A stretch of 64,000 bases of DNA from a virus, in the IMG/VR virus record IMGVR_UViG_3300036832_001498, positions 1 through 64,000 of that record. One strand, written 5' to 3'. The translations under genes were made by a program, and so were the position numbers. Under the pieces are notes generated by a model, which had not been told where the DNA came from, did no database searches, and was given only the letters and a program-made list of their open reading frames with translations. Shown here piece after piece: positions 1-64,000 of the stretch. How positions within the stretch are numbered: the first letter of the stretch is position 1; every line of letters starts with the position of its first letter.

Positions 1-1011
1 GTCGGCCAGCTCACCCACTTCGAGCGTCTCCTGTTTATCGGCCTGTGGATGATGGCCGATGACATCGGCGTTCTCGAGTTCGACGTGCACGAGATCAAGT
101 GGTCGCTGTTTCCGAGCGATGAGGAGGCCACCAAGGAGGCCTGCCTGCGCGGCCTCGAGCACCTCATCCGGCTGGGCATGGTCACCACCTACCTAGCGCC
201 GCTCAAGGAAAGCGAGAGCAAAAAGCGGCGAACCCATGGCCCCAAACGCTGGCTCTATGTGCACAATTTTCTCGCCTACCAGAGCGTCTCACATCCCACT
301 CCAAGCAGGCTGCCATTACCCCCAGAAGGGGTCAAAATCGGGTTTCAAGAGGCTCCGGAGGACTCCAGAGGACTCCAGGAGCGCTCCGGAAAACTCCGGA
401 GGACTCCATCACAGGTTAGTTTAGTTAAGGTTAGTTTAGAAGATCAAATACAAAGTCAAAGTCAAGAGCGTGGCAGTTTTGACGCTCCTGCTGCAGCAGG
501 GAAAAGTGCGGAAAATGGGCGTTTTGAGGGGTTTTGGCCGCCTACCGAGCTGCAGCAGGAGGCAGTTGCACTTTCGCCAAAGCCCGGCGAAAGTGCCGCG
601 CAAACCAAAGAAAACACTCCCTTTGTAGAGAATTCGCAGGAAACAACCCCAGAACCCGCCCTGCTGCAGCAGGGAGCCGATGAGCTGCAGCAGGGAGGAA
701 AGACCGTCGCGCTCAATCAAGAGCAAGCGCCCCTCGCACGCGAGACCCTGATCGCCTTCACCGAGCACGTCCTGCGCAAGACCGGCCAGGCTCGATCCCC
801 AGCGCTTCTGGCGCTGATCGCGGACGCCATGGTCAAGCTCCGAGCCCAGAGACATTGCACCTGGCAGGAGGCCCACAACGTCGTCTACACCCGAGTTGCA
901 CTAGCGGCCCACGACGAACCGCCGCAGGACTGGATTGACTGGTTCAGGGTTCATGGTGATCCGCCGACACAAGAGCTAAACCCAATCAACTCAACAGGAG
1001 AGCAGCCATGA
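1..1011 (+). CDS. Phage replication protein, DnaD/replisome-organizer-like (5' partial)
   Basis: The frame is open from base 1, so the start lies outside the window. The first residues (GQLTHFERLLFIGLWMMADD) and the following 80 residues have the winged-helix layout usual at the N-terminus of phage replication initiation proteins (RLLFIGLW.. and ..GLEHLIRLGMV..). The middle (about residues 95-250) is low-complexity and carries four copies of a CTGCAGCAG-centred DNA repeat. A helical C-terminal domain (about 255-335) ends in WIDWFRVHG. It probably binds the origin and recruits host replication proteins; this is inferred from family resemblance. The stop overlaps the start of the next gene. Confidence 0.72.
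   Translation, partial: VGQLTHFERLLFIGLWMMADDIGVLEFDVHEIKWSLFPSDEEATKEACLRGLEHLIRLGMVTTYLAPLKESESKKRRTHGPKRWLYVHNFLAYQSVSHPTPSRLPLPPEGVKIGFQEAPEDSRGLQERSGKLRRTPSQVSLVKVSLEDQIQSQSQERGSFDAPAAAGKSAENGRFEGFWPPTELQQEAVALSPKPGESAAQTKENTPFVENSQETTPEPALLQQGADELQQGGKTVALNQEQAPLARETLIAFTEHVLRKTGQARSPALLALIADAMVKLRAQRHCTWQEAHNVVYTRVALAAHDEPPQDWIDWFRVHGDPPTQELNPINSTGEQP
487..698. repeat. Palindromic CTGCTGCAGCAGG repeats inside replication gene (iteron-like)
   Basis: Four copies centred near 493, 552, 666 and 687. The best are CCTGCTGCAGCAGG at 487-500 and CCTGCTGCAGCAGGG at 660-674. The copies are read in two different frames of the host gene (as PAAAG and as LQQ), so the DNA rather than the peptide is conserved. 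A second array lies at 3228-3318 in another replication gene. Initiator-binding or origin iterons, as in lambda gene O, are inferred. Confidence 0.6.
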
Positions 1012-1499
1012 CTGATGCACCGCACACACAATCAACACACAACGACCCAGAACTCGATGAGTTCATACTCGAACAGCCCGACGAGCATGAGCCCCCCTTC
1101 GACCCTGACCCCGAGGCTGACCTCGATGCCAGTGCCGATGCCAACACCCCCGCACCTGCACCTGCCCCTGATGGCAGCGCTGATGCACCCCCCACCCCCT
1201 CTCGATCTCGTGCAGGGAGGGCCATAGCCACCCCACCCCCGGGGGCACCCCGGAGAAACGGGCGGGCGGGCTTTAAAAATCACCGTCCCTCTGTCCCTCG
1301 CGCTCCCCACAAGCTGCCTGCTGTTCCGGTGATGAAACACGAGCGCGAGACCTTGGCCAAGTTGAGGGAACTAAGGCAGTTATGTGAGCGCAAGGCACGT
1401 GAATTCGAGAAGCTCGGCTTGGCAATAGGGAAGCTGCAAGCTTTTGTCGAGGCGCATATGGGACCCGTGAAGAGGCGGGTACATGGGGGCAAAAAGTGA
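1008..1499 (+). CDS. Hypothetical protein, acidic/Pro-rich N-terminus and coiled-coil C-terminus
   Basis: 163 residues. The start overlaps the stop of the upstream replication gene, so the two are translationally coupled. Residues 1-60 are acidic and rich in Asp, Pro and Ala and are probably disordered; 60-100 are basic; 108-155 form a predicted amphipathic helix or coiled coil (KHERETLAKLRELRQLCERK). No family recognised. Its position suggests an accessory replication protein or a partner of the first gene; that is context only. Confidence 0.6.
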   Translation: MTDAPHTQSTHNDPELDEFILEQPDEHEPPFDPDPEADLDASADANTPAPAPAPDGSADAPPTPSRSRAGRAIATPPPGAPRRNGRAGFKNHRPSVPRAPHKLPAVPVMKHERETLAKLRELRQLCERKAREFEKLGLAIGKLQAFVEAHMGPVKRRVHGGKK

Positions 1500-2884
1500 A
1501 AGCAAAACTCTCAAGGCCGGTGTTCTGGTGGTTGATCCTGCTGCTGTTGGCGCTGCTCGGACTGCGGCGGCTGGCTCTGGCGCAAACCCCAGACACTCCC
1601 ATCCCGGCGACGTTGTTCGGGCTGCACTACCGGGTGGCGTTTCCGGCGGTGCCCTTCGGGGCACTGCGTTGCTGGGACTGTGGGGCGCGGTGGCAGCAGA
1701 TCGAATTCCGCCAGGGGCAGTACAACTTCGCGGCCTTGGACAAGCTGCTGCAGCAGGCAGCGCAGCATCACGTGGAGGTGCTGGTGACGCTAAGTGCAAC
1801 CCCGCCATGGGCTTCGCAGGTGCCGGGAGACAAGGCCTGCGATTACTCCTCGACGGCGGCGGGCAGCTGTGCTCCGCCGCTCCTGCTCGACATGGCGGGA
1901 GTGGGATCGAACACCTACTGGCGCAATTACTTGTACGCCATGGGGGATCACATCCGGAACTTGCCTGCGGGCTATGCCCGGCCCACGGCCTTCGAGCTGT
2001 GGAATGAATTCACTCGCAGGCCGACGGCGTGGCATGGGACGAACGCGCAAATGCTGACGTTGCTACAGGATGCGATCTGCATCTTGGCGGGGCGGGGGGA
2101 GCAGCTGTGCTCAACCGGGGCCATGAACGTGCCTGCGGTGGGCCTCGTGCCCGGGGTAGAGATCCTGACTCCGAACTCGGTTATGACCGCGCCGGAAATA
2201 AACAACTTTCACGACTGGCTGAACATCGTGCCCAGCGCTTCGATCACCACCCTGGCGGTGCACGGCTACGTGCAGAACGGCAGCTGCTGTGCGCAGCCGG
2301 AGACGATTCAGAAGCGCTGGCAAAACCTTGAGAATCAAACCCCTGCGCTGCATAAGGGCAAGCGGGTCTGGTCGACCGAGGGCAGCTGGGGGATCGGATC
2401 GACGAACTTGCCCGATGTCGATATGCAGCAGGGTTTTGTGCCGCGCTACTACCTGGTGGGCTGGTCGAGTGGTTTCGAGCGCCTGTACTGGTACGCCTAC
2501 GACAACCTGCAGTGGGGGACGCTGTACGCCAACGGAGCGCTCACTAAGGCGGGCAAGGCGTACGCGACAACCTACGGCTGGATGGTGGGCAATCGCATGA
2601 CCCAGCTGTGTGCCCCGGTGGTGCTGCAGCACCACGACTCCTCGCCCATCTGGAGCTGTGGCTTGACTAAGCCGGATGGCACGCTGCTGCTGGCGGTCTG
2701 GGATACCAGCCAGACCTGTTCCAAGGGGGTATGTACAACTTCGACGTACACCGTGCCCACCTCGCCGCGCTACACCGGCTACTACACCCTCAACGACAAT
2801 CGCCGTCACGTGCTGGGCAAGACGGTGGGCATCGGGCTGAAGCCGGTGCTGCTGGCGACCGCAGCGGGGGGAGGGACGAAGTGA
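1496..2884 (+). CDS. Secreted glycoside hydrolase, clan GH-A / GH39-like TIM barrel
   Basis: 462 residues, GTG start in a GTGA overlap with the upstream gene. Residues 1-29 form a signal peptide (basic start, LILLLLALLGL core, cleavage near LAQ). The catalytic pattern of clan-A retaining glycosidases is visible: FELWNEF with E171 as the likely acid/base, and VWSTEGSWG with E295 as the likely nucleophile. Several Cys pairs fit an exported enzyme. Both catalytic residues are present, so it is probably active on a surface or environmental polysaccharide. It lies inside a replication module, which is odd; a lysogenic-conversion or auxiliary metabolic gene is inferred. The exact GH family is uncertain. 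Confidence 0.75.
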   Translation: MKAKLSRPVFWWLILLLLALLGLRRLALAQTPDTPIPATLFGLHYRVAFPAVPFGALRCWDCGARWQQIEFRQGQYNFAALDKLLQQAAQHHVEVLVTLSATPPWASQVPGDKACDYSSTAAGSCAPPLLLDMAGVGSNTYWRNYLYAMGDHIRNLPAGYARPTAFELWNEFTRRPTAWHGTNAQMLTLLQDAICILAGRGEQLCSTGAMNVPAVGLVPGVEILTPNSVMTAPEINNFHDWLNIVPSASITTLAVHGYVQNGSCCAQPETIQKRWQNLENQTPALHKGKRVWSTEGSWGIGSTNLPDVDMQQGFVPRYYLVGWSSGFERLYWYAYDNLQWGTLYANGALTKAGKAYATTYGWMVGNRMTQLCAPVVLQHHDSSPIWSCGLTKPDGTLLLAVWDTSQTCSKGVCTTSTYTVPTSPRYTGYYTLNDNRRHVLGKTVGIGLKPVLLATAAGGGTK

Positions 2885-3762
2885 AGCTCGCCCGTAACCC
2901 GTTGCTGGACAGTCTGATCGCCCAGAGCCGCGATCTGTCGCTGGTGGCCCTGGGGGCCTATGCCGCGCTCGTCATCGAGTACGCCGAGCGGGGCTCGCTC
3001 GATCCTGAGCGCATCGCGGCGCTCGGGCAGTCGCGGGAGGAGCGCGAGGCCTTGATGTTCGCCCTAGGCGAGTTCTTCCTGCGCGATCCCGAGGATCCCG
3101 AGCATCGTCATCGCCACCCGGCCCTCGATGCCGCCTTGGTGGGCGAGGCTCGCCAGCGCGAGGGCCGGGCGCAGGGTGGTCGGGCCCGCTGGGAGAAATA
3201 CCACCAACTGCCGCTTCGAAGCGAGCGCCCTGCTGCAGCAGGAGCGCTCCCTGCTGCAGCTCTCCCTGCTGCAGCAGGGACTCCTCCTGCTGCAGCTCTT
3301 GCGCCTGCTGCAGCAGGGAAAATTCGGAGTCTCCGCCAAGCTGGTACACGCATTCCGGACGATTTTCAGGTGACCGAAAGCATGCGGCAGTGGGCCCGGA
3401 AAGAGGGCCTGCCCGCACCCGATTTACACGTCGAACATTTCGTCGATTACTGGACCGCCTCGGCCTCCGCCGGGGCGGTCAAACGGGACTGGAATGCTGC
3501 CTTCCGGAACTGGCTGCGCAAGGAGGCGCAGTTCATAGGAGGAAAAAACGATGCCTATGAAACCAATCAACCCCGACGACTTCAGCCCACTGTTCAGCAC
3601 GCCCGCCGCCGACAAAACAATCAGTCTCGTGGAATCGCCTTCCCCGGAGCCGAGCCCGACGCACTGGAGTGGCTTGATGACAACCATGGCGCAGGACATG
3701 CGCCACGACTTACCCCCGGACGTGTACCGGCTCTGGAAGGCAAGACTGGCGGGAATTCCTGA
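2881..3762 (+). CDS. Phage replication protein with DnaT-like C-terminal domain
   Basis: 293 residues from a GTG that overlaps the upstream stop (GTGA). The N-terminal part (1-115) is helical. Residues 118-145 are an Ala/Pro tract encoded by the second CTGCTGCAGCAGG array. After that comes the DnaT/replication-protein signature: RIPDDFQVTESMRQWARKEG, then HFVDYW and RDWNAAFRNWLRKEA. That signature normally ends the protein. Here the frame continues for about 70 low-quality residues over the start of the next gene, which has its own strong Shine-Dalgarno, so the tail is probably read-through. Likely helicase or primosome loading at the origin. Confidence 0.72.
   Translation: MKLARNPLLDSLIAQSRDLSLVALGAYAALVIEYAERGSLDPERIAALGQSREEREALMFALGEFFLRDPEDPEHRHRHPALDAALVGEARQREGRAQGGRARWEKYHQLPLRSERPAAAGALPAAALPAAAGTPPAAALAPAAAGKIRSLRQAGTRIPDDFQVTESMRQWARKEGLPAPDLHVEHFVDYWTASASAGAVKRDWNAAFRNWLRKEAQFIGGKNDAYETNQPRRLQPTVQHARRRQNNQSRGIAFPGAEPDALEWLDDNHGAGHAPRLTPGRVPALEGKTGGNS
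3228..3318. repeat. Second palindromic CCCTGCTGCAGCAGGG array
   Basis: Five copies centred near 3235, 3256, 3271, 3292 and 3310, spaced 21, 15, 21 and 18 bp. The central one (3264-3279) is a perfect 16-bp palindrome. Three are complete CCTGCTGCAGCAGG palindromes and two are half-copies ending in AGC. The spacing stays in frame within the host gene. Same element as in the first replication gene. Confidence 0.68.
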
Positions 3763-4132
3763 CGAGACCATCTGCGCCGCGCTGCTCTCCGGGCGCTGGA
3801 CGATCTTTCCTTCGGTGGGGCAGGTGCTCGACGAGATCGACGCCATGAAGCGCCTGGCAGCGGCCCAACGCGAGGATGACTATGTCCAGTGGAAGCGCGA
3901 GCAGGAAGCAGCCGCAGCGGGCGGCAAGCTCGCGACCGAAGAGGATTACGCGTGGATGCGCAGCGAGTTCTACCGCATCTTCGGCGTCGAGAAGCAGGGA
4001 CGCGAGGCGGAAGCGCGAAGACAGCTGCTGAAGCAGCAGGCGGCTCAACTGCAGCAGAAAAAGCCGGTGGAGAAAGCCGAGCCGGTGACACCGGAAAGTG
4101 TGAATCCGTTTCGACAGGAGAACAAAAAATGA
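3551..4132 (+). CDS. Putative helicase-loader-like protein
   Basis: 193 residues, starting after an AGGAGG Shine-Dalgarno at about 3538-3543 inside the 3' end of the preceding gene (212-nt out-of-frame overlap). Residues 50-95 (RLWKARLAGIPDETICAALL followed by a segment containing FPSVGQVLDEI) resemble phage helicase loaders of the G39P type, where a short helical domain with an FPPTxxEI-like motif is typical. The C-terminal half is charged, helical and Gln-rich. The loader role is inferred from weak motif similarity and neighbours. Confidence 0.58.
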   Translation: MPMKPINPDDFSPLFSTPAADKTISLVESPSPEPSPTHWSGLMTTMAQDMRHDLPPDVYRLWKARLAGIPDETICAALLSGRWTIFPSVGQVLDEIDAMKRLAAAQREDDYVQWKREQEAAAAGGKLATEEDYAWMRSEFYRIFGVEKQGREAEARRQLLKQQAAQLQQKKPVEKAEPVTPESVNPFRQENKK

Positions 4133-4746
4133 GAGAAGCATTTGTGCATAGCGACGTACAGCGCATCATGGCCTCGGACATGTGCCCGGGCTGCGGCTCC
4201 ATGCTGCTAGGGACGCCAGACGGCAAGGTGTGTCTGACCTGCGCTACGACTAAGAGCGGCACCGAGCAGGGCGAACCGGCGTGGGATGAATTCCGCAAGC
4301 AGGCGACAGAGCCCGCCGGAGCTTCCGAAGAAATCGCCGAGCAGAACAACCAGGCGCAGCTGCGCCTCGATCCGCAGCCTGCGGTGGCAGAGGAAGCGGA
4401 CAAGGTGCCTGTTCTCCGCCCGGAACAGAACAAGCTTCCTTCGCGCTTCGACTACGAGCGGATGCTGGTGGAAACGCCGCCGCCCGTCGAGCAAGCCGTG
4501 GAGGAGAGCGAGCCTGCTGCTGCCAGCTCCACCATTGGGACGGCGGAGCTGGCCGGGCCCGCTACCGATCAGAATCCCGATCAGGAGCTGGCGGTCCAGC
4601 TGGCTGGGCTGCGTCGGCTGGTCCCCTCGATCCGCAAGCATCTACTCGATGCCTACGAGGAGATGTCGCAGGTCGGCATCATCGCCGAGCAGCTGCAGAT
4701 CAAGCTGGAGGCGAAATCGGAAACCGATTTGGAGAAACAACCATGA
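4129..4746 (+). CDS. Hypothetical protein with N-terminal zinc ribbon
   Basis: 205 residues; the ATG overlaps the upstream TGA. CPGCG at 19-23 and CLTC at about 36-39 form one zinc knuckle. A long acidic, disordered middle follows, then a C-terminal helical segment (about 165-200). Family not recognised. Translational coupling with the replication genes suggests a DNA-metabolism accessory role, which is unproven. Confidence 0.6.
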   Translation: MREAFVHSDVQRIMASDMCPGCGSMLLGTPDGKVCLTCATTKSGTEQGEPAWDEFRKQATEPAGASEEIAEQNNQAQLRLDPQPAVAEEADKVPVLRPEQNKLPSRFDYERMLVETPPPVEQAVEESEPAAASSTIGTAELAGPATDQNPDQELAVQLAGLRRLVPSIRKHLLDAYEEMSQVGIIAEQLQIKLEAKSETDLEKQP

Positions 4747-4997
4747 GCGCGGTGCCCAGCCAGCAGCGGAAGACGGCGCTCAAGTGCGAGACCGAGGTCG
4801 CCGATCACATGATCGACAAAGAGTGCCTGTCGTTTCGTTTAGCGGCGGGGTTGCCTTTGCTGTGCGGCCATCCCGCTGCCTGGTATCGCATGGCGGGCTC
4901 GCTGACCTCGGTCGCGGCCAAGCTGTGCCAGCGGCACGTCGACATGTTCCAGAAGCGCGGGCTCACCGTCGTGCCCTGTGATCCGCCCAAGGAGTGA
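4743..4997 (+). CDS. Small Cys/His-rich hypothetical protein
   Basis: 84 residues, ATGA overlap with the gene before. Conserved-looking Cys and His residues (C17, C28, CGH near 41, CQRH near 61) suggest a metal site. No family recognised. Member of the early rightward operon. Confidence 0.55.
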   Translation: MSAVPSQQRKTALKCETEVADHMIDKECLSFRLAAGLPLLCGHPAAWYRMAGSLTSVAAKLCQRHVDMFQKRGLTVVPCDPPKE

Positions 4998-5000
4998 AGC

Positions 5001-5312
5001 ATGAAGCAGGAAGAAATTTTTCGTCTCTCGCAAACCTTCGAGCACGCTCTGCATGAATTGCGGACGAACGGCAAATCGCGCACCGAGCGCGAGCGAGCGC
5101 AGCAGTGGGCGGATGATCTGGCCACTGCGCTGCATCAGACTCCTGCCTTTCACCGCTACGTCGATGCCACCATGCGGGCGGCTACCGACGCCATGATCGA
5201 GAATGTGCCCTTGATGGAAGTGATCTGCACCGCCATCCGCTGCGGCGTCGAGCTGGGCCTGGTGGCCGCTCGCGCCGATCAGTCGGTGCGGGCCGATGAG
5301 GTGCTGCAATGA
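5001..5312 (+). CDS. Hypothetical helical protein
   Basis: 103 residues. AAGGAG lies 7 nt before the ATG, overlapping the stop region of the previous gene. Mainly alpha-helical and charged. No recognisable domain. The stop overlaps the next ATG. Confidence 0.55.
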   Translation: MKQEEIFRLSQTFEHALHELRTNGKSRTERERAQQWADDLATALHQTPAFHRYVDATMRAATDAMIENVPLMEVICTAIRCGVELGLVAARADQSVRADEVLQ

Positions 5313-5620
5313 TGGAATTAAGAATTGCGTGGCTGCTGCTCGGACTATTCGCGGGCTTTGTGTCCGGGGTGACACTGAGTCGGCTGCTCTGGATCCGGGT
5401 GCGCTGTCTGCATTCCCTGCGCGAGGACGTCGACTGCTGCTGCGGGCATCAGGCTCACCTGCACGTGGCCGGGCCGCCTTCGGTGTGCGGGGTCAGCTAC
5501 TGCCCCTGCGTGCAGTACGTGCCCCAGTACGTCAAGCGGGAGGCGGAGGTGGATTCCGCCCAGCGCGACCGCGAGTATGACGAATGGCTGCGCCGGGCAA
5601 TCGATCACGGCGCGAACTGA
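5309..5620 (+). CDS. Small membrane-anchored Cys-rich protein
   Basis: 103 residues; starts at an ATGATG overlapping the upstream stop. One N-terminal transmembrane helix (about 5-25), followed by a Cys-rich segment (CCCGH and CGVSYCPCVQ) and a charged C-terminal helix. It would be inner-membrane anchored with a small, probably metal-binding, soluble part. Function unknown. Confidence 0.55.
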   Translation: MMELRIAWLLLGLFAGFVSGVTLSRLLWIRVRCLHSLREDVDCCCGHQAHLHVAGPPSVCGVSYCPCVQYVPQYVKREAEVDSAQRDREYDEWLRRAIDHGAN

Positions 5621-5648
5621 AACCCAATGAGAAGCGAAAGGAGCGACG

Positions 5649-6161
5649 ATGCTTTCCGTGGAGTCCTGCTACGCGCTGGCGGTGCGCAATGGTCCGGGCA
5701 AGAGCATTGCCGGGCGAGTCGTCGAGCTGCCCGAGGAGAAGGTGTTCTATCGCTTCTGCCCCGACCTTGCCCCCAGCATGCAGCTCGATTCCCGCGTGGC
5801 CTGGTATCTCGTCTCTCATCCCGAGCTGTGTACCGGCGCGATTCACTTCTCGACCGTCGAAGCGCTCTACACCATTCCGGTGCGCAAGTTCTGGCGGAAT
5901 GCCGCCTACATCAGCCTGCTGCGCACTTGGGCGGTGGCGCGAGACATCTGGCAGAAGGGTTTTCTGTGGTACGAGCCCGGGCCCACGCGAGTGGAGCGCA
6001 CCGCCAGCGTGCCGGTGCCCGCTGCCCAGCCGCTGTGCGCGGCGGCGTCCACGGCGAACTATCACAAGCCGCATGTGCCCGCCCTAGGCCGCTACGACGG
6101 CCAGTACCGGCTGAGCTGCGTTTTCTGCGGCTGCTGGCTGGAACAGGAGAAAAAACCATGA
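5649..6161 (+). CDS. Hypothetical protein with C-terminal zinc motif
   Basis: 170 residues, preceded by AAAGGAG. The main body (1-125) has mixed alpha/beta character. The end (YRLSCVFCGCWLE) gives a Cys cluster near 156-162 that could bind zinc. No family recognised. The stop overlaps the next start. Confidence 0.55.
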   Translation: MLSVESCYALAVRNGPGKSIAGRVVELPEEKVFYRFCPDLAPSMQLDSRVAWYLVSHPELCTGAIHFSTVEALYTIPVRKFWRNAAYISLLRTWAVARDIWQKGFLWYEPGPTRVERTASVPVPAAQPLCAAASTANYHKPHVPALGRYDGQYRLSCVFCGCWLEQEKKP

Positions 6162-6373
6162 GAGGAACTTCCAACCGGGAGCGCAGCTATCGCGATAAAC
6201 CGGCGCTGCATTTTCACGAATGCGAAATGTGCGTGCTGCCCCACCGCTGGCAGCACCTGAAGAAAGACTGTCATCTCACGGTGAGCGCGGCCTGTCAGTT
6301 CTACCTGCTTCGCCAGCCGTGTTTCTGTGTTAAAACAGAGCACAGGCAGATTGCCTCGGGCGGCGCAGTATGA
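6158..6373 (+). CDS. Small Cys/His-rich protein
   Basis: 71 residues in an ATGA overlap with the previous gene. HFHECEMCVLPHRWQHLKKDC gives a C-x2-C...H...H pattern typical of small phage zinc proteins. It is the last gene before the promoter region at 6.4-6.5 kb. Confidence 0.5.
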   Translation: MRGTSNRERSYRDKPALHFHECEMCVLPHRWQHLKKDCHLTVSAACQFYLLRQPCFCVKTEHRQIASGGAV

Positions 6374-6466
6374 CTGCTGCCCCAGTGGTCTCTATAGCCG
6401 GGAGAAAAGGTTGTCCGGAATTCGTAACAGGATGTTGCCCTGCGGGAACATTTGTTTGCAAAAACC

Positions 6467-6495
6467 TTGACAGCTTCGCGGCCCGCGACTAAGAC
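6467..6495 (+). promoter_or_regulatory. Sigma70-like promoter for the zinc-finger gene
   Basis: Perfect TTGACA at 6467-6472, a 17-bp spacer, then TAAGAC at 6490-6495 (a weak -10). It lies in the 174-bp gap between 6373 and the leader ORF at 6548. The -10 is immediately followed by a palindromic element (6502-6515) that would overlap the transcription start. Confidence 0.5.
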
Positions 6496-6501
6496 TAGGG
6501 G

Positions 6502-6515
6502 GCAACAGTTGTCAA
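6502..6515. promoter_or_regulatory. Candidate repressor operator (GCAACAGTTGT)
   Basis: GCAACAGTTGT at 6502-6512 contains the palindrome CAACAGTTG and overlaps a second palindrome, GTTGTCAAC. The same 11-mer occurs in inverse orientation at 44981-44991, in the promoter of the XRE repressor. Its position just past the -10 fits a repressor site. Confidence 0.45.
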
Positions 6516-6547
6516 CCGTCGTTTGCCCTACGCAGGAGGAGCAAATC

Positions 6548-6607
6548 ATGTTCGTGTCTAGCCATATTGCATTGGCTGAGGACGCAACCGAAGCGGGGTT
6601 GCGATGA
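6548..6607 (+). CDS. 19-residue leader ORF coupled to the zinc-finger gene
   Basis: ATG preceded by a very strong GGAGGAG (about 6535-6541), encoding 19 residues (MFVSSHIALAEDATEAGLR). Its TGA overlaps the ATG of the zinc-finger gene, which has no good Shine-Dalgarno of its own. It looks like a leader peptide that delivers ribosomes to the downstream start. Whether the peptide itself does anything is unknown. Confidence 0.5.
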   Translation: MFVSSHIALAEDATEAGLR

Positions 6608-7464
6608 GCGCTGCCCCGGTTCTCACCGCCGATATCAGAAAGCAGCCGGGCAAACACGGCGCTTACCTCTGCCCGGAATGCGGTTCGCGCTATCCCGGAA
6701 AATTTGCTCTGGGCGAGCATCGTCAGAAGCAGCACGACATCCCCAATGACTGGGTGAAGCACACCAAGGGCAGGCCGCCCAAGCCTGCGAGTGATCGCAC
6801 CGCCAAGATCCCCACCCTCGACATCGTCCAGCGCAACGGCCAGTTCAAGTGTCCGGAGTGCGGCGAAAAGTTTCCCAAGCGCAACACCCTCGGGGTGCAC
6901 CGCGCTTCTAAGCATGGGGTGCGCGGCACCTCGGTCGCGGCCAAAAACTACGCCGTGAACCGCGCTGCCACGACTCACGTGAATGGTCACATTGCGACCA
7001 CCGCCGTCAAGCTGGTGCGGGGCAAGTATCGCTGCCCGGAGTGCCAGGCGAAGTACAACGATCTGCAGCATCTCGGTCTGCACCGGCGTGCCGCCCACGA
7101 CATCCACGGCGTGTTCAGCTTCAAGCACCAAGCCCGACAAAAACAAAAACAACTACTCCTGAAAGGAGCACAGCAGAATGAGTACCCAGCCAGCCATGAA
7201 ACCGACAACGATCCAGCCTATCTCTCCCCGTCCCCGCAACCTGTATCACCGAACGGCGCGGGCCGAAGAAAAACAGCGTGGACAAACGAGTCCCTCTCCG
7301 GCTTCGTTTTCGCCCACGTCCACTCTCTCATCGAAGATGCGTGCCGAGGGCGTGAAGACGCTATCCCGGACGTTACCCAGCGGATTTCAGAGCTTCTTCA
7401 CCTTGAGATACATGGGCAAGCGGCGCGGGCACAGCGTGTGGGGCTGCTACGTCGTATGTCCTGA
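6604..7464 (+). CDS. Protein with three classical C2H2 zinc fingers
   Basis: 286 residues. Three fingers follow the eukaryotic-type spacing C-x2-C-x12-H-x4-H exactly: C23/C26/H39/H44, C83/C86/H99/H104 and C144/C147/H160/H165. Each begins with CPEC and has a basic, Gly-containing tip. Between fingers 1 and 2 lies a GRPPK AT-hook-like motif. The C-terminal part (about 215-286) is a separate helical region. Its own promoter and operator suggest a phage-encoded DNA-binding regulator. Bacterial Ros/MucR fingers have a shorter x9 loop, so this differs. The last 287 nt overlap another frame at 7178. Confidence 0.75.
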   Translation: MSAAPVLTADIRKQPGKHGAYLCPECGSRYPGKFALGEHRQKQHDIPNDWVKHTKGRPPKPASDRTAKIPTLDIVQRNGQFKCPECGEKFPKRNTLGVHRASKHGVRGTSVAAKNYAVNRAATTHVNGHIATTAVKLVRGKYRCPECQAKYNDLQHLGLHRRAAHDIHGVFSFKHQARQKQKQLLLKGAQQNEYPASHETDNDPAYLSPSPQPVSPNGAGRRKTAWTNESLSGFVFAHVHSLIEDACRGREDAIPDVTQRISELLHLEIHGQAARAQRVGLLRRMS

Positions 7465-7576
7465 GTGTGGGGCCAAGCCTGACCCGGATCAGGTGCCGCC
7501 CCACCGCCGCTGGCAGTGGTTGACCATGCACACGCTCGTAGCTCATCGCGAGGTCTTCGTCCCTCCGGCCAACTGA
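7178..7576 (+). CDS. Overlapping ORF ending in a CPEC...H-x4-H zinc motif
   Basis: 132 residues in the +1 frame relative to the zinc-finger gene. The ATG is preceded by GGAGCACAGC, the start-site element recurring in this genome. The first 80 residues are Ser/Pro/Arg-rich and look like an overprinted frame. The end holds CPECGAKPD and HTLVAHREVF, which look like a real zinc finger with a longer loop. Alternatives: the true start is an ATG near 7411, or the fingers are joined to the upstream protein by a +1 frameshift. Confidence 0.45.
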   Translation: MSTQPAMKPTTIQPISPRPRNLYHRTARAEEKQRGQTSPSPASFSPTSTLSSKMRAEGVKTLSRTLPSGFQSFFTLRYMGKRRGHSVWGCYVVCPECGAKPDPDQVPPHRRWQWLTMHTLVAHREVFVPPAN

Positions 7577-7610
7577 ACTACCGAACGAATCTTAGGTGGA
7601 GCCCAATGCT

Positions 7611-7826
7611 ATGAAGAAACGGGAGCCTCTCTCTGCGCCGGGCTACACGGTCGACCAGAACGGTGATGTGCACATCGACCACGGAGCCGCTTTACGGGCG
7701 CTGCGCATGCGGCCTACGCCGCTGCTTCACACCCTGCTCACCTCGTACACGATGATGATGTTCACCCTGTTCATGCCCCACATCGCCCTCATGCAGGATT
7801 TTTTCGATTCGGGGCCGCCGCTGTGA
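7611..7826 (+). CDS. Small hypothetical protein with hydrophobic C-terminal helix
   Basis: 71 residues from ATG 7611, with AGGTGG at about 7594-7599. Residues 40-62 (LLHTLLTSYTMMMFTLFMPH) are hydrophobic and may insert in the membrane. The stop overlaps the next GTG. No family recognised. Confidence 0.5.
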   Translation: MKKREPLSAPGYTVDQNGDVHIDHGAALRALRMRPTPLLHTLLTSYTMMMFTLFMPHIALMQDFFDSGPPL

Positions 7827-8089
7827 GCGCCGACTACGACTGGGTCACAGCCGAATTGCTGGAGGAGGTTTGCGGCGTCGATGTCGATCCCGAACTCACC
7901 CTGCGCACCATCTTCGCCGCCACCGGCTCTCCGGCTTTCATCCGCACGATTGATTCATGCCTGCACGGCGTGAAGAATGTTCCGCTGGGTAACTCGCCCA
8001 CCGTGGAACACAAGCTGGCCCGCACCGCGCTGCTGGGTGGCATCCAGATGGGCATCCGGATGGCGCTGCGGAAGAAGGGCAACCCATGA
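7823..8089 (+). CDS. Hypothetical helical protein
   Basis: 88 residues with a GTG start overlapping the upstream TGA. It has an acidic N-terminus and a helical remainder ending in GIQMGIRMALRKKGNP. This C-terminal pattern is similar in style to the 5001-5312 gene product (both end in a helix after an I-x-x-G-I/V segment), but relationship is not established. Confidence 0.5.
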   Translation: MSADYDWVTAELLEEVCGVDVDPELTLRTIFAATGSPAFIRTIDSCLHGVKNVPLGNSPTVEHKLARTALLGGIQMGIRMALRKKGNP

Positions 8090-8271
8090 GGCACAAGCTG
8101 CTCTGGGGCATACTGCTGGCCATAGCGCTCAACGCCAGCTACGTCTGGATGTTCTGGTACAAGAACGGAAAGAACTTCCGCGATACGGGCCTCTACATCT
8201 GGGTGCTGCTCATCGCCCTTTGTCTGGCTTTCGAAGTCTTGTGGTTCATTTATGTACCAGCCGTGCCGTAA
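8086..8271 (+). CDS. Small two-helix membrane protein (possible holin-like)
   Basis: 61 residues with two transmembrane helices (about 5-22 and 37-58) joined by a short charged loop (YKNGKNFRDTG). ATGA overlap with the preceding gene. Size and topology would fit a holin or superinfection-exclusion protein, but no motif decides between them, and no endolysin lies next to it. Confidence 0.5.
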   Translation: MRHKLLWGILLAIALNASYVWMFWYKNGKNFRDTGLYIWVLLIALCLAFEVLWFIYVPAVP

Positions 8272-8285
8272 AACAGGAGCAAGCG

Positions 8286-8660
8286 ATGAAATGGTTCGGG
8301 AAAAATTGGGGCGCTCCGATCTGCTCGGGCATTGAACACGCCGGGACGCCGGTCGGAATGGAGTGCGCCCATGGCTGCGGCTGCGCGATCCGGGCCGATG
8401 ATCGCGGGCTGCTGATTCCTTCCGGGGCGATGCTCGGCGCTACTGGTTTCGATCCGCGCCAAAACGGAACCCAGTACAAGGTCATCGATGGCGTGCCTCA
8501 CATCGCCTACCACCTGGTTTGTTTTCTGACCTCGATTGGCTCTCCTCCTCCCGGCGATCTCTACGACGTGGCTCGCGATTGCTGCCACGAACAGGGCATG
8601 GACTGGACCGATCCGCGCACCGGCAAGACCTATCCCCCACCCAAGAAGAGCAGCTCATGA
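8286..8660 (+). CDS. Hypothetical Cys-rich protein
   Basis: 124 residues from ATG 8286, with CAGGAGC upstream. Contains CAHGCGCAI (about 27-35) and CC near 101, suggesting a metal site. No recognised domain. Overlaps the next gene by ATGA. Confidence 0.5.
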   Translation: MKWFGKNWGAPICSGIEHAGTPVGMECAHGCGCAIRADDRGLLIPSGAMLGATGFDPRQNGTQYKVIDGVPHIAYHLVCFLTSIGSPPPGDLYDVARDCCHEQGMDWTDPRTGKTYPPPKKSSS

Positions 8661-8959
8661 TTCACATCATCCAGTGCCTGTGTCCCTCGCGCCACGCCAT
8701 CTTGGGAACGGCGTACCCCTCGGAAGACACGCCCGACGATGTGGCGCTCGCCGTATTTCAGATCGCGGTCGAGAAGATGCTGGCGATGAAAGCCATCAGG
8801 CCGGAGTGTGGCATCTGCGGCAGCCGCGAGTGGCACTACGAGACAGGCCGCACGAAATGGAAAACGCTGGAAGAAGCCCAGCCGCATCTGCTCCAGCTGG
8901 AGCAGGAAAACATCGCCTCGCGGGCGCTGATCGATCAGCTGAAAGCGAGCAAGAATTGA
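8657..8959 (+). CDS. Hypothetical protein with CGICG zinc knuckle
   Basis: 100 residues. PECGICGSREWHYETGRTKW at about 51-70 is a typical phage zinc-ribbon half, followed by a Leu-rich C-terminal helix. Last gene of the small-gene operon before the packaging module. Confidence 0.52.
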   Translation: MIHIIQCLCPSRHAILGTAYPSEDTPDDVALAVFQIAVEKMLAMKAIRPECGICGSREWHYETGRTKWKTLEEAQPHLLQLEQENIASRALIDQLKASKN

Positions 8960-9122
8960 AGCCCAAAAAATGAGGGTTGCATTTTTGCTGCTCTCTGGTG
9001 CACCCTAGTACCGATTCAAAATCTCTGCCGCCCATCGGATCCTCCTACCTCGCGGCTGGCCATGCGGCAAGGCCAGAAATCTAGACGCTAAATTCGACCG
9101 ACAGGGAAAGTCTGTCCCTAAA
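8960..9122 (+). other. Intergenic gap before the packaging genes
   Basis: 163 bp without a credible ORF. It contains small imperfect hairpins (CTGGCC...GGCCAG at about 9056-9076 and AGGGA...TCCCT at about 9102-9118). No convincing -35/-10 pair is seen, although a late promoter would be expected here. Confidence 0.3.
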
Positions 9123-9422
9123 GTGGCCGCCCGCCCCAGCTCCACGCGAGTTTGCATCTTGAATCCCAGCGAAGCGGAGACCTTCGCTCAGACCGGGATC
9201 CTGCCTTCGTGCTCCGCCCATCCGCACATTTCAAAAAGCACGGCCACCGAATACATCCAGACCCTGCTGTACTTCGACGGCAAAGTTCGCCGCATGGAGG
9301 CCAGCTGGGCAGGCAAAGGAAAACGCGCCCTGGTGTTTGCTGAAGCCCGCTCCTGGAAGGTCACTCGTGGACCCTCCGGAATCTGGGGCTGGCAGCTGGC
9401 GCATGGAGGAGGAATTCGCTGA
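9123..9422 (+). CDS. Hypothetical protein upstream of the terminase genes
   Basis: 99 residues from a GTG. Ser/Thr-rich start and a beta-rich, basic second half (TEYIQTLLYFDGKVRRMEAS). TGATG overlap with the small terminase gene. No family recognised. Confidence 0.5.
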   Translation: MAARPSSTRVCILNPSEAETFAQTGILPSCSAHPHISKSTATEYIQTLLYFDGKVRRMEASWAGKGKRALVFAEARSWKVTRGPSGIWGWQLAHGGGIR

Positions 9423-9838
9423 TGGCTAATCCACATCGTCCGCCCACTCGCGGGCATCCGCCGTTCGAGCTGGGCAACACCATCGGATTTCAGAAGGGCG
9501 TCTCGGGCAGTGCTGGCCGACCGGTCAAGTGGCGCACCCTGATCACCCATGTGCTGAAAGAAAAACTTTCCCGCATGCAGGGCTCGGGGGAGAACCGCAA
9601 GACCTTCGCCGAAGCGTTGGCGGATCGGCTGGTGGCCTGCGGGCTGCATCCCAAGCCCGAGGAAGACAAGACCGTGATCGCGGCCATCACCGAGATCATC
9701 AACTACACCGAAGGCAAGCCCCGCCAGCAGATCGATGTCAACGACATCACCGAAGCGGTGGCCGCTCGCAGTGACGCGGATCTCGAGTTCTACATCCGCC
9801 ACGGGCACTGGCCGGAAGAAAAAGTCACCACCCAATGA
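9422..9838 (+). CDS. Small terminase-like DNA-binding protein (DUF5681-like)
   Basis: 138 residues. The N-terminal PPFELGNTIGFQKGVSGSAG followed by GRP is the signature of DUF5681-type proteins that sit directly upstream of large terminases. A helical domain (45-90) and an acidic tail follow. It overlaps the terminase ATPase gene by ATGA. Role: DNA recognition for packaging, inferred from family and position. Confidence 0.68.
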   Translation: MANPHRPPTRGHPPFELGNTIGFQKGVSGSAGRPVKWRTLITHVLKEKLSRMQGSGENRKTFAEALADRLVACGLHPKPEEDKTVIAAITEIINYTEGKPRQQIDVNDITEAVAARSDADLEFYIRHGHWPEEKVTTQ

Positions 9839-10506
9839 GTTCTCTGACCAGCGACCTGATGGTGGGGGTGCTGGTCAAGCAGGAACAGCAGCGCCGCCAG
9901 ATCTGGAATCTATGCGGAGAACATGTTTCGAGCTTCGAGCGCGGGCCCATGTGCTGGCTGACCCAGCACACCGCCACCGAGGATTCGCACTGGCTGAAGA
10001 AGAACTCAGCGCCCGTCGCGCCCTTCCCGGCACTGGAATATTTCCTGCCGCTGATGGCGCTGCTGCTTTCCGAGCCCACCCTGTTCATCTCCAAATCGCG
10101 GGAGATGATGACGTCGTGGCTGGTGTGCGGTTACATCGCGTGGCTCACCCAGTGGCTGCCCCAGATTCTCTGCATCATCCAGACCGAGAAGGAAGACAAG
10201 GCAGTGCAACTGATCGAGTACTGCCGCATTCTCTATCGCCGTCAGCCGGAGTGGATGCAGGACAAGAACAAGCTCACCGTCGACAACGCGGTCGAGCTGA
10301 AGCGCAGGAACGGCAGCCATGTTCTCGCCGTGCCCCAGGGCGAGAATCAGGTGCGCCTCTATCACCCTCACCTCTACATGCAGGACGAATCGGCGTTCCT
10401 GCCCGAAGCCGAGCAGTGCTTCAACGCGGTGCGTCCGGTGGCCAAGCAGATTGTGTGTGTGAGTTCGGACGAGGTGGGCTGGTTTCATTTGCAGACCCGG
10501 CGGTGA
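9835..10506 (+). CDS. terL: Large terminase, N-terminal ATPase half only
   Basis: 223 residues. The Walker-A-like segment FISKSREMMTSW lies at 84-95, and the Walker B/catalytic element LYMQDESAF has D184 and E185. The preceding QTEKEDKAVQLIEY and LKRRNGSHVLAVPQGENQVR match the ATPase core of phage large terminases, and the ORF stops right after the motif III region (VCVSSDEVGWFHLQ). The nuclease domain is missing here and is encoded separately at 13892-14941. It would power DNA packaging into proheads at the portal, as half of a two-chain enzyme. Confidence 0.85.
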   Translation: MSSLTSDLMVGVLVKQEQQRRQIWNLCGEHVSSFERGPMCWLTQHTATEDSHWLKKNSAPVAPFPALEYFLPLMALLLSEPTLFISKSREMMTSWLVCGYIAWLTQWLPQILCIIQTEKEDKAVQLIEYCRILYRRQPEWMQDKNKLTVDNAVELKRRNGSHVLAVPQGENQVRLYHPHLYMQDESAFLPEAEQCFNAVRPVAKQIVCVSSDEVGWFHLQTRR

Positions 10507-10517
10507 GGCGGTGATTC

Positions 10518-10742
10518 ATGGCAAAACTTTCGTCAGCCCGGCGTAACGCGCTGCCCGCGAGCACGTTCGTGTTTCCCCAGTCGCGCAAGTTCCCCATTCC
10601 CGATCCTTCGCACGCCCGCAACGCGCTGTCGCGGGCAGCGGCTAAGGGCCCATCGACCGAGGCCCGAGTGCGGGCGGCAGTGAGCCGGAAATTTCCCGGC
10701 ATCGGAAAAAAGAAAAAGTCTTCGGCGTTTTTCGGAGAGTGA
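10518..10742 (+). CDS. Small basic virion-module protein (DUF6582-like) with FFGE C-terminus
   Basis: 74 residues. The pattern ARRNALPASTF...KFPIPDPSHARNALSRAA...AAVSRKFPGI is that of a small family common in phage packaging/head modules. The C-terminus is GKKKKSSAFFGE; the last residues are shared with five other small proteins here. The codons for GE plus the stop (GGAGAGTGATG) form the Shine-Dalgarno of the next gene. Confidence 0.7.
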   Translation: MAKLSSARRNALPASTFVFPQSRKFPIPDPSHARNALSRAAAKGPSTEARVRAAVSRKFPGIGKKKKSSAFFGE

Positions 10743-11623
10743 TGTCGAATTTTCGCGTGCTGCTGATTTCGCCGCCCGGCTACGTGCACTCCGAAGCTCT
10801 GCGCGAAGTGGCCGAGACCCTGATGTACGGGCTGCGCAGCCTCTCTCACCAGGCGGAGATCGCCTCCAGCTTCGCGCCCGGCGCGATCCACATCGTGCTC
10901 TGCCCCCATCTGCTTTCCTCGCGCAGCCAGCTGCCGCAGGGCACCATCCTCTACAACTTCGAGCAGCTGGGAGCGCCCCATCTCGAGTCTCTGATGCATC
11001 TCGCCCGCCACTATCCGGTGTGGGATTACAGCGCCCGTAATATGAAGCAGTGGCCGATCCGCATCGCGCCCATCGAAGTTCCGCTGGGCTATGTGAAGGA
11101 GCTGAACCGCATCGACTCTGCGCCCGAGCAGGACATCGATGTGCTGTTCTACGGATCGATCAATCGCCGCCGCCGCACGCTGGTCGAGCGGCTGCATCGC
11201 GCCGGGCTGAAGGTGATGACCCTGTTCGGCACCTACGGAGCGGAGCGCGACCGCATGATCGCCCGCTCGAAACTGGTGCTCAACATGCATTACTACCCGA
11301 CGCAGATCTTCGAGGTGGTGCGTGTCTCCTACCTGCTGACCAATTCGAAGGCGGTGGTAGCGGAGTGCGACGACTCGACCGAGATCGACAAGGAGATGCG
11401 CTCGGCGGTGGCCTGCGTGCCCTACGAGCTGCTGCGCGACAAATGCGTCGAGCTGGTACGCAATCAGCCGCTGCGCCGAGGCCTCGAGATTCGCGGCCAC
11501 ATCATTTTTTCGAAACGAAGCGAGAAAGAAATTTTGCGCACTGCGCTGGAGAAAACCTATGCCCCCAACCCGACCTTCATTGAATGCGATGCCTCCGATG
11601 CCACCATCGCCCGCGCCTGGTAA
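10742..11623 (+). CDS. Glycosyltransferase-like protein (GT-B)
   Basis: 293 residues from ATG 10742 (an in-frame GTG at 10739 is too close to the Shine-Dalgarno). It begins RVLLISPPGYVHSEA, has IDVLFYGSINRRRRTLVERL near 135-155 (the hinge between two Rossmann folds) and VLNMHYYPTQIFEVVRVSYL near 178-197, resembling the nucleotide-sugar site of GT4-type enzymes. Such genes occur in phages next to head genes; virion or host-surface glycosylation is inferred. The 3' end overlaps the next ORF by 65 nt. Confidence 0.68.
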   Translation: MSNFRVLLISPPGYVHSEALREVAETLMYGLRSLSHQAEIASSFAPGAIHIVLCPHLLSSRSQLPQGTILYNFEQLGAPHLESLMHLARHYPVWDYSARNMKQWPIRIAPIEVPLGYVKELNRIDSAPEQDIDVLFYGSINRRRRTLVERLHRAGLKVMTLFGTYGAERDRMIARSKLVLNMHYYPTQIFEVVRVSYLLTNSKAVVAECDDSTEIDKEMRSAVACVPYELLRDKCVELVRNQPLRRGLEIRGHIIFSKRSEKEILRTALEKTYAPNPTFIECDASDATIARAW

Positions 11624-11822
11624 CGGCACCGGCGATGACGATGAAGCTGCCGAATCACAACAGCTGGACGATCTGGAACAGCGCGTAAGCGCTCTGGAGC
11701 AGGCGGTGTTTGGCCCGCAGGGGTCAGCCGCTCCGGGTGGCCCTCCCAGCGGTGGGCCGGGAGGCCCCACTCAGGGCGGCGGTGGTCCGGGTGGTGGGGG
11801 CAATCCGTTTTTCGGAGGTTGA
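11559..11822 (+). CDS. Short coiled-coil plus Gly-rich tail protein ending NPFFGG
   Basis: 87 residues; ATG 11559 has GGAG 8 nt upstream, inside the glycosyltransferase 3' end (ATG 11589 is an alternative). A heptad segment (LDDLEQRVSALEQAVFG, about 36-52) suggests an oligomer, followed by a Gly/Pro tail and a C-terminal GGGNPFFGG. The last codons provide GGAGG for the next gene. Confidence 0.6.
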   Translation: MPPTRPSLNAMPPMPPSPAPGNGTGDDDEAAESQQLDDLEQRVSALEQAVFGPQGSAAPGGPPSGGPGGPTQGGGGPGGGGNPFFGG

Positions 11823-11825
11823 GCC

Positions 11826-12440
11826 ATGGCGTTCGGACATCCCAGTCAGCAAGATCACATGATGAGCGGCATCCGCCGGGCGATCTCATCGCCGCGCACG
11901 CCGGTGCATCTGAAACCGCATTTGCAGAAACGGCTCGGAGGAGGAGCATCCACCATGCAATCACTTGGAGTCGGTCGCATTCCCGGACTGGGCGCGGAGG
12001 CCAACACGGCAGGCGGACGCACCGCTAACACGCCTCCCAAGAAAGGGGTTCCCCATCTGGGCGCGATCTCGACGCCGCGCCCCAAGGGCGTGCCCAGCTC
12101 CGCGCCCATTCGCGCTCCACGACCGGGTGCGCCCGGTCCTTCCAGCCTGAATTTGCCGAAGCCTCGCGGCGTGCCCGGACCTTCGACGGTGCTCAACATC
12201 AAGGGCAGCTCCGCCGACAAGGGCACTGCCGGTCCCGATCCCCAGACGCTGAAGGCACCCGGCGATCCCGGCAACCTGACTTGGGACATGAACAAGATGG
12301 TGCCGTCGTTTGACAACGTGCCGCGCTCGACCACCAAGCCTGCCTATCAGCGCACGCGAAAGCTGGCCAACAAGAAATACGGCTTCGGAAAATCGAAGAA
12401 CATGAATTCCGCGCCCAACGCCATGTTCGGCGAGTACTGA
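11826..12440 (+). CDS. Pro/Gly-rich probable virion protein ending NAMFGEY
   Basis: 204 residues. Residues 12-38 (MMSGIRRAISSPRTPVHLKP) are a short ordered region; 40-165 are Pro/Gly/Lys-rich with repeated PRPKGVP/PKPRGVPGP units; the C-terminal 40 are basic. Probably a flexible structural protein. The C-terminus is a variant (NAMFGEY) of the aromatic-Gly motif of its neighbours. Start preceded by GGAGG. Confidence 0.58.
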   Translation: MAFGHPSQQDHMMSGIRRAISSPRTPVHLKPHLQKRLGGGASTMQSLGVGRIPGLGAEANTAGGRTANTPPKKGVPHLGAISTPRPKGVPSSAPIRAPRPGAPGPSSLNLPKPRGVPGPSTVLNIKGSSADKGTAGPDPQTLKAPGDPGNLTWDMNKMVPSFDNVPRSTTKPAYQRTRKLANKKYGFGKSKNMNSAPNAMFGEY

Positions 12441-12802
12441 TGCAGACTTCGAGGTTATTCACCGTGCTTGCGGATGGCTCGCTGATGGCCTCTTTAACCA
12501 GGCAGGCGGGGGCTTTCATAGGCAGCAAGGGGGTGACGCTCAACCCTGATGGCTCGCTCTACGTCTCGCAGACCACGGGAGCTGCTAAAAAAACCACCAC
12601 CGGGCTCACCTTCAATGTGGACGGGGCGATGCTGGTGAACCAGTCGAAGAAGGCCGGGATGTATGTGACCAGCGATGGTTTCAGTATCAATCCCAACAAC
12701 GGTGCGGTTTACATCTCGCTGACTAGACAGCCGGGGGCGCACGTCAACACCTTTCAGCTTACCTGCAATCCGGACGGTGCTTTGTTTACGACTCTGGTCT
12801 AG
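12440..12802 (+). CDS. Tandem beta-repeat protein
   Basis: 120 residues, almost entirely about five repeats of roughly 28 residues built around N-P/V-D-G-S/A-L (LADGSLMASLTRQAGAF, NPDGSLYVSQTTGAA, NVDGAMLVNQSKKAG, NPNNGAVYISLTRQPG, NPDGALFTTLV). This suggests a small beta-solenoid or beta-sandwich, perhaps a capsid decoration protein. TGATG overlap with the previous gene. Confidence 0.55.
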   Translation: MQTSRLFTVLADGSLMASLTRQAGAFIGSKGVTLNPDGSLYVSQTTGAAKKTTTGLTFNVDGAMLVNQSKKAGMYVTSDGFSINPNNGAVYISLTRQPGAHVNTFQLTCNPDGALFTTLV

Positions 12803-12811
12803 GGAGTTTTT

Positions 12812-13000
12812 ATGCCCGCTGTTTCTGCCGCGCAACAAAAGGCGATGGCGATTGCCGAGCACGCTCCGGGAAAGTTGTACGCCCGCAATCAGGGACTGCT
12901 GAAAATGTCGCACCAGCAGCTGCACGACTTCGCCGCCACGCCGCGAAAAAATTTACCGGCACGAAAAAAGAAAAAGCCGGATGCGTTCTATGGAGAGTGA
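12812..13000 (+). CDS. DUF3008-family protein ending DAFYGE
   Basis: 62 residues. AQQKAMAIAEHAPGKLYARN and the following GLLKMSHQQLHDFAAT match the DUF3008 family, small basic proteins frequent in phages and bacteria. C-terminus ARKKKKPDAFYGE. AGGGAG lies before the ATG. Function of the family is unknown. Confidence 0.75.
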   Translation: MPAVSAAQQKAMAIAEHAPGKLYARNQGLLKMSHQQLHDFAATPRKNLPARKKKKPDAFYGE

Positions 13001-13006
13001 TCGGCC

Positions 13007-13375
13007 ATGAGCATCACGCTTACCACCGGGTCGTTGGTTGTGGTCAACGGCACTCAGATCGAGAACAACACGACCGGAGGAGAGAGTCATTTCTCCATGG
13101 ACTTTCTCGCCAACACCGTGAGCTTCGAACTGGTGCAGGGCACGATCCAGAGCGGCAACATCAATGCCGGGAACTATCCGCCGAAAATCACCGTCACCGT
13201 GAACCTGACGACGGGCGACTGGTTTGCGACCAGCGGAATGTCGGGACATATTCCACCCTCGAATCCGCAGCTGGTGGCGATTGCCAATCAGTTCAAGGCG
13301 GATCGCAATGCCATGGAGACGTTCGCCGCCGGTGCTTCGGGAATCATGCCGGGGACGCAGGTGCCGTGGCCGTAG
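13007..13375 (+). CDS. Beta-rich hypothetical virion-module protein
   Basis: 122 residues; the Shine-Dalgarno is the GGAGAG that ends the upstream gene. Beta-strand pattern up to about residue 75, then a C-terminal helix. No family recognised. The next gene starts in the last 10 bases. Confidence 0.55.
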   Translation: MSITLTTGSLVVVNGTQIENNTTGGESHFSMDFLANTVSFELVQGTIQSGNINAGNYPPKITVTVNLTTGDWFATSGMSGHIPPSNPQLVAIANQFKADRNAMETFAAGASGIMPGTQVPWP

Positions 13376-13587
13376 ACAAAATTCCGCAAGCGCAATCCGG
13401 CTACATGGAGCTGGCCGGAGCGCGGAAGGACGCAGACTGCGGCAAGGTCGAGGTCAAGGGCGGGATCAGCATGGAACTGGGCTGCTGCAATTACTTCGAA
13501 CCGGAAAACAGCAGCGTGAGCGCGTTCCGCTGCGGCAACTGTGAGTACCACGAACAGAAAAAACGAAATCCCTTTTACGGAGAGTGA
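13366..13587 (+). CDS. Small Cys-rich protein (possible metal cluster) ending NPFYGE
   Basis: 73 residues from GTG 13366. It starts KIPQAQSGYM and has Cys residues in the pattern DCGKV...GCCNYFEP...RCGNCEYH, like small phage proteins proposed to bind zinc or an iron-sulfur cluster. C-terminus QKKRNPFYGE. Its last codons supply GGAGAG for the next ATG. Confidence 0.6.
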   Translation: MAVDKIPQAQSGYMELAGARKDADCGKVEVKGGISMELGCCNYFEPENSSVSAFRCGNCEYHEQKKRNPFYGE

Positions 13588-13588
13588 A

Positions 13589-13891
13589 ATGACTACGACT
13601 ACTACACACACACCGACGCCCACCCACAAGCCCGAGAGCACTCCGCAGTCCAGTAAGTCAGCCAAGGATGCTCCCGAGCCGGTCAACAGCGTGTACGGAT
13701 TCAGCTACAGCGTGGCTTATCCCGATCTGCCGGTCGCTCCCTCGGGCGGCGATATCGGAGTTCGTGTGGTGGCTACTAGCTGGGAGGAGGCCAAGAGCAA
13801 GCTCGATGCGGTGATCACCGAGAAGTTTCCTGCGCCTGCCATTGTCGTGGTTCGTCAGGGCACCATGCTGGTGGAAGACGTAGTCGCCTAA
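13589..13891 (+). CDS. Hypothetical protein with Thr/Pro-rich N-terminus
   Basis: 100 residues; ATG 13589 follows GGAGAG. The first 35 residues are Thr/Pro/Ser-rich, followed by a small alpha/beta domain (VNSVYGFSYSVAYPDLPVAP... and WEEAKSKLDAVITEKF). It ends directly before the terminase nuclease ORF. Confidence 0.55.
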   Translation: MTTTTTHTPTPTHKPESTPQSSKSAKDAPEPVNSVYGFSYSVAYPDLPVAPSGGDIGVRVVATSWEEAKSKLDAVITEKFPAPAIVVVRQGTMLVEDVVA

Positions 13892-14941
13892 ATGGTCCCG
13901 GACAACGCGGTCTCCTATCCCCATCCCGGGATGGAGGTCTGGAAAAACCAGCACGGCATCACGGTGGCGCGTTTGCATTACAGCGCCGATCCCTTCAAGG
14001 GGGACGGCGAAAAAACCTTGGTGCCGGAGATCAACCGTTCGCTGTCGCCTTGGGCGCTCGCCGCCTACAAGGCGATGACCGATCCCAACCAGTACTTGAA
14101 GGAATATGAAATTGATGCTGAGGCGGCGCTGGGTGCGTTGCTGTTCCAGTTCGAGGAGCAGGCCACGGTGGAGAAATCGTTTCCTATTCCGACGCGCTGG
14201 ACCCGGCGCATGGGAGTCGATCCTCATCCCGGGATTGCGCACGCCTTCTTGTGGTGTGCCACTGACCCCTGGGGGGACCGCTGGTACTACCGCGAGCTGT
14301 GGCCCTCCAAGTCCTGCTTCCGCTGGGAAGGGGGAGCCCTGCTGGGCAAGCCCGGTCCCTGCCCGCAGGATGAGAGGGGGCCACGAATTCAGGAGTATGT
14401 GGAAGCGCTGAAGTATCTCGAGTCCCAGGACAATCCGGAAAACTCCGACGGCAAAAAGTTCGAGGAAGAAATTTTCGAACGCGTGATCGACTACGCCGCC
14501 CGGGCTTTCGGCAAAGGCTCCAACGATGATCCCGAGCAGGAAAACTATCAGCAGCGCTACGAGCAGCACATGTACAACCTCGAGCTGCGCCATCCCTTTT
14601 TCTCCGACGCCAAGAAGGACCGGCAGGTGGGGATCGAGCTGGTGAATATGGGATTGAAACCCATCGAGGTGATGGGCAACGACGGCGAGTATCGCACTCG
14701 CAGCCGTATTCACATCTTCGAGGACCGCTGTCCCGAGCTGATCTTCCAGCTCAAAAACAATCGCCGCCAGCGGCTCACGCCTACTCAGGTGGAGCGCCAG
14801 GATCCCACCGGCAAGCCGGTGGCGGTGCGTAATCACATGACCGATCTACTGCGCTACATCGAAATGTCGAACCCGATCTTCATCAAGGCGGAAGCCATGG
14901 AGACAACCTTCCGCCCGCTAGTCGAGGGCTTTTCCTACTGA
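13892..14941 (+). CDS. terL: Large terminase, C-terminal nuclease half only
   Basis: 349 residues. It opens with the hinge region that normally follows the ATPase core (VARLHYSADPFKGD, then EYEIDAEAALGALLFQFEE), then the RNase-H-fold nuclease: GVDPHPGIAHAFLW with D110 as the first catalytic acid and NHMTDLLRYI near the C-terminus with D318 as a likely third. No ATPase motifs are present. It cuts concatemeric DNA during packaging. No clear Shine-Dalgarno precedes the ATG, which immediately follows the upstream stop. It must pair with the ATPase half at 9835-10506, 3.4 kb upstream. Confidence 0.82.
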   Translation: MVPDNAVSYPHPGMEVWKNQHGITVARLHYSADPFKGDGEKTLVPEINRSLSPWALAAYKAMTDPNQYLKEYEIDAEAALGALLFQFEEQATVEKSFPIPTRWTRRMGVDPHPGIAHAFLWCATDPWGDRWYYRELWPSKSCFRWEGGALLGKPGPCPQDERGPRIQEYVEALKYLESQDNPENSDGKKFEEEIFERVIDYAARAFGKGSNDDPEQENYQQRYEQHMYNLELRHPFFSDAKKDRQVGIELVNMGLKPIEVMGNDGEYRTRSRIHIFEDRCPELIFQLKNNRRQRLTPTQVERQDPTGKPVAVRNHMTDLLRYIEMSNPIFIKAEAMETTFRPLVEGFSY

Positions 14942-14942
14942 C

Positions 14943-17378
14943 GTGGTCGAACACAAATTTGTAACTGACATCATCCAGCGCCGCGATGAATCGCGAAAGT
15001 GGATGAGGAAAAACTTATGGGACGAACTGACCACGGTGTGGCAGGGCATCAAGTGCCGCACCTCGCCCATCTACAAACGCGACAGCGCGGGCAACGAGCT
15101 GAAGGAAGAAGACAAGGCTCGCACCAACGTGGCCATGCCGGATCTGAACATCATCTACCGGCGCAATGCGGCCCGCATGACGGCGCAGCCTTACCGCCTG
15201 CACTACATCGGCGGCGATCCCCAGATCGCGGACATGCTCAGCGCTCTGGCCATGCAGCAGTACGCACGCTCCAACGAGAACCAGCAGGACGTGCGCCTGA
15301 TGCTGGCCTCGGAGGCCTTCGGCTACGGCTACACCAAACTGAAGTGGGACACGTTGGCCCGGACCATGATGTTTCGCCGGGCGATTGTGAAGAACGACAA
15401 GGTGGTCTTCCGCGACCGCGCTTCCATCATGAAAGCGCAGGGCGCACCTTCGGAAGAAATCAACGCAGCGGTCACCGAACTTGGCCCCGACATGGACGAC
15501 GACGAACTGTCGCTCTACATCGGCAAGTCGGGGGTCAACGTGAATGTGCCCACCGATGTGAAGAAGTACGAAGGCCCCATCGTGCAGTGGGTCTTCAACG
15601 GCAATCTGTTCATCGAGCCTTTCGCGCTCACTCTCGATCAGTCCGACTACGCCATCGAGCAGTACCGGGAGAACGATCTCTGGTTGAAAAAGCAGATGAA
15701 CCTCACCTACGAGGATCCCGATACCGGCGTGGAGTGCCGCGCCTTTGACGGCGATGCGGTGGAGGAGCTGCTCTCCATGGAACCTGATATCGAGATTCGC
15801 CCCGATGAGTTGCGCGACATGTTCTTCGGTGCCGTGGGCAAGCAGGATGAACAGCAGTATCGCCTGCCCAAAAATCTGCGGGTCCGCCCCAAGTACGACA
15901 TCTTGGAGCAGCACGCGATGGACGAAGAAGACGGGCGCATGTGGATCACGTGGGTGAGCGAGAAGTACCGCGACAAAGCGCTGGGCCGCATGCCCTATCC
16001 CTGGGATCTCTACGGCAAGTACGCCTACACCGAGTGCGTGCCCATGCCCGATCTGATGTCGGCCTTCGGCGATTCCACCCCGCGCCTGGTGCGGCACCTC
16101 TACGCCATGCACAACCTGATCGTGGCCCAGAACTTCGACTACATCACGAATTTGCTGAAGCCTTTCATCCTCAAGCAGGCGGGTATGGAGATCCAGCCCG
16201 ACATCGTGGTGCGCGGTCTGTTCCGCGAGCTGACGGTGAGCAATCTGAACGGCGTGAAGCCCATGACCGAGCCGCCGCTGCCCTCGGGCGCATTCGAGCG
16301 CGAGGCGCAGGTGATGCGCATGATGACCATGTGCGAGCCTTCCATGACTTCGGCGGACGCCGGGACCGCCGATAATCCGCAGGCGGGAAAAACCGCCACC
16401 ACTGCGATTCTCGCTTCCAAGGCCGCCGACGCACTCACGCAATTCAAATTCGACAACCGCAATCTCTATCTGCGCGAGCTGGGCATGAAGAAGCTGTGGA
16501 TGAACCAGCAGGCAGCCGAGGATCCGTGGGAGATCGAGAAAAAGAATTTCCCGCCGGAGCTGAGTGACAGCATCGCGGCCATGGCGGTAAAGCCGCAGTG
16601 GGCGCTGTCGGATCGCTACGGCAAGACGGTGGCGATCCGCCTCGATCCCATGGAAATTCAGGAGGACTACGAAGTCGAGCCCGAGGCCGGGAGCTATCTC
16701 GCGGTGGACGACGAGCTGAAGCAGGCGGCGGTAGCGCAGTTGGCCCAGACCGCCGCCGCCAGCCCGGGAGTGCTCGATCCCCAGAAGATCGTGCGCTTCC
16801 AGCTGAAAACCATTCGCGGCATCGGCAACCCGGATGACTTCCTCGCGCCGCCGCAGTCCCCGCCGCCGCCCATCAAGGGCAACATCAATTTCAACGTGCC
16901 GCTGGATAAGATGCCCGCCGATCTTGTGAACCAGATTCTTCCCCTGCTGGGCATGCAGCCCAGTCAGGAGCTGGTCGAGCGTGATCAGGCGCAGTCGGTG
17001 GTGCGCACCAGCGATATGGCGGACGCTGCCGACAACATGCTTTCACCGCCGCAGCATGAGCAGGATGGAATGCAGATGCTGCACGAATCTTCCATGCAGG
17101 GCGCGGATCACGCCCACGAAACCACTTCAAAGCTGCTCGATCACGCCCACCAGACCAGACAGACCGCGCTGCAGGGAGCGCAGCAGCGCACCCAGCAGGC
17201 GGCGCAACACGAGCAGGAAAGTTCGACGGCGGCGCAAGATCACGCTCGCGATCTGACCAAGCAGCTGATCGATCAGGCGCACCAGCGCTCTATGCAGGTG
17301 GACAAGGCGGGGCTTGATGCCGCCAACGCGCAGCTGCCGGGCTCGCCTGCGTCGTCGAAACCTAACGGAAAAGGTTGA
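14943..17378 (+). CDS. Portal protein
   Basis: 811 residues from GTG 14943, right after the terminase nuclease. The helical N-terminus (RNAARMTAQPYRLHY), the central YAYTECVPMPDLMSAFGDST with a following helix, and the large size fit P22/phiEco32-type portal proteins. The C-terminal 130 residues are Gln/His-rich with repeated DHA.../QA motifs (about 690-790), suggesting a long helical barrel extending into the capsid. It forms the dodecameric DNA channel. Confidence 0.82.
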   Translation: MVEHKFVTDIIQRRDESRKWMRKNLWDELTTVWQGIKCRTSPIYKRDSAGNELKEEDKARTNVAMPDLNIIYRRNAARMTAQPYRLHYIGGDPQIADMLSALAMQQYARSNENQQDVRLMLASEAFGYGYTKLKWDTLARTMMFRRAIVKNDKVVFRDRASIMKAQGAPSEEINAAVTELGPDMDDDELSLYIGKSGVNVNVPTDVKKYEGPIVQWVFNGNLFIEPFALTLDQSDYAIEQYRENDLWLKKQMNLTYEDPDTGVECRAFDGDAVEELLSMEPDIEIRPDELRDMFFGAVGKQDEQQYRLPKNLRVRPKYDILEQHAMDEEDGRMWITWVSEKYRDKALGRMPYPWDLYGKYAYTECVPMPDLMSAFGDSTPRLVRHLYAMHNLIVAQNFDYITNLLKPFILKQAGMEIQPDIVVRGLFRELTVSNLNGVKPMTEPPLPSGAFEREAQVMRMMTMCEPSMTSADAGTADNPQAGKTATTAILASKAADALTQFKFDNRNLYLRELGMKKLWMNQQAAEDPWEIEKKNFPPELSDSIAAMAVKPQWALSDRYGKTVAIRLDPMEIQEDYEVEPEAGSYLAVDDELKQAAVAQLAQTAAASPGVLDPQKIVRFQLKTIRGIGNPDDFLAPPQSPPPPIKGNINFNVPLDKMPADLVNQILPLLGMQPSQELVERDQAQSVVRTSDMADAADNMLSPPQHEQDGMQMLHESSMQGADHAHETTSKLLDHAHQTRQTALQGAQQRTQQAAQHEQESSTAAQDHARDLTKQLIDQAHQRSMQVDKAGLDAANAQLPGSPASSKPNGKG

Positions 17379-17629
17379 TGAACTGGACTGAGATGCAGCG
17401 CACGGCGGTGATGAATTTCCTCAATGAATCATCGCCGGTGCGGGCAGGCCTCGATGTGTTCGTGCGTGAGCAGGCCGAGCACTGGCGCTCGATGTGCGCC
17501 GCCAACATGGCCACGGTGCCGCGCAATCCGGAAGCGGCTGCCGACTACGCCGCCCGGGCGCTGGCCTATGACGAGTTTTGGAGGTTGCTGGAGTTCGCCG
17601 TCGCGCAGGATGTCGCGGTCTCAAGCTGA
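17378..17629 (+). CDS. Small helical protein between portal and scaffold
   Basis: 83 residues from ATG 17378 (TGATG with the portal stop). All-helical, with WTEMQRTAVMNFL and YAARALAYDEFWRLLEF. Family not recognised; probably a head-assembly accessory. Confidence 0.55.
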   Translation: MNWTEMQRTAVMNFLNESSPVRAGLDVFVREQAEHWRSMCAANMATVPRNPEAAADYAARALAYDEFWRLLEFAVAQDVAVSS

Positions 17630-17673
17630 AGTTTTGCTGCGGAACCAACCCGCAGTGAAGTGAGGAGTAAACC

Positions 17674-18924
17674 ATGGCCGCAGAAGCGAATGAGACTGCG
17701 AACCAACCGCAGTCAGGATCGCCGGAAACAGTCAATCCGTACGCAACCCTTCTAGGCAACGAACCCGATCTGGGCTTTGACTCTTCGGAAGAAAGTCCCG
17801 AACCCAGCGAAGAGCAGGAAGCGAGAGAGGGAGAAGTTGCCGAGCCGGAACAACCAGTTGAGAGCCAAGAGGCGCAAGCGGGAGAGACCGAACAGCCCAC
17901 CGTTGAGGACTGGCTTAAGGATCTGACCCAGCGCGAAGCCGAGGACTACCAGCGACGTTATCCGACTGCCTGGAAAGCTCTCGTGTCGGCGGACACACCC
18001 GACGACATGAAGCAGCTGCTGGTCGACAAGATCAACACCGATCAGGAATATGCACAACTGCGAGCCCTGCAGACCGAAGAGGAAGAGGAACCAACCCTCG
18101 AAACCGCTGAGGAAGTAGAGCCGCAGGCAGCAGCTATACCGCAAGACCCGGCCAAGCTCCGGGAAGCCTATTACCAGCGCATCAACCAGATGGTGGAAGC
18201 GGTCGTGGATCCAGTTTCTCAGAAGCAACTGGGACTCGACCTGCTCAAAGGTTTTGGCGTGAACGTCGACCGGCTCAGCGATCCCAACCTGTCCCCGCAG
18301 GACAAGCAGGAATTGCAGGCGCTGGTAGCGAATGCGCCCACCGTTGGCAAGACGCTGGCGTCTGCCGCTGTCGATCTCATCAACACCGTGTTGCCACTGA
18401 TCCTTCCCGAGGCACTTGAAATGGTGCAGCCGGGATCGAGTCGCGTGTACGAAAAACAGATGTACGCGATGCAGTGGGACTCGGTGCGCAATGAGGCCGA
18501 TCCGCGAGGCCGGTTCCTGCCGCAGTACGGCTCGGAACAATTCAAGCAGGCCACGCGGGCAGCAGCCGGGCAGATACCGGGCTTCATGGAGATGGTCTTT
18601 CGCGATCCGAGTGGACGCGTCCTGCCGCAGCACGATCAGGCGCGTATGAAGTATTCCATTCTAGCCAAGATGATGACCGGGCAGAAAGTTTCACCGGCGG
18701 TAGTGGCGCAGGCAGTGCAGACAGGCCGGAAGCTGGCAGGCCAAGCCGAGCGGAAACGCAACGCGGGGCGAGCGCTGGGAGCGGGGCGACCAACAGACAG
18801 GACGTTCGGACGGGGAGCGACAGGCGGAGGCGATGACGATCCGGTGATGCAGGCGTTGGACGCAGAAATCATGCGCACCAACAACGACACTAGACCGGTC
18901 AGCCGCTATATGCCCAAGCGCTAA
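17674..18924 (+). CDS. Capsid scaffold protein (putative)
   Basis: 416 residues, GAGGAG before the ATG. The composition is typical of scaffolds: acidic, Glu/Gln/Pro-rich first 170 residues, helical middle (YYQRINQMVEAVVDPVSQKQ) and a basic C-terminus. It lies directly between portal and major capsid protein, the classical scaffold position. It would direct prohead assembly inside the shell and leave or be degraded before packaging. Confidence 0.7.
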   Translation: MAAEANETANQPQSGSPETVNPYATLLGNEPDLGFDSSEESPEPSEEQEAREGEVAEPEQPVESQEAQAGETEQPTVEDWLKDLTQREAEDYQRRYPTAWKALVSADTPDDMKQLLVDKINTDQEYAQLRALQTEEEEEPTLETAEEVEPQAAAIPQDPAKLREAYYQRINQMVEAVVDPVSQKQLGLDLLKGFGVNVDRLSDPNLSPQDKQELQALVANAPTVGKTLASAAVDLINTVLPLILPEALEMVQPGSSRVYEKQMYAMQWDSVRNEADPRGRFLPQYGSEQFKQATRAAAGQIPGFMEMVFRDPSGRVLPQHDQARMKYSILAKMMTGQKVSPAVVAQAVQTGRKLAGQAERKRNAGRALGAGRPTDRTFGRGATGGGDDDPVMQALDAEIMRTNNDTRPVSRYMPKR

Positions 18925-18952
18925 TCGCTGAGCGTCGGTCGAGGAGAATCAC

Positions 18953-20134
18953 TTGCCGACTCACCAAATTTCTTCCTTCCAAACCTTTGCCACGACCGAG
19001 ACTTCGAACGTTCGTGATGTCTCGACGCGGCTGTTGCTGCTGGAGGTGGACCGCACGCCGCTCTACGTGCTGACCAACAACAGCAAGCGGAAAGTCAACG
19101 TCTACTCACCTCGCATCGAGTTCTTCGAGGATGCCGATCTGGTCATGACCACGACTGTGTCGGTGGCCACTACCTCGGGCGCGGGCAGCCTCACGGTCAC
19201 CGATGCCACCCTGTTCGGAGTGAACGATGTGGTGCAGGTGGCCAGTGCCAACGTCTCCGCCACCATCGATGAACTGGTGCTGGTGAGTGCGGTCGGCACC
19301 AACACCATCACTGTCACTCGCGGCTTTGCTTCGACCTCGGCCAACGCCGTGGGCTCCGGCACCATCCTCAAGATCTTGGGTGTGGCGCAGACTGAGGCGG
19401 GCCCGATTGATGTGCCCCGCGCTCCTTCGAAGAACCCGAAGACCAGCGCGGCGCAGATCTTTGAGTGGCCCATCCAGCTCACCCGCACGGCGGCATCCAC
19501 CCGCGTCTACGGCGACCGCGCAGAGCGGCCCCGCCTGCAGATGCTGGGCATGCGCCGACAGAAGCTGGAGATCGAGAACGCTGGTCTGTTTGCCAGCTAC
19601 ACCGAGACGCTCAGCGGAACTTCATCGCGCTACACCACGATGGGGCTGCGCTCGATCATCTCCACCTTCAACACCGATGCGGGCGGCACCTCCACCCCGA
19701 TGACCCTGAAAGTCTTCATGCAGTACTCGCGCTTCGCCTTCCGTTACGGCTCGCCCGAGAAACTGTTCATGGCGGCTCCCATCGTCAAAGAGGCGCTGGA
19801 TTATTTCGCCGCCAACAAGCAGCTCACCCGGGCGGAGGACAAAGTCTTTGGCGTTTCGCTGAAGCGCTTCGTGACCTCGAACGGCACCTGGATGATCGCC
19901 AACAACTACAACATGGACGGCGGCGCGGTCGACGAGGCTTACGGGATCGATCTGCCGAGCGTGGAGTATTGCCCGTTGGTTGAGAACGGCATCAACAACG
20001 ACACCCAGATGATCCTCGACTACGACAAGACCAATCCCAAGGTCATCAAGGATCTGGTCTACACCCAAGCCGGGTGGAGGATCTGGCATCAGGCACGACA
20101 CTCGCGGCTGTACGACGTGGGCGACTACGCCTGA
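18953..20134 (+). CDS. Major capsid protein, SU10/phiEco32-like (SU10_MCP, formerly DUF5309)
   Basis: 393 residues from TTG 18953 with GAGGAG 6 nt upstream. Conserved family elements are AQIFEWPIQLTRTAASTRVY (about 163-182), the following long helix with an EIENAGLF segment, and YDKTNPKVIKDLVY near the C-terminus. An Ig-like insertion (about 55-140, TVTDATLF...) sits in the N-terminal third. Forms the icosahedral shell (HK97 fold). Followed by a strong terminator. Confidence 0.8.
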   Translation: MPTHQISSFQTFATTETSNVRDVSTRLLLLEVDRTPLYVLTNNSKRKVNVYSPRIEFFEDADLVMTTTVSVATTSGAGSLTVTDATLFGVNDVVQVASANVSATIDELVLVSAVGTNTITVTRGFASTSANAVGSGTILKILGVAQTEAGPIDVPRAPSKNPKTSAAQIFEWPIQLTRTAASTRVYGDRAERPRLQMLGMRRQKLEIENAGLFASYTETLSGTSSRYTTMGLRSIISTFNTDAGGTSTPMTLKVFMQYSRFAFRYGSPEKLFMAAPIVKEALDYFAANKQLTRAEDKVFGVSLKRFVTSNGTWMIANNYNMDGGAVDEAYGIDLPSVEYCPLVENGINNDTQMILDYDKTNPKVIKDLVYTQAGWRIWHQARHSRLYDVGDYA

Positions 20135-20172
20135 GGACGAGTGTTCCTCCAATGGTTGCTTGTCTCCTAGTT

Positions 20173-20209
20173 GAAGGAGAGCGGGGGTGGCCTGCTCTCC
20201 TTCGTTTTT
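20173..20209 (+). terminator. Rho-independent terminator after the capsid gene
   Basis: Perfect 10-bp stem GAAGGAGAGC (20173-20182) / GCTCTCCTTC (20194-20203) with an 11-nt loop, followed by GTTTTTC. It separates the head module from the tail module. Confidence 0.88.
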
Positions 20210-20228
20210 CTATTCGAGGAATCCCAAA

Positions 20229-20738
20229 ATGAAAAGTGCATCTGCGGACTGGACAGCTATTTGTGAAACTTGCGGGAATGCTTTCAGCTATCCCGATTTT
20301 GATTGCCCCAAGCAGCCGGGCAAGCACACGGTGGTGGGCAAGAAGTACTACCACTTGGGCGGAGCCCACATTCAGAACGAGCGCGAGCGCCGCCTGTTCC
20401 AGCTCAGCCTGAACCTGAAGCCCGATCTCGAAGTGCGTGACAAGGTCACTGGCATGATCACTCGCGAGCCCGGCGTTCTGATCACGCTCGATCCCGGCGG
20501 CACTTATGAAACCAACGATCCGGAAGAGCAGTACTACCTCGATCACAAGCTCGGCATGCACTTCGGCGAAAGCGGCAAGCAGGCTTGGGACAAGGTCTAC
20601 CTCACCAAGGATCAGCAGCTCACCAAAGCCAACGCCGAACTGGACGACACCCGTCGCCAGATCCGCGAGAACAACATCCTGCTGGAGGATGTGAAGAAGT
20701 CGAAGACCGGAGCTGCCAATGCCGTGGGCGTGCGCTAG
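20229..20738 (+). CDS. Hypothetical protein with zinc knuckle and C-terminal helix
   Basis: 169 residues from ATG 20229, GAGG upstream. CETCGNAF at 12-19 and DC near 27 suggest a zinc site; residues 125-160 form a coiled coil. First gene after the terminator. No family recognised. Confidence 0.55.
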   Translation: MKSASADWTAICETCGNAFSYPDFDCPKQPGKHTVVGKKYYHLGGAHIQNERERRLFQLSLNLKPDLEVRDKVTGMITREPGVLITLDPGGTYETNDPEEQYYLDHKLGMHFGESGKQAWDKVYLTKDQQLTKANAELDDTRRQIRENNILLEDVKKSKTGAANAVGVR

Positions 20739-21114
20739 CTGCGGCAGCGAGACCAATCGCTCTCGCTCCACCTTTGAGCCTTCCGGCGAGCTGAAGCAGG
20801 AAGTGTGCCCGCACTGCTCGCCGGAATCCTTCGACGGCGTGATCCACATGCCCACCGACCTGAAGCTTTGGCCTGGGCCTGCCGCCATGCCCAATCTTTA
20901 CAAGCGGGGCAAGGATGACGTGTACCGCGCCAAGGATGAACTGATTTCCGACACCGTCGCGGGCTGGGACCGGGGACCGGAAGAGGAACGCAAGGAGCGC
21001 AAGCGGGCCCTGCGCCGCACCGAGCCCCTCACGTCTGATGAACTACGAGCCGCGATTCGCTGGGGAAATGAATGCCTGAAGCCGATGTTGGAGAGCGAGA
21101 GAAACTCAAACTGA
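20719..21114 (+). CDS. Zinc-ribbon protein
   Basis: 131 residues overlapping the previous gene by 20 nt, GGAG upstream. CASCGSE (about 5-11) and CPHCSPE (about 30-36) make one zinc ribbon; the rest is charged and helical. Overlaps the glycosyltransferase start by 43 nt. Confidence 0.58.
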   Translation: MPWACASCGSETNRSRSTFEPSGELKQEVCPHCSPESFDGVIHMPTDLKLWPGPAAMPNLYKRGKDDVYRAKDELISDTVAGWDRGPEEERKERKRALRRTEPLTSDELRAAIRWGNECLKPMLESERNSN

Positions 21115-22073
21115 CGGTGGTCGAACACAAGCGCAAGAAGGTGCGCAACCTGATTGCCTCGCCCGAGGGCCGCGAAGCCCTGCGCATGGAGTTCGGGCTC
21201 AACTTCGTTTTCGTGGACGATGCCGAGCAGCAGAAGATTCCCGTGATCCGCCTGCTCACTCCGACGCACAGCGGAATTCCCAAACCGCAGATGAGTCAGG
21301 CGGTGCAGAACATGATGCTCTACTCCAAGGGTCAGTGCATCGTGGTTCCGGATAACGGGATCAGTTCGAGCTGCGTGCACTGGGTGCGCAACGATCTCGT
21401 CCTGCGCATGCAGAAAACCAAACAGCACTACGACTACGCGCTGCTGTGTGACGACGACATCACGCCGCCCAAGGATGCGCTGCTGAAGCTGCTGGCTTGG
21501 GACAAGGACATCATCGCGGGCGGCTGCACGGTGCGGCAGGATCCGCCCACGCCCAACTTTCGCGTCTACTACCCCGAGGAAAAAACCTACCGCACCGCCA
21601 AGGACTGGCGCGGCCTATCTCCCGATGGCCGCCTGGTAAAAGACGGTCTGGTCGAAGTGGGCGCAGTGGGCCCCGGCTTCATGCTGATCCGGCGGCAAGT
21701 GTTTGATGTGATCGGCGAGTACTACCTCAGCTGCCGCCACGAGCGCGACTGGTTCGGCCTGCGCGGCGCACTGCTGGAGAAGGTGGAGAAGCAGCGCCGC
21801 GCCGACGCGGCCAAGACGGGCAACCAGTGGTGGTTTGAATTTCTCAAGCATCCTGCCGGAGAAGGCGAATACGGAGAGGACATTTCCTTCTGCTACAAGG
21901 CCATGCGAACCGGCCTGAAAATCTTTGTCGACACGACAGTGCGCTGCGGTCATATCGGCTGGTATCCCTACGGCCTCGATGACTTCTGCGGCCCCCTCGA
22001 TGCGGAATGTGGTGGAGAGCTGGAAGAAGTGAATGTGAATGCAGAGGAGGAGGCAGAACCGGTCTCGGACTAA
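21072..22073 (+). CDS. GT-A type glycosyltransferase
   Basis: 333 residues. The DDD metal-binding motif is clear (YALLCDDDITPPKDALLKLL near 118-137), followed by the acceptor-domain element GEYGEDISFCYKAMRTGLKI near 270-289. This is a GT2-like fold seen in phage tail modules. It probably transfers a sugar onto virion proteins or a host surface polymer. Confidence 0.72.
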   Translation: MPEADVGEREKLKLTVVEHKRKKVRNLIASPEGREALRMEFGLNFVFVDDAEQQKIPVIRLLTPTHSGIPKPQMSQAVQNMMLYSKGQCIVVPDNGISSSCVHWVRNDLVLRMQKTKQHYDYALLCDDDITPPKDALLKLLAWDKDIIAGGCTVRQDPPTPNFRVYYPEEKTYRTAKDWRGLSPDGRLVKDGLVEVGAVGPGFMLIRRQVFDVIGEYYLSCRHERDWFGLRGALLEKVEKQRRADAAKTGNQWWFEFLKHPAGEGEYGEDISFCYKAMRTGLKIFVDTTVRCGHIGWYPYGLDDFCGPLDAECGGELEEVNVNAEEEAEPVSD

Positions 22074-22084
22074 GAGGTGTCGCG

Positions 22085-22636
22085 TTGTCAAAACAAAATG
22101 CACTGTTCGTCCCCGCCATCAGCGAGTACCAACTCGATGAACTCGTCAACATCTTTTCCGACATCCGCGATTTCATGGGTGTCACACCAGAATGCTACTT
22201 CGAACAGATTGCGGGTCCGAACGGGCTCACGATCACCGGGAGGATCAAGAAAATGGAACTGCGAGAAGGACAGCAAGTTGATGCCACAGTCACACTGAAA
22301 ACCGCTGCGGGGAATCCCGCAGCCTATCAGAAGGGCACCGCCAAGTGGACGACTTCGGATGAAACTGCCGTGCAAGTCATGCAGGCAGCGGCACCGGTAG
22401 ATGAACTCAAGGCGACGATTTACGGAGTTTCGGGAGCGAACAACACTCCCGTGCTGATCACCTTCACGTGTGACGGCGATCCCGACTCTGACCAGCAGCG
22501 CGACATTGTGGCCACGCTCGATGTGGTCTGCACGCAAGGCGAAGCGGTCGTTGCCGAGATCGACACTGGAACAGCTACCGATTCGGGCCCGCAGGTAAAC
22601 CCGCTGAAAGCAGCCGTGATCGCCAAGAAGAAATAA
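22085..22636 (+). CDS. Ig-like (BIG2-type) virion-associated protein
   Basis: 183 residues from TTG 22085, with AGAGGTG 6 nt upstream. The N-terminal 55 residues are helical. Residues 60-130 (VDATVTLKTAAGNPAAYQKG then AKWTTSDETAVQV) match the bacterial Ig-like BIG2 pattern seen on phage capsids and tails. Basic Lys tail. Decoration or adhesion is likely. Confidence 0.58.
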   Translation: MSKQNALFVPAISEYQLDELVNIFSDIRDFMGVTPECYFEQIAGPNGLTITGRIKKMELREGQQVDATVTLKTAAGNPAAYQKGTAKWTTSDETAVQVMQAAAPVDELKATIYGVSGANNTPVLITFTCDGDPDSDQQRDIVATLDVVCTQGEAVVAEIDTGTATDSGPQVNPLKAAVIAKKK

Positions 22637-25600
22637 ATGGGGACCGTCACTCCAGTCCGTGGTCTGTACAAGCCTGCTCATGCGGAAATCAACTGGGATG
22701 CTCTGGTTGATGGAAACTTTGACAACTTGGATGCGACTGCGGATGTGGCCTACGTCGATGCGCAGAACGCGCTGGACGAAAAACTCGCCAACAAAAACGT
22801 TGCCAACGGATACGCCGGGCTGGATGCGAGCGGGCTCATTGATCTCGCTCAACTCCCGCCCGGCACCGGAGGCAACCAGCCCTACATCGTGGCCAGCGAG
22901 GCCGAGATGCTGGCCCTGCCCGCGCACGTTGGCGACACCGCGATCCGCACCGACATCAATGCGAATTTCATCTTAGGTGACTTACCGCCCTCGGTGCTGG
23001 CCAACTGGTTCGAGCTGGAAGCGCCTGCGGGTGGCGTGTCGAGCGTTGCCGGAAAAACCGGCGATGTGATTCTGGTCGAAGGTGACATCGTCAACCTGAC
23101 CAGCGATCTCGCGGCGCTGGTGCCGCAGACCACCACGGTCAACGGACACGCGCTGTCCTCGAACATCACGATTGCGGCGAACGATCTGGGCGTGGGCGCA
23201 CTGCCTAACGGAACCACCGCCACCACGCAGCTCGCGCTCGACAGCTCTACCAAACTTTCCACGACCGCGTACAGCGATGCGGCGGTCGCGGTCGAGAAGA
23301 CTCGCGCTCTGGCAGCAGAGGCCTTACTCGTCCCGAAAACCACCACGGTGAACGGGCATGCGCTCTCGTCGAACGTCACCATCACGGCGAGTGATCTCGG
23401 CCTGTCGGCGCTCGCCACCTCCGGTGCGTGGAGCGATTTGCAAAACGCCACCGCCGCGCTCACTCTCTCCAATGGCGCGAACGATTCCACCTTCAATCAC
23501 ACCTCGGCAGTCAACTGGACGCTAGCCAACACCACGGCAGCAGTCCTCGCCACGGCGCAGTCGTCACCGATTCTGAATCTCAATGGGAAATATTGGGATG
23601 GAGCCGCGTCACAAACGGATTCGTGGACGCTGCAGAATGTCGTAGGCAGCGGCACCAATGGCACCAGCTCGCTGACCATCGGGCACACGGGGAGCACGGG
23701 GCAGACGCAGCTGATCACGCCCGGGCGCATCCGCATGGTCGGCACCACGGGCCCGACGATCACCGGCTCCGGCACGCAGACGATTGACATCTGCACCAAC
23801 CTCACCGCCTCCAGCAACATTGATCTCGCTATCAATCTGGACAGTGACAACAACGGGACGTTGTTCAATTCCGGAATCCTGCAAGCTCTCCACGCTGGAG
23901 GACTGTCTCTGAGGTGCAACAACAACCTCGGCACCACACTTCAGCAGATCACCATCTCGGGCTGTGTGAGCAACGTGGCTTCGGGTGCCGCAGTACAGCT
24001 GGGGCATGACAACGGCAACAACCGCAACCTGCTGTCGACCACCGGCGAAACCTCGGGTGTTCGCATCGGAACAGGGACCAGCGGTTCTGCTATCGGAGAA
24101 GTGGCAATCGCACCGCTGTTTGGCAATGCGCAGCTCAACGCCCTGTCCATCGCTCCGGTGGTCAACGTCCCTACCGCCACAGTCACCTTCACCTCGGCCA
24201 CCATCAACTCATCCACCCAAGCAGTCCTGCTGTGCGCCAGCACGACCGGCCTGACTGTTGGTGCGACCGGGTTCGTGGTGGCAGGGTTCGTGAACGCCAA
24301 CAACCTGCAGCTCAACGGTTCGTGGACGATTGCGGCGGTCGTCGTCAACACCAGCGTGACCCTCACCGGTTCAGGGTGGACAACCCACGTCGCATCCGGC
24401 GGTGAAACCGCCACCGGAACACAGCACGCCCTGTGCACCTACACCGGCATCAAGCTGAACGTCACAGAGACGGCAGTGGGAGCTGCAACCGGAAACTTCC
24501 TGCTGGACTTGCAGGTTGGTTCTGTTTCAAGATTTTCTGTTGACAACACAGGTTCACCGAGATATGCCAACCCTACGGCTGCGACCTCAGGTGTACCACA
24601 GTCCTCACCAACGGAAACGTTCTCCGGTCAGTACTGGACAGGTTCAGCATCGGCAGAAGACAAGTGGACGATTCAGAACGTCATTGCCAGCGGGACCAAC
24701 GGCACCGGCAAGCTGGCACTGACGCACACCGGAACTACAGGTGCGCTGACGTTTGCACTGCCGAGTGGGGCCACAGTGGATGCTGTCAACTGGCAGCTAA
24801 AAACCAATCCGATTGGTAACCTATTCGGAAACGCTCAAGGGTTCGTAGTCCAAGCGTCGGGCCATGCTGTACATGTGATTGGCTTCCAACAGTTGTTTGG
24901 TGCTGGTGTACTGCTAGGAAACCAAGCTAACTTCACCAACCCTGTTCAATCTGGTATCGGAGTCCAGTATGGGGTCGCTCTGGGCAACCCCATCAACTAC
25001 ACAACTTTGGGAACCCTGAACTTCGCCCCGACCACCAGCCCCGTCAAAGTTGTAGGTGCTGGCGTGAACATGATTGTCAACGAGACGGGCACTGCAAGCG
25101 GGGACTACACAGGCTTGCAGGTCAACGTTCTCGAAACCGCCTTCCTCGGCAGCAACGCACGTCTTGCAGAGTTCCAGAACTCTTGCGGCATCACGAACGT
25201 GTCGGAAGACGTCAGCAGCGTTGTGACGCTCACTGTGGTTAACAACAAAGCTGTCGCCGGTCAAACGGTGCTGCTTGAGGGGTTGACTACGGCAACATGG
25301 CTCAATGGAAGATCAGTGGTTCTGACCACCGCATCAGCAACGACACTGACGTTCACCGACCCCACAGCGCATGGAACGCAAGCGTCACACGCTGAAGTAG
25401 GCAGAGTCTCGCTCACCGTGATGTCCGTGGACAGTGTGGGAAAGCTGAGATGTGCCACCGCCATTCCTACCACCATCACCGATGGAGCGGCTTCAGTCGG
25501 CTCCAGCGGAAACCTGCTCTCTTCCACCGGCACCGGCCTTGCATGGGTGGCAGCGCCCGCGACTCCGCCGCCCAGCGGAACCATGCACAGCCTGATCTTC

Positions 25601-26215
25601 AACGGCTCGGCCACTCTGGGAGCGGGCAACAACTATCCCAGCATGTGGTCGCATCTGGGCGGCACATTCGCGGTGAATAACAGCGCGGTGAGCGCGGGCA
25701 ATCCTCCCAGCTACATCTCGACCAGCGCCTCGGCGGGATCGTCGACGCTGGCCGAAGATGCGATTGCGGTGCAGGCCTGCAAGAACATCATTGCCCAGTT
25801 CACTTTTTATGGCGCACTGAACACCGTCACTAACGGAACTTTCTGGTTCGGTTTCTCGGCTCTGGAAGCGGCTGCACTGGGCGTGACCAATCCCAATGGC
25901 TCGACCATTGCGTTCCGTTTCGTGCAGGGCACCGACACCAACTTCATGGCCTATGTCGGCACCGCCACTGGAACTTTCACTGCGACCTCCACCGGCGTGG
26001 CACAGGACACCGCCTGGCACGAATTCAAGATCGCTCAGGACGCGAGCGGAAATTTTCTGTTCTACATCGATGGCGTACTGAAGGTCACGATGGCTGCTGC
26101 GTCCACTGGCATGCCCACAGCCAACACCGGCATGTTCGCCATCACGCAGTGCACCGCATCGTCGGGCACGGTTTCGTATCTCCTCAACTCGGTTCGCTGG
26201 TGGAGCAAGTTTTGA
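22637..26215 (+). CDS. Long tail fibre / receptor-binding protein
   Basis: 1192 residues, Thr/Ser/Asn/Gly-rich beta structure. Two internal duplications are visible: TTTVNGHALSSNITIAANDL near 164 and TTTVNGHALSSNVTITASDL near 235; and WTLQNVVGSGTNGT near 335 versus WTIQNVIASGTNGT near 676. The N-terminal 75 residues (INWDALVDGNFDNLDATADV) look like a virion attachment domain. Residues about 980-1190 form a lectin/LamG-like domain (FNGSATLGAGNNYPSMW... FYIDGVLKVTMAA). It binds the host receptor. Confidence 0.72.
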   Translation: MGTVTPVRGLYKPAHAEINWDALVDGNFDNLDATADVAYVDAQNALDEKLANKNVANGYAGLDASGLIDLAQLPPGTGGNQPYIVASEAEMLALPAHVGDTAIRTDINANFILGDLPPSVLANWFELEAPAGGVSSVAGKTGDVILVEGDIVNLTSDLAALVPQTTTVNGHALSSNITIAANDLGVGALPNGTTATTQLALDSSTKLSTTAYSDAAVAVEKTRALAAEALLVPKTTTVNGHALSSNVTITASDLGLSALATSGAWSDLQNATAALTLSNGANDSTFNHTSAVNWTLANTTAAVLATAQSSPILNLNGKYWDGAASQTDSWTLQNVVGSGTNGTSSLTIGHTGSTGQTQLITPGRIRMVGTTGPTITGSGTQTIDICTNLTASSNIDLAINLDSDNNGTLFNSGILQALHAGGLSLRCNNNLGTTLQQITISGCVSNVASGAAVQLGHDNGNNRNLLSTTGETSGVRIGTGTSGSAIGEVAIAPLFGNAQLNALSIAPVVNVPTATVTFTSATINSSTQAVLLCASTTGLTVGATGFVVAGFVNANNLQLNGSWTIAAVVVNTSVTLTGSGWTTHVASGGETATGTQHALCTYTGIKLNVTETAVGAATGNFLLDLQVGSVSRFSVDNTGSPRYANPTAATSGVPQSSPTETFSGQYWTGSASAEDKWTIQNVIASGTNGTGKLALTHTGTTGALTFALPSGATVDAVNWQLKTNPIGNLFGNAQGFVVQASGHAVHVIGFQQLFGAGVLLGNQANFTNPVQSGIGVQYGVALGNPINYTTLGTLNFAPTTSPVKVVGAGVNMIVNETGTASGDYTGLQVNVLETAFLGSNARLAEFQNSCGITNVSEDVSSVVTLTVVNNKAVAGQTVLLEGLTTATWLNGRSVVLTTASATTLTFTDPTAHGTQASHAEVGRVSLTVMSVDSVGKLRCATAIPTTITDGAASVGSSGNLLSSTGTGLAWVAAPATPPPSGTMHSLIFNGSATLGAGNNYPSMWSHLGGTFAVNNSAVSAGNPPSYISTSASAGSSTLAEDAIAVQACKNIIAQFTFYGALNTVTNGTFWFGFSALEAAALGVTNPNGSTIAFRFVQGTDTNFMAYVGTATGTFTATSTGVAQDTAWHEFKIAQDASGNFLFYIDGVLKVTMAAASTGMPTANTGMFAITQCTASSGTVSYLLNSVRWWSKF

Positions 26216-26496
26216 ATCACATGGAAATTTTGGCCGAACTGAACGAAGCAGAGCAACTTGCTACTCGCAAGTTTGAAGTAGAAGAGTTGCGGGCGAAGAT
26301 CAAACAGCAGGAATTCAAGATCACGGTGGAAGCGCAATACGTCGTGCTGCAGCAGGATCTGCAAGCCAAGGTCAACGCGACGCTGGAGCATCTGCGCGAG
26401 CTGGCGAAGGCGCATGAACTCAACTTCGAGGACGTGGCCTTCGATTTCGACAAGCTGGCCTTCATTCCCAAGAAGGGGCAGAAGGCTGCGGGGTAA
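26212..26496 (+). CDS. Coiled-coil protein following the tail fibre
   Basis: 94 residues from TTG 26212, which overlaps the fibre stop and has GGAG 6 nt upstream; ATG 26221 is the alternative. Nearly all alpha-helical with heptads (ELNEAEQLATRKFEVEELRA). Possibly a fibre chaperone or tail-associated coiled coil; inference from position. Confidence 0.58.
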   Translation: MNHMEILAELNEAEQLATRKFEVEELRAKIKQQEFKITVEAQYVVLQQDLQAKVNATLEHLRELAKAHELNFEDVAFDFDKLAFIPKKGQKAAG

Positions 26497-26784
26497 ATGG
26501 CCTGCTACGGCGAGTGGGGTAGCCCGTGGGGGCAGCCGTGGGGCGGTGGAATTTGTTACGACGGCGAGATCGTTTGCGATCCCGGCTACGCGGTCGCTGC
26601 CGTCGCACTCGACATTCCCGAAGCGCTGGGAGTGCTTTACTGCGATGCGGGCTGGTCGTTGGCTGCAGTCGCGGTGAGCATTTCGAAGTCGGTGCCATCG
26701 GTTCGGTGCGGCACATCGGAATCTAGACCGGTTGTGATCTCGATCCCGCACACCATTGTGGAGCATCCATGGCGATTCCTCTGA
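26497..26784 (+). CDS. Gly/Trp/Cys-rich small beta protein
   Basis: 95 residues beginning MACYGEWGSPWGQPWGGG, then two similar beta units (ICYDGEIVCDPGYAVAAVAL and VLYCDAGWSLAAVAVSI). No family recognised. The ATG directly follows the upstream stop. Confidence 0.5.
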   Translation: MACYGEWGSPWGQPWGGGICYDGEIVCDPGYAVAAVALDIPEALGVLYCDAGWSLAAVAVSISKSVPSVRCGTSESRPVVISIPHTIVEHPWRFL

Positions 26785-27095
26785 TCTTCTACAAGGCCAA
26801 CGACAATTTTCTGACGCTGCCGAATGTGCGCGACGCCCTCACCGCCCAACTGATCTCTGGAGCCGAGATCACCGCCTACCTGGTCGACTCGGACGGCGAA
26901 TCAGTGGATGGAAACTTCGACGGCGTCGACATGACGGAGAGCGGGACGCAGCCCGGCACCTATCAATGCACCATCCCCGGCAGCTTCGATCCTCCTGCCG
27001 GGATCTACAACGTGCTCTATATCGGCGAGACCCAAGACGGCAAGCACATGCAGATCAAGCAACGCGCTGAAGTTCTCGAACGCGAGGTGAAATAA
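26769..27095 (+). CDS. Small beta-sandwich virion-module protein
   Basis: 108 residues, GGAG before the ATG, 16-nt overlap with the previous gene. Strand pattern ITAYLVDSDGESVDGN... GTYQCTIPGSF... GIYNVLYIGE suggests an Ig-like or BppU-type fold used in phage tips. Family assignment is not certain. Confidence 0.52.
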   Translation: MAIPLIFYKANDNFLTLPNVRDALTAQLISGAEITAYLVDSDGESVDGNFDGVDMTESGTQPGTYQCTIPGSFDPPAGIYNVLYIGETQDGKHMQIKQRAEVLEREVK

Positions 27096-27815
27096 ATGGC
27101 GACCTCACCGGTTCCGCCACTGGGCGGATGGAAAAGATCCGAGCTGATCGATGTAGCCGACCGGCGCACCGACCGCCGCGCTTCGAAGAAGCTCGATCTC
27201 GATAGCGAGTTCCTGTCCGCGCTGCAGGAGTTCTGTCTGGAATTCCGTTGGCCCTGGCGACGCAAGACCAAGCGCTTCGATCTGATCGCGGATCAGTCCG
27301 CCTACGACATGACCGATCCGCTGCTGATGAACATGCAGGACATGCACCTGTTTCAGGAGCACGGCGTGCACCTGCTCAAGCCGCCTTCGGTGGATCCGGT
27401 AGAGCTGACGCCGGTCTTCGATGTCGATGAACAGGATCGCCTGCTGGATTCGACTGCGCCCTCTGCGCAGCCGCAGGTTTATTTCATGCAACCGTTCCTG
27501 ACCTTCAACGTGGCCCCCGTGCCCGATCAGATCTACAGCATGCGGATCTCTTACTGGGCCTGCCCCAATCCGCAGCTGGTCAAGCAGGACGACACCATTC
27601 CGCTGGTGCCCGGCTATCTGCATCACCTGCTCTGCAAGAAGCTGGAGCTGCAACTGCTGCGCTTCACCATCGGCGAGGGCGCGGCCAAGTACATGACGGT
27701 CGAGAAGGAATACGACCGGCTGCTGTTGCAGAACCAGGTGTGGGCAGACTTCGGCTCTGATCACGTCACCGAGTATCGCGACTTCGATCAGAACGATTAC
27801 GTCAGGAGCACATGA
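27096..27815 (+). CDS. Head-to-tail adaptor protein
   Basis: 239 residues. It starts with a helix pair typical of podoviral adaptors and contains DDTIPLVPGYLHHLLCKKLE near 170-189; the IPLxPGYxHxLL pattern is common to adaptors of the T7 gp11 / P22 gp4 type. It docks under the portal and joins the nozzle, consistent with its position before the nozzle gene. GAGGTGA serves as Shine-Dalgarno. Confidence 0.7.
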   Translation: MATSPVPPLGGWKRSELIDVADRRTDRRASKKLDLDSEFLSALQEFCLEFRWPWRRKTKRFDLIADQSAYDMTDPLLMNMQDMHLFQEHGVHLLKPPSVDPVELTPVFDVDEQDRLLDSTAPSAQPQVYFMQPFLTFNVAPVPDQIYSMRISYWACPNPQLVKQDDTIPLVPGYLHHLLCKKLELQLLRFTIGEGAAKYMTVEKEYDRLLLQNQVWADFGSDHVTEYRDFDQNDYVRST

Positions 27816-28030
27816 GCCCGATTCGTCCCGTCGATGATCCGGTGCCGGGCGGCGGCGTTGACAGCCGCTCCAACCCGGTCAACATGCCGCAGAACCGATA
27901 CCTGCTGCTGCGCAACTGGGTGCCGAAGCAGGACGGGCATCTGCAGCTGCGCAATGGCTACACGCTGATTCCCACCAGCCCGGTAAATGCGCAGGGCTGG
28001 GGCATTGCGTGGGCGATTTACTGGGGGTAA
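27812..28030 (+). CDS. N-terminal fragment of the split nozzle-like tail protein
   Basis: 72 residues, AGGAGCAC before ATG 27812 (ATGA overlap). NRYLLLRNWVPKQDGHLQLR followed by NGYTLI is the usual N-terminal strand pattern of nozzle/gp10-like tail proteins (an N-Y-L-x-N... G-x-L-x-L-R-x-G signature). The ORF then stops after a tail, NAQGWGIAWAIYWG, that does not belong to the family. The remainder of the protein is encoded from 29086, after an inserted gene. Confidence 0.6.
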   Translation: MSPIRPVDDPVPGGGVDSRSNPVNMPQNRYLLLRNWVPKQDGHLQLRNGYTLIPTSPVNAQGWGIAWAIYWG

Positions 28031-28033
28031 GAA

Positions 28034-28939
28034 ATGGCCGTTCTCACTGGACCGAAGATCGGAGTGATGGTTGGCGCGGCGCTGGGCGATGGCTACCTCG
28101 CGCAGGGCAACCAGATGCTGCGCTCGCTGCAGGCGCTCGTGCAGTCGAACGTGCTCGGGCGGCTCACCATTCCCCCGGTGTCTCCGGCAAACGGCGACAC
28201 CTACATCGTGGGCGTGGGCGCGACCGGCACGTGGAGCGGACACGACGGCGCGATTGCCTACTGGTCAACGCAGAACCTGAGCGCCTCGGCGTGGGATTTT
28301 TTCGCGCCGCAAGAAGGTTGGCTCACCTACAACCAGTCGGACGCCCAGCTCTATTACTACAACGGAGCGATCTGGGTTCCCTTCGGTGGCGTGCGCCTGG
28401 AAACTTCCGGGCAGGGATTTTTTTGCGGCGCGGGTATGGGCTACGTCGGTCTGTTCCAGAACCAGAACGCCAACGCCGCGATCACCGGCACCACTGCCGA
28501 CAAGGTGGTGGTCTACCAGTTCGTTCTCGAAGCGACGTGGGTGCTGTCGTCATGCTCCTACAAGTTGTCCGCAACCTCAGCGGCTACGCATTTCAGCTTC
28601 GGCCTCTATAACGCCAGCGGCGCGAAGCTGGTCGATTGCCTGTTTGATGGTTCGATCTCGACGCTGCAGACGGTGAGCTTCGCGCCGGTGACCTTGCAGC
28701 CTGGTACTTATTACTTCGCCTGCTCGGCTACCAGCGCGACGCCGACGGGCCCGGTCTTCTTCAGCTCCGGCGGAACCTCAATTCAGGAGCTGGTCATGCT
28801 GAACGCGGTGCATCCTCTGCTGGCGACGGCAGCCAATTCCACCAGCGGCAATGTGATGCCCGCAACTCTGGGAGCACTTACCGCGATTACGACAGCGGCG
28901 TTCTGGACCGGCATGCCGATCCCGGTGTGGGCGGTATAA
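28034..28939 (+). CDS. DUF2793 tail protein inserted between nozzle fragments
   Basis: 301 residues. Residues 45-115 match DUF2793: PPVSPANGDTYIVGVGATG, TWSGHDGAIAYW, then WDFFAPQEGWLTY and YYYNGAIWVPFGG. DUF2793 is found in phage baseplate or fibre proteins. Residues 150-300 look like a separate beta-sandwich (C1q/TNF-like). It sits exactly between the two pieces of the nozzle gene. Confidence 0.72.
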   Translation: MAVLTGPKIGVMVGAALGDGYLAQGNQMLRSLQALVQSNVLGRLTIPPVSPANGDTYIVGVGATGTWSGHDGAIAYWSTQNLSASAWDFFAPQEGWLTYNQSDAQLYYYNGAIWVPFGGVRLETSGQGFFCGAGMGYVGLFQNQNANAAITGTTADKVVVYQFVLEATWVLSSCSYKLSATSAATHFSFGLYNASGAKLVDCLFDGSISTLQTVSFAPVTLQPGTYYFACSATSATPTGPVFFSSGGTSIQELVMLNAVHPLLATAANSTSGNVMPATLGALTAITTAAFWTGMPIPVWAV

Positions 28940-28954
28940 CAAAAATGTGATATC

Positions 28955-29075
28955 ACTCGTCGCACTCGCACGGTTCTTAAGCGACGAGTGCCACGAGTGG
29001 TTCGCTATCGCCATGGAAACAAAGTCACTAGAGAACTCGCACTCGCCGGTTAACAAACGCACGAGTGCGACGAGT
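28955..29075. repeat. 14-bp perfect inverted repeat flanking a 93-bp spacer
   Basis: ACTCGTCGCACTCG at 28955-28968 and its exact complement CGAGTGCGACGAGT at 29062-29075. Between them lie further imperfect copies (CGACGAGTG-CCACGAGTG at about 28982-28999 and ACTCGCACTCG at 29035-29045). They fill the only sizeable gap in the tail module, at the downstream edge of the inserted gene. Confidence 0.75.
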
Positions 29076-29085
29076 CTGGCTTGAA

Positions 29086-32000
29086 ATGATTCATTCTCTC
29101 TGTCCCTTCCAGTCTCCTGACGGCATCGACTACGTGCTGTACTGGATCGATCTGGTGCCGCAGGCGCTGAATCTTTCCAATCACGTCGTGGTCACGCCTG
29201 CAGTGAACGGCGCACCGGTGACTTCGTCCGACCGCTGGAACTACGCGCTCGGGCGCACCGGATTTCTCTACGCCTGCAACGGCAGCGACAAGAAATTCTT
29301 CGATGGGCTGGTGTGGCGCGAGTACGGCCTGCCCGCCCTGACCGAAGCTGAAGTCGAAGGCATCACCTTCTCGCTCGGCACTGCCGGGCTCAGCGACGCG
29401 CAGGTGGGCGCAGTGACGCTGGCCATGGGCGGAGCCTCTGCTCCCTACCTCACCGGCGCGAGTCCGACCACCTGCGTCGATCTGAATTTCTGGAACATGC
29501 CGCACGACATGAACGGCGCGTTCGGCTACTTCAACGCGGCTGATCCCAACATCGGTTCCAGTCCTGCAGTTCCGGCTGCGGCGCATACCACCACCGGCGA
29601 CAGCTTGATGTTCAACCCGCGCTCCATGAATCAGCATCCGCTGGAGATGACCAACTACGACGGCAGCGGAGTGAACGATGGCACCTACCCACATCCGTGG
29701 CCTGCCATGCCCACCCAGTTCTGGCTGATGGCTGCAGCCTCGACACTGGTCATTCCCGCCGAAGGCAACTACACCATGCTGGTCGAGCACGATGATGGCT
29801 TCTTCTTCGGCATCGACAGCAGCGCGGCTCTGATCTCCGGGCCCACGGTCGACGGCTTCATCCACACCATCACCGCGCTCAATTCCTATCCCGTGATCGG
29901 CGCGAACAATGTCAGCGGGCATGCGACCGACACCTTCATCATTTACTTCCCGGCAGCGGGCAACTACAACATCGAGTTCAACTACGCCCAGTGGTACACC
30001 GGCCAGCGCCTGACGGTGAAGATCGACAACTCGGAAGTGCGCAACGTGGTGCCCATCACTCCCGGATCATCGACCGCCGACAGCATCGGGCGTGATGTGT
30101 ACTGCGTGCTCTTCGATGAAGATGCGGATGTGAGCGCGGATCCGGATGTGGCCCTCTCTCCGCCCGCATTTCTGGGGCGCGTGATTTTCCCCGCAGGCGA
30201 GCAGCTGCTGGTGACCGGGCTGCCCGACTTCACCGGCACCAGTGTGCCGCCTGCAGTTGCCACCAAGCATCTCGACAAGCTGATTGCCATGACCGGCGAC
30301 GGCGATGTCACTTCGCGCTTCGCTGTCGATCACAATCTGGGATGCGTTTCAGTCACCGGCTCGCCGGGATCGTCAACCGTCACCACATCAGGATCCGGGG
30401 CTGATGTGGCTGCTGGCGACATCGTGGGTTTTGCGGGCACCGGAGATCCCACGCTCGATGGCAACCTCTACCAGGCGCAGTCGGTCCCGGGTGCGCATCA
30501 GTTCACCATCAAATCGATCCCGGGTGTGCAGACCGGGCTGGTTGTCACCGGCACCGTGAGCGTGCTCTATCGCGCCACCTTTGATCAGACCTCGATGCCG
30601 CCCATCAACAACCTGCTCTTCTTTGGGGGATCGAGCGTTGACACCACCGGCGAGATCGGGATCGCGGGCTCGACCGTGGACACTGCGGATCGCGGCTACC
30701 AGTTTTACGCCTGCATCTACAACCCGCTGACTGGCCACATCGGCAATCGCATCGCCATCGGCAATCGTGTGATTCCCACAGGACGAACTTCGATCACTCT
30801 CGGCAACCTGCCGCAGGTGACGCTGCGCGATCCCGAGTGGCAGCTGCTGATCGGACGCACCGGCGACGGCGGCGAGGTGCCCTACGCCATCATGCATGCC
30901 AATGGCGAATGGCTCACCACCGATCAGACCACGCTGAAGATCACCGCATCACAGATCGACGGCGCAGCCGAGCTGCCCATCAACAACGATGAGCCTCCGG
31001 CCTTCAACCTGCTGTGGCGTGAAGGCGACCGCATCTGTGGGGTGAAGTTCGCTGCCGGGCTGCGTGCAACTGTGTGGAGGAGCGGCTCGGAAGCGGATGC
31101 CATGACCGGGGACTTCATGGGAGACCCCGGCCAGGCGTGGAGTCCCTCGAAGATTGAAACCTTTCCCACGGCGCAGGCCATCGTCGGCGGCTTCGGCTAC
31201 GACGGCTCCAGCTGGGTCTACACCGCGAATGATTTCGCCGAACTGAGCGAACTCACCGGCGAGACCCTGTGGAACGGACCATGGAACGCAGGCATCGCGG
31301 GAGCGCATGCTTTCACTCGCGGCTGGAAGAATCTTCCCTTCTGGCTCTCGCAGGACAAGCAGCTGATGGTGATGATGCCCAACGCCGATCAGACCGAGGG
31401 CATTCCCATCTCCAACGAATACGAAGCGGCGCTGCTCTCGAAGATCGCCGATCCCTACCTCTCGTTCACCGAGGTGCTGTATTTCCGCGCTCCTGAAAAG
31501 CAGCTTGACCTGCTGCGCATCAAGGGCCTCGATCTTTTCCGCAGACCCTTCACCATCATTCACGATTTCAATTTGCGCGATGAGCGCTCGCCCTACGGAC
31601 AGGGCTATGAGGAAGTCTTCGCGGGCGAACTGGCGCAGGACTTCACTCACGAAATTGTCCGCGATGGCAATGGACATCAACGTGTGTGGGCAGGCGACAC
31701 ACTCGATCAGCTCTACCAGCTCTATGACGGCGACAACGACAACAGCAACGAGTTCACTGCCGATGCACTGGCGCTGGTCTACATCGGACCCAACCGCACA
31801 GCGGTGCAGTTCGTCGACTACTACGGAGACGAGAACGTGGAGTGGTTTGTGGCGGATCAGCTCAACGCTCAACCCAATCCTTTGCTCATGGAAGATCTGA
31901 GCGAGAATGTGCAGCTGGTTCCCGGGCAGGATTCCGATTCGCACTACCAGATCTCGCTCAACCGTCCCGAGCTGATCCACGCCTATCTGTGGTTTCGCCT

Positions 32001-32118
32001 GGAGTCACATTCCGCCGACGGCACGACGGCGCTGAACGATCCACCGCACATGCCGGTCGAGACCTACGGACGCGTGCTCATGGTGTCGCCGCTGATGGGA
32101 ACTACTGCAGGCCGATGA
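29086..32118 (+). CDS. Nozzle-like tail protein, C-terminal part, with inserted PA14-like domain
   Basis: 1010 residues from ATG 29086 (GTG 29065 lies inside the inverted repeat and is less likely). It begins in mid-domain: SLCPFQSPDGIDYVLYWIDL, WNYALGRTGFLYACNGSDKK, then FFDGLVWREYGLP, as expected for the second blade of a nozzle/gp10-like protein. Residues about 125-330 resemble a PA14 carbohydrate-binding domain (VEHDDGFFFGID...AGNYNIEFNYAQWYTGQRLT). The rest is beta-propeller-like. It forms the tail nozzle below the adaptor. The N-terminal piece is at 27812-28030. Confidence 0.65.
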   Translation: MIHSLCPFQSPDGIDYVLYWIDLVPQALNLSNHVVVTPAVNGAPVTSSDRWNYALGRTGFLYACNGSDKKFFDGLVWREYGLPALTEAEVEGITFSLGTAGLSDAQVGAVTLAMGGASAPYLTGASPTTCVDLNFWNMPHDMNGAFGYFNAADPNIGSSPAVPAAAHTTTGDSLMFNPRSMNQHPLEMTNYDGSGVNDGTYPHPWPAMPTQFWLMAAASTLVIPAEGNYTMLVEHDDGFFFGIDSSAALISGPTVDGFIHTITALNSYPVIGANNVSGHATDTFIIYFPAAGNYNIEFNYAQWYTGQRLTVKIDNSEVRNVVPITPGSSTADSIGRDVYCVLFDEDADVSADPDVALSPPAFLGRVIFPAGEQLLVTGLPDFTGTSVPPAVATKHLDKLIAMTGDGDVTSRFAVDHNLGCVSVTGSPGSSTVTTSGSGADVAAGDIVGFAGTGDPTLDGNLYQAQSVPGAHQFTIKSIPGVQTGLVVTGTVSVLYRATFDQTSMPPINNLLFFGGSSVDTTGEIGIAGSTVDTADRGYQFYACIYNPLTGHIGNRIAIGNRVIPTGRTSITLGNLPQVTLRDPEWQLLIGRTGDGGEVPYAIMHANGEWLTTDQTTLKITASQIDGAAELPINNDEPPAFNLLWREGDRICGVKFAAGLRATVWRSGSEADAMTGDFMGDPGQAWSPSKIETFPTAQAIVGGFGYDGSSWVYTANDFAELSELTGETLWNGPWNAGIAGAHAFTRGWKNLPFWLSQDKQLMVMMPNADQTEGIPISNEYEAALLSKIADPYLSFTEVLYFRAPEKQLDLLRIKGLDLFRRPFTIIHDFNLRDERSPYGQGYEEVFAGELAQDFTHEIVRDGNGHQRVWAGDTLDQLYQLYDGDNDNSNEFTADALALVYIGPNRTAVQFVDYYGDENVEWFVADQLNAQPNPLLMEDLSENVQLVPGQDSDSHYQISLNRPELIHAYLWFRLESHSADGTTALNDPPHMPVETYGRVLMVSPLMGTTAGR

Positions 32119-32121
32119 AAG

Positions 32122-32580
32122 ATGAAAAGCGTTTTGCCACTGCGCATCAACTCGACGGTCAGGCTGCGGCTGCGTAATCGCATCGCAGCCCGGACGCAGG
32201 TGACTTCGCACGGCACGCCGCGAATTCCCGACGCACCTCGCGGTGTGATCCTGCAGCCTGGTGCGCGGAAGATCCTGCTGAACTGGAGTCTGCCGGTGAT
32301 CAACAAGAACATCACCGGCTGGCGGATCTACAAGGACACCGAATCGAATCTCGCCATGGAGATCAAGGACAAGGGCACGCGTCAGATGTTCATGGATGTG
32401 ACCACCGCCGATGCGCCGCCGGTGCACAACTTCTTCGTGTGCGCGGTGAATGGATTGATCGAGGGACCGAAGGTGCAGGTTCAGGGCAGCGCCAAGCCGG
32501 AAACCGCGCCCACCGATCCCACTTCACCTCCGGAGTGGACAGTGGAGATGGCGGGAGGAAGGAACCGGAATCTTCGATGA
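32122..32580 (+). CDS. Fibronectin-III domain virion protein
   Basis: 152 residues. Residues 35-120 have the FN3 strand pattern (PRGVILQPGARKILLNWSLP... ITGWRIYKDTE... NFFVCAVN). The basic N-terminus lacks a signal peptide, unlike the FN3 proteins at 55.7-56.8 kb. Probably a tail or host-adhesion accessory. Confidence 0.62.
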   Translation: MKSVLPLRINSTVRLRLRNRIAARTQVTSHGTPRIPDAPRGVILQPGARKILLNWSLPVINKNITGWRIYKDTESNLAMEIKDKGTRQMFMDVTTADAPPVHNFFVCAVNGLIEGPKVQVQGSAKPETAPTDPTSPPEWTVEMAGGRNRNLR

Positions 32581-33008
32581 AGGTGCGCGTGTTTCAGGTG
32601 CTCTACAAGCCCGATGGCTCGATGACGCCGAGCGATCCCGAGCTGTACGAACTCGCGAAGGAGTACGCCGCCAAGCAGCTCTCTGCTCCCTGCGATTTTC
32701 TGAACTACAAACATCTCTGGGCAGCGTGCGAAGTGAACGAAGACGACCGGCCCGTGCGCTGTCTGGGATTGCTGGGCATGGCGCTGGCGGCGGATTTCCC
32801 GCTGTTCCGTTTCACCGACAACGTGGCCTGCAAGAAGCTGGTGGAACGCGCTAACGATTTTCTCCACGATCAGGGCGCAGCTGGAACCACAGCGCTGGTG
32901 CGGATCGATCTCGAAGAGACCGGCGAGATCGCGTGCCCGGATCGCGAGCAGTGGATGCAGGCATTCAAGATCGAGCCCGCCAAGCGGTGGACGATCAAGG
33001 TGAGGTGA
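32577..33008 (+). CDS. Hypothetical tail-module protein
   Basis: 143 residues from ATG 32577 (ATGA overlap). Compact alpha/beta protein with two acidic stretches; Cys at scattered sites. No family recognised. Between tail and internal virion genes. Confidence 0.52.
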   Translation: MKVRVFQVLYKPDGSMTPSDPELYELAKEYAAKQLSAPCDFLNYKHLWAACEVNEDDRPVRCLGLLGMALAADFPLFRFTDNVACKKLVERANDFLHDQGAAGTTALVRIDLEETGEIACPDREQWMQAFKIEPAKRWTIKVR

Positions 33009-33011
33009 GTT

Positions 33012-33584
33012 ATGGGAAGCGGACCAACGCCACAGCAGACGCAAGCGCAGACCAACCTCGGCTCTCTTGCCGGAACCGGGCAGTCGGAAATGGCCAAGGG
33101 CATCACCGCGATGAACAACGCGAGGGCCCGGGTCTCGCCCTTCTATCAGACGCGCATGAACACCGGCCTGCCCTTCTTTCCTGCGATGACTGATTTCAGT
33201 TCGGGCACGAGTGCGCAGGCCTTCGCTCCGGCTCGCGCCAGTCTGCTCAGGGCCACCAGTCGCTACGGCACGAACATGCCTTCGGGCTATCGCGATTCCA
33301 TGCTGACGAATCTGGAAGCAGCGCGAGGCCGCGCTTTCGATCAGTCGCTCACCGGAAACCTCATGATGAACGAGCAGGCGAAGCAAGGCGGAGCGCAGGG
33401 GCTGATGAATACCGCCATGTCGACCAACCCGATGGCATGGGCCAATTTTGGTGCAGGCACGAATCAGTCGATCATGCAGGCCGACAACATGCGCAAGCCG
33501 AACGTGTGGGGAACAGTGGGCGGACTCGTCGGGCAGGGGCTGCAGACAGCCGGGCAGCTGGGTTCAGCGGCGATGATGGCCTAG
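33012..33584 (+). CDS. Internal virion/ejection-type protein (putative)
   Basis: 190 residues, GAGGTGAG before the ATG. Ala/Gly/Gln/Met-rich and helical with a hydrophobic, Gly-rich C-terminus (TVGGLVGQGLQTAGQLGSAA), the composition usual for small ejection proteins of podoviruses. Assignment rests on composition and position. Confidence 0.55.
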   Translation: MGSGPTPQQTQAQTNLGSLAGTGQSEMAKGITAMNNARARVSPFYQTRMNTGLPFFPAMTDFSSGTSAQAFAPARASLLRATSRYGTNMPSGYRDSMLTNLEAARGRAFDQSLTGNLMMNEQAKQGGAQGLMNTAMSTNPMAWANFGAGTNQSIMQADNMRKPNVWGTVGGLVGQGLQTAGQLGSAAMMA

Positions 33585-33593
33585 GAGGCGATC

Positions 33594-33929
33594 ATGGGAA
33601 AAAGTTTCGCGGAAGGTGGCAGCGGAGGATTTGATCCTTCGCAGATTGTGCCCGGCACCGGCATGACGGTGGACGAGCTGCAGCGCACCGGCGATTACTC
33701 CCGTAGCGATCTCTCCAAGATGGGAGCCCGCACCACCATGGGTCCGCGAGCGGTCGGCGCTCTGGGCGATATGGCGGGCAATATCGGGAAGGGCCTTCAG
33801 ACCATGGGCCAGCAGCCGCGACCAGCTGCGCCGGTGCAGTTTCAGGCTCCGCCCATGCAGCAATTTCAAGCGCCGGATGCGAGCTACCTCTCGCCACGCA
33901 TCGATCCTCGCGCATTCTTCGGAGGTTGA
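33594..33929 (+). CDS. Gly/Pro/Gln-rich virion protein ending RAFFGG
   Basis: 111 residues, AGGAGG before the ATG. Low-complexity, with a Pro/Gln-rich 75-95 segment. C-terminus DPRAFFGG, the same aromatic-Gly ending as the small proteins between the terminase halves; the codons again give GGAGG for the next gene. Confidence 0.58.
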   Translation: MGKSFAEGGSGGFDPSQIVPGTGMTVDELQRTGDYSRSDLSKMGARTTMGPRAVGALGDMAGNIGKGLQTMGQQPRPAAPVQFQAPPMQQFQAPDASYLSPRIDPRAFFGG

Positions 33930-33932
33930 GTC

Positions 33933-35627
33933 ATGGGAATTCTCGATCAACTCGGTGGCTTCGGTTCCGCGATCAAGCAGAAGCTGCAGGATCTCGCGGT
34001 CACCAGCGGCGATGTAGTGATCGATCCCGATACCGGTCAGCCGACCAAAAGGAAATACGTCGCCGCTACTGCGATCACGCCCGGGCCGAAGCCCACGCCT
34101 GAACCGACCGATCCCAACGTCACAGCGCCCACGAGCGCCGATGGCCCTCCAGTGCTTCCGAATTCTGCGGTGCCCATGTTCCGACGCCCCGGCTACTCGA
34201 TGAGTCCGACTGACATCACCGCCGGGCCCGCGCCCGCGCCTCTACCAGGAGGAGGAGACATTGATCCGGACGCGCAGCTCTATCGCCGTCCGGGCGAAAC
34301 CATGACCGCGCCGAATCCGGAAATTCACAACGCGAATTATTTGCAGCTCACGGCTCGCAGTCCGGTCACCGGCGAGCCCAACCCGGCTGCACTGGGTGGA
34401 CTCAGCAAGCTGGGGAAGCTGTTGTTCCTCGGACAAAAAATGGCGGAGGGCGGAATCGTCGGCTCGACGCAGCGCGGACTGGGCCACGGCTACGAAGCAG
34501 CGCAGCAGTACGAAAATCAGCAGGCGCAAATCCGGCAAGGCCTCACCCGGGGCGGGCTGGAAAATCAGACTGCGATGGCGAATCTGCAGTTCATGCCATG
34601 GAGACTGCAACAGGAAGCGCTTCTGCAGCAGGCGCAACTGGGTGAGATCCGTGCGAAGACAGCCGGAGAGCGTTACCAGCTGCCGCGTGGCGGCGGTGTG
34701 TTCGACACGCAGGCTCAAGCCTACGTGCCGGGAACCGAGCCGCCGGATAAACCCAAAACCGTGAACACCGGCGCAGGGCCGATGCAGTACAACGCAGACA
34801 CGGGGCGCTACGACATTCCGGTGGCAGGTGGACCGACGCACGAAGCGCCAGCGCCCAAGACCGTGTCCACCGGCAAAGGGCAGATGATGTACAACAAGGC
34901 CTCGGGTCGCTACGACATCCTAGTGCCGGGTGGCCCGCCGAGGCCAGCCAATGCAGCAACTGCGCTGACGCCGGATCAGGTGAGCAACATTGCGGACGCA
35001 ATTGAAAGCGGCCTGCAACCTCCAACACTGCAGGGCCTCTATCGCAACGGTGCACAAATCAGAGCGGAGCTGGCAGCTCGCGGGACCAACCTGTCGAGAA
35101 TGCAGACCGACTGGACGGCGACGCAGAAGCACATCGCAACCATGAATGGGCCTCAATTTGAGAAGCTGAAGGAATCGATCACCACTCTCGAAGGACTGCT
35201 GCCTGAGGTCGAAAATCTCTACAACGAATGGAAGCAGTATCCGCTGGTGAGCGGCTACAAGGCCTTCAATCGTGCAGCACTGCGAGCTGCCATGAATTTG
35301 CCGGGACGAGCAGGAGCGGTTGCATCCGCGCTGGACAGCAAGATTGCAGATATCACAGCGGATCTTGGCAGTGTCTACATGGGCGGCAACACGCCGACTG
35401 AAATGGGTCTGCAGCTTGGCGGGAAGGCTCTGGCATCTGAGTGGAATGACGAAACGTTCAAGGAAGGACTGAGGCAGGTGAAGCAAAACATTGGGGTCCG
35501 AAAGAATTCGATCTTCACTTCGCAGCCCATCGGCGTGAGTCCGAATTCGCCTTACTTGCCGAGCGCAACGCCGACGCCCACTGGTGGAGCGAAGGATCAT
35601 TCCGACATCGGCTTCGTGGCGGATTAG
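33933..35627 (+). CDS. Internal virion protein with tandem 34-residue repeat
   Basis: 564 residues. Pro-rich N-terminus (1-115); helical 150-250; then a tandem duplication (PKTVNTGAGPMQYNADTGRY and PKTVSTGKGQMMYNKASGRY). The C-terminal domain (about 345-540) is all-helical with SKIADITADLGSVYMGGNTP, a pattern seen in phage proteins located before large ejection or polyvalent proteins. Probably packaged in the virion. Confidence 0.6.
   Translation: MGILDQLGGFGSAIKQKLQDLAVTSGDVVIDPDTGQPTKRKYVAATAITPGPKPTPEPTDPNVTAPTSADGPPVLPNSAVPMFRRPGYSMSPTDITAGPAPAPLPGGGDIDPDAQLYRRPGETMTAPNPEIHNANYLQLTARSPVTGEPNPAALGGLSKLGKLLFLGQKMAEGGIVGSTQRGLGHGYEAAQQYENQQAQIRQGLTRGGLENQTAMANLQFMPWRLQQEALLQQAQLGEIRAKTAGERYQLPRGGGVFDTQAQAYVPGTEPPDKPKTVNTGAGPMQYNADTGRYDIPVAGGPTHEAPAPKTVSTGKGQMMYNKASGRYDILVPGGPPRPANAATALTPDQVSNIADAIESGLQPPTLQGLYRNGAQIRAELAARGTNLSRMQTDWTATQKHIATMNGPQFEKLKESITTLEGLLPEVENLYNEWKQYPLVSGYKAFNRAALRAAMNLPGRAGAVASALDSKIADITADLGSVYMGGNTPTEMGLQLGGKALASEWNDETFKEGLRQVKQNIGVRKNSIFTSQPIGVSPNSPYLPSATPTPTGGAKDHSDIGFVAD
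34751..34950 (+). repeat. Tandem ~102-bp coding repeat
   Basis: Two consecutive units of about 34 codons within the internal virion gene, each reading PKTV-[NS]-TG-x-G-x-M-x-YN...-GRYDI...GGP. The DNA has diverged but the peptide spacing is kept. Confidence 0.65.
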
Positions 35628-35797
35628 CTGCGTTTTCGGATTCGATTCCAGATCCAATCGCTGCTGTCGGGATCGCCGCTACTCAGGAAATAAACCACGG
35701 CTGTGTCGACCACGACCACAGCGAATACGACCGGCGCTAAAGCGCAAATGATTTGCACGATGAAGTACGCGACGATCAACGCGATTGATGCATCCAT
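35624..35797 (-). CDS. Hidden antisense small membrane protein
   Basis: 57 residues from ATG at 35797, with a strong GGAGGCG 6 nt upstream on the minus strand (about 35803-35809). It begins MDASIALIVAYFIVQIICAL and stays hydrophobic to residue 38 (one long or two short transmembrane helices), then has a polar, basic tail (DWIWNRIRKRS). It fills an otherwise empty 220-bp gap and its stop overlaps that of the converging gene. Size and topology would fit a holin, antiholin or superinfection-exclusion protein; unproven. Confidence 0.6.
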   Translation of the reverse strand: MDASIALIVAYFIVQIICALAPVVFAVVVVDTAVVYFLSSGDPDSSDWIWNRIRKRS

Positions 35798-35848
35798 GTT
35801 CCGCCTCCGAAACAGCTTCAGTTTAGCACGCAGTCGAGGGGCTCTCTA

Positions 35849-38800
35849 ATGGCACTATCGGGCGATAACTCCGGCAACCCGCAGCCCGTCGTGACTCCCG
35901 ATCTCACCGCACCGCCTGATCTCACTCAGCCCGGCAAGGGGCCGGAGTTCGCCGCGAAGAATGCGGATCCCAATCGGATCGATGTGGTCATGCCTCCCTC
36001 GCCAGACAATCCGAAAGGTTTGAAGGGCAGCGTTCCCAAAGAGAATCTCCCGGCTGCTCTGCAGCGGGGTTTCAAAGTTGGCGTGCAGGCAGTGTCGCCG
36101 GAGGGCAAGTGGGGTGTCCTGCCTGCCGACAAGGACTCAGTCGCGGAAGCGAAAAAGCGCGGCTTTCATTTTGGTCCCGCTGCGTCACTGGGCGGCATCC
36201 GTCCGCCGCAGCCACCCGCGATGCAAGAGGCACCCTCAGGCGTGCTCGGCTTAATGGCTGAACCGTGGCAGCAGCATTCCGAGCTTTCGCGAGAGGAAGC
36301 GCAGCGCCATGCCAATCTCGCTTATGGACCGGACGCAGCTCCTGGAGTTTTGGGCGCACCATCTCGGATCTTCCATGCAATCGCTTCGCCGATACAAGAA
36401 GCCGAGGCAGCCGCTTCGGGAGTGGTCGGTGGTTTGACCAGCGATCCCAAGGCGCTGGCTGCCGTGGCGGCGGGCGCTGTAAATCCAGCGATCCCAGCGG
36501 CCTATTTCGGAACGCAGGGCGCAGCCGGGTTGCTTGGACTCGGTGACAGGCCAAGTTCGGTGAAGCAGGCGATCCTACATCCGACGCCAGAAAATGTTCA
36601 GCAGGCACTGTTCGATGCGTCGATGGCGTTTGGCGCAGCCGGAGAGGGAGTGCGAGGCTTCAAGCCGATTGAAGCAACGCCGGGTGTGCCCGGTTCACCC
36701 GTTAACCGTCCGCCCGCTCCTGCCGAGGGCGCTGCGATGCCTTTACTAAGGGCGGCAAAGCGGGGCGCGATAGATCCGTTGCTGCAGGGTGTGCGCGGGA
36801 TCTATGACCCAGCAGCGCTGACTCCGACTGAAGCCGCGACCAAAGCGTTTCGCCCGAGAAACTCCAAAGCTAACTGGCAGGCTGAAATTCAATCCTCGCT
36901 TCCGCATATGCGCCGCGCCGCCGATGACCTGGGCATTGATCCGGAAAACATGACGATGGAGGAGGGCATTCAGGCAACGCAGAAAGCAGCTGTTGACAAG
37001 TGGATGGAGTACAAGCGCAACTTCCTCGGGCCGAATGCGGATGTGGTAGTTGATGCCAGCCCGGTGGCCGCCGCCATTCGCGACAAGATCACAGATCGCA
37101 TGCGCGAACAGAATCCGGAACTCGCCGCGAAGATCGAGGCCGTGGCCAAGACCTATGACGGTCGCTCGCTCACCATGGCGCAGCTGCAGCAGCGCGTCTC
37201 TGAACTGAACAACGAAATGCGTGCTACGGAGGCGAAGTTCGTCGGCGACAAGCGAGCTGCGAAACTCAGCCCCAAGAATGCTTACAAGTTTGCCGAGCGC
37301 GACACCATGCGCGGGATCATGGACGACCGCATGAATCAGCTGAGTGGTCCCGGTGCCGCTCAGATGCGCAAGGACTATGGCGCTCTTCGCTCCGTGGAAG
37401 ATGTGATGCAGCGCCGCATCAATGTTGTGGATCGAGCGGCCCGCGAACCGCTGGCGGCGATGATGGCGAAGATCTATGCCGCCGGTCACATCGTTACCGG
37501 TCTTGCCACTGCGAATCCGTGGAGCGTCTTAAAGGGCGCAACGGCGCTGGCGGCAGAACGTCGCATGCGGTTGCAGCAGGATCCGGATTACCTCACGCAG
37601 CTGGCGTTTAAGAACACCAAGCCCAGCACGCCGATGGAGCCGGAGCCGCCCCCGCAGGGACAGCTGCCGTTCGGCCCGAGCACGCTCTGGGACATCAACC
37701 AGACTCCGGCCCCAGAGCCGATTCAGCCTCCGCTGGCGCTTCCCCCGGGGCAGTACGAGCAGCCGCCCAGCCCTCTGGGCCCGATCTTCCGCTCCCGTCA
37801 GCCCCAGCTGGGCAAGGGTGCCGAGCCGCCGGTGATCCCGCCTTCGAGGCAGCTGGGCCCGGCCAGACCGCACCAGCTCGGGCCGGTGCCAGAACCCCCG
37901 GTAAACCCCCTTTTCCCGCGCCTAGGACGCCGCCAGGGCGTCGCGGAGGCTCCGGGTGGACCTCAGGGGGCAGCCCCAGCGTCTTTACAAAACGTTCCTA
38001 TAGGAACACTCCCCAAGGATCTGAAGTCCATGCCGCTGGGCGAGCCCACCACGGTCGGCGGCAGGGCCACGGTCGAGACCGCCAAGGCCGACAACATGTT
38101 CTGGGAGCAGGCCAAGCAGGCTCTGGGACCGAAGGCCACCTTCTCCGAGATCAGCTCCAAGGCTTTGCAGCTGAAAGCTGATGCACTGCGTGAGCGTGGG
38201 CCTTCCCCCAGCGGTCGACCTCAGCCCTTTGAGACGACCACCGGCGCAATGCAGACCATTGAGAATGATCCCAACCTGCCGGTCCACCCGGGCCGGAAAC
38301 CTCCGCAGGGCACCATCGAGAACATCCCGCCCTTCAGCGGCACCGGCGATCTGGAAGCTCGCCCGCTGGCGATTGGTCCGCCGGGGCCGGAAAGTCCGCA
38401 GATGGATCTCGGATTCGGACTGCCGCGCCGGGCTGGGCAGTTCTTCTCGAAGGCCGAGCAGATCGCCGAAGCCAAGCTGCCGAAGTCCGGAACCGGCGAC
38501 AGTTTCTTGGCCACGCTGCGCAACAACGGAGTCAAGGCTGAGGAAATCTCTGATCTCGGGCTGGATGAATTCGCGGGCAAGCCGAAGGTGACCAAGCAGG
38601 AATTTCTGGACGCGGTGCAGAGCCGCAGGCCTGAGCTTTCGCAGACAGTGCTCGCTGGCGATGACGCCAGATTTGAGAAGTACGCCACCCCGGGCGGCGA
38701 GAACTACCGCGAGATTCTCACACATTTTCCACAGAGCGACGCGGCAGCGGCGGCGGAATCGTTCAAGCAAGAAGCCGATGCGCGAGAGCGCGAGATGAAC

Positions 38801-41800
38801 GATGAAATTGATCGGCACAACAACGCGAGCGCTGAGGATCAGGCGCAGTGGCCTGACGACTATTTCGAGAAGGAGAGGGAGGCGCTGCGCAACCTGCGAG
38901 CGCAGCAACGCGCTGCCGAGGCTGAAGCTCGCACCACGGACTATCGAGGCGGGCACTTCACGAACGAACAGCCGAACACCATGATGCACCGTCGTGAAAG
39001 CGACTTCGTTACCACCGACCGCATGCCGGTGACGCAGGTGCATGAGATCCAGAGCGATCTTCATCAAGAGGGCCGGGATGAGGGCTACCGCCTCAAGCCG
39101 ATCCGCCAGCTGCCCGAGGGATACACGACGAAGCACATGAGTGGCGGCGGCTACGTCATCCTCGATCAGCGAGGTCGGCCTGCAATGGTGGCTGGCGATG
39201 AGGCGTGGTTCCCGGGAGCGCAGTCTCCTGAAGATGCCATCGATGGATTCCTCGGGAAATTCAACCAAACCCACAGCACCGGTGGCCCTCCCAATGCGCC
39301 CTTCAAGAAGTCGCATTGGGAACTGAACATGAAGGACGCGATCCGCCAGGCTGTCGAGGACGGCAAGGGAGGCCTGACGTGGGACACGGGCGACACGCAG
39401 AATGATCGCTACAACCTCGCCAAGCAGGTGAGCCGCGTTGAGTACGACCCCAGCGACAGCACTCTCACGGCTTACGACCACAGCGGCAATCGCGTGATTC
39501 ACGAGACTGCAGAGCCGGATGAACTGCACCGCTACATCGGCGACGAGCTGGCGGAGAGGCTGCAGAAAAAGATCGACAACTACTACCCGGTGAATGAAGA
39601 CGATTATTACATCGAGCCTGATCCTGACGAGGAAGACACCTACCGCGTTATGCGCGATGGTGAAGCGATAGACGAGGGGCTCACGCGCAAAGAGGCTGAA
39701 CGGTCGCGGCAATCCTACATCGACGAGGACTACAACAACCAGGAGCTACCCGCGTTACGCGGCCTCAACGACCTGACCGTTGGCGGCGAGGGCATGAAGG
39801 GCTTTTACGACAAGATGGTCCCCGACTTCGTGAAGAAGTACACGAAGAAGTGGGGCGGGAAAGTCGACACCGCAGAGCTACCCACCGGCGAATCGACCAA
39901 AGAGCACGTGTACGTCGGACCTGAGCTGACCAAGGAACAGGTCGAGCAGAAGTTCAAGGACGCAGGACGCAATGGCCCGCAGGAGTGGAAGAAGACTCCC
40001 TACGGCGGAGGCTCGTGGGCGTGGTTTCAGGACGGCCAGCAGATCAGCGGTGCATTCCCGGAAGAGAGCGAGCGCAACTTGGCAGCGCGGACGATCTCTG
40101 TCCCCAAGGCGCAATCCGACTGGCATCGCGTCTTCATCGCCATGGATCACGGCATCCCCTTCAAGGAGGAAATGGCAAACCACCCGGAGCTGGCGGAAGA
40201 CATCGGCGGCAAGATCCAGACCAACGAGACGCCGGTCACCACCACGGTTCACCGCCTCACCTTCACTCCCGAGATGGCCCGCGCCATCAGGGAAGAAGGC
40301 CAGCCGCTCTACTCGCGGGAGCCCGGCGAGAAAGCCACCGCGCCACGTTCGCGAACTGTGGGCAGCGTCATCAAAACACTGCGCGACGTGGAAAGCTCGG
40401 TGGATCCCGGCGATGAAACCACCGCAGCGCACATCAAAGTCAACGACGCCGGTCAGGATTTTCTCTCCTCCGGTTCGAAGTGGCTGGGCATCAACTGGAA
40501 AGGCTCCGACGCTCCCTCCCGCGTGGCGCTACTGCGCCAGTTCGCCGACAGCGTTGAGAAGACGCGGCCCACCACCGGCGGCCCCGAAGCTGCTGCCAAG
40601 CTGCGGCAGCTCGCCGATCAGATCGAGCAGGTGCACGCTGCCAACTATGACCCCAACGCCGGGCACGCAGGCGTTCCCATCGTGCATGATCCATCAACCG
40701 TGAGCCATGAAGCTCACATTCACGGTGGCCAGCGAACCTTCGATCCTGAAGGCGATGTCGAGAACTTCACCAACGTCGAAAAAACCTTGGCGCATCCTGC
40801 CGTTGAAGTTGCGCGGCCAACTCTCGAAGCCGCCTATGGCGGCGAGATGCGCCCGGCACACATGGTTGCCGAGCTGCAGGCGCACATTCTCGATGGCAGT
40901 CACGAAGAGCTTGGTCTCAGCAAGGAACAAGCTGTAGACTTCATCAAGCATTCGCTGGATGTTCTGGCCGAGCACCACGGGCCCGAAGTGATGGCGAATC
41001 CTCCGCGCCTGAGCCAGCGTTATCTGCAGGCAATGCGCGACTACGTAGGAGAAGAGAATTATGCCGGTGAATCCGCTGAACCCGCTGAACCGCAAACCAC
41101 CCAAGAAGAAACTCAAGCTGCATACCCCGGAGGAGCTGGTGGCGGCCCAGCAGAAAATGTTGGGGCTGGCCAGCCTGCCCAAGAAGGAGCGGGACACGCA
41201 GGTGGAGAAGCTGGTGTCGGGCAAGAAGTAATTCCCAGGTTCCTGCGCCAGCGTGGCAACCAGATCGCCTTTCAAGACCTCAGCCCCGAGCACCAAGACG
41301 GCGTTCACGAATATGTCGAGGACACTGAGCCCGACTGGAAACCAGAAAACCAAAAGTTCGTGAAGCAGACCGTGCAGCTGTCCGATCTGACGAAGGCAAA
41401 GAATCGCCCGCTGCCTTCGCTCGATGATGTCGACAAGAGCATGGCTGGAAAGTCAATGACAAAAGGGCCGCTACTGCTGGACAGCGATCTCTCGGTGATG
41501 GACGGGATGCACCGGCTTGCTGACGCGATCAAGAGCGGCAAGGACTCCGTCGACGCCTACGTGCGCCAGCCAGAGAGTCCCGACGATCTGAAATTTGTGC
41601 AATTGCGCAAGAAGCCTGCGCCGGTCAAGCCCACAGGCCCAGGCGGACGCACGCTGGTGGAGGATGTGGGCAGAACCTTGCAGAAATACTCCCGGGAAAA
41701 TGTCGGCAAGCCGCTCAAGCTGACGGCGGACAATGTTCCCCAAGCTGTCGAGCGCTACGTGAAAGCCGCTCTGCCTGAGGCCAAATACCAGCTCGTCAGT

Positions 41801-42808
41801 CAGGGCAGCGAGCAGAGCGGAGCAGACTGGTACACCAAAGCCATCTCCGACATGCAGTCAGAGTTCGCTAAGAACGGTCACCCCGAGCTTGATCCCAAGA
41901 AAGGCGATCCCACCAAGCAGACGTTGTTCAAGGCCATGCTGGCGGGCGCGAGTCTGGGTAATAAAGAGCTGCAGACGGTGCGCAACGGCGATGGCATCTG
42001 GAGTGAGTACAAGCGCACCGGCAAGGTGCCGATTGTGAATCCTGAAACCGGCAAGGGTTGGCCCAACGGGCAATTCAATGCCTACATGCATGGCTTTCGT
42101 GCACTGCAGCAACTGATCGACGAGAAGGGCGAGAAGGGCGCAGCGGATTTCCTGATGTCGCAGCATCCCATCAGCGAGCTGCGCCAGTACCGCGACTCGG
42201 TGCCGGGAAAAGCTGGCGATCAGCGGTATGGCGGGCTCATCCTCGGCGACAAGATGGGACCATTCTTCCTCAATATGAACGGCATTCGCTCTGAGCTGAC
42301 AGCAGATATGTGGGAGGCTCGTCACTGGAACCGGATCATGGGCACGCTGCAGGATCCCAATTCAGAGACCGGTTTGGTGGACGCGCCGCGCAACGAAACC
42401 GAACGCCGGGCGATGAAGCAGGCCAAAGAAGTTCTTGCTGGGAAACTAGGTCTTGATACAGCATCCACTCAGGCGGTAAATTGGATCTATGAACAGGCTC
42501 TCTACAACGCACACGGCATCACCCGAACAGTCTCCGACTACGGAGAAGCAGCTCGGGCCCACTTCGCAAGCCGAAATGCAGGCCACGGTGAGGAAGCTCC
42601 AGCGGCAAGGCCGCATGCCATCCCTGCGCGAGTGGCTCCGGGCCGTCGAGGAGACGAGCGCCGTGATAAGGCCAAAAGTGCTCGCGGCCCGTCGACGGCA
42701 AGCTCGCTGATTCCTTCTTTCCTGCGGCGCAAGCAACTCGAATCGATTACTCCCCCACCCGCAGCTCCCGGCGCGATCCCAAAATTTCTGCAACAACGCA
42801 ACGTCTAG
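35849..42808 (+). CDS. Giant polyvalent (LPD-type) virion protein
   Basis: 2319 residues. N-terminal 300: low-complexity with Gly/Ala-rich, possibly membrane-active segments (about 185-235). About 325-580: helical domain. About 595-720: Pro-rich linker. About 860-1420: the large-polyvalent-protein module: LGLDEFAGKPKVTKQEFLDA, HEIQSDLHQEGRDEGYRL, GLTWDTGDTQNDRYNLAKQV and GFYDKMVPDFVKKYTKKWGG. About 1600-1650: SHEAHIHGG, a possible metal site. About 1880-1910: DSDLSVMDGMHRLADAI, like a ParB-type fold. C-terminus: two IPxFL repeats. Polyvalent proteins are thought to enter the host with phage DNA and counter defences or modify the cell (established for the class, inferred here). Confidence 0.78.
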   Translation: MALSGDNSGNPQPVVTPDLTAPPDLTQPGKGPEFAAKNADPNRIDVVMPPSPDNPKGLKGSVPKENLPAALQRGFKVGVQAVSPEGKWGVLPADKDSVAEAKKRGFHFGPAASLGGIRPPQPPAMQEAPSGVLGLMAEPWQQHSELSREEAQRHANLAYGPDAAPGVLGAPSRIFHAIASPIQEAEAAASGVVGGLTSDPKALAAVAAGAVNPAIPAAYFGTQGAAGLLGLGDRPSSVKQAILHPTPENVQQALFDASMAFGAAGEGVRGFKPIEATPGVPGSPVNRPPAPAEGAAMPLLRAAKRGAIDPLLQGVRGIYDPAALTPTEAATKAFRPRNSKANWQAEIQSSLPHMRRAADDLGIDPENMTMEEGIQATQKAAVDKWMEYKRNFLGPNADVVVDASPVAAAIRDKITDRMREQNPELAAKIEAVAKTYDGRSLTMAQLQQRVSELNNEMRATEAKFVGDKRAAKLSPKNAYKFAERDTMRGIMDDRMNQLSGPGAAQMRKDYGALRSVEDVMQRRINVVDRAAREPLAAMMAKIYAAGHIVTGLATANPWSVLKGATALAAERRMRLQQDPDYLTQLAFKNTKPSTPMEPEPPPQGQLPFGPSTLWDINQTPAPEPIQPPLALPPGQYEQPPSPLGPIFRSRQPQLGKGAEPPVIPPSRQLGPARPHQLGPVPEPPVNPLFPRLGRRQGVAEAPGGPQGAAPASLQNVPIGTLPKDLKSMPLGEPTTVGGRATVETAKADNMFWEQAKQALGPKATFSEISSKALQLKADALRERGPSPSGRPQPFETTTGAMQTIENDPNLPVHPGRKPPQGTIENIPPFSGTGDLEARPLAIGPPGPESPQMDLGFGLPRRAGQFFSKAEQIAEAKLPKSGTGDSFLATLRNNGVKAEEISDLGLDEFAGKPKVTKQEFLDAVQSRRPELSQTVLAGDDARFEKYATPGGENYREILTHFPQSDAAAAAESFKQEADAREREMNDEIDRHNNASAEDQAQWPDDYFEKEREALRNLRAQQRAAEAEARTTDYRGGHFTNEQPNTMMHRRESDFVTTDRMPVTQVHEIQSDLHQEGRDEGYRLKPIRQLPEGYTTKHMSGGGYVILDQRGRPAMVAGDEAWFPGAQSPEDAIDGFLGKFNQTHSTGGPPNAPFKKSHWELNMKDAIRQAVEDGKGGLTWDTGDTQNDRYNLAKQVSRVEYDPSDSTLTAYDHSGNRVIHETAEPDELHRYIGDELAERLQKKIDNYYPVNEDDYYIEPDPDEEDTYRVMRDGEAIDEGLTRKEAERSRQSYIDEDYNNQELPALRGLNDLTVGGEGMKGFYDKMVPDFVKKYTKKWGGKVDTAELPTGESTKEHVYVGPELTKEQVEQKFKDAGRNGPQEWKKTPYGGGSWAWFQDGQQISGAFPEESERNLAARTISVPKAQSDWHRVFIAMDHGIPFKEEMANHPELAEDIGGKIQTNETPVTTTVHRLTFTPEMARAIREEGQPLYSREPGEKATAPRSRTVGSVIKTLRDVESSVDPGDETTAAHIKVNDAGQDFLSSGSKWLGINWKGSDAPSRVALLRQFADSVEKTRPTTGGPEAAAKLRQLADQIEQVHAANYDPNAGHAGVPIVHDPSTVSHEAHIHGGQRTFDPEGDVENFTNVEKTLAHPAVEVARPTLEAAYGGEMRPAHMVAELQAHILDGSHEELGLSKEQAVDFIKHSLDVLAEHHGPEVMANPPRLSQRYLQAMRDYVGEENYAGESAEPAEPQTTQEETQAAYPGGAGGGPAENVGAGQPAQEGAGHAGGEAGVGQEVIPRFLRQRGNQIAFQDLSPEHQDGVHEYVEDTEPDWKPENQKFVKQTVQLSDLTKAKNRPLPSLDDVDKSMAGKSMTKGPLLLDSDLSVMDGMHRLADAIKSGKDSVDAYVRQPESPDDLKFVQLRKKPAPVKPTGPGGRTLVEDVGRTLQKYSRENVGKPLKLTADNVPQAVERYVKAALPEAKYQLVSQGSEQSGADWYTKAISDMQSEFAKNGHPELDPKKGDPTKQTLFKAMLAGASLGNKELQTVRNGDGIWSEYKRTGKVPIVNPETGKGWPNGQFNAYMHGFRALQQLIDEKGEKGAADFLMSQHPISELRQYRDSVPGKAGDQRYGGLILGDKMGPFFLNMNGIRSELTADMWEARHWNRIMGTLQDPNSETGLVDAPRNETERRAMKQAKEVLAGKLGLDTASTQAVNWIYEQALYNAHGITRTVSDYGEAARAHFASRNAGHGEEAPAARPHAIPARVAPGRRGDERRDKAKSARGPSTASSLIPSFLRRKQLESITPPPAAPGAIPKFLQQRNV
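41061..41231 (+). CDS. Nested alternate-frame gene inside the polyvalent gene
   Basis: 56 residues in another frame, ATG 41061 with AGGAG at 41047-41051. The sequence (MPVNPLNPLNRKPPKKKLKL, then HTPEELVAAQQKMLGLASLP and a Lys-rich end) has the composition of a real small basic helical protein. In the same stretch the big frame is low-complexity (AEPAEPQTTQEETQAA, GAGGGPAENVGAGQ), as expected where one frame is under selection for the other. Too short for ordinary ORF cut-offs. Confidence 0.55.
   Translation: MPVNPLNPLNRKPPKKKLKLHTPEELVAAQQKMLGLASLPKKERDTQVEKLVSGKK
42489..42710 (+). CDS. Second nested alternate-frame gene near the 3' end of the polyvalent gene
   Basis: 73 residues; the last 44 (MQATVRKLQRQGRMPSLREW, then LRAVEETSAVIRPKVLAARR) look like a genuine helical protein, so the true start may be ATG 42576. 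No good Shine-Dalgarno. The big frame here becomes Ala/Arg/Pro-rich (EEAPAARPHAIPARVAPGRR). Likely overprinting; less certain than the 41061 case. Confidence 0.42.
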   Translation: MNRLSTTHTASPEQSPTTEKQLGPTSQAEMQATVRKLQRQGRMPSLREWLRAVEETSAVIRPKVLAARRRQAR

Positions 42809-42817
42809 GAGGTTTCT

Positions 42818-43060
42818 ATGGGTGCAGGCATGCCCGCCGCCAAACAATTTCCGCCGCCCAGTGGAGTCGGAGCCAGTCAGGGCTCGAATGTGGTCACACC
42901 GGCGCAGCCTGCGCAGCCTGCATCAGCTGCGCCCAATCCCCTGTTTCGACCACAGCAGACCGTGCCCGGCTTGGGAGCCGTGCCCGTGCCCGCGAATCCC
43001 TATGCAGATTTGCTGAAGGCGCGAGGCTCTATGCGCTCTCGGACGGGGACTTCTTACTAG
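42818..43060 (+). CDS. Pro/Ala-rich small virion-module protein
   Basis: 80 residues, AGGAGG before the ATG. Low-complexity (TPAQPAQPASAAPNPLFRPQ) with NPYADLLKARG near the end. Last gene of the rightward virion run; its 3' end overlaps the converging winged-helix gene by 32 nt. Confidence 0.55.
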   Translation: MGAGMPAAKQFPPPSGVGASQGSNVVTPAQPAQPASAAPNPLFRPQQTVPGLGAVPVPANPYADLLKARGSMRSRTGTSY

Positions 43061-43517
43061 ATTTTTTCTTCTTGCTTTTGCTGGGCTCGAAGGGATCGAT
43101 GTAGACCGAGCGCACCGGCAGCAGGCTCACCACATCTGTGCCCTCGTTGTAGACGAAAACTTTGGGATTGTTTCGACAGGTGATCTTGACGTTGCGCACA
43201 TGGCGCTCGGGCAGGCCCAGTGCAGCCCCGCCGGTTTTCAGATCGCTGAGCAATTCTTCGAGAGCCGCTTCCCTGTTCTTGGCGAAGAACAGCAGGTAAG
43301 TCTTCATCGCTTCGGCGATTCCCATTCCCTCAAATGTCTTGCCGTGCAGCCGCAGGATTTCGCCCTTGCCGGTCGACGGCACTGGCTGATTCAAAATGAG
43401 CAAAAAATCTTCCAGTTCTTTCACCTTGGCTCGATAGCTCATCAATCGTTTCTCCACTTCTTGAATGGTCTGTTGTTTGATGTCGACATCAGCGTCGAAG
43501 GCCAGAGTGGTTTCCAT
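43029..43517 (-). CDS. Coiled coil plus winged-helix (HARE-HTH-like) protein
   Basis: 162 residues from ATG 43517 (AGGA about 10 nt upstream). Residues 10-45 form a coiled coil (QQTIQEVEKRLMSYRAKVKE). About 62-135 read GMGIAEAMKTYLLFFAKNRE, then LEELLSDLKTGGAALG and NPKVFVYNEGTDVVSLL, the arrangement of HARE-HTH/winged-helix domains. Lys/Ser-rich tail. Convergent to the virion genes and next to the lysogeny region; probably a DNA-binding regulator or genome-associated protein. Confidence 0.65.
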   Translation of the reverse strand: METTLAFDADVDIKQQTIQEVEKRLMSYRAKVKELEDFLLILNQPVPSTGKGEILRLHGKTFEGMGIAEAMKTYLLFFAKNREAALEELLSDLKTGGAALGLPERHVRNVKITCRNNPKVFVYNEGTDVVSLLPVRSVYIDPFEPSKSKKKKSSKKSPSESA

Positions 43518-43604
43518 AGGTTTGGGATCCTTGTTCCTGCAGCGAAACAAGCCTAGCCTAAGCCAGCAGCGGCTTGCAGGTCAAATGAAATTCCCTTCAG
43601 GGAA

Positions 43605-43654
43605 GTGTCTGGGGTGGAACTTAGGGAAAATCCTTAGGGGTGTTGGTGTAGAAT
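43605..43654 (+). promoter_or_regulatory. Promoter region with a repeated GTGTCTGGGGTG element
   Basis: GTGTCTGGGGTG at 43605-43616 followed by AGGGAAAATCCTTAG recurs, with small changes, at 53535-53565. A -10-like TAGAAT at 43649-43654 lies 7 nt before the ATG of the next gene, which lacks a Shine-Dalgarno, so a leaderless transcript is possible. No good -35. Confidence 0.38.
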
Positions 43655-43661
43655 TCCCGCC

Positions 43662-43871
43662 ATGCCCACTCAGGCGATTGAACTCACTCCGGATCGGATC
43701 AAGCTCTGCCGCGAGGCCACCGACCAGGTGCTGGCTGCCTTCGCAGCGTCCCGGCTCACGGATCATGAGATCATGCTGACGCTCTCCATGATGCTGCGCT
43801 ACTACGAGGACAAGACCGGTACGCAGATCACCGGCATGGTCGGAGTACCCAAGGGAGCGGTGGGGGCCTAA
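43662..43871 (+). CDS. Small helical protein upstream of the GH71/99-like enzyme
   Basis: 69 residues, helical (IKLCREATDQVLAAFAASRL, then LSMMLRYYEDKTG). The stop overlaps the next ATG. No recognised family. The start may be leaderless (see upstream promoter). Confidence 0.55.
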   Translation: MPTQAIELTPDRIKLCREATDQVLAAFAASRLTDHEIMLTLSMMLRYYEDKTGTQITGMVGVPKGAVGA

Positions 43872-44677
43872 TGAAAAGCTTCGTGCACTGGCTGGGCTGG
43901 CACGGCACGCAGGGTCACGTGCCTTTGATCTACGTCGGATCCGACGGCGTCGCCCAGCCTTACATCTCATCTTCCATCGCGATCTGCGACGACCAGTGCA
44001 AGCGCATGCTGGAGCGTGAGATCGATGGCGTGAACGTCGACTACTACGGCCCCAAATCCGCGAGCGCTCTGGCGTACCTCAGAATGCTGTACGCGTGCGA
44101 GCGGGCAGGCCTGAGCTACTCGGTGTGCATCGATCAGGGCGCGGTCAAAAACGCCAGCGACAAAACGCAGGCCTACATCGATGTGATCAACTTCGTGGTC
44201 GATGCGTTCTGTGTTTCGCCTGCCTACGAGCGCACCGGCGATGGCAGGCCGATGATGAATTTTTTCAACGAGCCTCCGAACGTCGACTGGGGCAAGGTGC
44301 GGGCAGGAATCCCCAACGGTGATCAGATCGCATTTCTGTTTCAGGGCGGCGTGGGTTTCACGCACGCCGAATCGGATGGCGGGTACGGCTGGGTCAACCC
44401 CACTTCCAATCCCGGTGACATCAACATTCCGGCGCTCGACACCTTCGTGAACGCGGCGAAGCAGAACCCGAACAAGATCGCGTGGTATCCGATTTATCCC
44501 GGCTTCGATGATTCCATCGCGGGCTGGTCGAAGCATCGCTTCATGGCGCGGCAGCTCGACCGCACCCTGAAACAGACGCGAGCCAAGGTGCCGCTGGATG
44601 CCGAGTACGAGCTGGTTGTGACGTGGAACGATCACGAAGAAGGAACCGCAATTGAGACTGGAGTGTGCACGCTCTGA
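43871..44677 (+). CDS. GH71/GH99-like glycosidase
   Basis: 268 residues, no signal peptide. GWHGTQGHVPLIYVGSD at the start, IDGVNVDYYGPKS near 51-63, WYPIYPGFDDS near 206-216 and VVTWNDHEEGTAIETG near 249-264 follow the core of GH71/GH99-like barrels, where the last motif is usually WNEWHEGTxIEP. The catalytic-region WNE is WND here. It is the last rightward gene before the lysogeny region, so an exolysin, depolymerase or conversion function is possible. Confidence 0.62.
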   Translation: MKSFVHWLGWHGTQGHVPLIYVGSDGVAQPYISSSIAICDDQCKRMLEREIDGVNVDYYGPKSASALAYLRMLYACERAGLSYSVCIDQGAVKNASDKTQAYIDVINFVVDAFCVSPAYERTGDGRPMMNFFNEPPNVDWGKVRAGIPNGDQIAFLFQGGVGFTHAESDGGYGWVNPTSNPGDINIPALDTFVNAAKQNPNKIAWYPIYPGFDDSIAGWSKHRFMARQLDRTLKQTRAKVPLDAEYELVVTWNDHEEGTAIETGVCTL

Positions 44678-44735
44678 GTGCTAGAATTGAGCCGCATCAG
44701 TAGGTGAGTCGCGAGGCTCATTTGCTGTGCTCCTT

Positions 44736-44758
44736 GGCCCCGGCTGCTAACCGGGGCC
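44736..44758 (+). terminator. Hairpin between the glycosidase and repressor genes
   Basis: GGCCCCGG (44736-44743), 7-nt loop, CCGGGGCC (44751-44758), then GTAATTATTT. Strong stem, weak U-tract. It lies between convergent genes and probably ends the rightward transcript. Confidence 0.6.
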
Positions 44759-44762
44759 GTAA

Positions 44763-44966
44763 TTATTTGGGGAGCATCGAAGGCAGTTGGGGCAGCGCTC
44801 TCTCCAGCAGTTTCAACTCCAGCGCAGTTGGCTGAGCTTCTCCGCGCTCGATCAGCGACAGATGCGTGGCCGAGATTCCGCAGAGATGGGCCACGTCCAC
44901 TTGCCGCAGGCCTGCTGCAATCCTCCGCAATCGAAAACTCAAGCTGCGTGGAATTTCCTCTGGCAT
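44763..44966 (-). CDS. XRE-family HTH repressor (small)
   Basis: 67 residues, essentially a lone lambda-repressor-like HTH: LRRIAAGLRQVDVAHLCGIS and THLSLIERGEAQPTALELKL. The ATG lies 6 nt from a TAGAAT -10, so the mRNA is probably leaderless, as for lambda cI from PRM. Its promoter contains the 11-mer shared with 6502. Next to tRNA and integrase; the likely lysogeny regulator, although the lack of a dimerization domain is unusual. Confidence 0.78.
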   Translation of the reverse strand: MPEEIPRSLSFRLRRIAAGLRQVDVAHLCGISATHLSLIERGEAQPTALELKLLERALPQLPSMLPK

Positions 44967-44972
44967 GCGGAC

Positions 44973-44993
44973 ATTCTAAAACAACTGTTGCAA
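44973..44993 (-). promoter_or_regulatory. Repressor promoter with embedded operator candidate
   Basis: On the minus strand TAGAAT (44973-44978) is the -10; immediately upstream is GCAACAGTTGT (44991-44981), identical to 6502-6512. No good -35. A regulator bound here would contact its own promoter. Confidence 0.45.
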
Positions 44994-45025
44994 TCGGAAT
45001 CTCTCGTACTACGACGAATTACGAA

Positions 45026-45100
45026 TGGTGGCCGGGGGGAGAATTGAACTCCCCACGCCTGCCTTTTCAGGGCAGCGCTCTACCGATGAGCTACCCGGCC
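45026..45100 (-). tRNA. tRNA-Phe (GAA), CCA encoded; candidate attP
   Basis: Full cloverleaf on the minus strand: 7-bp acceptor GGCCGGG/CCCGGCC, D stem GCTC/GAGC, anticodon stem CTGCC/GGCAG with loop CTGAAAA (anticodon GAA), T arm GGGAG-TTCAATT-CTCCC, discriminator A and encoded CCA. The D loop is short. It lies 246 bp from the integrase start, the usual attachment-site arrangement. Confidence 0.92.
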
Positions 45101-45117
45101 ACAGGCGAAAAACCGGT

Positions 45118-45303
45118 CACACAACTATCACACGGCTGTGTAACCAGACTGACCTAACTGACCTAACTAACCACGTAGAATCTGCAACTTGCTGATTCCA
45201 CATGCCGCTAGGCAGATGGAGTTGTTCTCCGGCCCCTCTTTTAAATAGAGCGACTTGCAAAAGATTCTTCGAAGTTTGTTACACAACTATTACGCGAACT
45301 GTG
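45118..45303 (+). repeat. Direct repeats between tRNA and integrase (arm-site candidates)
   Basis: CACAACTATCACACGGCTGTG (45120-45140) is similar to CACAACTATTACGCGAACTGTG (45282-45303). In addition, CTGACCTAA is repeated in tandem at 45149-45157 and 45158-45166, followed by CTAACC. The gap has no ORF. Integrase arm-type sites or operators are plausible. Confidence 0.5.
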
Positions 45304-45310
45304 CTAGGAT
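45302..45310 (+). promoter_or_regulatory. Extended -10 promoter for the integrase
   Basis: TGCTAGGAT fits an extended -10 (TGn then TAGGAT) 36 bp before the integrase ATG. It immediately follows the second direct repeat, which would place a bound protein over the -35 region. Confidence 0.35.
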
Positions 45311-45346
45311 GTTCTCGGGTTGAAACACACCCAAGGAGCACAGCCA

Positions 45347-46921
45347 ATGAACACCACGATTGATCTCGCCGCTGAGCAGGCCGCGATGCGAGCCCGCCAG
45401 ATCCCAGCCAAGACTGTTCAACCAATCGCAGTTGAAGACTTCTCCACTGAAAATGAAGTCGCCGTCGCATGCGCTCACAAGTGGACCGAATTCCTGATCA
45501 AGCAAACTCCCGGGATCCGCCCCGAAGCGAAGGCCATTGTTCTTCGTCACGCGAAGACGTGCAAGCACCAAGACGGCAGCGAGGAATGCGAGTGCAGCAA
45601 GTGGATGTATGTGCGCGGCGAGCGCGAGCGGTTCCCTCTCTTTGTGAGAAACTGGGCAGCGGCCCGAGAGCGCGTGAAGGAATACTGCGACCGCCGCGAT
45701 GTCAAGATGGTGCGCGAGCTGCAACGCGCCGAGGAGTGGGACGCCGAGCACAGCTACCAACGCATGCTGCTCACCGATGGCATCCAACTGATGATCCAAG
45801 CCAAGCTGACCGCGAAGGACACCACTAGGAATCTGGGCCGCGACGTCGCCACCAGCAAGATCGCCACCATCTCGAAACACTTCTTTGCGTTTCTCGACCG
45901 TTACAACCGGAGCCGACCGAGCGCCGAGCCGATCCGCTATTTCGATCAGATCACCACCGGCCTCTTGCAGGATCAGTGGAGGCCGACGTGGCCAGCGCGG
46001 ACCTTCAACACGAAATTCAACTATCGCACCAACGTCATCCACATTTTCCACTACGCCATGGATCAGCACTGGATGCCCGACACGCGCAAGCTGGGTGGCG
46101 ATGGCAAGTGCCAGTGCGTGGCGTGCCGGATGCTCGCACTCACCGGCAAGGGCGACGTGCAGTCGAAGCTGCCCTTCAACATGCCCGACAAGGTCCACAC
46201 CAGCCCTGAGTGGCAGATGCGCTACATCCTCGATGCATGCAAGAAACTCAAATCGGATGTTCGCCCGCACCTCGGCCAGCGCCTCGCAGCTTTGATCGAG
46301 GTGGGCAGCTGGGGCGGCGCTCGCATCTCCGACACATCGCTGATGGCGCGAAGTGCGGTTGATCTGAACACGGGCTCGTGGACGTATCAGCCGCTGAAGA
46401 CGCGCAACACCAGCAAGAAGTGGGTCACCACGCAGCTGCCGCCTCACGTTTGCCAGCTGCTGCGCGAGCTGCCTGCCGCCGCTGACTCCGATCCCGATTA
46501 CTTCTTCTGGACCGGGAAATCGCTGGAGCAGAACGCCGCTGATCCGTGGCACGACGATCTCTCGCAGCTCTGGGCGCTGGTCGACAAGCGAGCGGGAATT
46601 CGTCAGCACAAAAACGACAAGGGGCAGATGGTCTGGGGGATTCGTGATCCCAAGCAGGGTGGCCGCTGGTCGAAGGTTTCGTTTCACAGTTTCCGGAACA
46701 CGTTCGCGGTTCGGTGCCGCATGAGTGGTATGAGCTTCGCCCGCATCGGGGAGCTGATCGGCGACACCGAGCAGACTGTGAAGGATCACTACGCGCACTA
46801 CACAGAAGGCGTCATGAATGCCACCACCGCCGATCTGCGGCAGACTTGGCCGACGCGGCAGCACGAGGAGCTGGTTCTCAGAGAATCAGCTTCCTCGGTG
46901 GGCCACGTCGCACAGGCTTAG
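45347..46921 (+). CDS. int: Tyrosine recombinase (phage integrase)
   Basis: 524 residues from ATG 45347 with AAGGAGCACAGC upstream. The N-terminus has a Cys/His cluster (KTCKHQDGSEECECSKWMYV) of the kind seen in acidobacterial integrases. The core-binding domain lies about 140-260. Catalytic residues: R326 (GGARISD), a Lys in KTRNTSKK, H447/R450 (HSFRNTF), and Y482 or Y485 in DHYAHY. Integrates the phage, probably at tRNA-Phe. Converges with the excisionase-like gene (44-nt overlap). Confidence 0.93.
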   Translation: MNTTIDLAAEQAAMRARQIPAKTVQPIAVEDFSTENEVAVACAHKWTEFLIKQTPGIRPEAKAIVLRHAKTCKHQDGSEECECSKWMYVRGERERFPLFVRNWAAARERVKEYCDRRDVKMVRELQRAEEWDAEHSYQRMLLTDGIQLMIQAKLTAKDTTRNLGRDVATSKIATISKHFFAFLDRYNRSRPSAEPIRYFDQITTGLLQDQWRPTWPARTFNTKFNYRTNVIHIFHYAMDQHWMPDTRKLGGDGKCQCVACRMLALTGKGDVQSKLPFNMPDKVHTSPEWQMRYILDACKKLKSDVRPHLGQRLAALIEVGSWGGARISDTSLMARSAVDLNTGSWTYQPLKTRNTSKKWVTTQLPPHVCQLLRELPAAADSDPDYFFWTGKSLEQNAADPWHDDLSQLWALVDKRAGIRQHKNDKGQMVWGIRDPKQGGRWSKVSFHSFRNTFAVRCRMSGMSFARIGELIGDTEQTVKDHYAHYTEGVMNATTADLRQTWPTRQHEELVLRESASSVGHVAQA

Positions 46922-47099
46922 GCGTGCTGTTGCGCATGCGCAACAGTGTTTGCTCGACCACGGAGTGAGGGACGAAGAATCTTCTGCCGTCCCTCACCGT
47001 GAGCGGGTGGTGTTTGAAGTGGCGCGATATCCGCTGACGGGTCCAGCTCAGCAGCGGCACCAGTTCTTTCGCGGTGTAGTACTTCTCAATCGCCGCCAT
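46878..47099 (-). CDS. Excisionase-like small HTH protein
   Basis: 73 residues from ATG 47099. YYTAKELVPLLSWTRQRISR and the following VRDGRRFFVPHSVVEQTLL fit the winged HTH (MerR/HTH_17) fold of recombination directionality factors. The 3' end overlaps int antisense. Role in excision inferred from fold and location. Last gene of the leftward operon. Confidence 0.65.
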   Translation of the reverse strand: MAAIEKYYTAKELVPLLSWTRQRISRHFKHHPLTVRDGRRFFVPHSVVEQTLLRMRNSTPKPVRRGPPRKLIL

Positions 47100-47100
47100 A

Positions 47101-47901
47101 TCAAAACTCCAGTTCTTCTTTTTCTTCGGCTTCGCAATGCGGGCATTCGTAGCCTTGAAAGCGGCCATGCTTGTAGCACTGCGACCAAAGATCTTCCGCA
47201 TCCTCGGGGTAGTCGGGATAGTCGCGATACTCGCGATGCTCGGGATAGTCGTGATACTCGGGAGCGGCGGGGCCATGGTCGGGATCGTGCAGCAGCGGAT
47301 CAGGCAGCGCCGCCAGCTTGGGTGAGTAATCCGTTGTCGACAAGGTTTCCATCTTTCGCGTCACCGATTGCCTCACCCAATACGCAAAGCTCTTGTCGTA
47401 GGGGTTTTTATTTCTAGTGGCATTGCGCCACCAGTCCTCGTGCTTTCCTTCTTTTGCGAACAGCCAGCCGAAGATCGTGAACCTCGGTAATCGATCTGCG
47501 AGCACCAGAATGAACTTCTCGTGGTCGAGATCTTCGTTGTGCAGAGTCAGGTCGCCCCACTTTTCGCTGTTGCCCCGCACCTGGAGCGTGCCGACGTCGG
47601 GCTTGAAATACTCCCCCAAGCGACCTGACCAGTATTCGTTGCGCCACTTAGCGACCGAGTATTCGCAGCAGCCACCGATGAAGTTGTTCTGAACACCGCG
47701 CTTGGGATCGGGACCGCCGCCCCGGTAAGGCACGACCGGCTCACCCCGCCTCTCCCTGTCCTCGATGTAAGCAATGAAGCGGTCGGTTCCGGCGGTATTC
47801 GCAATGCGCAGCTCAGTTGACGACAAGTAAACCTCGATGACCCTTCTGCCCTTCAGAGTGGTCTCGATGATCGGTTTTTTCAGCGTCGCCTCGACCATCA
47901 C
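47101..47901 (-). CDS. Putative restriction-endonuclease-fold protein with C-terminal zinc module
   Basis: 266 residues. The core NNFIGGCCEYSVAKWRNEYW, then FKPDVGTLQVRG, WGDLTLHNEDLDHEKFILVL and FTIFGWLFAKEG, has the E...D...Q-x-R order of some PD-(D/E)XK-like phage proteins; catalysis is not certain. Residues about 205-240 are a YPE/YRDYPDY-rich linker. The C-terminus LWSQCYKHGRFQGYECPHC is a zinc module also found on the annealing-protein candidate at 50240. Confidence 0.58.
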   Translation of the reverse strand: MMVEATLKKPIIETTLKGRRVIEVYLSSTELRIANTAGTDRFIAYIEDRERRGEPVVPYRGGGPDPKRGVQNNFIGGCCEYSVAKWRNEYWSGRLGEYFKPDVGTLQVRGNSEKWGDLTLHNEDLDHEKFILVLADRLPRFTIFGWLFAKEGKHEDWWRNATRNKNPYDKSFAYWVRQSVTRKMETLSTTDYSPKLAALPDPLLHDPDHGPAAPEYHDYPEHREYRDYPDYPEDAEDLWSQCYKHGRFQGYECPHCEAEEKEELEF

Positions 47902-48743
47902 ACTCTCGCGGTTTCGCGCTCCTCGTCCTTCATCGCAGCGGGCATGATGGGGCGGCGGGTCTTGAGTTGAACGTGCATGCGGTCGCGGATGTCTTCCATA
48001 GCGCGGATGTGGACCTTGGCTTGATGCAGCAGATGCTCCCAGACCTCGCGCAGCTGACCTTCGTCAATGGCTCCGGATTCGTACTGATCGATCATTTTTT
48101 TGTAGCTGGTGTTGTTGCGCTTGGTGAGTCCGTAGTAGCGCTGCGTCACCGCTCCCTTCCACGCGCCGGTGTTAGGAGTGCTGAAGTCATCGTGCTCGAT
48201 CCTGCCGCGCAGCTTGCACTCCACGTCAGTCACGTCGACGCGATAGAACGCAGCCGCCTTTTCCAGCGGCTCGCCGTCACTCACCGCTGCAGCTGCAGCG
48301 GCCACCCGCTGCCGCACCCAGCGCCGCGACGCCGCATCGAACATTTTCTTGCCGATGCTTTTGGGGTAAGGCAGAGCTGCCTTGATGCGCCGCGAGGAGT
48401 TCCCTGCAATCAGCAGATCGATGATGGACTTGCACACATCGTTCCAGCTCAGCTCCTTCGAGCCACCCAGGTTGGCCTTGATCGCAGTCATCACCAGCTC
48501 AAGGTCGTCGTGCACCGGCGTCACCTTGCACTCGACCTCCTCGACTTCCAGACGCTGCAGCGCCATCAGGCGATGACGGCCATCGATCAGGCGATTGTCC
48601 TGCGCGATCTCGAGCGGCGGTATGGGCCCGGCATCGGCGGCGGTGTAGAGATCCATGAACATGTTGACGCGCTCTTCGCTGGCGTTGGAGCGCACGTAGG
48701 TGGTCACGCGAATCTGGTCGAGTCGGATGGTTTTTGTGCTCAT
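47898..48743 (-). CDS. ParB/sulfiredoxin-fold protein
   Basis: 281 residues. RLDQIRV near 8-14 and LIDGRHRLMALQRLE near 52-66 are the ParB N-terminal signature (GRHR box). A HTH-like helical region (about 95-175) and a C-terminal helical domain follow. The ATG overlaps the preceding stop. Phage ParB-like proteins act as regulators, nucleases or CTPases; which applies here is unknown. Confidence 0.72.
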   Translation of the reverse strand: MSTKTIRLDQIRVTTYVRSNASEERVNMFMDLYTAADAGPIPPLEIAQDNRLIDGRHRLMALQRLEVEEVECKVTPVHDDLELVMTAIKANLGGSKELSWNDVCKSIIDLLIAGNSSRRIKAALPYPKSIGKKMFDAASRRWVRQRVAAAAAAVSDGEPLEKAAAFYRVDVTDVECKLRGRIEHDDFSTPNTGAWKGAVTQRYYGLTKRNNTSYKKMIDQYESGAIDEGQLREVWEHLLHQAKVHIRAMEDIRDRMHVQLKTRRPIMPAAMKDEERETARV

Positions 48744-48988
48744 TGCTGTGCTCGATTCAGGATCTGCGCAGCGCTGTAGGTGCGCGATCCGGCTGGGGCT
48801 GTGCCCACGCTGTAGGAGGTTTGCTGATATTGGGCGTCGCTGCTGGTCTTCCGGCCCTTGGCGGTGACGGCGTAAGCCTCCTGGATCTCGCTGCTCACGT
48901 CACCCGGGCCCAGAACACCGAGATTGCCACCACCGAGACCGCCATGCGCCGCCCGACGCAGCACCTGCTTGCTTTCCAGCTGCTTCAA
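48740..48988 (-). CDS. Small hypothetical protein
   Basis: 82 residues if started at TTG 48988 (AGGT just upstream on the minus strand); the start is uncertain. Winged-helix-like first half (LKQLESKQVLRRAAHGGL) and Ser/Thr-rich second half. The frame upstream of the TTG is out-of-frame read-through of the neighbour. Confidence 0.42.
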   Translation of the reverse strand: MKQLESKQVLRRAAHGGLGGGNLGVLGPGDVSSEIQEAYAVTAKGRKTSSDAQYQQTSYSVGTAPAGSRTYSAAQILNRAQQ

Positions 48989-49005
48989 TACCTGCAGCGC
49001 CGGGC

Positions 49006-49227
49006 TTACGCAAAAGGGCTGACGAGGATCTCCACCTGATCGAGGTCGTCGAGGTACTTCTCGGGAATGGCGCGAGCCGCGAGGATGCTTACCTGATCGG
49101 GATTCGCGGCCAGCACCCACTTCGGATCCTGCACGATCTCGGAGGCCAAGGCGATCTCCTCACCGTCTTTCTGCTTTTTGGGTTTGGGGTGGTACAGGAC
49201 TGCATAAGCAAAGAGTCTTTTCTGCAT
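49006..49227 (-). CDS. Small phage protein with conserved AARAIPE..LD motif
   Basis: 73 residues, GGAGCATCCCT before the ATG. KRLFAYAVLYHPKPKKQKDG and SILAARAIPEKYLDDLDQVE match a small family widely found in phages of several hosts; function unknown. Compact beta/alpha fold. Confidence 0.65.
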   Translation of the reverse strand: MQKRLFAYAVLYHPKPKKQKDGEEIALASEIVQDPKWVLAANPDQVSILAARAIPEKYLDDLDQVEILVSPFA

Positions 49228-49408
49228 AGGGATGCTCCTTCAAAAGCTCCTTCAAAATGAAAATTCCCCTGACTGGCTCGATGTCTTTCGAACTCCACCA
49301 CGAGTGCCCGGCGAAGTTGCGCTCGTACTCCACCGGGCTGGGCTCGCCGTACTTGTACGCCGCGAGACGCTCGAAGAGCCGGGCTTCTATTTCAACTTCG
49401 CTTGCCAT
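49160..49408 (-). CDS. Hypothetical protein overlapping its neighbours
   Basis: 82 residues. Residues 1-55 (EIEARLFERLAAYKYGEPSP...) look genuine; the last part overlaps the start of the 49227 gene by 68 nt and ends in low-quality sequence. 22-nt overlap with the nuclease upstream. Confidence 0.45.
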   Translation of the reverse strand: MASEVEIEARLFERLAAYKYGEPSPVEYERNFAGHSWWSSKDIEPVRGIFILKELLKEHPYAEKTLCLCSPVPPQTQKAERR

Positions 49409-49776
49409 TCAGCACCCGGATCTTTGAAGTCTCCGAAGTTTTCGAACTGGAATGAACCATCCGGCATCAGCACCGCTGCGCGAAATTTGATGGGAAACAT
49501 TTCCGCAGCGACCTTGATCTTGACCCGCGCATCGTCCAGCCATCCGGCGCGGCCCGCGCTTTGCCAGTGCGCCTTGATCTCGACTGCTTCCAGCCGATCC
49601 TCGGCATCGACTACGAGAAAATCCGGCGTGTACCAGGTGCGGTCGGCCAGCCGGAACTTCACGCACTCGTACTCGTACCACTTGATCAGCTGCGCCTTTT
49701 GCATGTTGAACAGCTCGCGGGAGTACGCAGCCTCGGTCTTGTTCATCTCGCGAACCTGAAACGTGGCCAGTGTCAT
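49387..49776 (-). CDS. PD-(D/E)XK nuclease, DUF1064/resolvase-like
   Basis: 129 residues. MNKTEAAYSRELFNMQ (E15), TWYTPDFLVVD (PD at 51-52) and LEAVEIKAHW (E66-I-K68) give the complete PD...ExK motif set of DUF1064-type phage nucleases, which resemble RecU/RusA-like Holliday-junction or structure-specific nucleases. Part of the recombination operon. ATGA overlap with the XRE gene. Confidence 0.75.
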   Translation of the reverse strand: MTLATFQVREMNKTEAAYSRELFNMQKAQLIKWYEYECVKFRLADRTWYTPDFLVVDAEDRLEAVEIKAHWQSAGRAGWLDDARVKIKVAAEMFPIKFRAAVLMPDGSFQFENFGDFKDPGAEWQAKLK

Positions 49777-50041
49777 TCCGGCACCAGCGGCTTCAGGAAT
49801 TTGGTCAGTCGTTCGTTGAAGGCATTGCTCAGTGCGACCAGCTCATCGAGTCGGGGATTCTTCCCCCGGTTCTCGAACTGGTAAATGCTGGTGTGCGGCA
49901 TCTGCGCCCGCTTGGCCAGCGCCCGCAGCGTCAGATGGCTTCTCCGCCGCCGCCGGTACAGATAGTTGCCGAACCTCTTCACCACCGGCGCGGGTTCGTC
50001 TCGCAAGCTTCTGGTCGTCTTCTTCTTTTTTCCCTTTGTCA
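49773..50041 (-). CDS. XRE-family HTH regulator
   Basis: 89 residues if started at ATG 50041 (MTKGKKKKTTRSLRDEP). The HTH core is LTLRALAKRAQMPHTSIYQF followed by ENRGKNPRLDELVALS. Basic N-terminal arm. Overlaps the 3' part of the upstream zinc gene by 199 nt in another frame. Confidence 0.72.
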
Positions 50042-50247
50042 TTCGTTGCCTCATGCGCGAGGTGCCACTGCTTGCAGTACGGGCAGTGATACACAGTTGC
50101 CTTCGCGCCAATTTTGGAATTGCGTGTGAGATAGTCCGCCGTGCGCTCGGCCTGCTTCTTGGTTTCGTAGCGCCGCTTTCTCAGACAGCGCCAGTCGCGA
50201 TCCGAGAAGCGGACGCCATGGAACCGCGCATCGGACACCTCAGCCAT
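49843..50247 (-). CDS. Zinc-ribbon protein (DNA-metabolism-type small phage protein)
   Basis: 134 residues from ATG 50247. RFSDRDWRCLRKRRYETKKQ and KATVYHCPYCKQWHLAHEAT are typical of small phage zinc proteins with a C-x2-C-x3-H core. The part after about residue 70 overlaps the XRE gene out of frame and is low-complexity, so it is probably read-through. Confidence 0.58.
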   Translation of the reverse strand: MAEVSDARFHGVRFSDRDWRCLRKRRYETKKQAERTADYLTRNSKIGAKATVYHCPYCKQWHLAHEATNDKGKKEEDDQKLARRTRAGGEEVRQLSVPAAAEKPSDAAGAGQAGADAAHQHLPVREPGEESPTR

Positions 50248-51532
50248 CCTTTCTCGGCGTTGGCCGTCGAAATGGTTGTCGTTTCTGGTAGCGCTCGGAG
50301 GGGCCGCTGTAGGGCACCGGCGGGTGAGTTTCCTCGGCGGCGCACTTGGGGCACTCCGCTCCCTGGTAGTCCCCATGCTGATGGCAGCGTGACCAGAGTT
50401 CTTCCAGCGCAGGCTCAGGCTCGGCCAGCGCCTCCTGAGCTGCAGGCGTGGGCTCCGGCGGCGCGGCTTTGGGTTCTTCCTCGGGCTCGGGCTTGGGGCG
50501 ATGTCTGGGTGCCGCGCTCGCCGCACCCAGAAATTTGGGTGCGCCACTCTCTGCCGCCGCTGGCGGCGCTGCGGCTGAGGAAGCAGGCGCAGGCACCGTC
50601 GCGGCAGGCGCTCCGGTGGCAGCAGCACTCGTCGCAGGCGGTGCTGCTGCGCTTGCCGGAGCAGCTGGCTGGGTTGAGTAGCGTTCTTTGATCTTGTTCA
50701 GACCAACCGCGCTCTTAGCAGCCAGATTCTCATCGCCCTTGGGGGCGAAGATCGATTCCACTGTGGCCGATCCCTCTTTCAACGCGTTGATGACGCCGCG
50801 CAGGGTCAGCAGATGTTCGCTGGTGATGTCCTCGATGCCCCTCACATCGAGCAAGGTGTAGATCTGCTCGGGCTTCACGCCCATCAGCAGAAAATGTTTC
50901 AGGGCGGCATCGCGGCGCACGCCCAGTGTCTTGACATCGCCCGCCACCACCTTGCGGGCCGCCTGATACGCCGCTTCCCAGTAGGGGCGCGGGATGCCAC
51001 CGAGGATGGCGTTGCGCCGCGCAATCGAGAGACCGGCGTTGGTGGTGGTCGCAATCATGTCGGCGTTGTAGCGCTTGCCGTCCTTGTCGGTGATGCGACG
51101 CTTCACCTCGTAGGTCACGCCCATGTTGGTTTCGTAATCGCGGAACACGCCCTGCACCGTGATGAACTCATCGTCTTCGGCAATGGGCCGGGCTCCCGAG
51201 GTGTTGTTGCGCCAGGTTTGCGCGATGATTTCGGCGAAGCGGATCGAGGGCCCCTCGATGCTCTTGCCGCCACGAGGCAGCGCGTAGATGCATTCGTCCG
51301 CGATCTCCACGGACTTGGTCACCAGATCGCGAGCCTCGTTCGTGAAGATCTGGATGTTGCGCCGATTGGCCTGCGCCATCTCGATGCAGATCTGCATCTC
51401 ACCGCGAGTGATCTGGGTGAGAGCGCTGTTGTCTCTCTTCGAGGGCGAGGGCGCGAGCAGCTCCTGCCGCTGCTGGATCACACCGGGTTGTATCTCCTGA
51501 TTGAAGTCCGGGCTGTCGTCGTAGTAGGTCAT
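50240..51532 (-). CDS. Putative single-strand annealing/recombination protein
   Basis: 430 residues from ATG 51532 (GGGAG 5 nt upstream). The N-terminal 280 residues contain YALPRGGKSIEGPSIRFAEI, YEVKRRITDKDGKRYNADMI and AARKVVAGDVKTLGVRRDAA, a pattern shared by phage proteins that accompany RecB-like exonucleases. The middle (285-385) is an Ala/Pro linker, as in SSB or annealing proteins. The C-terminus LWSRCHQHGDYQGAECPKC is the zinc module shared with 47101. SSAP function is inferred from the paired exonuclease next door. Confidence 0.6.
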   Translation of the reverse strand: MTYYDDSPDFNQEIQPGVIQQRQELLAPSPSKRDNSALTQITRGEMQICIEMAQANRRNIQIFTNEARDLVTKSVEIADECIYALPRGGKSIEGPSIRFAEIIAQTWRNNTSGARPIAEDDEFITVQGVFRDYETNMGVTYEVKRRITDKDGKRYNADMIATTTNAGLSIARRNAILGGIPRPYWEAAYQAARKVVAGDVKTLGVRRDAALKHFLLMGVKPEQIYTLLDVRGIEDITSEHLLTLRGVINALKEGSATVESIFAPKGDENLAAKSAVGLNKIKERYSTQPAAPASAAAPPATSAAATGAPAATVPAPASSAAAPPAAAESGAPKFLGAASAAPRHRPKPEPEEEPKAAPPEPTPAAQEALAEPEPALEELWSRCHQHGDYQGAECPKCAAEETHPPVPYSGPSERYQKRQPFRRPTPRKDG

Positions 51533-51542
51533 TGCACTCCCT

Positions 51543-52640
51543 TCATCGTCGCCGCTTCTTTTCAAGCGATGAAACTGTGAGCCGCTTGCCCCCGGTGGCT
51601 TTGCCGCGAATGAAATATTTCTCGTAGATCTCGGGCTGCTCTTGCTTCAGGCGCTGCTGATCGAGGCCGCTCCAGGAGCCGTCGGTGCACAAAACTTTCC
51701 ACTGGCGATTGACGATCACACCCGGCAGATCGCCGACCAGCTCCTTGATGCGCTGCGTGATCAGCTGCAGCGTGCCGCGCTCCATGGGGTCTTCGCTCTC
51801 GTGGGTCAGGTCCTCGATCTCGTCCCGGGTGTCGGTGTAGTCCTCGCAGGCCTGCGCCAGTTCGTCGTCCACGATCACCTTCAGAGGAGTTTTCTTTTCG
51901 TGCATGATGCGCTGCAGTTCGGCGGGATCGATCTGCTCGCCGCGACAGCTGAGCCGCCACGGGCAGAGCTTGCAGCGCACATCGTTGGGATCCTCGAGCG
52001 GCTCGGGCAGCTTGCCCTGGTCGACCAGATCCCAGAAGCGGTCGTGTTCGCGGGCGAAGATCTCGAAGGTTTCCGGATCGGCTTCGATGTCGAAATATTT
52101 CAGCGGCGCTTCCGGCAGGAAGCCCAGCACGATGAACGCGCCCCACGCATGGCCGGTGATCCACAGACTCCACTGCAGCTGCAGCATGTGGCCGACCGGT
52201 AGGCCTTCGCGCAGAATGTGCAGGAACGGGCCTTCGGCGTGGGTCTTGATTTCAACGTCGCCGGTCGAGTGCCGGTCATCCGCGAGCACGATGCGATCTG
52301 TGTGCACGCCTGCTCCGGGGTAGTCCGGATGAAGGCGCAGGTTGTTCTGGCGGATCAGCTTTCTGCCCGTCAGCTCCATGTACATCTGCGCTGCTACATC
52401 CTCGAAGCGATGGCCGCGAGCGAACAGGGCCCGGCGCGAGCTGGAGATGCGCTCGGGAAAATCTTCCGGAACTTGCAGCTTGCGATAACCCAGCGCCCGG
52501 GCGCAGCCGCGTCCGTACTGGCGCGTCGACAGCAGCTCAAAAACTTCGGAACCGCCGATGAAGCGGTGACAGATGCACACCTGTTCATGGCAGCGGGAGC
52601 AGGTGGAGGTCGAAGCAGGAGTCTGGGCCGGAGTGGCCAC
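51543..52640 (-). CDS. RecB/Cas4-like PD-(D/E)XK exonuclease with Fe-S cysteines
   Basis: 365 residues from GTG 52640. ARGHRFEDVAA (E80), VHTDRIVL (D115) and GDVEIKTH (E130-x-K132) form the nuclease core; YxxQxQWSLWITG follows. An N-terminal Cys cluster (CSRCHEQVCICH) plus VRCKLCPWRLSCRG near 219-232 resembles the four-Cys iron-sulfur clamp of Cas4/AddB-type nucleases. It would resect DNA ends for the adjacent annealing protein. Confidence 0.78.
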   Translation of the reverse strand: MATPAQTPASTSTCSRCHEQVCICHRFIGGSEVFELLSTRQYGRGCARALGYRKLQVPEDFPERISSSRRALFARGHRFEDVAAQMYMELTGRKLIRQNNLRLHPDYPGAGVHTDRIVLADDRHSTGDVEIKTHAEGPFLHILREGLPVGHMLQLQWSLWITGHAWGAFIVLGFLPEAPLKYFDIEADPETFEIFAREHDRFWDLVDQGKLPEPLEDPNDVRCKLCPWRLSCRGEQIDPAELQRIMHEKKTPLKVIVDDELAQACEDYTDTRDEIEDLTHESEDPMERGTLQLITQRIKELVGDLPGVIVNRQWKVLCTDGSWSGLDQQRLKQEQPEIYEKYFIRGKATGGKRLTVSSLEKKRRR

Positions 52641-52725
52641 GGAACACTCTCGCTGCTGTAGACCTCATGCGACGGGGAAAATCAATCGCGTGGGAGCGTG
52701 CACTTCAAAACCGGGAACGAAGACG

Positions 52726-52755
52726 ACCCTAACGCCGCCGCCTGTGAATTGTCAA
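52726..52755 (-). promoter_or_regulatory. Promoter for the recombination operon
   Basis: On the minus strand TTGACA (52755-52750), 18-bp spacer, TAGGGT (52731-52726, weak -10). It lies in the 174-bp gap upstream of the exonuclease gene; the rest of that gap shows no ORF. Confidence 0.42.
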
Positions 52756-52814
52756 TAGTGATTTGAAAATTTTGTTTCCAGCGGGAACCATTCATGTTCT
52801 CGTGCTGCTACATC

Positions 52815-53519
52815 TCAAACCGCAGGCAGCAATGCCTGCATCTCGGCGACGGCCTGCTCGGCATCGCGCTTGCTCTCTGCGCCTTCCTCCTCGGCCATTT
52901 TCATCAGATCCGGCAGCCCGCCTGCAATCGAGGCATCGATCTCGGCGCGGGTGGCAGCTCGTCCCTGGCAGTACCACAAGGTCTCGAGCGGCGCTCCGAC
53001 CTTGAACAGATAATCATTCGCGGTCGGCCCGCAATGCATCAGCGAAAAGCTGTGGGTGATCCACATCAGGGTCACGCCCGGATTGCGCAGCGACATGATG
53101 CCGGGCGCGTCCTTGTAATCGGCAGGCAGGTCGTCCATGCGTCTCACCACCTGCGGTTTGGTCAGGAAAGGACAGGCGATGGCGGCGAACTCGGCGCAGG
53201 CGCGATGCGAGGGCGGTTCGCTCGAGATGCGATTGATGGCGCACATGGGGCCGATCACGAACGCCAGATTGCTGCCCAGATTGCCGCCGCAGATCCAGCA
53301 CAGCTTCAGCCGCACCGCCAGATGCTTCTTGCGGGAATCGACCACCCGGAAGTCGGCGTGATCGATCTCCGGATCCGGCGGCAGCGTGCACGCCGAGCCG
53401 TCGGGGTGAAACCACTGCACGAACCAGGGCACGGGGTAGCCGCGATGATCGACCGGCAGAGTCTTGATGCGCGAAGGCAGCGGGGGCAGATCGGGACGCA
53501 GTTCCATGAGATTGTCCAT
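52815..53519 (-). CDS. Conserved phage zinc-binding protein of unknown function
   Basis: 234 residues. LKLCWICGGNLGSNLAFVIG then PMCAINRISSEPPSH and CAEFAAIACPFL form a signature found in many phages of diverse hosts; the Cys pairs probably bind metal. MWITHSFS near 174-181 is also conserved-looking. Basic biochemistry unknown. Confidence 0.65.
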   Translation of the reverse strand: MDNLMELRPDLPPLPSRIKTLPVDHRGYPVPWFVQWFHPDGSACTLPPDPEIDHADFRVVDSRKKHLAVRLKLCWICGGNLGSNLAFVIGPMCAINRISSEPPSHRACAEFAAIACPFLTKPQVVRRMDDLPADYKDAPGIMSLRNPGVTLMWITHSFSLMHCGPTANDYLFKVGAPLETLWYCQGRAATRAEIDASIAGGLPDLMKMAEEEGAESKRDAEQAVAEMQALLPAV

Positions 53520-53529
53520 GAGATCCTCG

Positions 53530-53850
53530 TCAATGTGTCTGGGGTGAAACGCTGAGGGAAATTCTAGCGCTCACGGGTACGGGCTGCAAGTCCGGAAGTT
53601 GTTTGGATTTCCGGCGGGCTCGTTTTCGTGTCTGCACTCGCGCCGCTGGTCGCCCGGTTCCGCCTCTGCCTTGGAGCGCCTTCCACTCGCGGCGTTTCTC
53701 CTCGCGAGGCCGGGTCTTCATTCGCACCCAGTCGCGGCAGGCCTCATAGCTCCCGCTCCACAGTCTGGACTTTCCCAGACACACCTCCCACATCGCTACT
53801 GAATCGAAGCAGGCGTAACGACGCATGCTGTATTTCGCGTGCACGGGCAC
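53530..53850 (-). CDS. Basic hypothetical protein
   Basis: 106 residues from a GTG (ATG 53826 is the alternative; neither has a clear Shine-Dalgarno). The first half (RRYACFDSVAMWEVCLGKSR) looks ordered; the second half is Arg/Lys/Ser-rich. Its last codons contain the GTGTCTGGGGTG element shared with 43605. Confidence 0.42.
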   Translation of the reverse strand: MPVHAKYSMRRYACFDSVAMWEVCLGKSRLWSGSYEACRDWVRMKTRPREEKRREWKALQGRGGTGRPAARVQTRKRARRKSKQLPDLQPVPVSARISLSVSPQTH

Positions 53851-53856
53851 CGCCGT

Positions 53857-54012
53857 TTATTTCGTCGTGATGTGTCCGAGATCGCCGACGATCAGCGACA
53901 GGAAGTAGCAGGCCAGCGCGGCCCAGCCCAGACTCCAGTTGGGAGCGCCAAAATTCTTCGCGGCCAAGCAGCAAAGCACGAAAGCAAACACCAGCAAAAT
54001 GATCGAGATCAT
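53857..54012 (-). CDS. Small two-helix membrane protein
   Basis: 51 residues from ATG 54012 with GGAGGACAGC directly upstream. Two transmembrane helices (about 2-18 and 27-45) separated by AKNFGAPNWSLG. Size fits a holin or exclusion protein; the early operon favours exclusion or host-membrane effects. Confidence 0.6.
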   Translation of the reverse strand: MISIILLVFAFVLCCLAAKNFGAPNWSLGWAALACYFLSLIVGDLGHITTK

Positions 54013-54073
54013 GCTGTCCTCCGGAAGGGAATTTCCGCGAAGCCTATCACGGCGGCTGGTGTCTGCGCCAGAA

Positions 54074-54586
54074 CTAAACCCGCAGGATCCCGAGGCCATA
54101 GCTGCCGGGGTGGTACTCAGGGGTGAGCTTCAATCCCCCGGCATAGTCCTCCAGGGCGTTTCTGACTCCGGCCCCTAGCAGGTCGACGTCATGCATCAGG
54201 ATTAGCCCTCCGCTGCGCATTAGAGGCCCGTACACGCGCAAATCGCTGCGGGCTGCGTCATAGGAGTGGTCGCCGTCGATAAACAGCACGTCGAGGGGTT
54301 CCGGGACGGCGGCAAGGATGTTGGGGGCATCGGTGAGCGAGTGCATCTGCAGGAAGGTCCAGCGCGGGTGCTGGGGGAAATGCATGCAGGGTTGGAAGTC
54401 GACCGACCACAGGTGGCCGCCTTCCTTGTCATCGAGCCCGCTCAGCAGGGCCGAGGTGGAAGCCCCGCCCCGGACTCCGATCTCCAGCATGTCGCCATGG
54501 GCGGACTCGCGCAGGAACGGCAGGTGGGCGACGATGTCGCAGCCCGGCTGCGCCAGATACAGGTCGTAGAGTGCCTGTGGTGTCAT
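54074..54586 (-). CDS. Class I SAM-dependent methyltransferase
   Basis: 170 residues. MLEIGVRGGASTSALLSGLD (motif I, about 33-52), LWSVDF (acidic end of beta2), LDVLFIDGDHSYDAARSDLR (about 98-117) and GGLILMHDVD match Methyltransf_24-type enzymes. Substrate unknown; such enzymes often modify sugars or small molecules. Confidence 0.75.
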   Translation of the reverse strand: MTPQALYDLYLAQPGCDIVAHLPFLRESAHGDMLEIGVRGGASTSALLSGLDDKEGGHLWSVDFQPCMHFPQHPRWTFLQMHSLTDAPNILAAVPEPLDVLFIDGDHSYDAARSDLRVYGPLMRSGGLILMHDVDLLGAGVRNALEDYAGGLKLTPEYHPGSYGLGILRV

Positions 54587-54822
54587 GGCTTCTCGCTTTC
54601 CTCAGGCCTTGGCATCTCGGCCAATTTTACCGGGTCTCCGGATTGCATCAGCTCCGGCACGTGCTCGATCCGGCCCTGCTTGAATTTGACCCAGCGCGAG
54701 ATGTCTTCCAGGGTCTTACCCAGCATCCAGCTCGCAATGGGCGCGGTCCTAATGACCACGCCTGCCCGAAGAATCACTCCGAAGCAGGCGTAGTCCAGCG
54801 TGATGCGATAGAGACGGCTCAT
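54583..54822 (-). CDS. Hypothetical protein between methyltransferase and HTH gene
   Basis: 79 residues, ATGA overlaps on both sides. Beta-rich start (RLYRITLDYACFGVILRAGV) and WMLGKTLEDISRWVKFKQGR. Resembles small phage proteins of unknown function; no decisive motif. Confidence 0.55.
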   Translation of the reverse strand: MSRLYRITLDYACFGVILRAGVVIRTAPIASWMLGKTLEDISRWVKFKQGRIEHVPELMQSGDPVKLAEMPRPEESEKP

Positions 54823-55019
54823 GGATACCGCTCCCGTTCGACGAAGTGGATCAGCGCTTTCACATCGATGAGTACGCGCCGCCCCAGCCTGTAGGCAGGC
54901 AGCTCGCCATGCCGTATGGCGTCATCGATGGTTCGCGTGGAAACATCGATCAGCCGGGCGGCGTGCTGCCGACCTACGAACAGCTTTTCCTTGAGGTCGC
55001 TGGGGAGTTCCTCGCTCAT
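54819..55019 (-). CDS. Excisionase-type HTH_17 protein
   Basis: 66 residues. LFVGRQHAARLIDVSTRTID and the following GELPAYRLGRRVLIDVKALI are the classic excisionase/MerR-like HTH_17 pattern. A second RDF-like gene beside that at 46878; here it is more likely a transcriptional regulator in the early operon. Confidence 0.75.
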   Translation of the reverse strand: MSEELPSDLKEKLFVGRQHAARLIDVSTRTIDDAIRHGELPAYRLGRRVLIDVKALIHFVERERYP

Positions 55020-55270
55020 GCCGCCTTCTGTATGTCACCGAGCGGAACGCGGCAGCGCCGCTCGGTCCCCAGTGGCAGGATCGTCGCCCACTTGCGCCCC
55101 AGCTTCACCAGTACGGCGTGGCCCCATCCGCCCTGCCGCTTTCTCCAGAAGCGAATGGTCTCGCCGCAGCTGGGGCGGTGCTGTTTGCGGCAGCAGCTGC
55201 AACTGCCGTCCGGGTTGAGTTCGACGACTTCGACATGTTCCATCAGACATTCTCCGCATTTCATTGTCAT
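55016..55270 (-). CDS. Zinc-binding small protein, first gene of the leftward operon
   Basis: 84 residues, GGAGCACAGC upstream of the start. CGECLMEH near 5-12 and CSCCRKQHRPSC near 24-35 form a zinc site; a beta-rich SH3-like C-terminal half follows (HAVLVKLGRKWATILPLG). Preceded by two palindromic operators. Confidence 0.6.
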   Translation of the reverse strand: MTMKCGECLMEHVEVVELNPDGSCSCCRKQHRPSCGETIRFWRKRQGGWGHAVLVKLGRKWATILPLGTERRCRVPLGDIQKAA

Positions 55271-55293
55271 TGTGCTGTGCTCCTGTTTTTGTG

Positions 55294-55343
55294 AGTCACC
55301 CAGTTTTGGGTGACTGAGAGTTGGTCACCCAAACTTGGGTGAC
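55294..55343. promoter_or_regulatory. Two tandem palindromic operators (GTCACCCA...TGGGTGAC)
   Basis: First palindrome 55294-55315: 9-bp arms AGTCACCCA / TGGGTGACT with a 4-nt centre. Second 55324-55343: GTCACCCAAACTTGGGTGAC. Centres are 29 bp apart. They lie in the 197-bp gap before the leftward operon; the rest of the gap (55344-55467) shows no ORF or clear motif. Repressor operators are the best explanation; no U-tract supports a terminator. Confidence 0.7.
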
Positions 55344-55467
55344 TCCTCAATTTTACCACCGCGGTTTCCGCAGACATGCGTTTTAGCCAGTGTTCATGCG
55401 GGTTTCAGCCATGTCGGCATTGCAAGCAAAGGAAATAAAAAATTTTCCAAGGGGGCTTGACAGCGGT

Positions 55468-55752
55468 TCACGCGTTGCCGCTCCCGGTCTGGCTCATGAA
55501 GCTTTGGCTCTCGGTCTGAACGAATTCCTCCAGCTCGCGGGTCAGGACTTGGAGGCTTTCGTAGTAGGCCTTGACCTCGCCCGTTTCGCCTTTGCGCGGC
55601 AGCTTGGCGTTGGTCAGATCAAACGCCGACAGTGCACCGGCATAGAAGATCAGGCGGGCATTGTGCGTGCTCGCCTGATCAAGACTGCCCTGCGCTTTCA
55701 GCACCTTCTCCAAGAAGTTTGCCCACTTCTGTTCAATCTGGCTTTCGCTCAT
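55468..55752 (-). CDS. Helical hypothetical protein
   Basis: 94 residues, GGGAGCACGG before the ATG. Helical (QIEQKWANFLEKVLKAQGSL, then YYESLQVLTRELEEFVQTES). Similar in style to small phage proteins that carry an LIFYAGA-like segment; function unknown. Confidence 0.58.
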   Translation of the reverse strand: MSESQIEQKWANFLEKVLKAQGSLDQASTHNARLIFYAGALSAFDLTNAKLPRKGETGEVKAYYESLQVLTRELEEFVQTESQSFMSQTGSGNA

Positions 55753-56150
55753 TTTCCGTGCTCCCGTGTGATCGTTCCAACTTTGAAACCGGTCGGGGGC
55801 TGCGGCTGCGCCAGAGCTGCTGGCGTGGTCGCGGTCGCTTCGTTGGATGCTATCGAAAGCCCGGGGCAGTTGGCGTTGCCATAAGCTTTCGCGGTGTAGT
55901 AGTACGTGGTCGAGGCTTGCACGGTCGCATCGGTGTAACTGCAGGCCGATGTCGCGGTGGGGTTGAGCGAGGTCGTGGACTCTCCTCCCGGCGTGGTCCC
56001 CCGATAAAACATGTAGCCTGCGACGCAGGTGGAATTCGATGCCGTACAGGTGAGCAGAATCGTGTGTGCGCTCAGCGCCCTCGCTCCCACCTCTTGCGCC
56101 ATCAGGCTCGAAGAAAAAAAGACGAGGACGGCGATGAGAGCTTTTCTCAT
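55749..56150 (-). CDS. Secreted fibronectin-III protein (single domain)
   Basis: 133 residues from ATG 56150 (GGAGGAACCC upstream). Signal peptide MRKALIAVLVFFSSSLMAQ. One FN3 domain (about 22-110: HTILLTCTASNSTCVAGYMF... YRGTTPGGES... TYYYTAKAYGN). Paralogue of the next gene. Exported, possibly surface adhesion. Confidence 0.72.
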   Translation of the reverse strand: MRKALIAVLVFFSSSLMAQEVGARALSAHTILLTCTASNSTCVAGYMFYRGTTPGGESTTSLNPTATSACSYTDATVQASTTYYYTAKAYGNANCPGLSIASNEATATTPAALAQPQPPTGFKVGTITREHGK

Positions 56151-56803
56151 GGGTTCCTCCTCCGCGTCTGCACTGCCGAGACGATGTTGCTGGGTGGGCT
56201 GTAGGCGTAGCTCAATCCGCTCTTGATGTTGTAGCTCTTCACCTCGTAATAGCACGTGTGGGAGCAAGTGGTGTCGGCGTAGTTCTGAGTGTTGGCGGGC
56301 ACGATCCGCAGGATCGCCGGGCCCGGCAGCGTGGGCTGCGTGCCGCGATAGATGGCGTAGGCGATCACCGTGTAGCTCAGCTGGGTGGGAGGCGCAACCC
56401 AGTGCAGGGGCACGTTGTGAGCGGTGATCGTGCCCACCGTCAGGCCGGTCGGCGGCAGGGGCTGCGGATCTACCTGGGTAGTGCCGCTGGCCTCATTCGA
56501 AGCAGCCGACAGGCTGGGTGAGCAGGTATTGCAGAAAGCTTTGCTCACATAGAAGTAGGTCGTCGACGCCGCCGCCGTGGTGTCGGTGTAAGCGCATGCC
56601 GTCATCGGCGCAGCGTTGAGCGGAGTGGAGCTTTCGGCACCCGACGCCGTGCCCCGATAAAAGTTGTAGCCGGTCACCCCGGTGCTGGGCGAAGCGGTGC
56701 AGCTGAGCGCGATGGAGTGTGCGCCTTTGACGTTGGTTTCGAGGGGCGCTTGCTGCGCCGCCAGAGATGCGGCGAGCAGTGCGAAAACGAGAAGTAGTTT
56801 CAT
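56147..56803 (-). CDS. Secreted tandem fibronectin-III protein
   Basis: 218 residues. Signal peptide MKLLLVFALLAASLAAQQAP, then two FN3 domains (about 22-108 and 115-210), the first 50-60 percent like the neighbour's by eye (GYNFYRGTASGAESSTPLNA). Cys pairs suggest disulfides outside the cytoplasm. Typical of acidobacterial secreted proteins; in a phage it may alter the lysogen surface. Confidence 0.75.
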   Translation of the reverse strand: MKLLLVFALLAASLAAQQAPLETNVKGAHSIALSCTASPSTGVTGYNFYRGTASGAESSTPLNAAPMTACAYTDTTAAASTTYFYVSKAFCNTCSPSLSAASNEASGTTQVDPQPLPPTGLTVGTITAHNVPLHWVAPPTQLSYTVIAYAIYRGTQPTLPGPAILRIVPANTQNYADTTCSHTCYYEVKSYNIKSGLSYAYSPPSNIVSAVQTRRRNP

Positions 56804-56815
56804 TGGGTGCTCCTT

Positions 56816-57226
56816 TCAGTTAATTCGAACCCCTCCTCGCAGTTCGTGGCTCTCGCCTGCCTTCTTGATCAGCAGATGCGCCAGATCGAGCGCCTGCTCG
56901 GCAGAGAAAACAATGTGCCCGCACCCTTCCTGGTCGGGCTTCAGATCGGGATGGTTGATGACCACCTCGTGTTGCGCGGTCAGCCCCACTTCCAAAAACC
57001 CGGCGGCGATCTCGTGCGATCCTCCTTCCCCGGGCTGCGGCTTTTTGAAATAGGTCACGCATAGCGCGTGCTGGTTCGAGATGCCGTTGATCTGGGGTTC
57101 AATCTCGCAGCAGGAACACTCGATGGCAAGGTCGACGCGCCCGGCACTCTCGTAGCGATAAACAGTGAGCGCATTCTCCTTGCAACGCGGACACTTTCCA
57201 AGGGCGTAGAAGCCGCGAAATTTCAT
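56816..57226 (-). CDS. Zinc-ribbon hypothetical protein
   Basis: 136 residues. CPRCKENAL near 12-20 and CSCCEIEP near 38-45 form a zinc ribbon; C-terminal FSAEQALDLAHLLIKKAGES is helical. Ordinary early-operon small protein of unknown function. Confidence 0.58.
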   Translation of the reverse strand: MKFRGFYALGKCPRCKENALTVYRYESAGRVDLAIECSCCEIEPQINGISNQHALCVTYFKKPQPGEGGSHEIAAGFLEVGLTAQHEVVINHPDLKPDQEGCGHIVFSAEQALDLAHLLIKKAGESHELRGGVRIN

Positions 57227-57227
57227 G

Positions 57228-57449
57228 TCAGTTCGCTCCGAACTTCTCGATGAATTCGCGCATCACCTTGATCATGTCCTCGCGCTCCGCGCTGCTCATG
57301 TAGAACATTTCATCGTTCTTGTAGCCAAACATCATCAGGGTGAAGCCGTAGCCGGGCGGCATGGTTTCCTTGAGCAGTCGCCCGAGGTTCTTGAGTGTTT
57401 TCTCCGCTTCCGGATTGCGCACTTCGTACTTGAAGGGATCATGCGGCAT
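57228..57449 (-). CDS. Small alpha/beta phage protein
   Basis: 73 residues. AEKTLKNLGRLLKETMPPGY, then FTLMMFGYKNDEMFYMSSAE and a C-terminal helix; this GYGFxLMMF..G..MFYMSSA pattern occurs in phage proteins of several hosts. Function unknown. Confidence 0.62.
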   Translation of the reverse strand: MPHDPFKYEVRNPEAEKTLKNLGRLLKETMPPGYGFTLMMFGYKNDEMFYMSSAEREDMIKVMREFIEKFGAN

Positions 57450-57861
57450 CGGGCTTCTCCTTCTTCAGCTCCTCGATGGGCTTGGACACCCCGAAGACGC
57501 AGCCGCACACCGCGCAGAAGGTGATCCACAGCGGCGACGTGTCGCTGCGCCACACCCCCAGCTGCTCGATGGTCGACTTGCATTCGTAGCAGTGGGGCTG
57601 GATCTTCTCGGTAATGGGAGCGCGTTCGTCCTGCACGTTGTCGATGCCGATCAGCTTCGAGATCTGCCGCGCATCCGCCACCGGCGTGTCGGAATAGCTG
57701 ATCACCACCTGCAGCTTGGCGGGCAACCCGTGCTTCCACGGGCCCGCGTTGAGGTCGATGGTGATGGGCTGGTTGAGTTTGGTGAGGCGGTTGATGTTGC
57801 CCGGCTCCAGAATGCAGAGCATGACCTTGCCGTTCGGTCCATCGCCATAGAGCTTGTTCAT
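57439..57861 (-). CDS. Hypothetical protein with zinc knuckles
   Basis: 140 residues. Beta-rich first half (GKVMLCILEPGNINRLTKLN), then HCYECKSTIEQ and FCAVCGCVF as a two-part zinc site near 90-125. Overlaps neighbours by ATGA and 11 nt. Confidence 0.56.
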   Translation of the reverse strand: MNKLYGDGPNGKVMLCILEPGNINRLTKLNQPITIDLNAGPWKHGLPAKLQVVISYSDTPVADARQISKLIGIDNVQDERAPITEKIQPHCYECKSTIEQLGVWRSDTSPLWITFCAVCGCVFGVSKPIEELKKEKPDAA

Positions 57862-58292
57862 TGGCCTGATATTCCTTTCAGGAACCTCAGCAGACTGGCC
57901 TTCTCGTCGTCTTTGGGAGCGATCACGAACTGCCAGTCCTTGCGCACGCCCACCTTGCCATCGATGCCCCAGCAGCCGAACAGCTCCTGCCCGCTCGCCC
58001 AGAACATCTGCATCAGGATCTCGTTCTTGTCGTTGGCCTGATCCACCTTGGCCTCGAAGGGAGCGTGCTCTTCGCTCTTGGAAGAGAACTCGATCTCCAG
58101 CGCCGCCTGCTTCATTTCGCGGTGGTGGTAACGGGCCAGCGAGTACAGCTTGCGCATGTAGTCGGAGCAGGTGCCGACCACTTTCTCGTTCTTGGCCACC
58201 GGCTCCGAAGGCGGAAACATTTCGCCATCGAAGCTCTCGATCTCTTCCATCAGTTTGTACACCCAGTTGGTCTGCTTCACGTTCTCCGTCAT
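57858..58292 (-). CDS. Helical hypothetical protein
   Basis: 144 residues from ATG 58292, AAGGAGCGGCAC upstream. Helical (NWVYKLMEEIESFDGE..., DYMRKLYSLARYHHREMKQA) with a conserved-looking FWASGQELFGCWG. No family recognised. Confidence 0.56.
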   Translation of the reverse strand: MTENVKQTNWVYKLMEEIESFDGEMFPPSEPVAKNEKVVGTCSDYMRKLYSLARYHHREMKQAALEIEFSSKSEEHAPFEAKVDQANDKNEILMQMFWASGQELFGCWGIDGKVGVRKDWQFVIAPKDDEKASLLRFLKGISGQ

Positions 58293-58690
58293 TGTGCCGC
58301 TCCTTTCAAATTCTTGGACTCGCTGATCGACTCCGTAATGAGGCTGCGGATGTCTTTGTGGATGGAGGCGGCGAGGCAAACAGCGGAGCTATCGCCGCCC
58401 TGGCCGTGAAGTACGTGGCCTCCATCATTTTCCGCCTCCACGAGAAATGGGGGATCACCGGCTTCGCTGTGGGTGACCTTGCCGGTCGCGATGGCACACA
58501 GCGGGCAAGCGGCGGCGGCCATCGACTCCAGCGCATTCACCAGCATCGGGGCTTTATCGCGGGAGAAGCGCTGCACCTCCAGGTAGCGGCGGCGCAGGCG
58601 GAAGCCGTTCACGAAATTCACCACCAGCAGAATGCCGATGGTGACATCGAAAAACAAACGCCAGTAGATTTCCGCCTTCGCCCAGTTCAT
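58289..58690 (-). CDS. Single-pass membrane protein
   Basis: 133 residues from ATG 58690. N-terminal transmembrane helix (LFFDVTIGILLVVNFVNGF, about 11-29) followed by basic residues, so a cytoplasmic C-terminal part with CPLC near 62-65. Downstream of the beta-helix lipoprotein (ATGA overlap). Confidence 0.58.
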   Translation of the reverse strand: MNWAKAEIYWRLFFDVTIGILLVVNFVNGFRLRRRYLEVQRFSRDKAPMLVNALESMAAAACPLCAIATGKVTHSEAGDPPFLVEAENDGGHVLHGQGGDSSAVCLAASIHKDIRSLITESISESKNLKGAAQ

Positions 58691-60798
58691 TTTTTCCTGC
58701 TCGCTTGCGTGACCGTGGAGCGCACGCCTTGGGTGTAGAGGTTGACGGCATCGACGTCGGCCCCGGGATCTTTGCCATCGAGCGCCTTGCCCCGGAACGG
58801 ACTGGTGGGTGCGAGGTGATAGTCGCCGCCGTCGCCATTGTTGTAATTCACGAAGCCCACGGTTGACCAGTCGGTGACCGTGAAATTTCCCGGAGGCCAC
58901 GAAGTCGAAGGCAGGCTCACGCCGTGATAGCCGACCAGCAGATTTCCCGACATCAGACTGTCGCCGATCCAGCAGTTCGCAAATTTCGAAATAGGGCGCA
59001 GATCGCCTTTGATGTTGGAGCAGTTCTGGGTTGAATCCCCGCCCGTGGGATAGGCACCATTCTCGCCTGCAGCGGCGATCCAGTTGGTGAGTTTGATGTT
59101 GGACATCTGCGGAGTCTTGGTCGGATTTCCCGGCGGAGGTCCGTTCATCTGCAGCAGGGAGTGTTGCTGGTAGCGCCCGGTGCCCAGAAACTGATTGGCG
59201 ATCAGGGTGAAATGGTCGAGCAGGATGTCGTGAAAAATTTCGTTGTGAGGCGGATTGGTGGTCGAGTAATAGTTCGAGAATCCGTTGAGGCTGCCGCCTT
59301 GGCAGGCATAGCAGGTCAGATATTGCATCCCGTCGAAGATCAGGTCGTGCATGCTGATGCGCCCGCCACCGGAAGACCACAGACCGGAATCGTTAGGCGA
59401 ATTGAACAGGTTCAGACCAACGCCGGAGTGCACCATGAGGTTGTAGCGCATGGTGAGATCAGTGATCGAGCACAGCGGACACTGATTGGGCGGAACTCCA
59501 TCCTGATTTTTTGGACCGATCACCAGCCCGAAGCCGACTTGGCTGAATCCGCCCCAGTTGTTTTCGAGCACGTTGCCTTCGAACAAAATCCTGCAGCCCG
59601 TCTTCAGTTCGAAAAGATTTTTGACCACGTAGGTCGGTTTGACGTAGCCCGGGTCACTGGGGTTCCAGGTGGCGGGCTTGTACATGTGGTTGCGGCGGAT
59701 CTCGATGTCGTAGGGACAGCCATCGCCGACGCTTCCGCCGAAGAGAATGGTCTCGGCGGCCCCTTCCAGAAAATTGTTCTTGATCGCCCACACTCCGGCC
59801 TGCGCGGTGTTAGCCCCAGCTCCGCCCGCAATGGCCTGCGCGTCGACGCATGCGCCCGTCACAGCAATGCAGTGAAATTCGCTGAACCAGGAATCGACCA
59901 CGCCCACGTAGCTGGTGGCGTTGTGCAGCTGGATGCCGCGCCGCGATTCTTGGCCCGGGTTGCCGTGCATAAAAACTCTGTCAAATACGACATGGTTGGT
60001 GTCGGTGAGCTGCGCGAAATTCACCGTGGGCACGGTGCTGCCCTTCGCGACCTCCATCCCGATGAAGCGGATGTGGTCGCCGACGTTCATGGCACTGCTG
60101 CCGAAAACATTCACGCGAAACATTTCCGGCGCATCGGCAGGTGTGACCCGCGTGCCTTCCGGCGGCAAGGCCGTGCTGGTGGAGCGAATGGTGATCCAGT
60201 GCCCGTCGTCGCAGTTCTTGGGCGCGAAGTTGAGCGCCTTGACGGTGCCCCACACACTGCCTTTGGGGACGTAGATGGTCTGCCCGCACTGCGCCCCGTC
60301 ATAGGCGGCCTGCAGGTTTTGGAGATTGCCTGCGCCCACGCTGATGCCGCCACCGGGTGAGGGAGTCGAGGCCAGCGCTGTGTTGAAGCAGCGGATGGGC
60401 AGGTTTGCCGGGCCATCCGTTTTCGCGCCCAGCCACACATTGCCGGGTCCGCAGTATTCGTTGCCTGCTGCCGCAGCTGCCGTGACCTTGACAATGATGT
60501 CGGCATTGGCGCTGTGTCCTTGCCCGTCCGAGGCTGCGACTGCGGCATCGAATTCGCCCGCCTGCGCGTAGGTGTGCTGCTGCACTGCGCCGGGAACTGT
60601 GTTGTGCGTGCCATCGCCAAAATCCCACGCGTAGGCGACGCAGCCGGTGCAGGTCGCGGTCAGCGTCACGGCCAGAGGCGCAGCCCCGGTCTGCGGCACC
60701 ACGGCCAGGGAGATGGCGGAGGTAGAGCGGCGGCAGGCGGGAGCGAAGGTGAGCAGCGAAGCCATGAGAGCGAGGGCGAAGATCCTGAGCGTGGGCAT
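58687..60798 (-). CDS. Secreted PKD/right-handed beta-helix protein (possible lipoprotein)
   Basis: 703 residues, AAGGAG before the ATG. Signal peptide to FAPAC (C22; lipobox-like). PKD domain about 27-108 (AYAWDFGDGTHN, QHTYAQAGEFDAAVAASDGQ). About 125-690 show the repeated short strands of a right-handed beta-helix (IRFIGMEVAKGST, VVFDRVFMHGN, IEIRRNHMYK, ILFEGNVLENN), as in pectate-lyase or surface-polysaccharide enzymes. No catalytic triad is evident. It would act outside the lysogen. Confidence 0.75.
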   Translation of the reverse strand: MPTLRIFALALMASLLTFAPACRRSTSAISLAVVPQTGAAPLAVTLTATCTGCVAYAWDFGDGTHNTVPGAVQQHTYAQAGEFDAAVAASDGQGHSANADIIVKVTAAAAAGNEYCGPGNVWLGAKTDGPANLPIRCFNTALASTPSPGGGISVGAGNLQNLQAAYDGAQCGQTIYVPKGSVWGTVKALNFAPKNCDDGHWITIRSTSTALPPEGTRVTPADAPEMFRVNVFGSSAMNVGDHIRFIGMEVAKGSTVPTVNFAQLTDTNHVVFDRVFMHGNPGQESRRGIQLHNATSYVGVVDSWFSEFHCIAVTGACVDAQAIAGGAGANTAQAGVWAIKNNFLEGAAETILFGGSVGDGCPYDIEIRRNHMYKPATWNPSDPGYVKPTYVVKNLFELKTGCRILFEGNVLENNWGGFSQVGFGLVIGPKNQDGVPPNQCPLCSITDLTMRYNLMVHSGVGLNLFNSPNDSGLWSSGGGRISMHDLIFDGMQYLTCYACQGGSLNGFSNYYSTTNPPHNEIFHDILLDHFTLIANQFLGTGRYQQHSLLQMNGPPPGNPTKTPQMSNIKLTNWIAAAGENGAYPTGGDSTQNCSNIKGDLRPISKFANCWIGDSLMSGNLLVGYHGVSLPSTSWPPGNFTVTDWSTVGFVNYNNGDGGDYHLAPTSPFRGKALDGKDPGADVDAVNLYTQGVRSTVTQASRKK

Positions 60799-60860
60799 GA
60801 GTTCTCCTTCTTCAGAAAGACGGGAGCGCTCCTGCGAAACTCTCCACGGTTGCAGATTGA

Positions 60861-60890
60861 AAAAATGGGGAGAGCTAGCCGACTCTCCCC
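60861..60890 (-). terminator. Rho-independent terminator (minus strand)
   Basis: 8-bp stem GGGGAGAG/CTCTCCCC (60867-60874 / 60883-60890); on the minus strand it is followed by ATTTTTTC. It ends the transcript from 61.4 kb before the beta-helix gene. Confidence 0.82.
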
Positions 60891-60896
60891 CACTTC

Positions 60897-61427
60897 CTAG
60901 GCGAATGTTTCATCCCAACATTCGAAGTAGTACTCCTCGCTGCCCAGCTTGGCAATGAGGAATGGGTCATAGCTGGCCGAGCGTGATTCCAGTGTGTCAG
61001 TCTGGAAAATCACGCCGGGAACTTCGTGCGCGATCTGCATCGCCTTGCGTTGCACGTAGGCCGGAACCAGGCTCGCGGGTGCGAAGGCAAAGATGTCGCG
61101 ATGCCAGCCGTAGGCGAAGCACAGCGGGCTGCGAAAATCCCGGCAGCGGAACAGGTAGCAATCGTCATCTTTCCAGCGCGGGCCCAAATCGTTGCGTACG
61201 TCGTCGCCGTAGTTGTCAGCGCCGCCGATGTCGGTCGACCAGCCGCAGTCGGCCAGCCTCTGGCTTTCGGACGCGACTAGCTGGTCGCGTTTGGCTTGCT
61301 TGTAGTCGCGCACGGTGACCGCGTTGAAAGGTTCGATGTCGAGTTTGATGAGAGCGGCGGCGAGCGGTTGAGCGGGTGTGGTGGGTTCGAGTTTCTGACG
61401 GGTGAGCAGTTCAAGCAATGTGGTCAT
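60897..61427 (-). CDS. Hypothetical protein
   Basis: 176 residues, AAGGAGGA before the ATG. Helical first third, then beta-rich with DDDCYLFRCRDFRSPLCFAY and DTLESRSASYDPFLIAKLGS. No recognised family. Last gene before a strong terminator. Confidence 0.58.
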   Translation of the reverse strand: MTTLLELLTRQKLEPTTPAQPLAAALIKLDIEPFNAVTVRDYKQAKRDQLVASESQRLADCGWSTDIGGADNYGDDVRNDLGPRWKDDDCYLFRCRDFRSPLCFAYGWHRDIFAFAPASLVPAYVQRKAMQIAHEVPGVIFQTDTLESRSASYDPFLIAKLGSEEYYFECWDETFA

Positions 61428-61479
61428 GTTCCTCCTTGGTGACGAAGCGGCGGAACTTTTTCCGGAACTTGGGAATCAC
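61411..61479 (-). CDS. 22-residue basic peptide ORF
   Basis: GTG 61479 overlaps the stop of the previous gene and has GGAGG 7 nt upstream. It encodes MIPKFRKKFRRFVTKEEHDH plus IA, strongly basic. The codons for KEE hold the AAGGAGGA Shine-Dalgarno of the next gene, so it may only pass ribosomes on. Translation is plausible, function unknown. Confidence 0.42.
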   Translation of the reverse strand: MIPKFRKKFRRFVTKEEHDHIA

Positions 61480-61676
61480 GGCTCGACCTCCAGCTGATAT
61501 TCCTCGCAGTACTCGCGGCCTTTGGCGGTGAGCTTCCACTCGGTGATGTCGGAGGAGCGCAGATAGCCGGAGCGGATGAGCACGCGAAACATGCGATAGT
61601 CGCTGGCATCCACAGTCCGGGAGTGGAAGACGGCGAAGAGAACTCTTTCTTGCGGAGGCGAGAGGCGGTGGGTCAA
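61476..61676 (-). CDS. Small winged-helix protein
   Basis: 66 residues if started at TTG 61676 (AGAGGTG 8 nt upstream). RLSPPQERVLFAVFHSRTVD and the following FRVLIRSGYLRSSDITEWKL, LTAKGREYCEEY are a winged-helix pattern. It lies directly downstream of the regulated promoter at 61.7 kb. Longer in-frame versions would cross the promoter and upstream gene. Confidence 0.55.
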   Translation of the reverse strand: MTHRLSPPQERVLFAVFHSRTVDASDYRMFRVLIRSGYLRSSDITEWKLTAKGREYCEEYQLEVEP

Positions 61677-61694
61677 GGGGAGAACACCTCTGTT

Positions 61695-61759
61695 CTGCTG
61701 GCGAACCAAAGTGAAAGTGATTCGCCAGCAGTATGCAGAGGGAAACCTCAGGCTGTCAA
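61695..61759 (-). promoter_or_regulatory. Promoter with overlapping 11-bp inverted-repeat operator
   Basis: Minus strand: TTGACA (61759-61754), 18-bp spacer, CATACT (61735-61730). CTGCTGGCGAA (61695-61705) and TTCGCCAGCAG (61721-61731) form a perfect 11-bp inverted repeat with a 15-bp spacer starting within the -10 and covering the transcription start. Ideal geometry for repression. Confidence 0.6.
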
Positions 61760-61902
61760 GAGCGCTTGCGTTTTTTTCTTGGCCTGCCACCCAGCCGACC
61801 ATTCTGCGCGGCGGTCTTGGCCTTGAGTTCGGAGCGGATCGAGCCCAGCATGCCAGCCAGCTGCTTGCGGGTGAGGGTGCCACCACAGTGAGGACACATC
61901 AT
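61756..61902 (-). CDS. 48-residue zinc/basic protein (hidden small gene)
   Basis: ATG 61902 with AAAGGTGG upstream. MMCPHCGGTLTRKQLAGMLG carries a single zinc knuckle, and the C-terminus (GGRPRKKRKRS) is highly basic. In the same region the neighbouring frame is only a read-through of the winged-helix ORF. Likely a small DNA- or RNA-binding protein. Confidence 0.6.
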   Translation of the reverse strand: MMCPHCGGTLTRKQLAGMLGSIRSELKAKTAAQNGRLGGRPRKKRKRS

Positions 61903-62168
61903 GCCCGGCCACCTTTCTTGCGCTTAGACGGCAGCACAGCGCGGCCCGAGGCCTTCTTGCGCGACTGTGGGATCTCGATCTCGACGATCTCGTCCAGCAG
62001 TTGTTGATCGATAGCGGCGTCGCCGCTGGTGCACCAGCAGGTGATCAGCTCCGCCAGCGCTTCCCTATTGCCCCGGAATTCGTTGCCCTGGAAGCTGACG
62101 CCGCGCTGACGGCACCAACGGTTGAAGTCTTCGCCCTGGTCCGCCAGGTCGATGTAGAGTTTGTGCAT
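61899..62168 (-). CDS. Hypothetical protein
   Basis: 89 residues from ATG 62168. KLYIDLADQGEDFNRWCRQR, VSFQGNEFRGNREALAELIT and a basic tail. TAATG overlap with the upstream gene and ATGA with the downstream one. Family not recognised. Confidence 0.56.
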   Translation of the reverse strand: MHKLYIDLADQGEDFNRWCRQRGVSFQGNEFRGNREALAELITCWCTSGDAAIDQQLLDEIVEIEIPQSRKKASGRAVLPSKRKKGGRA

Positions 62169-62440
62169 TAGCGTGCTCCTCGGATGAAATGGTTGAAATT
62201 GCTGCGGGCCCACTGGTAGCCGCAGTTCAACCCGCAGAACAGGTTGTCGCCGTAGCCGCCATAGGTGCCCTTGAAGATCTTGTGCTCGCGTTTGAATTGT
62301 GCGCTGCGCTGGTGCGAGTCCTCACCGCAGAAAATGGGGCGCGGAACGTCGTAGCCGTAGTTGGGACGGAGTTCCTTGTTGCAGAACAGGCAGCGCGGTC
62401 GCAGGCCGACAGCGCGAGGTTTGAGTTTGGCTTCAGGCAT
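62168..62440 (-). CDS. Zinc-binding small protein
   Basis: 90 residues. CLFCNKELRPNYGYD near 17-31, FCGEDSHQRSAQF and FCGLNCGYQWARS near 68-80 give several Cys/His pairs, like phage and HNH-associated zinc proteins, but no HNH catalytic pair is clear. Function unknown. Confidence 0.58.
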   Translation of the reverse strand: MPEAKLKPRAVGLRPRCLFCNKELRPNYGYDVPRPIFCGEDSHQRSAQFKREHKIFKGTYGGYGDNLFCGLNCGYQWARSNFNHFIRGAR

Positions 62441-62603
62441 GGCGCATCTTCCTTTCCAGTTTTCGGAGCAGCTGGCGGATCTCGATCTCCAGCGCGTTCA
62501 CCTCGGCCTGCTGCTCACGGTTGCGCTCGCCGCAGCAGGTGCAGGCGAGCGAGTAGCACTCATGATGCTCGCCTGCAGCGCAGAAGTAACACTGGCCGGT
62601 CAT
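62433..62603 (-). CDS. Small Cys-rich coiled-coil protein
   Basis: 56 residues from ATG 62603 (ATGA overlap). CYFCAAGEHHECYSLACTCC is a compact zinc cluster, followed by a helix (VNALEIEIRQLLRKLERKMR). Confidence 0.58.
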   Translation of the reverse strand: MTGQCYFCAAGEHHECYSLACTCCGERNREQQAEVNALEIEIRQLLRKLERKMRHA

Positions 62604-63220
62604 GCCTGCGCCCCCTTGGCCAGCTGCTCGGCGATCTGCTCGCACTCCTGGACTTCACGCTCCGAGATCCGGTCCCAGTCGACACTGCAGGAGGATTCAG
62701 AGTCGGGCACTTCCTGTCCGATGGGGCCGATCATGGGGCACATTTCGAGCGTGCCTTCAAACAGGCGGTAGTAGCGGGTGACCGCCGCCGGAGAGCCATC
62801 AGGGAAGCCCTGCAGCCAGCAGGCCTGCCAGGCTGTGGTCAGGTTGCCGTAGCGATGCGCGGACTTGCCTACCCCAGGCCCCTTGACCTCCGCAATGCCG
62901 TGCCTGCGCTTCAACACTTCCACGCGCTTGTCGAGAGACGGCGCGAGGTCAGGCCGCCACTGGTGAATAGCTTCCAGAATCGCTTCCGGCGTGTCCGCCT
63001 CTTGGTTGCTGGCGGCGCAGTACGTACCCGCTTCGCGGGAGATGCGATCCGCGTCCTTCAGGGTGATGGCATCGCGCAAGATTTCCAGTTGCCGCTCCAA
63101 AGGCAGTTCGGAAACCCGGCTGTCACCGTCCGCGCTGTGGCGGTGGGCGTAGGCCAGGCAGGCTTCGTTGAAGTACACGCCGTCGTTGGCGTTAGGATCT
63201 TGCTTCTTTTTGTCAGTCAT
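62600..63220 (-). CDS. Hypothetical protein
   Basis: 206 residues, AAAAAAGGAGCACAGC upstream of the ATG. Helical, with LPLERQLEILRDAITLKDAD and RRHGIAEVKGPGVGKSAHRY (not a Walker motif: GPGVGKS lacks the GxxxxGK[ST] spacing with a following hydrophobic helix). No family recognised. Upstream lies a half-copy (GGTGACT, about 63252) of the 55.3-kb operator. Confidence 0.55.
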   Translation of the reverse strand: MTDKKKQDPNANDGVYFNEACLAYAHRHSADGDSRVSELPLERQLEILRDAITLKDADRISREAGTYCAASNQEADTPEAILEAIHQWRPDLAPSLDKRVEVLKRRHGIAEVKGPGVGKSAHRYGNLTTAWQACWLQGFPDGSPAAVTRYYRLFEGTLEMCPMIGPIGQEVPDSESSCSVDWDRISEREVQECEQIAEQLAKGAQA

Positions 63221-63258
63221 GCTGTGCTCCTTTTTTGTATGTACAAAGTTGTGGTGAC

Positions 63259-63525
63259 TTATTTCGCATCCGGCCTGAAGGCGCGACCGAAGGCGTAGTC
63301 CTTGCCCGTGCCGCCGGATTGCGCCCAGTTGGCGTTGCCCAGCCGGTCGAGATGCTGCAGGGTGATATGGCCGGTGATGCGGCCATCGGCGGCGATGAGA
63401 GTGATCTCGTCGATGGCGTCAAGACCGGCGATGTACAAGATGTTCTTGTTGCCGCTGCCGAGGCGCAGCATGGGCTGACCCTCGGCGAACTGCTTGGCGG
63501 CGGAATAGCGCTTGAAGGCTTTCAC
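63259..63525 (-). CDS. Hypothetical beta-rich protein
   Basis: 88 residues from GTG 63525, in a GTGA overlap with the upstream gene and GGAGG before it. Beta pattern (MLRLGSGNKNILYIAGLDAI, then EITLIAADGRITGHITLQHL). Family unknown. Confidence 0.55.
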   Translation of the reverse strand: MKAFKRYSAAKQFAEGQPMLRLGSGNKNILYIAGLDAIDEITLIAADGRITGHITLQHLDRLGNANWAQSGGTGKDYAFGRAFRPDAK

Positions 63526-63827
63526 TGTTTCACCTCCAGCGCGGCTTCGGCTTCGCGGATGCGTTTCTGGTAGTGGAGAAAGTCGGTAGTGAGATCCATC
63601 GAGGCCTCGCTCAGCGCGGTCATCAGGCGATCCAGCTGCTGCCCGACCGCGACCAGTGATTTCGCGGACTTCTCTGACATGGGATGGCGGACGCCCCGGT
63701 GAAATGATCCCTTGGCGCGATGCGCGTGCGCCGCCACGCGCTCCATGGCTTCGCGGGTTTCCTTGGCAGCGTTGAATCCCATGCGGGAGAACTTCAGAAC
63801 CTCGAGTGGCTGTTCCATTTTTTCCAT
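63522..63827 (-). CDS. Helical hypothetical protein
   Basis: 101 residues from ATG 63827, GGAGCACAGC upstream. Helical throughout (MTALSEASMDLTTDFLHYQK...). Family unknown. Confidence 0.55.
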   Translation of the reverse strand: MEKMEQPLEVLKFSRMGFNAAKETREAMERVAAHAHRAKGSFHRGVRHPMSEKSAKSLVAVGQQLDRLMTALSEASMDLTTDFLHYQKRIREAEAALEVKQ

Positions 63828-63860
63828 GTGCTGTGCTCCTGATGCGAGTTGCATCGATCA

Positions 63861-63880
63861 CCGGCTGCGAGGGCAGCCGG
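63861..63880 (-). terminator. Hairpin between early genes (attenuator-like)
   Basis: CCGGCTGC / GCAGCCGG, 8-bp perfect stem with a 4-nt loop, between the partial gene at the right edge and the next leftward gene. No U-tract, so termination is uncertain. Confidence 0.35.
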
Positions 63881-63894
63881 TCAACGTTGCAGCC

Positions 63895-64000
63895 CTAGCG
63901 CTGATAGCAGGCTTGGTAAACCAGATGTTCGAGTTCGCGTTGAGCCTGACGCAACACGTCGGTCACGGCGCATGCGTTGGGGCTGAAGCCCTGAGTCGCG
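63895..64000 (-). CDS. Partial gene at the right edge (3' end only)
   Basis: Open minus-strand frame running off the window. The visible 34 C-terminal residues (FSPNACAVTDVLRQAQRELE, then HLVYQACYQR) look coding and helical. The start and identity lie beyond the window. Confidence 0.5.
   Translation of the reverse strand, partial: ATQGFSPNACAVTDVLRQAQRELEHLVYQACYQR

Follow-up and report, generated by a model that had tools for sequence, protein, structure and literature searches.

The window analysed here comprises 64,000 nucleotides from an IMG/VR virus contig that is 65,923 bp long. Two overlapping genes lie on its plus strand: Z (6604-7464), which encodes a 286-aa protein with three C2H2 zinc fingers, and O (7178-7576), which encodes in the +1 frame a protein of 132 aa with a zinc-finger-like C-terminus. 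Z was defined from its translation, Pfam matches, an AlphaFold2 model and 25 other distinct loci, and O from its relatives and their alignments. The pair sits between a replication-initiation-like gene and the terminase gene (phrog_5989). The terminase, together with an SU10-type capsid protein, an SU10 adaptor and an integrase (phrog_1), indicates a phage, probably temperate, and bears out the phage origin assumed in the original prediction for Z. The terminase large-subunit match is restricted to 9835-10506 and does not cover 10739-11623; the two ORFs, about 230 nt apart, may be parts of a single interrupted gene (an intron, an intein remnant or a frame error). A 2319-aa ORF at 35849-42808 has no PHROG match.

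The Z gene and its upstream region

Translation of Z yields exactly the ligands that had been predicted, C23/C26/H39/H44, C83/C86/H99/H104 and C144/C147/H160/H165, all three fingers having the spacing C-x2-C-x12-H-x4-H. The fingers, each a match to the finger pattern, occupy 6670-6735 (finger 1, C23-H44), 6850-6915 (finger 2, C83-H104) and 7033-7098 (finger 3, C144-H165). A strict form of the pattern, CPxC-x9-LGxHR-x3-H searched as DNA, has three matches in the window, every one inside Z, and none in 100 shuffles. The Pfam family zf-C2H2_6 matches three stretches of the protein (5e-12, 45.9 bits against a cut-off of 25), zf-C2H2_4 matches three and zf-C2H2 two, the latter families also scoring above cut-off. 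The AlphaFold2 model, built with 21 homologues, has the expected three beta-beta-alpha fingers (block pLDDT about 92, as in finger 1) on poorly predicted linkers, and a confidently predicted two-helix tail at residues 228-285 (7285-7458; pLDDT mostly 75-94) that coincides with an ungapped conserved block. The best Foldseek matches of the model are the DNA-binding C2H2 arrays Aart, CTCF and ZBTB24 (E 4e-4 to 9e-4), and Z also matches Aart in sequence (2e-12). Lys and Arg outnumber Asp and Glu by 47 to 24, counted on the stop-to-stop frame. The linker between fingers 1 and 2 contains an AT-hook-like motif, KGRPPKP (6766-6786), as read from the sequence, and linkers of some relatives have the similarly AT-hook-like KRKYTKRS or KKRGPYKSR.

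Ligand spacing, the aromatic and Leu core, the Pfam score and the beta-beta-alpha fold all place Z among classical C2H2 proteins. With zf-C2H2 and zf-C2H2_6 it shares the exact ligand spacing and the core; it differs in its long spacers, H-x4-H, helical tail, dual-coding 3' end and phage origin. The spacers are 38 (H44 to C83) and 39 residues (H104 to C144) and lack TGEKP. A Kruppel-type array was rejected because the 7-residue TGEKP-like linkers are absent, and the label "Kruppel-like", given to Z at first, is wrong in the strict sense. Ros/MucR proteins have C2H2 zinc ligands, as Z does, and are DNA-binding bacterial proteins. Ros, however, has a 9-aa spacer and a single finger in a larger bbbaa domain (PMC9779718), whereas Z has 12-aa spacers throughout and three compact bba fingers; Ros/MucR identity was rejected on these grounds, in agreement with the distinction drawn in the original prediction. 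The QALGGH of plant Q-type fingers resembles the LGxH of Z; QALGGH itself is absent from Z, LGxH alone being common (FALGEH, NTLGVH, QHLGLH).

Upstream of Z lies a possible leader ORF of 19 aa (MFVSSHIALAEDATEAGLR, 6549-6607, plus strand), also read from the sequence, with a strong SD (AGGAGGAG). Its TGA overlaps the Z start as ATGA, and Z itself lacks a strong SD. The overlap and the strong leader SD suggest that Z may be translationally coupled to the leader. The promoter of its own once ascribed to Z was not confirmed: a promoter scan of the window found no sigma-70-like site at 6200-7700, and a bare TTGACA occurs at 6467. Two small ORFs just upstream of Z (6158-6373 and 5649-6161) carry CxxC motifs (HECEMC...HRWQHLKKDCH; CVFCGCW) and have no match in Pfam. 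In three relatives (L048 at 7550, L056 at 4859 and L103 at 2601) the Z start falls within the 3' end of the preceding gene, so that three consecutive genes overlap there.

Relatives, neighbourhood and likely role of Z

Used alone as a query, the Z protein of the window brought up almost no homologues, its fingers being short and divergent, and relatives had to be sought with a degenerate finger pattern at the DNA level. The pattern scan retrieved 56 viral loci, of which 17 distinct loci, window and Tunturi_5 counted, have the Z tail in common. A search with a profile of O supplied further loci, bringing the total used in the tests to 26. The family thus includes at least 26 distinct phage loci, among them the window and Tunturi_5, all with fingers and a conserved tail. 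The zinc ligands are kept in the homologous fingers, a set chosen by its ligands, though the number of fingers differs from one to four. Z has thus withstood both the fold check and the homologue check put forward in the original prediction. With related Z proteins in at least 25 other loci, and classical fingers in further prokaryotic-virus families, several of them from the same scan (L011, L013, L015, L026 and L057), Z is not unique. The finger proteins of L015, L017, L021, L026 and L027 share an N-terminal domain (MAQRIQTVCDVH...ETWEV) that looks Lsr2-like by eye; this reading was not confirmed by Pfam in the four scanned (L017, L021, L026 and L027). L011 has, at 3841-4938, a multi-finger C2H2 protein fused to an HNH-like C-terminus.

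One annotated phage relative is gp156 of Tunturiibacter phage Tunturi_5 (PP885688.1, annotated as "zinc-finger domain protein"). Tunturi_5 is an Acidobacteriota jumbo phage (host from the record and PMC11924767) of 309 kb; the text of the paper describing it has no discussion of zinc fingers (PMC11924767). Like Z, gp156 has C2H2 fingers, the same tail and HGVxGTSxA after the finger, but it has two fingers instead of three. As in the window, a +1 overlapping ORF related to O is present (BLASTP 1e-09), which is unannotated in the record. A profile of Z matched none of 396 Acidobacteriota genomes; with the O profile a single clear orphan finger was recovered, in an Acidobacteriota genome (L121). 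On the strength of Tunturi_5 and the L121 genome, the hosts of these phages of soil bacteria are probably Acidobacteriota, the assignment being tentative for the window itself. The orphan (CPHCEDRPPSHIKLGDHWRWTSFHLSTRH, about 1500-1610 of L121, minus strand) is of the O type, occurs without Z, and has as neighbours a ParA-like gene and a gene that may encode a replication protein.

In an alignment of 50 fingers the Leu hardly changes, and the canonical contact positions -1 and 6 rank with the most variable ones. The basic charge, the canonical fold and these variable contact positions favour a DNA-binding regulator or an architectural protein. We infer that Z would be built of three beta-beta-alpha modules, each stabilised by zinc and joined by long basic linkers, of which one is AT-hook-like, and that the helical-hairpin tail likely serves oligomerisation. 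Z would most likely bind DNA, as a regulator or nucleoid-type protein of the early or middle programme, and the sequence-specific regulator originally proposed is plausible. The canonical contact positions of finger 1, read from the sequence, are Gly, Phe, Ala and Glu; classical base reading is thus not obvious, and the fingers could contact RNA or protein. It is possible, if rather unlikely, that Z is not a transcription regulator and acts in replication, packaging or host takeover, its fingers touching RNA, protein or ssDNA. The early-region neighbours fit such a role: in some 40-kb relatives the pair is part of a series of small genes, a few ORFs after an SMC/SbcC-like ATPase (a few genes upstream of Z in L048 and L103), and gp156 of Tunturi_5 adjoins a replication helicase. 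The weak DNA-contact residues of finger 1 and the varying finger number point the same way, whereas the canonical fold and the basic linkers with AT-hook-like motifs favour binding to double-stranded DNA.

Gene O and coding in two frames

The more unusual feature of the locus, missed in the first reading, is the gene that overlaps Z in the +1 frame. In the window 287 nt (7178-7464) code in both frames by the tests described below; across loci the overlap is about 185-290 nt. The +1 frame is open over the Z tail in 17 of 17 tail-sharing loci by the Z-based scan, where O ends 26-58 codons past the Z stop, and it is also open in the loci found through O. The C-terminus of O has the form CPxC...RWxW...H-x4-H, with ligands invariant in alignments of 15 and 23 sequences; in L044 and L118, which lie outside those alignments, the last His is apparently Cys. 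In the window this finger-like motif, placed by the invariant columns and the model, is C94-C97...RWQW..H118-H123 (7457-7546). The model of O, of moderate confidence (mean pLDDT 69.9), has a hairpin and a helix at the motif, and the protein is basic (K+R 19 versus D+E 7). No family in Pfam or PHROG scored above cut-off for O, and Foldseek of the model against the PDB gave no meaningful match. In L120 (2595-3195) a small indel in the overlap apparently swaps the Z and O frames, either a sequencing error or a real loss.

Selection on both frames was examined in a block of 44 ungapped codons from 25 loci. The mean BLOSUM score per column is 1.84 for Z and 1.85 for O, and neither frame contains a stop in any locus. 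When the Z residues were kept and synonymous codons resampled, the O score fell to -0.12 (sd 0.05, max 0.10), with O-frame stops expected in about 21 of the 25 loci. The converse null, with O residues kept, gave a Z score of 0.02 (sd 0.05, max 0.15) and Z-frame stops in about 17 of 25. Permuting each locus's own codons gave 0.32 (max 0.45) and led to the same conclusion. The +2 frame of the overlap has stops in 23 of 25 loci, and the finger region, used as a control, shows no +1 excess (-0.20 versus -0.13, sd 0.07). Pairwise variation at codon positions 1, 2 and 3 is 0.48, 0.35 and 0.44 in the overlap and 0.47, 0.48 and 0.67 in the fingers, so third-position variation is lowered in the overlap (0.44 versus 0.67). 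These nulls carry no explicit phylogeny, and kinship is covered in part by the finger control and by ten divergent loci (mean nucleotide identity 47%), in which the result is the same. Dual coding of the overlap, with purifying selection on both frames, is strongly supported by these computations.

The start of O has its own signal. In the window an internal SD, AAGGAG (7163-7168, plus strand, from the SD/start scan; AAAGGAG with the preceding base), lies 9 nt before the ATG. Defining the signal as AAGGAG, AGGAG or AAGGA, 5-10 nt from ATG or TTG, we found it where expected, 185-287 nt before the Z stop, in 22 of 26 loci when the +1 frame was scanned, whereas none of the 26 has it in frame 0 or 2; a clear SD is absent there in the other four. 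Under the codon-resampling null the count averaged 2.3 and never exceeded 7. A signal confined to the +1 frame supports internal initiation over frameshifting, which is a minority possibility. Under frameshifting, O would be the downstream portion of a Z-O fusion arising from programmed +1 slippage, adding an extra finger to the array. Such a fusion would suit the constant +1 frame of O and its finger-like end just beyond the Z stop, and slippage is conceivable at the CTA CGG TAA with which Z ends in many loci. The fusion is nevertheless improbable: it needs no SD and start some 185-290 nt upstream, yet 22 of 26 loci have them; the O frame is conserved over the whole overlap, while Z is conserved up to its own stop; and inspection of the Z stop, without a dedicated slippery-site search, revealed no frameshift motif shared by every locus. 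That one frame alone codes in the 3' third, the other being open by chance or codon bias, is very improbable: long spurious ORFs are frequent in GC-rich genomes and the ORF list of the window holds many long ones, but the data lie far outside both single-frame nulls, the finger control lacks a +1 excess and the +1 start signal is far above its null.

Relation to known systems and significance

Our preferred reading, to which we give a probability of about 0.6, is that Z is a phage regulator that binds DNA and is translated together with O, a small zinc-binding partner encoded by the overlapping gene. Ribosomes would restart at the internal SD and ATG or TTG in the +1 frame, yielding a protein that is small and basic and carries a zinc-finger-like motif at its C-terminus, and co-translation from a single mRNA would cause Z and O to be made together. 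O would then most likely act with Z, as its partner or modulator. Most simply O is its partner, the one line of evidence for this link being the gene overlap itself.

Two known systems are instructive. In overlapped or embedded spanins (P2, lambda Rz/Rz1), +1-overlapping frames encode interacting proteins, and annotation usually overlooks the second gene (PMC6139136). As in a spanin pair, O starts inside Z in another frame and runs past its stop, and Z/O likewise form an overlapping same-strand pair with both frames under selection. Spanins, in contrast, are membrane lysis proteins, whereas the early-region proteins Z and O have zinc fingers or a finger-like motif, and no lipobox or long hydrophobic segment was seen by eye in either. 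The archaeal virus protein AFV1p06 provides a classical finger fold in a prokaryotic virus and binds DNA (PMC3541406). AFV1p06 has a single finger with Glu in place of the last His, where Z has three fingers, and the abstract reports for it neither a tandem array nor an overlapping gene, both of which are present in Z/O.

To our knowledge, few conserved out-of-frame overlaps of such length that bear signatures of selection on both products have been documented in double-stranded DNA phages outside spanins. Standard gene callers miss such overlaps. The open-access literature that we searched contained no paper describing overlapping phage genes of this zinc-finger kind. We tentatively suggest, at somewhat less than even odds, that Z and O constitute an undescribed phage regulatory module in which a C2H2 array, its number of fingers free to evolve between one and four, is obligatorily co-encoded with a zinc-finger-like partner through a conserved dual-coding overlap. 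If so, the two proteins would be made together and the DNA-binding specificity would diversify between phages, the Z family offering a naturally varied set of fingers. Tunturi_5 with its cultured host (Tunturiibacter psychrotolerans X4BP1) would be a system for a direct test of the claim. Ros is the usual proposed ancestor of eukaryote-type fingers, and the presence of multi-finger classical C2H2 proteins in phages of soil bacteria bears on the origin of such fingers.

What the first reader, a model, noticed from the sequence alone, without database searches (positions are those of the whole stretch)
9835..14941. Large terminase split into separate ATPase and nuclease genes 3.4 kb apart
The ORF at 9835-10506 has only the ATPase core (Walker A-like KSREMM, Walker B MQDES) and stops after motif III. 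The ORF at 13892-14941 begins with the hinge (HYSADPFKGD...EYEIDAEA) and carries only the nuclease (GVDPHPGIAHAF, NHMTD). Ten intact small genes lie between. The break is exactly at the interdomain linker and both catalytic centres are intact, which argues for a working two-subunit motor rather than decay.
Basis: partly seen in the sequence, partly recalled or inferred. Interest (0 to 1): 0.78.

Follow-up and report, generated by a model that had tools for sequence, protein, structure and literature searches.

The report
Phage DNA-packaging motor in two genes
In this uncultured phage and in more than a hundred relatives, the protein motor that stuffs DNA into the virus head, normally one protein, is encoded as two separate ones (the ATP-burning engine core, and a second chain with the moving lid and the DNA cutter), which suggests that the motor does not have to be a single chain.

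Summary
Window 9835-10506 encodes a T4-type large-terminase (TerL) ATPase core and 13892-14941 the nuclease half, 3,385 nt apart, with nine small ORFs between.

It is neither decay nor misassembly. Of 144 distinct loci found by profile search, 134 carry the two parts in separate ORFs and 10 in one; 19 split loci have the nuclease gene first. The break is always at the same place, 13-21 residues after ATPase motif III. Catalytic residues are intact, both halves are under purifying selection, and their trees mirror each other (r = 0.84; permuted maximum 0.08).

One correction: the break is not at the interdomain linker. It lies between ATPase core (NsubI) and lid (NsubII), at T4 gp17 ~302/304. 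Lid and hinge stay joined to the nuclease, which may be why the split is tolerated.

Some relatives' junctions hold homing endonucleases, the known cause of functional 'genes in pieces'. In the window's own clade the junction holds small basic proteins with a shared C-terminal tag, KK(K/R)xSAF(Y/F)GE. I found no report of such a phage TerL in the literature searched; mirusvirus and alloherpesvirus TerLs are split but trans-spliced. Two-chain function is inferred, not shown.

The parts
9422..9838 (+). DUF5681 protein, likely small terminase (TerS)
   Evidence: Pfam DUF5681 E 1.9e-4, below its gathering score; overlaps the ATPase gene by ATGA; assignment by position is inference
9835..10506 (+). 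TerL chain 1: ATPase core (NsubI), 223 aa; Walker A K87/R89, Walker B D184/E185, motif III S210-S211
   Evidence: PHROG 5989 3.6e-7; Foldseek T4 gp17 9.5e-10; hhalign to T4-like TerLs 2.3e-24; residues invariant
10518..10742 (+). small basic protein, DUF6582-like family, ends KKKKSSAFFGE
10739..11623 (+). 294-aa ORF, no Pfam match (glycosyltransferase-like by eye only)
11559..11822 (+). 87-aa low-complexity ORF, ends GNPFFGG
11826..12440 (+). 204-aa protein with the conserved N-terminus GxPxQxxHMxxGxxxAxxSPxTPxHLxPHL found between the two terL halves of 31 loci; ends NAMFGEY
12440..12802 (+). 120-aa repeat protein (xxNPDGSLxx)
12812..13000 (+). 62-aa DUF3008-like protein, ends KKKKPDAFYGE
13007..13375 (+). 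122-aa ORF; a relative lies downstream of portal in L007
13366..13587 (+). small Cys-containing protein (GARKDADC..CCNYF..CGNCEYH), ends KKRNPFYGE; start codon assigned by homology
13589..13891 (+). 100-aa ORF, stop next to the following start (TAAATGG); start codon assigned by me
13892..14941 (+). TerL chain 2: lid (about residues 14-85), linker, RNase-H nuclease (D110, D200, D318), 349 aa
   Evidence: Foldseek D6E TerL 2.9e-5, P22 nuclease 6.1e-5; lid aligned to T4 305-365; residues
14943..17378 (+). portal protein (context)
   Evidence: PHROG 1216 E 0.0037, weak; conserved position after chain 2
18953..20134 (+). SU10-type major capsid protein (context)
   Evidence: Pfam SU10_MCP 2e-24

Best explanation
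This is a two-chain large terminase. Chain 1 (9835-10506) is the ASCE ATPase core, the 'engine'. Chain 2 (13892-14941) is the lid ('transmission'), the hinge and the RNase-H nuclease. The chains should assemble non-covalently across the core-lid face, so that the ATP cleft between core and lid is formed by both chains, and then form the packaging ring on the portal like an ordinary TerL. The split is old and shared by a large group of uncultured phages; fused and split forms interchange several times on the tree, always at the same point. Homing endonucleases found at the junction in some relatives suggest how the gap is opened or widened; in the window's clade it later became a landing place for small tagged basic proteins. 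Shown: gene structure, domain content, breakpoint, conservation, co-evolution, recurrence. Inferred: physical assembly, packaging function, and the role of homing endonucleases in the original fission.
For: Of 144 distinct loci, 115 are split with the ATPase first, 19 split with the nuclease first, 10 fused. Split ATPase ORFs end 13-21 aa after motif III (5th-95th percentile); split halves together have about as many residues there (median 16, plus some 28 in the window) as fused ones (29-65), so nothing is missing. Catalytic residues present in 131-134 of 134 split loci. Mirror-tree r 0.835 against a permuted maximum of 0.077, which includes shared descent. dN well below dS in both halves, e.g. 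L007/L032 0.062/0.612 and 0.055/0.501. Breakpoint mapped to T4 gp17 ~302/304. In T4, separating ATPase and nuclease domains without the hinge abolishes translocation (PMC9958956); here the hinge is kept on chain 2. HNH/NUMOD ORFs sit at the junction in relatives, e.g. L066, L061.
Against: No experiment and no complex model (only single-chain prediction was available). The nuclease model is of moderate confidence (pLDDT 68), and its lid alignment to T4 is weak on its own (E 0.08-0.3); the mapping rests on fused in-family TerLs. All complete or cultured phages found with a related nuclease or ATPase domain and inspected have a fused TerL, so no split member is known in culture. No homing endonuclease was recognised in the window's own gap (no Pfam/PHROG match in the ORFs scanned).
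Confidence: 0.85

Rival explanations
1. The halves are rejoined by RNA or protein trans-splicing (split intron or split intein), as in mirusvirus and alloherpesvirus terminases, so that a single TerL chain is made.
For: Mirusvirus TerL ATPase and nuclease domains are encoded apart and trans-spliced (PMC12768974); HNH/LAGLIDADG genes often ride introns and inteins.
Against: No intron family matched in the window by Rfam. Each half has its own stop/start at a conserved place; L060, L062, L063 and L064 overlap out of frame by a few nt with no room for an intron. Chain 1 stops 13-21 aa after motif III, too soon for an intein half.
Confidence: 0.04
2. Each half works alone: a stand-alone packaging ATPase (phi29 gp16-like) plus a stand-alone resolving nuclease, without forming a composite ATP site.
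For: phi29-type motors work without an active TerL nuclease (own knowledge); the genes are up to 5.6 kb apart and in swapped order in one clade.
Against: The lid that closes the ATP cleft is on the nuclease chain and is as conserved as the active site (H29, Y30 133/134; E71, E73 134/134); halves co-vary; no locus with both profiles had them on opposite strands.
Confidence: 0.09
3. Decay or assembly artefact.
For: Split genes are often artefacts; the source is metagenomic.
Against: 133 other distinct split loci from many metagenomes, intact catalytic residues, purifying selection.
Confidence: 0.02

Closest known systems
T4 gp17-type large terminase (TerL)
   Same: ATPase core fold and motifs; lid; RNase-H nuclease; lies between a likely TerS and portal
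   Different: Two polypeptides instead of one, broken between NsubI and NsubII; the nuclease sequence is not recognisably T4-like
Genes-in-pieces phage enzymes: Aeh1 NrdA (mobE), T4 topoisomerase large subunit (mobA in gene 60), phage 25 gp43A/B (PMC2988022)
   Same: A normally single enzyme encoded as two chains, homing endonucleases at or near the junction in some members, function retained in the studied cases
   Different: Those are single or few phages; here a large, old group with the packaging motor, reversed order in one clade and cargo genes in the gap
Mirusvirus and alloherpesvirus terminase (PMC12768974)
   Same: ATPase and nuclease parts encoded apart
   Different: Those are joined by trans-splicing, at a site near Walker B; here two mature chains are predicted and the break is after motif III
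TerL genes interrupted by introns/inteins, e.g. Campylobacter phage IBB_35 (PMC3322345)
   Same: Mobile elements target terL
   Different: Those are spliced to one protein

Membership tests
Large terminase (T4 gp17-type TerL) | ASCE ATPase core with Walker A K/R, Walker B DE, motif III | tested here: met
   K87, R89, D184, E185 134/134, S210 129/134; Foldseek 3cpe 9.5e-10
Large terminase (T4 gp17-type TerL) | RNase-H nuclease with acidic triad | tested here: met
   D110 134/134, D200 133/134, D318 131/134; P22 and D6E structures matched
Large terminase (T4 gp17-type TerL) | Lid subdomain joined by a hinge to the nuclease | tested here: met
   On chain 2; mapping through fused relatives, lid alone weak
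Large terminase (T4 gp17-type TerL) | ATPase core and nuclease in one polypeptide | tested here: not met
   Separate ORFs in 134 of 144 loci, the window included
Large terminase (T4 gp17-type TerL) | ATP-driven DNA packaging and cleavage | not testable with these tools
   needs biochemistry
Homing-endonuclease-split 'gene in pieces' | Contiguous homologue in relatives | tested here: met
   10 fused in-family ORFs of 506-594 aa
Homing-endonuclease-split 'gene in pieces' | Homing endonuclease gene at the junction | tested here: inconclusive
   Present in several relatives; none recognised in the window gap
Homing-endonuclease-split 'gene in pieces' | Fragments assemble into an active enzyme | not testable with these tools
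   co-expression needed
Trans-spliced terminase (mirusvirus type) | Splice signals or room for intron/intein at the junction | tested here: not met
   Rfam negative for the window; out-of-frame overlaps in adjacent forms

The most novel reading that the evidence does not exclude
A large lineage of uncultured phages runs its packaging motor as an obligate two-chain machine in which the ATPase core is a separate, potentially exchangeable protein and the lid-hinge-nuclease is the other, with fission and re-fusion happening repeatedly at one site; and in one branch the gap has become a cassette for small basic proteins carrying a common C-terminal (K)n-x-S-A-F-(Y/F)-G-E tag, plausibly a head-targeting or motor-docking signal.
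Probability: 0.45. Interest if true: 0.85.

Novelty: new variant of a known kind. Interest (0 to 1): 0.74.

Why it matters
TerL is used as a universal single-gene marker of tailed phages and as a model of force transmission through one chain. In T4, separating the ATPase and nuclease domains without the hinge kills translocation (PMC9958956). A natural break between core and lid says which covalent link matters (lid-hinge-nuclease) and which may not (core-lid), and gives a direct test of the transmission model. Practically, annotation that expects one terL will miss or mis-score this group: the window halves score at best 3.6e-7 (ATPase) and 0.017 (nuclease) in PHROGs and have no Pfam terminase hit.

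Tried and rejected
Pfam gave only a chance SAM_decarbox hit for chain 1. The first iterated ATPase profile absorbed the lid and wrongly called most split loci fused; rebuilt from split ATPase ORFs only. NUC versus T4-like profiles directly: no significant match; solved through fused in-family TerLs. tblastn of the window nuclease in INPHARED: nothing. The GTDB scan with A1 found nothing; with A2 one short contig in an Acidobacteriota MAG, weak host evidence. Programmed frameshifting: possible only where genes overlap, cannot explain gaps of kilobases. Shine-Dalgarno as cause of the shared FFGE/FYGE ends: rejected as the sole cause, because 24 different DNA words encode it. Literature searches for a split phage terminase: none found; the library is incomplete.

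Full report
Observation. The ORF at 9835-10506 (223 aa) carries ATPase motifs and stops 12-13 residues after motif III (SSDEVGWFHLQTRR*); the ORF at 13892-14941 (349 aa) carries an RNase-H nuclease. Family libraries barely see them: PHROG 5989 'terminase large subunit' 3.6e-7 for the first, ~0.02 for the second, no Pfam terminase. Predicted structures settle it: chain 1 (pLDDT 85) is T4 gp17-like (3cpe, 9.5e-10, TM 0.70) and chain 2 (pLDDT 68) matches D6E TerL and the P22 nuclease domain. The neighbourhood is a head module: a TerS-like DUF5681 protein overlapping chain 1 by ATGA, then chain 1, nine small ORFs, chain 2, portal, SU10-type capsid protein.

Not an artefact. Scans of IMG/VR with each half found the same split in every close relative carrying both parts. 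Widening with distant members and classifying by profiles built from split ATPase ORFs only gave, for 144 distinct loci: 115 split with ATPase first, 19 split with nuclease first, 10 fused in one ORF of 506-594 aa. An earlier iteration had called many split loci fused because the ATPase profile had grown into the lid. The 19 swapped loci form one clade (support 100), which shows directly that these are two independent genes there.

Where the break is. Chain 1 aligns to T4 gp17 up to about residue 302 (E 2.3e-24). The N-terminus of chain 2 aligns best just after that, T4 305-365, weakly on its own (E 0.3; 0.08 for the lid alone). Fused in-family TerLs align to the T4-like profile over 466 columns (E 5.5e-31) and place motif III, the lid strand (..THYSADP..) and the lid helix (..REMEID..) in continuous order before the nuclease. 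So chain 1 is NsubI and chain 2 is NsubII (lid) + hinge + nuclease. The NsubI/NsubII boundary in T4 near residue 313 is from my own knowledge; in D6E the polypeptide leads from the lid through a linker at 230-241 into the nuclease domain (PMC5727402). Split ATPase ORFs end 13-21 residues after motif III (5th-95th percentile, 134 loci); fused proteins have 29-65 residues between motif III and the conserved lid His-Tyr, so nothing is missing in the split form.

Function kept. K87, R89, D184, E185 and D110 are present in 134/134 split loci, D200 in 133, D318 in 131; lid residues E71/E73 in 134. Close pairs show dN well below dS in both halves. Distances in the two half-trees correlate at r = 0.835, permuted maximum 0.077; this includes shared descent and is not by itself proof of contact.

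History. Fused members sit in five places in the tree, six changes with T4-like outgroups, at least four forced by well-supported branches; split as one clade is rejected (AU p 1.9e-6), with the caution that some fused members are on long branches. Direction is not settled: an early fission with several re-fusions, or repeated fission at one site. In L060, L062, L063 and L064 the genes overlap by a few nucleotides out of frame, from which one indel could fuse or split them. In L066 an HNH endonuclease ORF sits exactly at the junction, and its last residues (FFHYLVENKL) repeat the end of the ATPase gene of its endonuclease-free relative L063 (FFHYLVENKCKD); L061 has a NUMOD4-HNH ORF there. Among 45 gap ORFs outside the window's clade, Pfam finds HNH (4), HNH_3 (3), HNH_2 (1), LAGLIDADG (1) and GIY-YIG (1), with possible overlap between models. 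In the window's clade one HNH_3 and one endonuclease VII were seen among 55 representative gap ORFs. Homing endonucleases are thus repeat visitors of this junction; that they caused the original split is inference from T4-group precedents (PMC2988022).

Mechanism. T4 work describes NsubI as engine, NsubII as transmission and the C-domain as wheel, with a hinge whose loss abolishes translocation although the separate domains keep their activities (PMC9958956). The natural split leaves transmission, hinge and wheel on one chain and detaches only the engine, at the face where ATP binds. I expect chain 1 to dock on the lid of chain 2, ATP sitting at the interface, and the heterodimers to form the ring on the portal. 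Assembly and activity are not shown.

Mosaic origin. T4-like fused TerLs match the ATPase core (1e-39 to 1e-63) but not the nuclease, while several complete phages (cto1L10, Hodr, ctUh1700, MEP301, API480, ctEqG8; all with one TerL of 483-518 aa) match the nuclease (1e-18 to 1e-36) but not the ATPase core. The two domains therefore have different nearest kin. No split member was found among the annotated phages inspected.

Side finding. In 34 loci of the window's clade, 73 of 412 gap ORFs but only 10 of 1512 ORFs elsewhere end in a tag with consensus KKK(K/R)x(S/A)AF(Y/F)GE, against 0 of 1998 in 109 other loci of the family; 87 of 1969 forward versus 4 of 2327 reverse ORFs. It is attached to unrelated small basic families (DUF6496, DUF6582, DUF3008 and others) and encoded by 24 different DNA words, so it is selected as protein and is not merely the next gene's ribosome-binding site. 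Its function is unknown; a head-targeting or motor-docking signal is my guess.

Novelty. I found no report of a phage TerL in two mature chains (library incomplete). The nearest are mirusvirus and alloherpesvirus terminases, split but trans-spliced (PMC12768974), and homing-endonuclease-split phage enzymes. I rate it a new variant of a known kind.

Noticed in passing
window 10742, 11822, 13000, 13587, 33929 (ORF ends) and 30+ relatives: Unrelated small basic proteins share a C-terminal tag KKK(K/R)x(S/A)AF(Y/F)GE, concentrated between the two terL halves and absent from other loci of the TerL family.
   Followed up: partly
window 11826-12440: Protein family with a conserved N-terminus (SPxTPxHLxPHL) found between the terL halves in 31 loci; no database match.
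   Followed up: partly
L120-L122, L125, L127, L128, L131, L136, L137, L140-L145, L151, L152, L154, L159: One clade has the nuclease gene 1.3-2.1 kb upstream of the ATPase gene, with an unannotated conserved protein family in between.
   Followed up: partly
L066:1552-2157: HNH endonuclease whose C-terminal residues copy the end of the ATPase gene of a relative, at the terL junction.
   Followed up: yes
window 45320-46921 and 45026-45100: An integrase-like ORF lies next to a tRNA-Phe gene, suggesting a temperate phage with a tRNA attachment site; integration site not examined.
   Followed up: no
window 6604-7464: ORF with repeated C2H2 zinc-finger-like CPEC...HRxxxH motifs, unusual in a phage.
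   Followed up: no
window 58687-60798 (-): 703-aa protein with a PKD domain, possibly for surface adhesion.
   Followed up: no
L273: Related ATPase half plus tagged small proteins on a 7.3-kb contig binned in an Acidobacteriota MAG: a weak host hint.
   Followed up: partly
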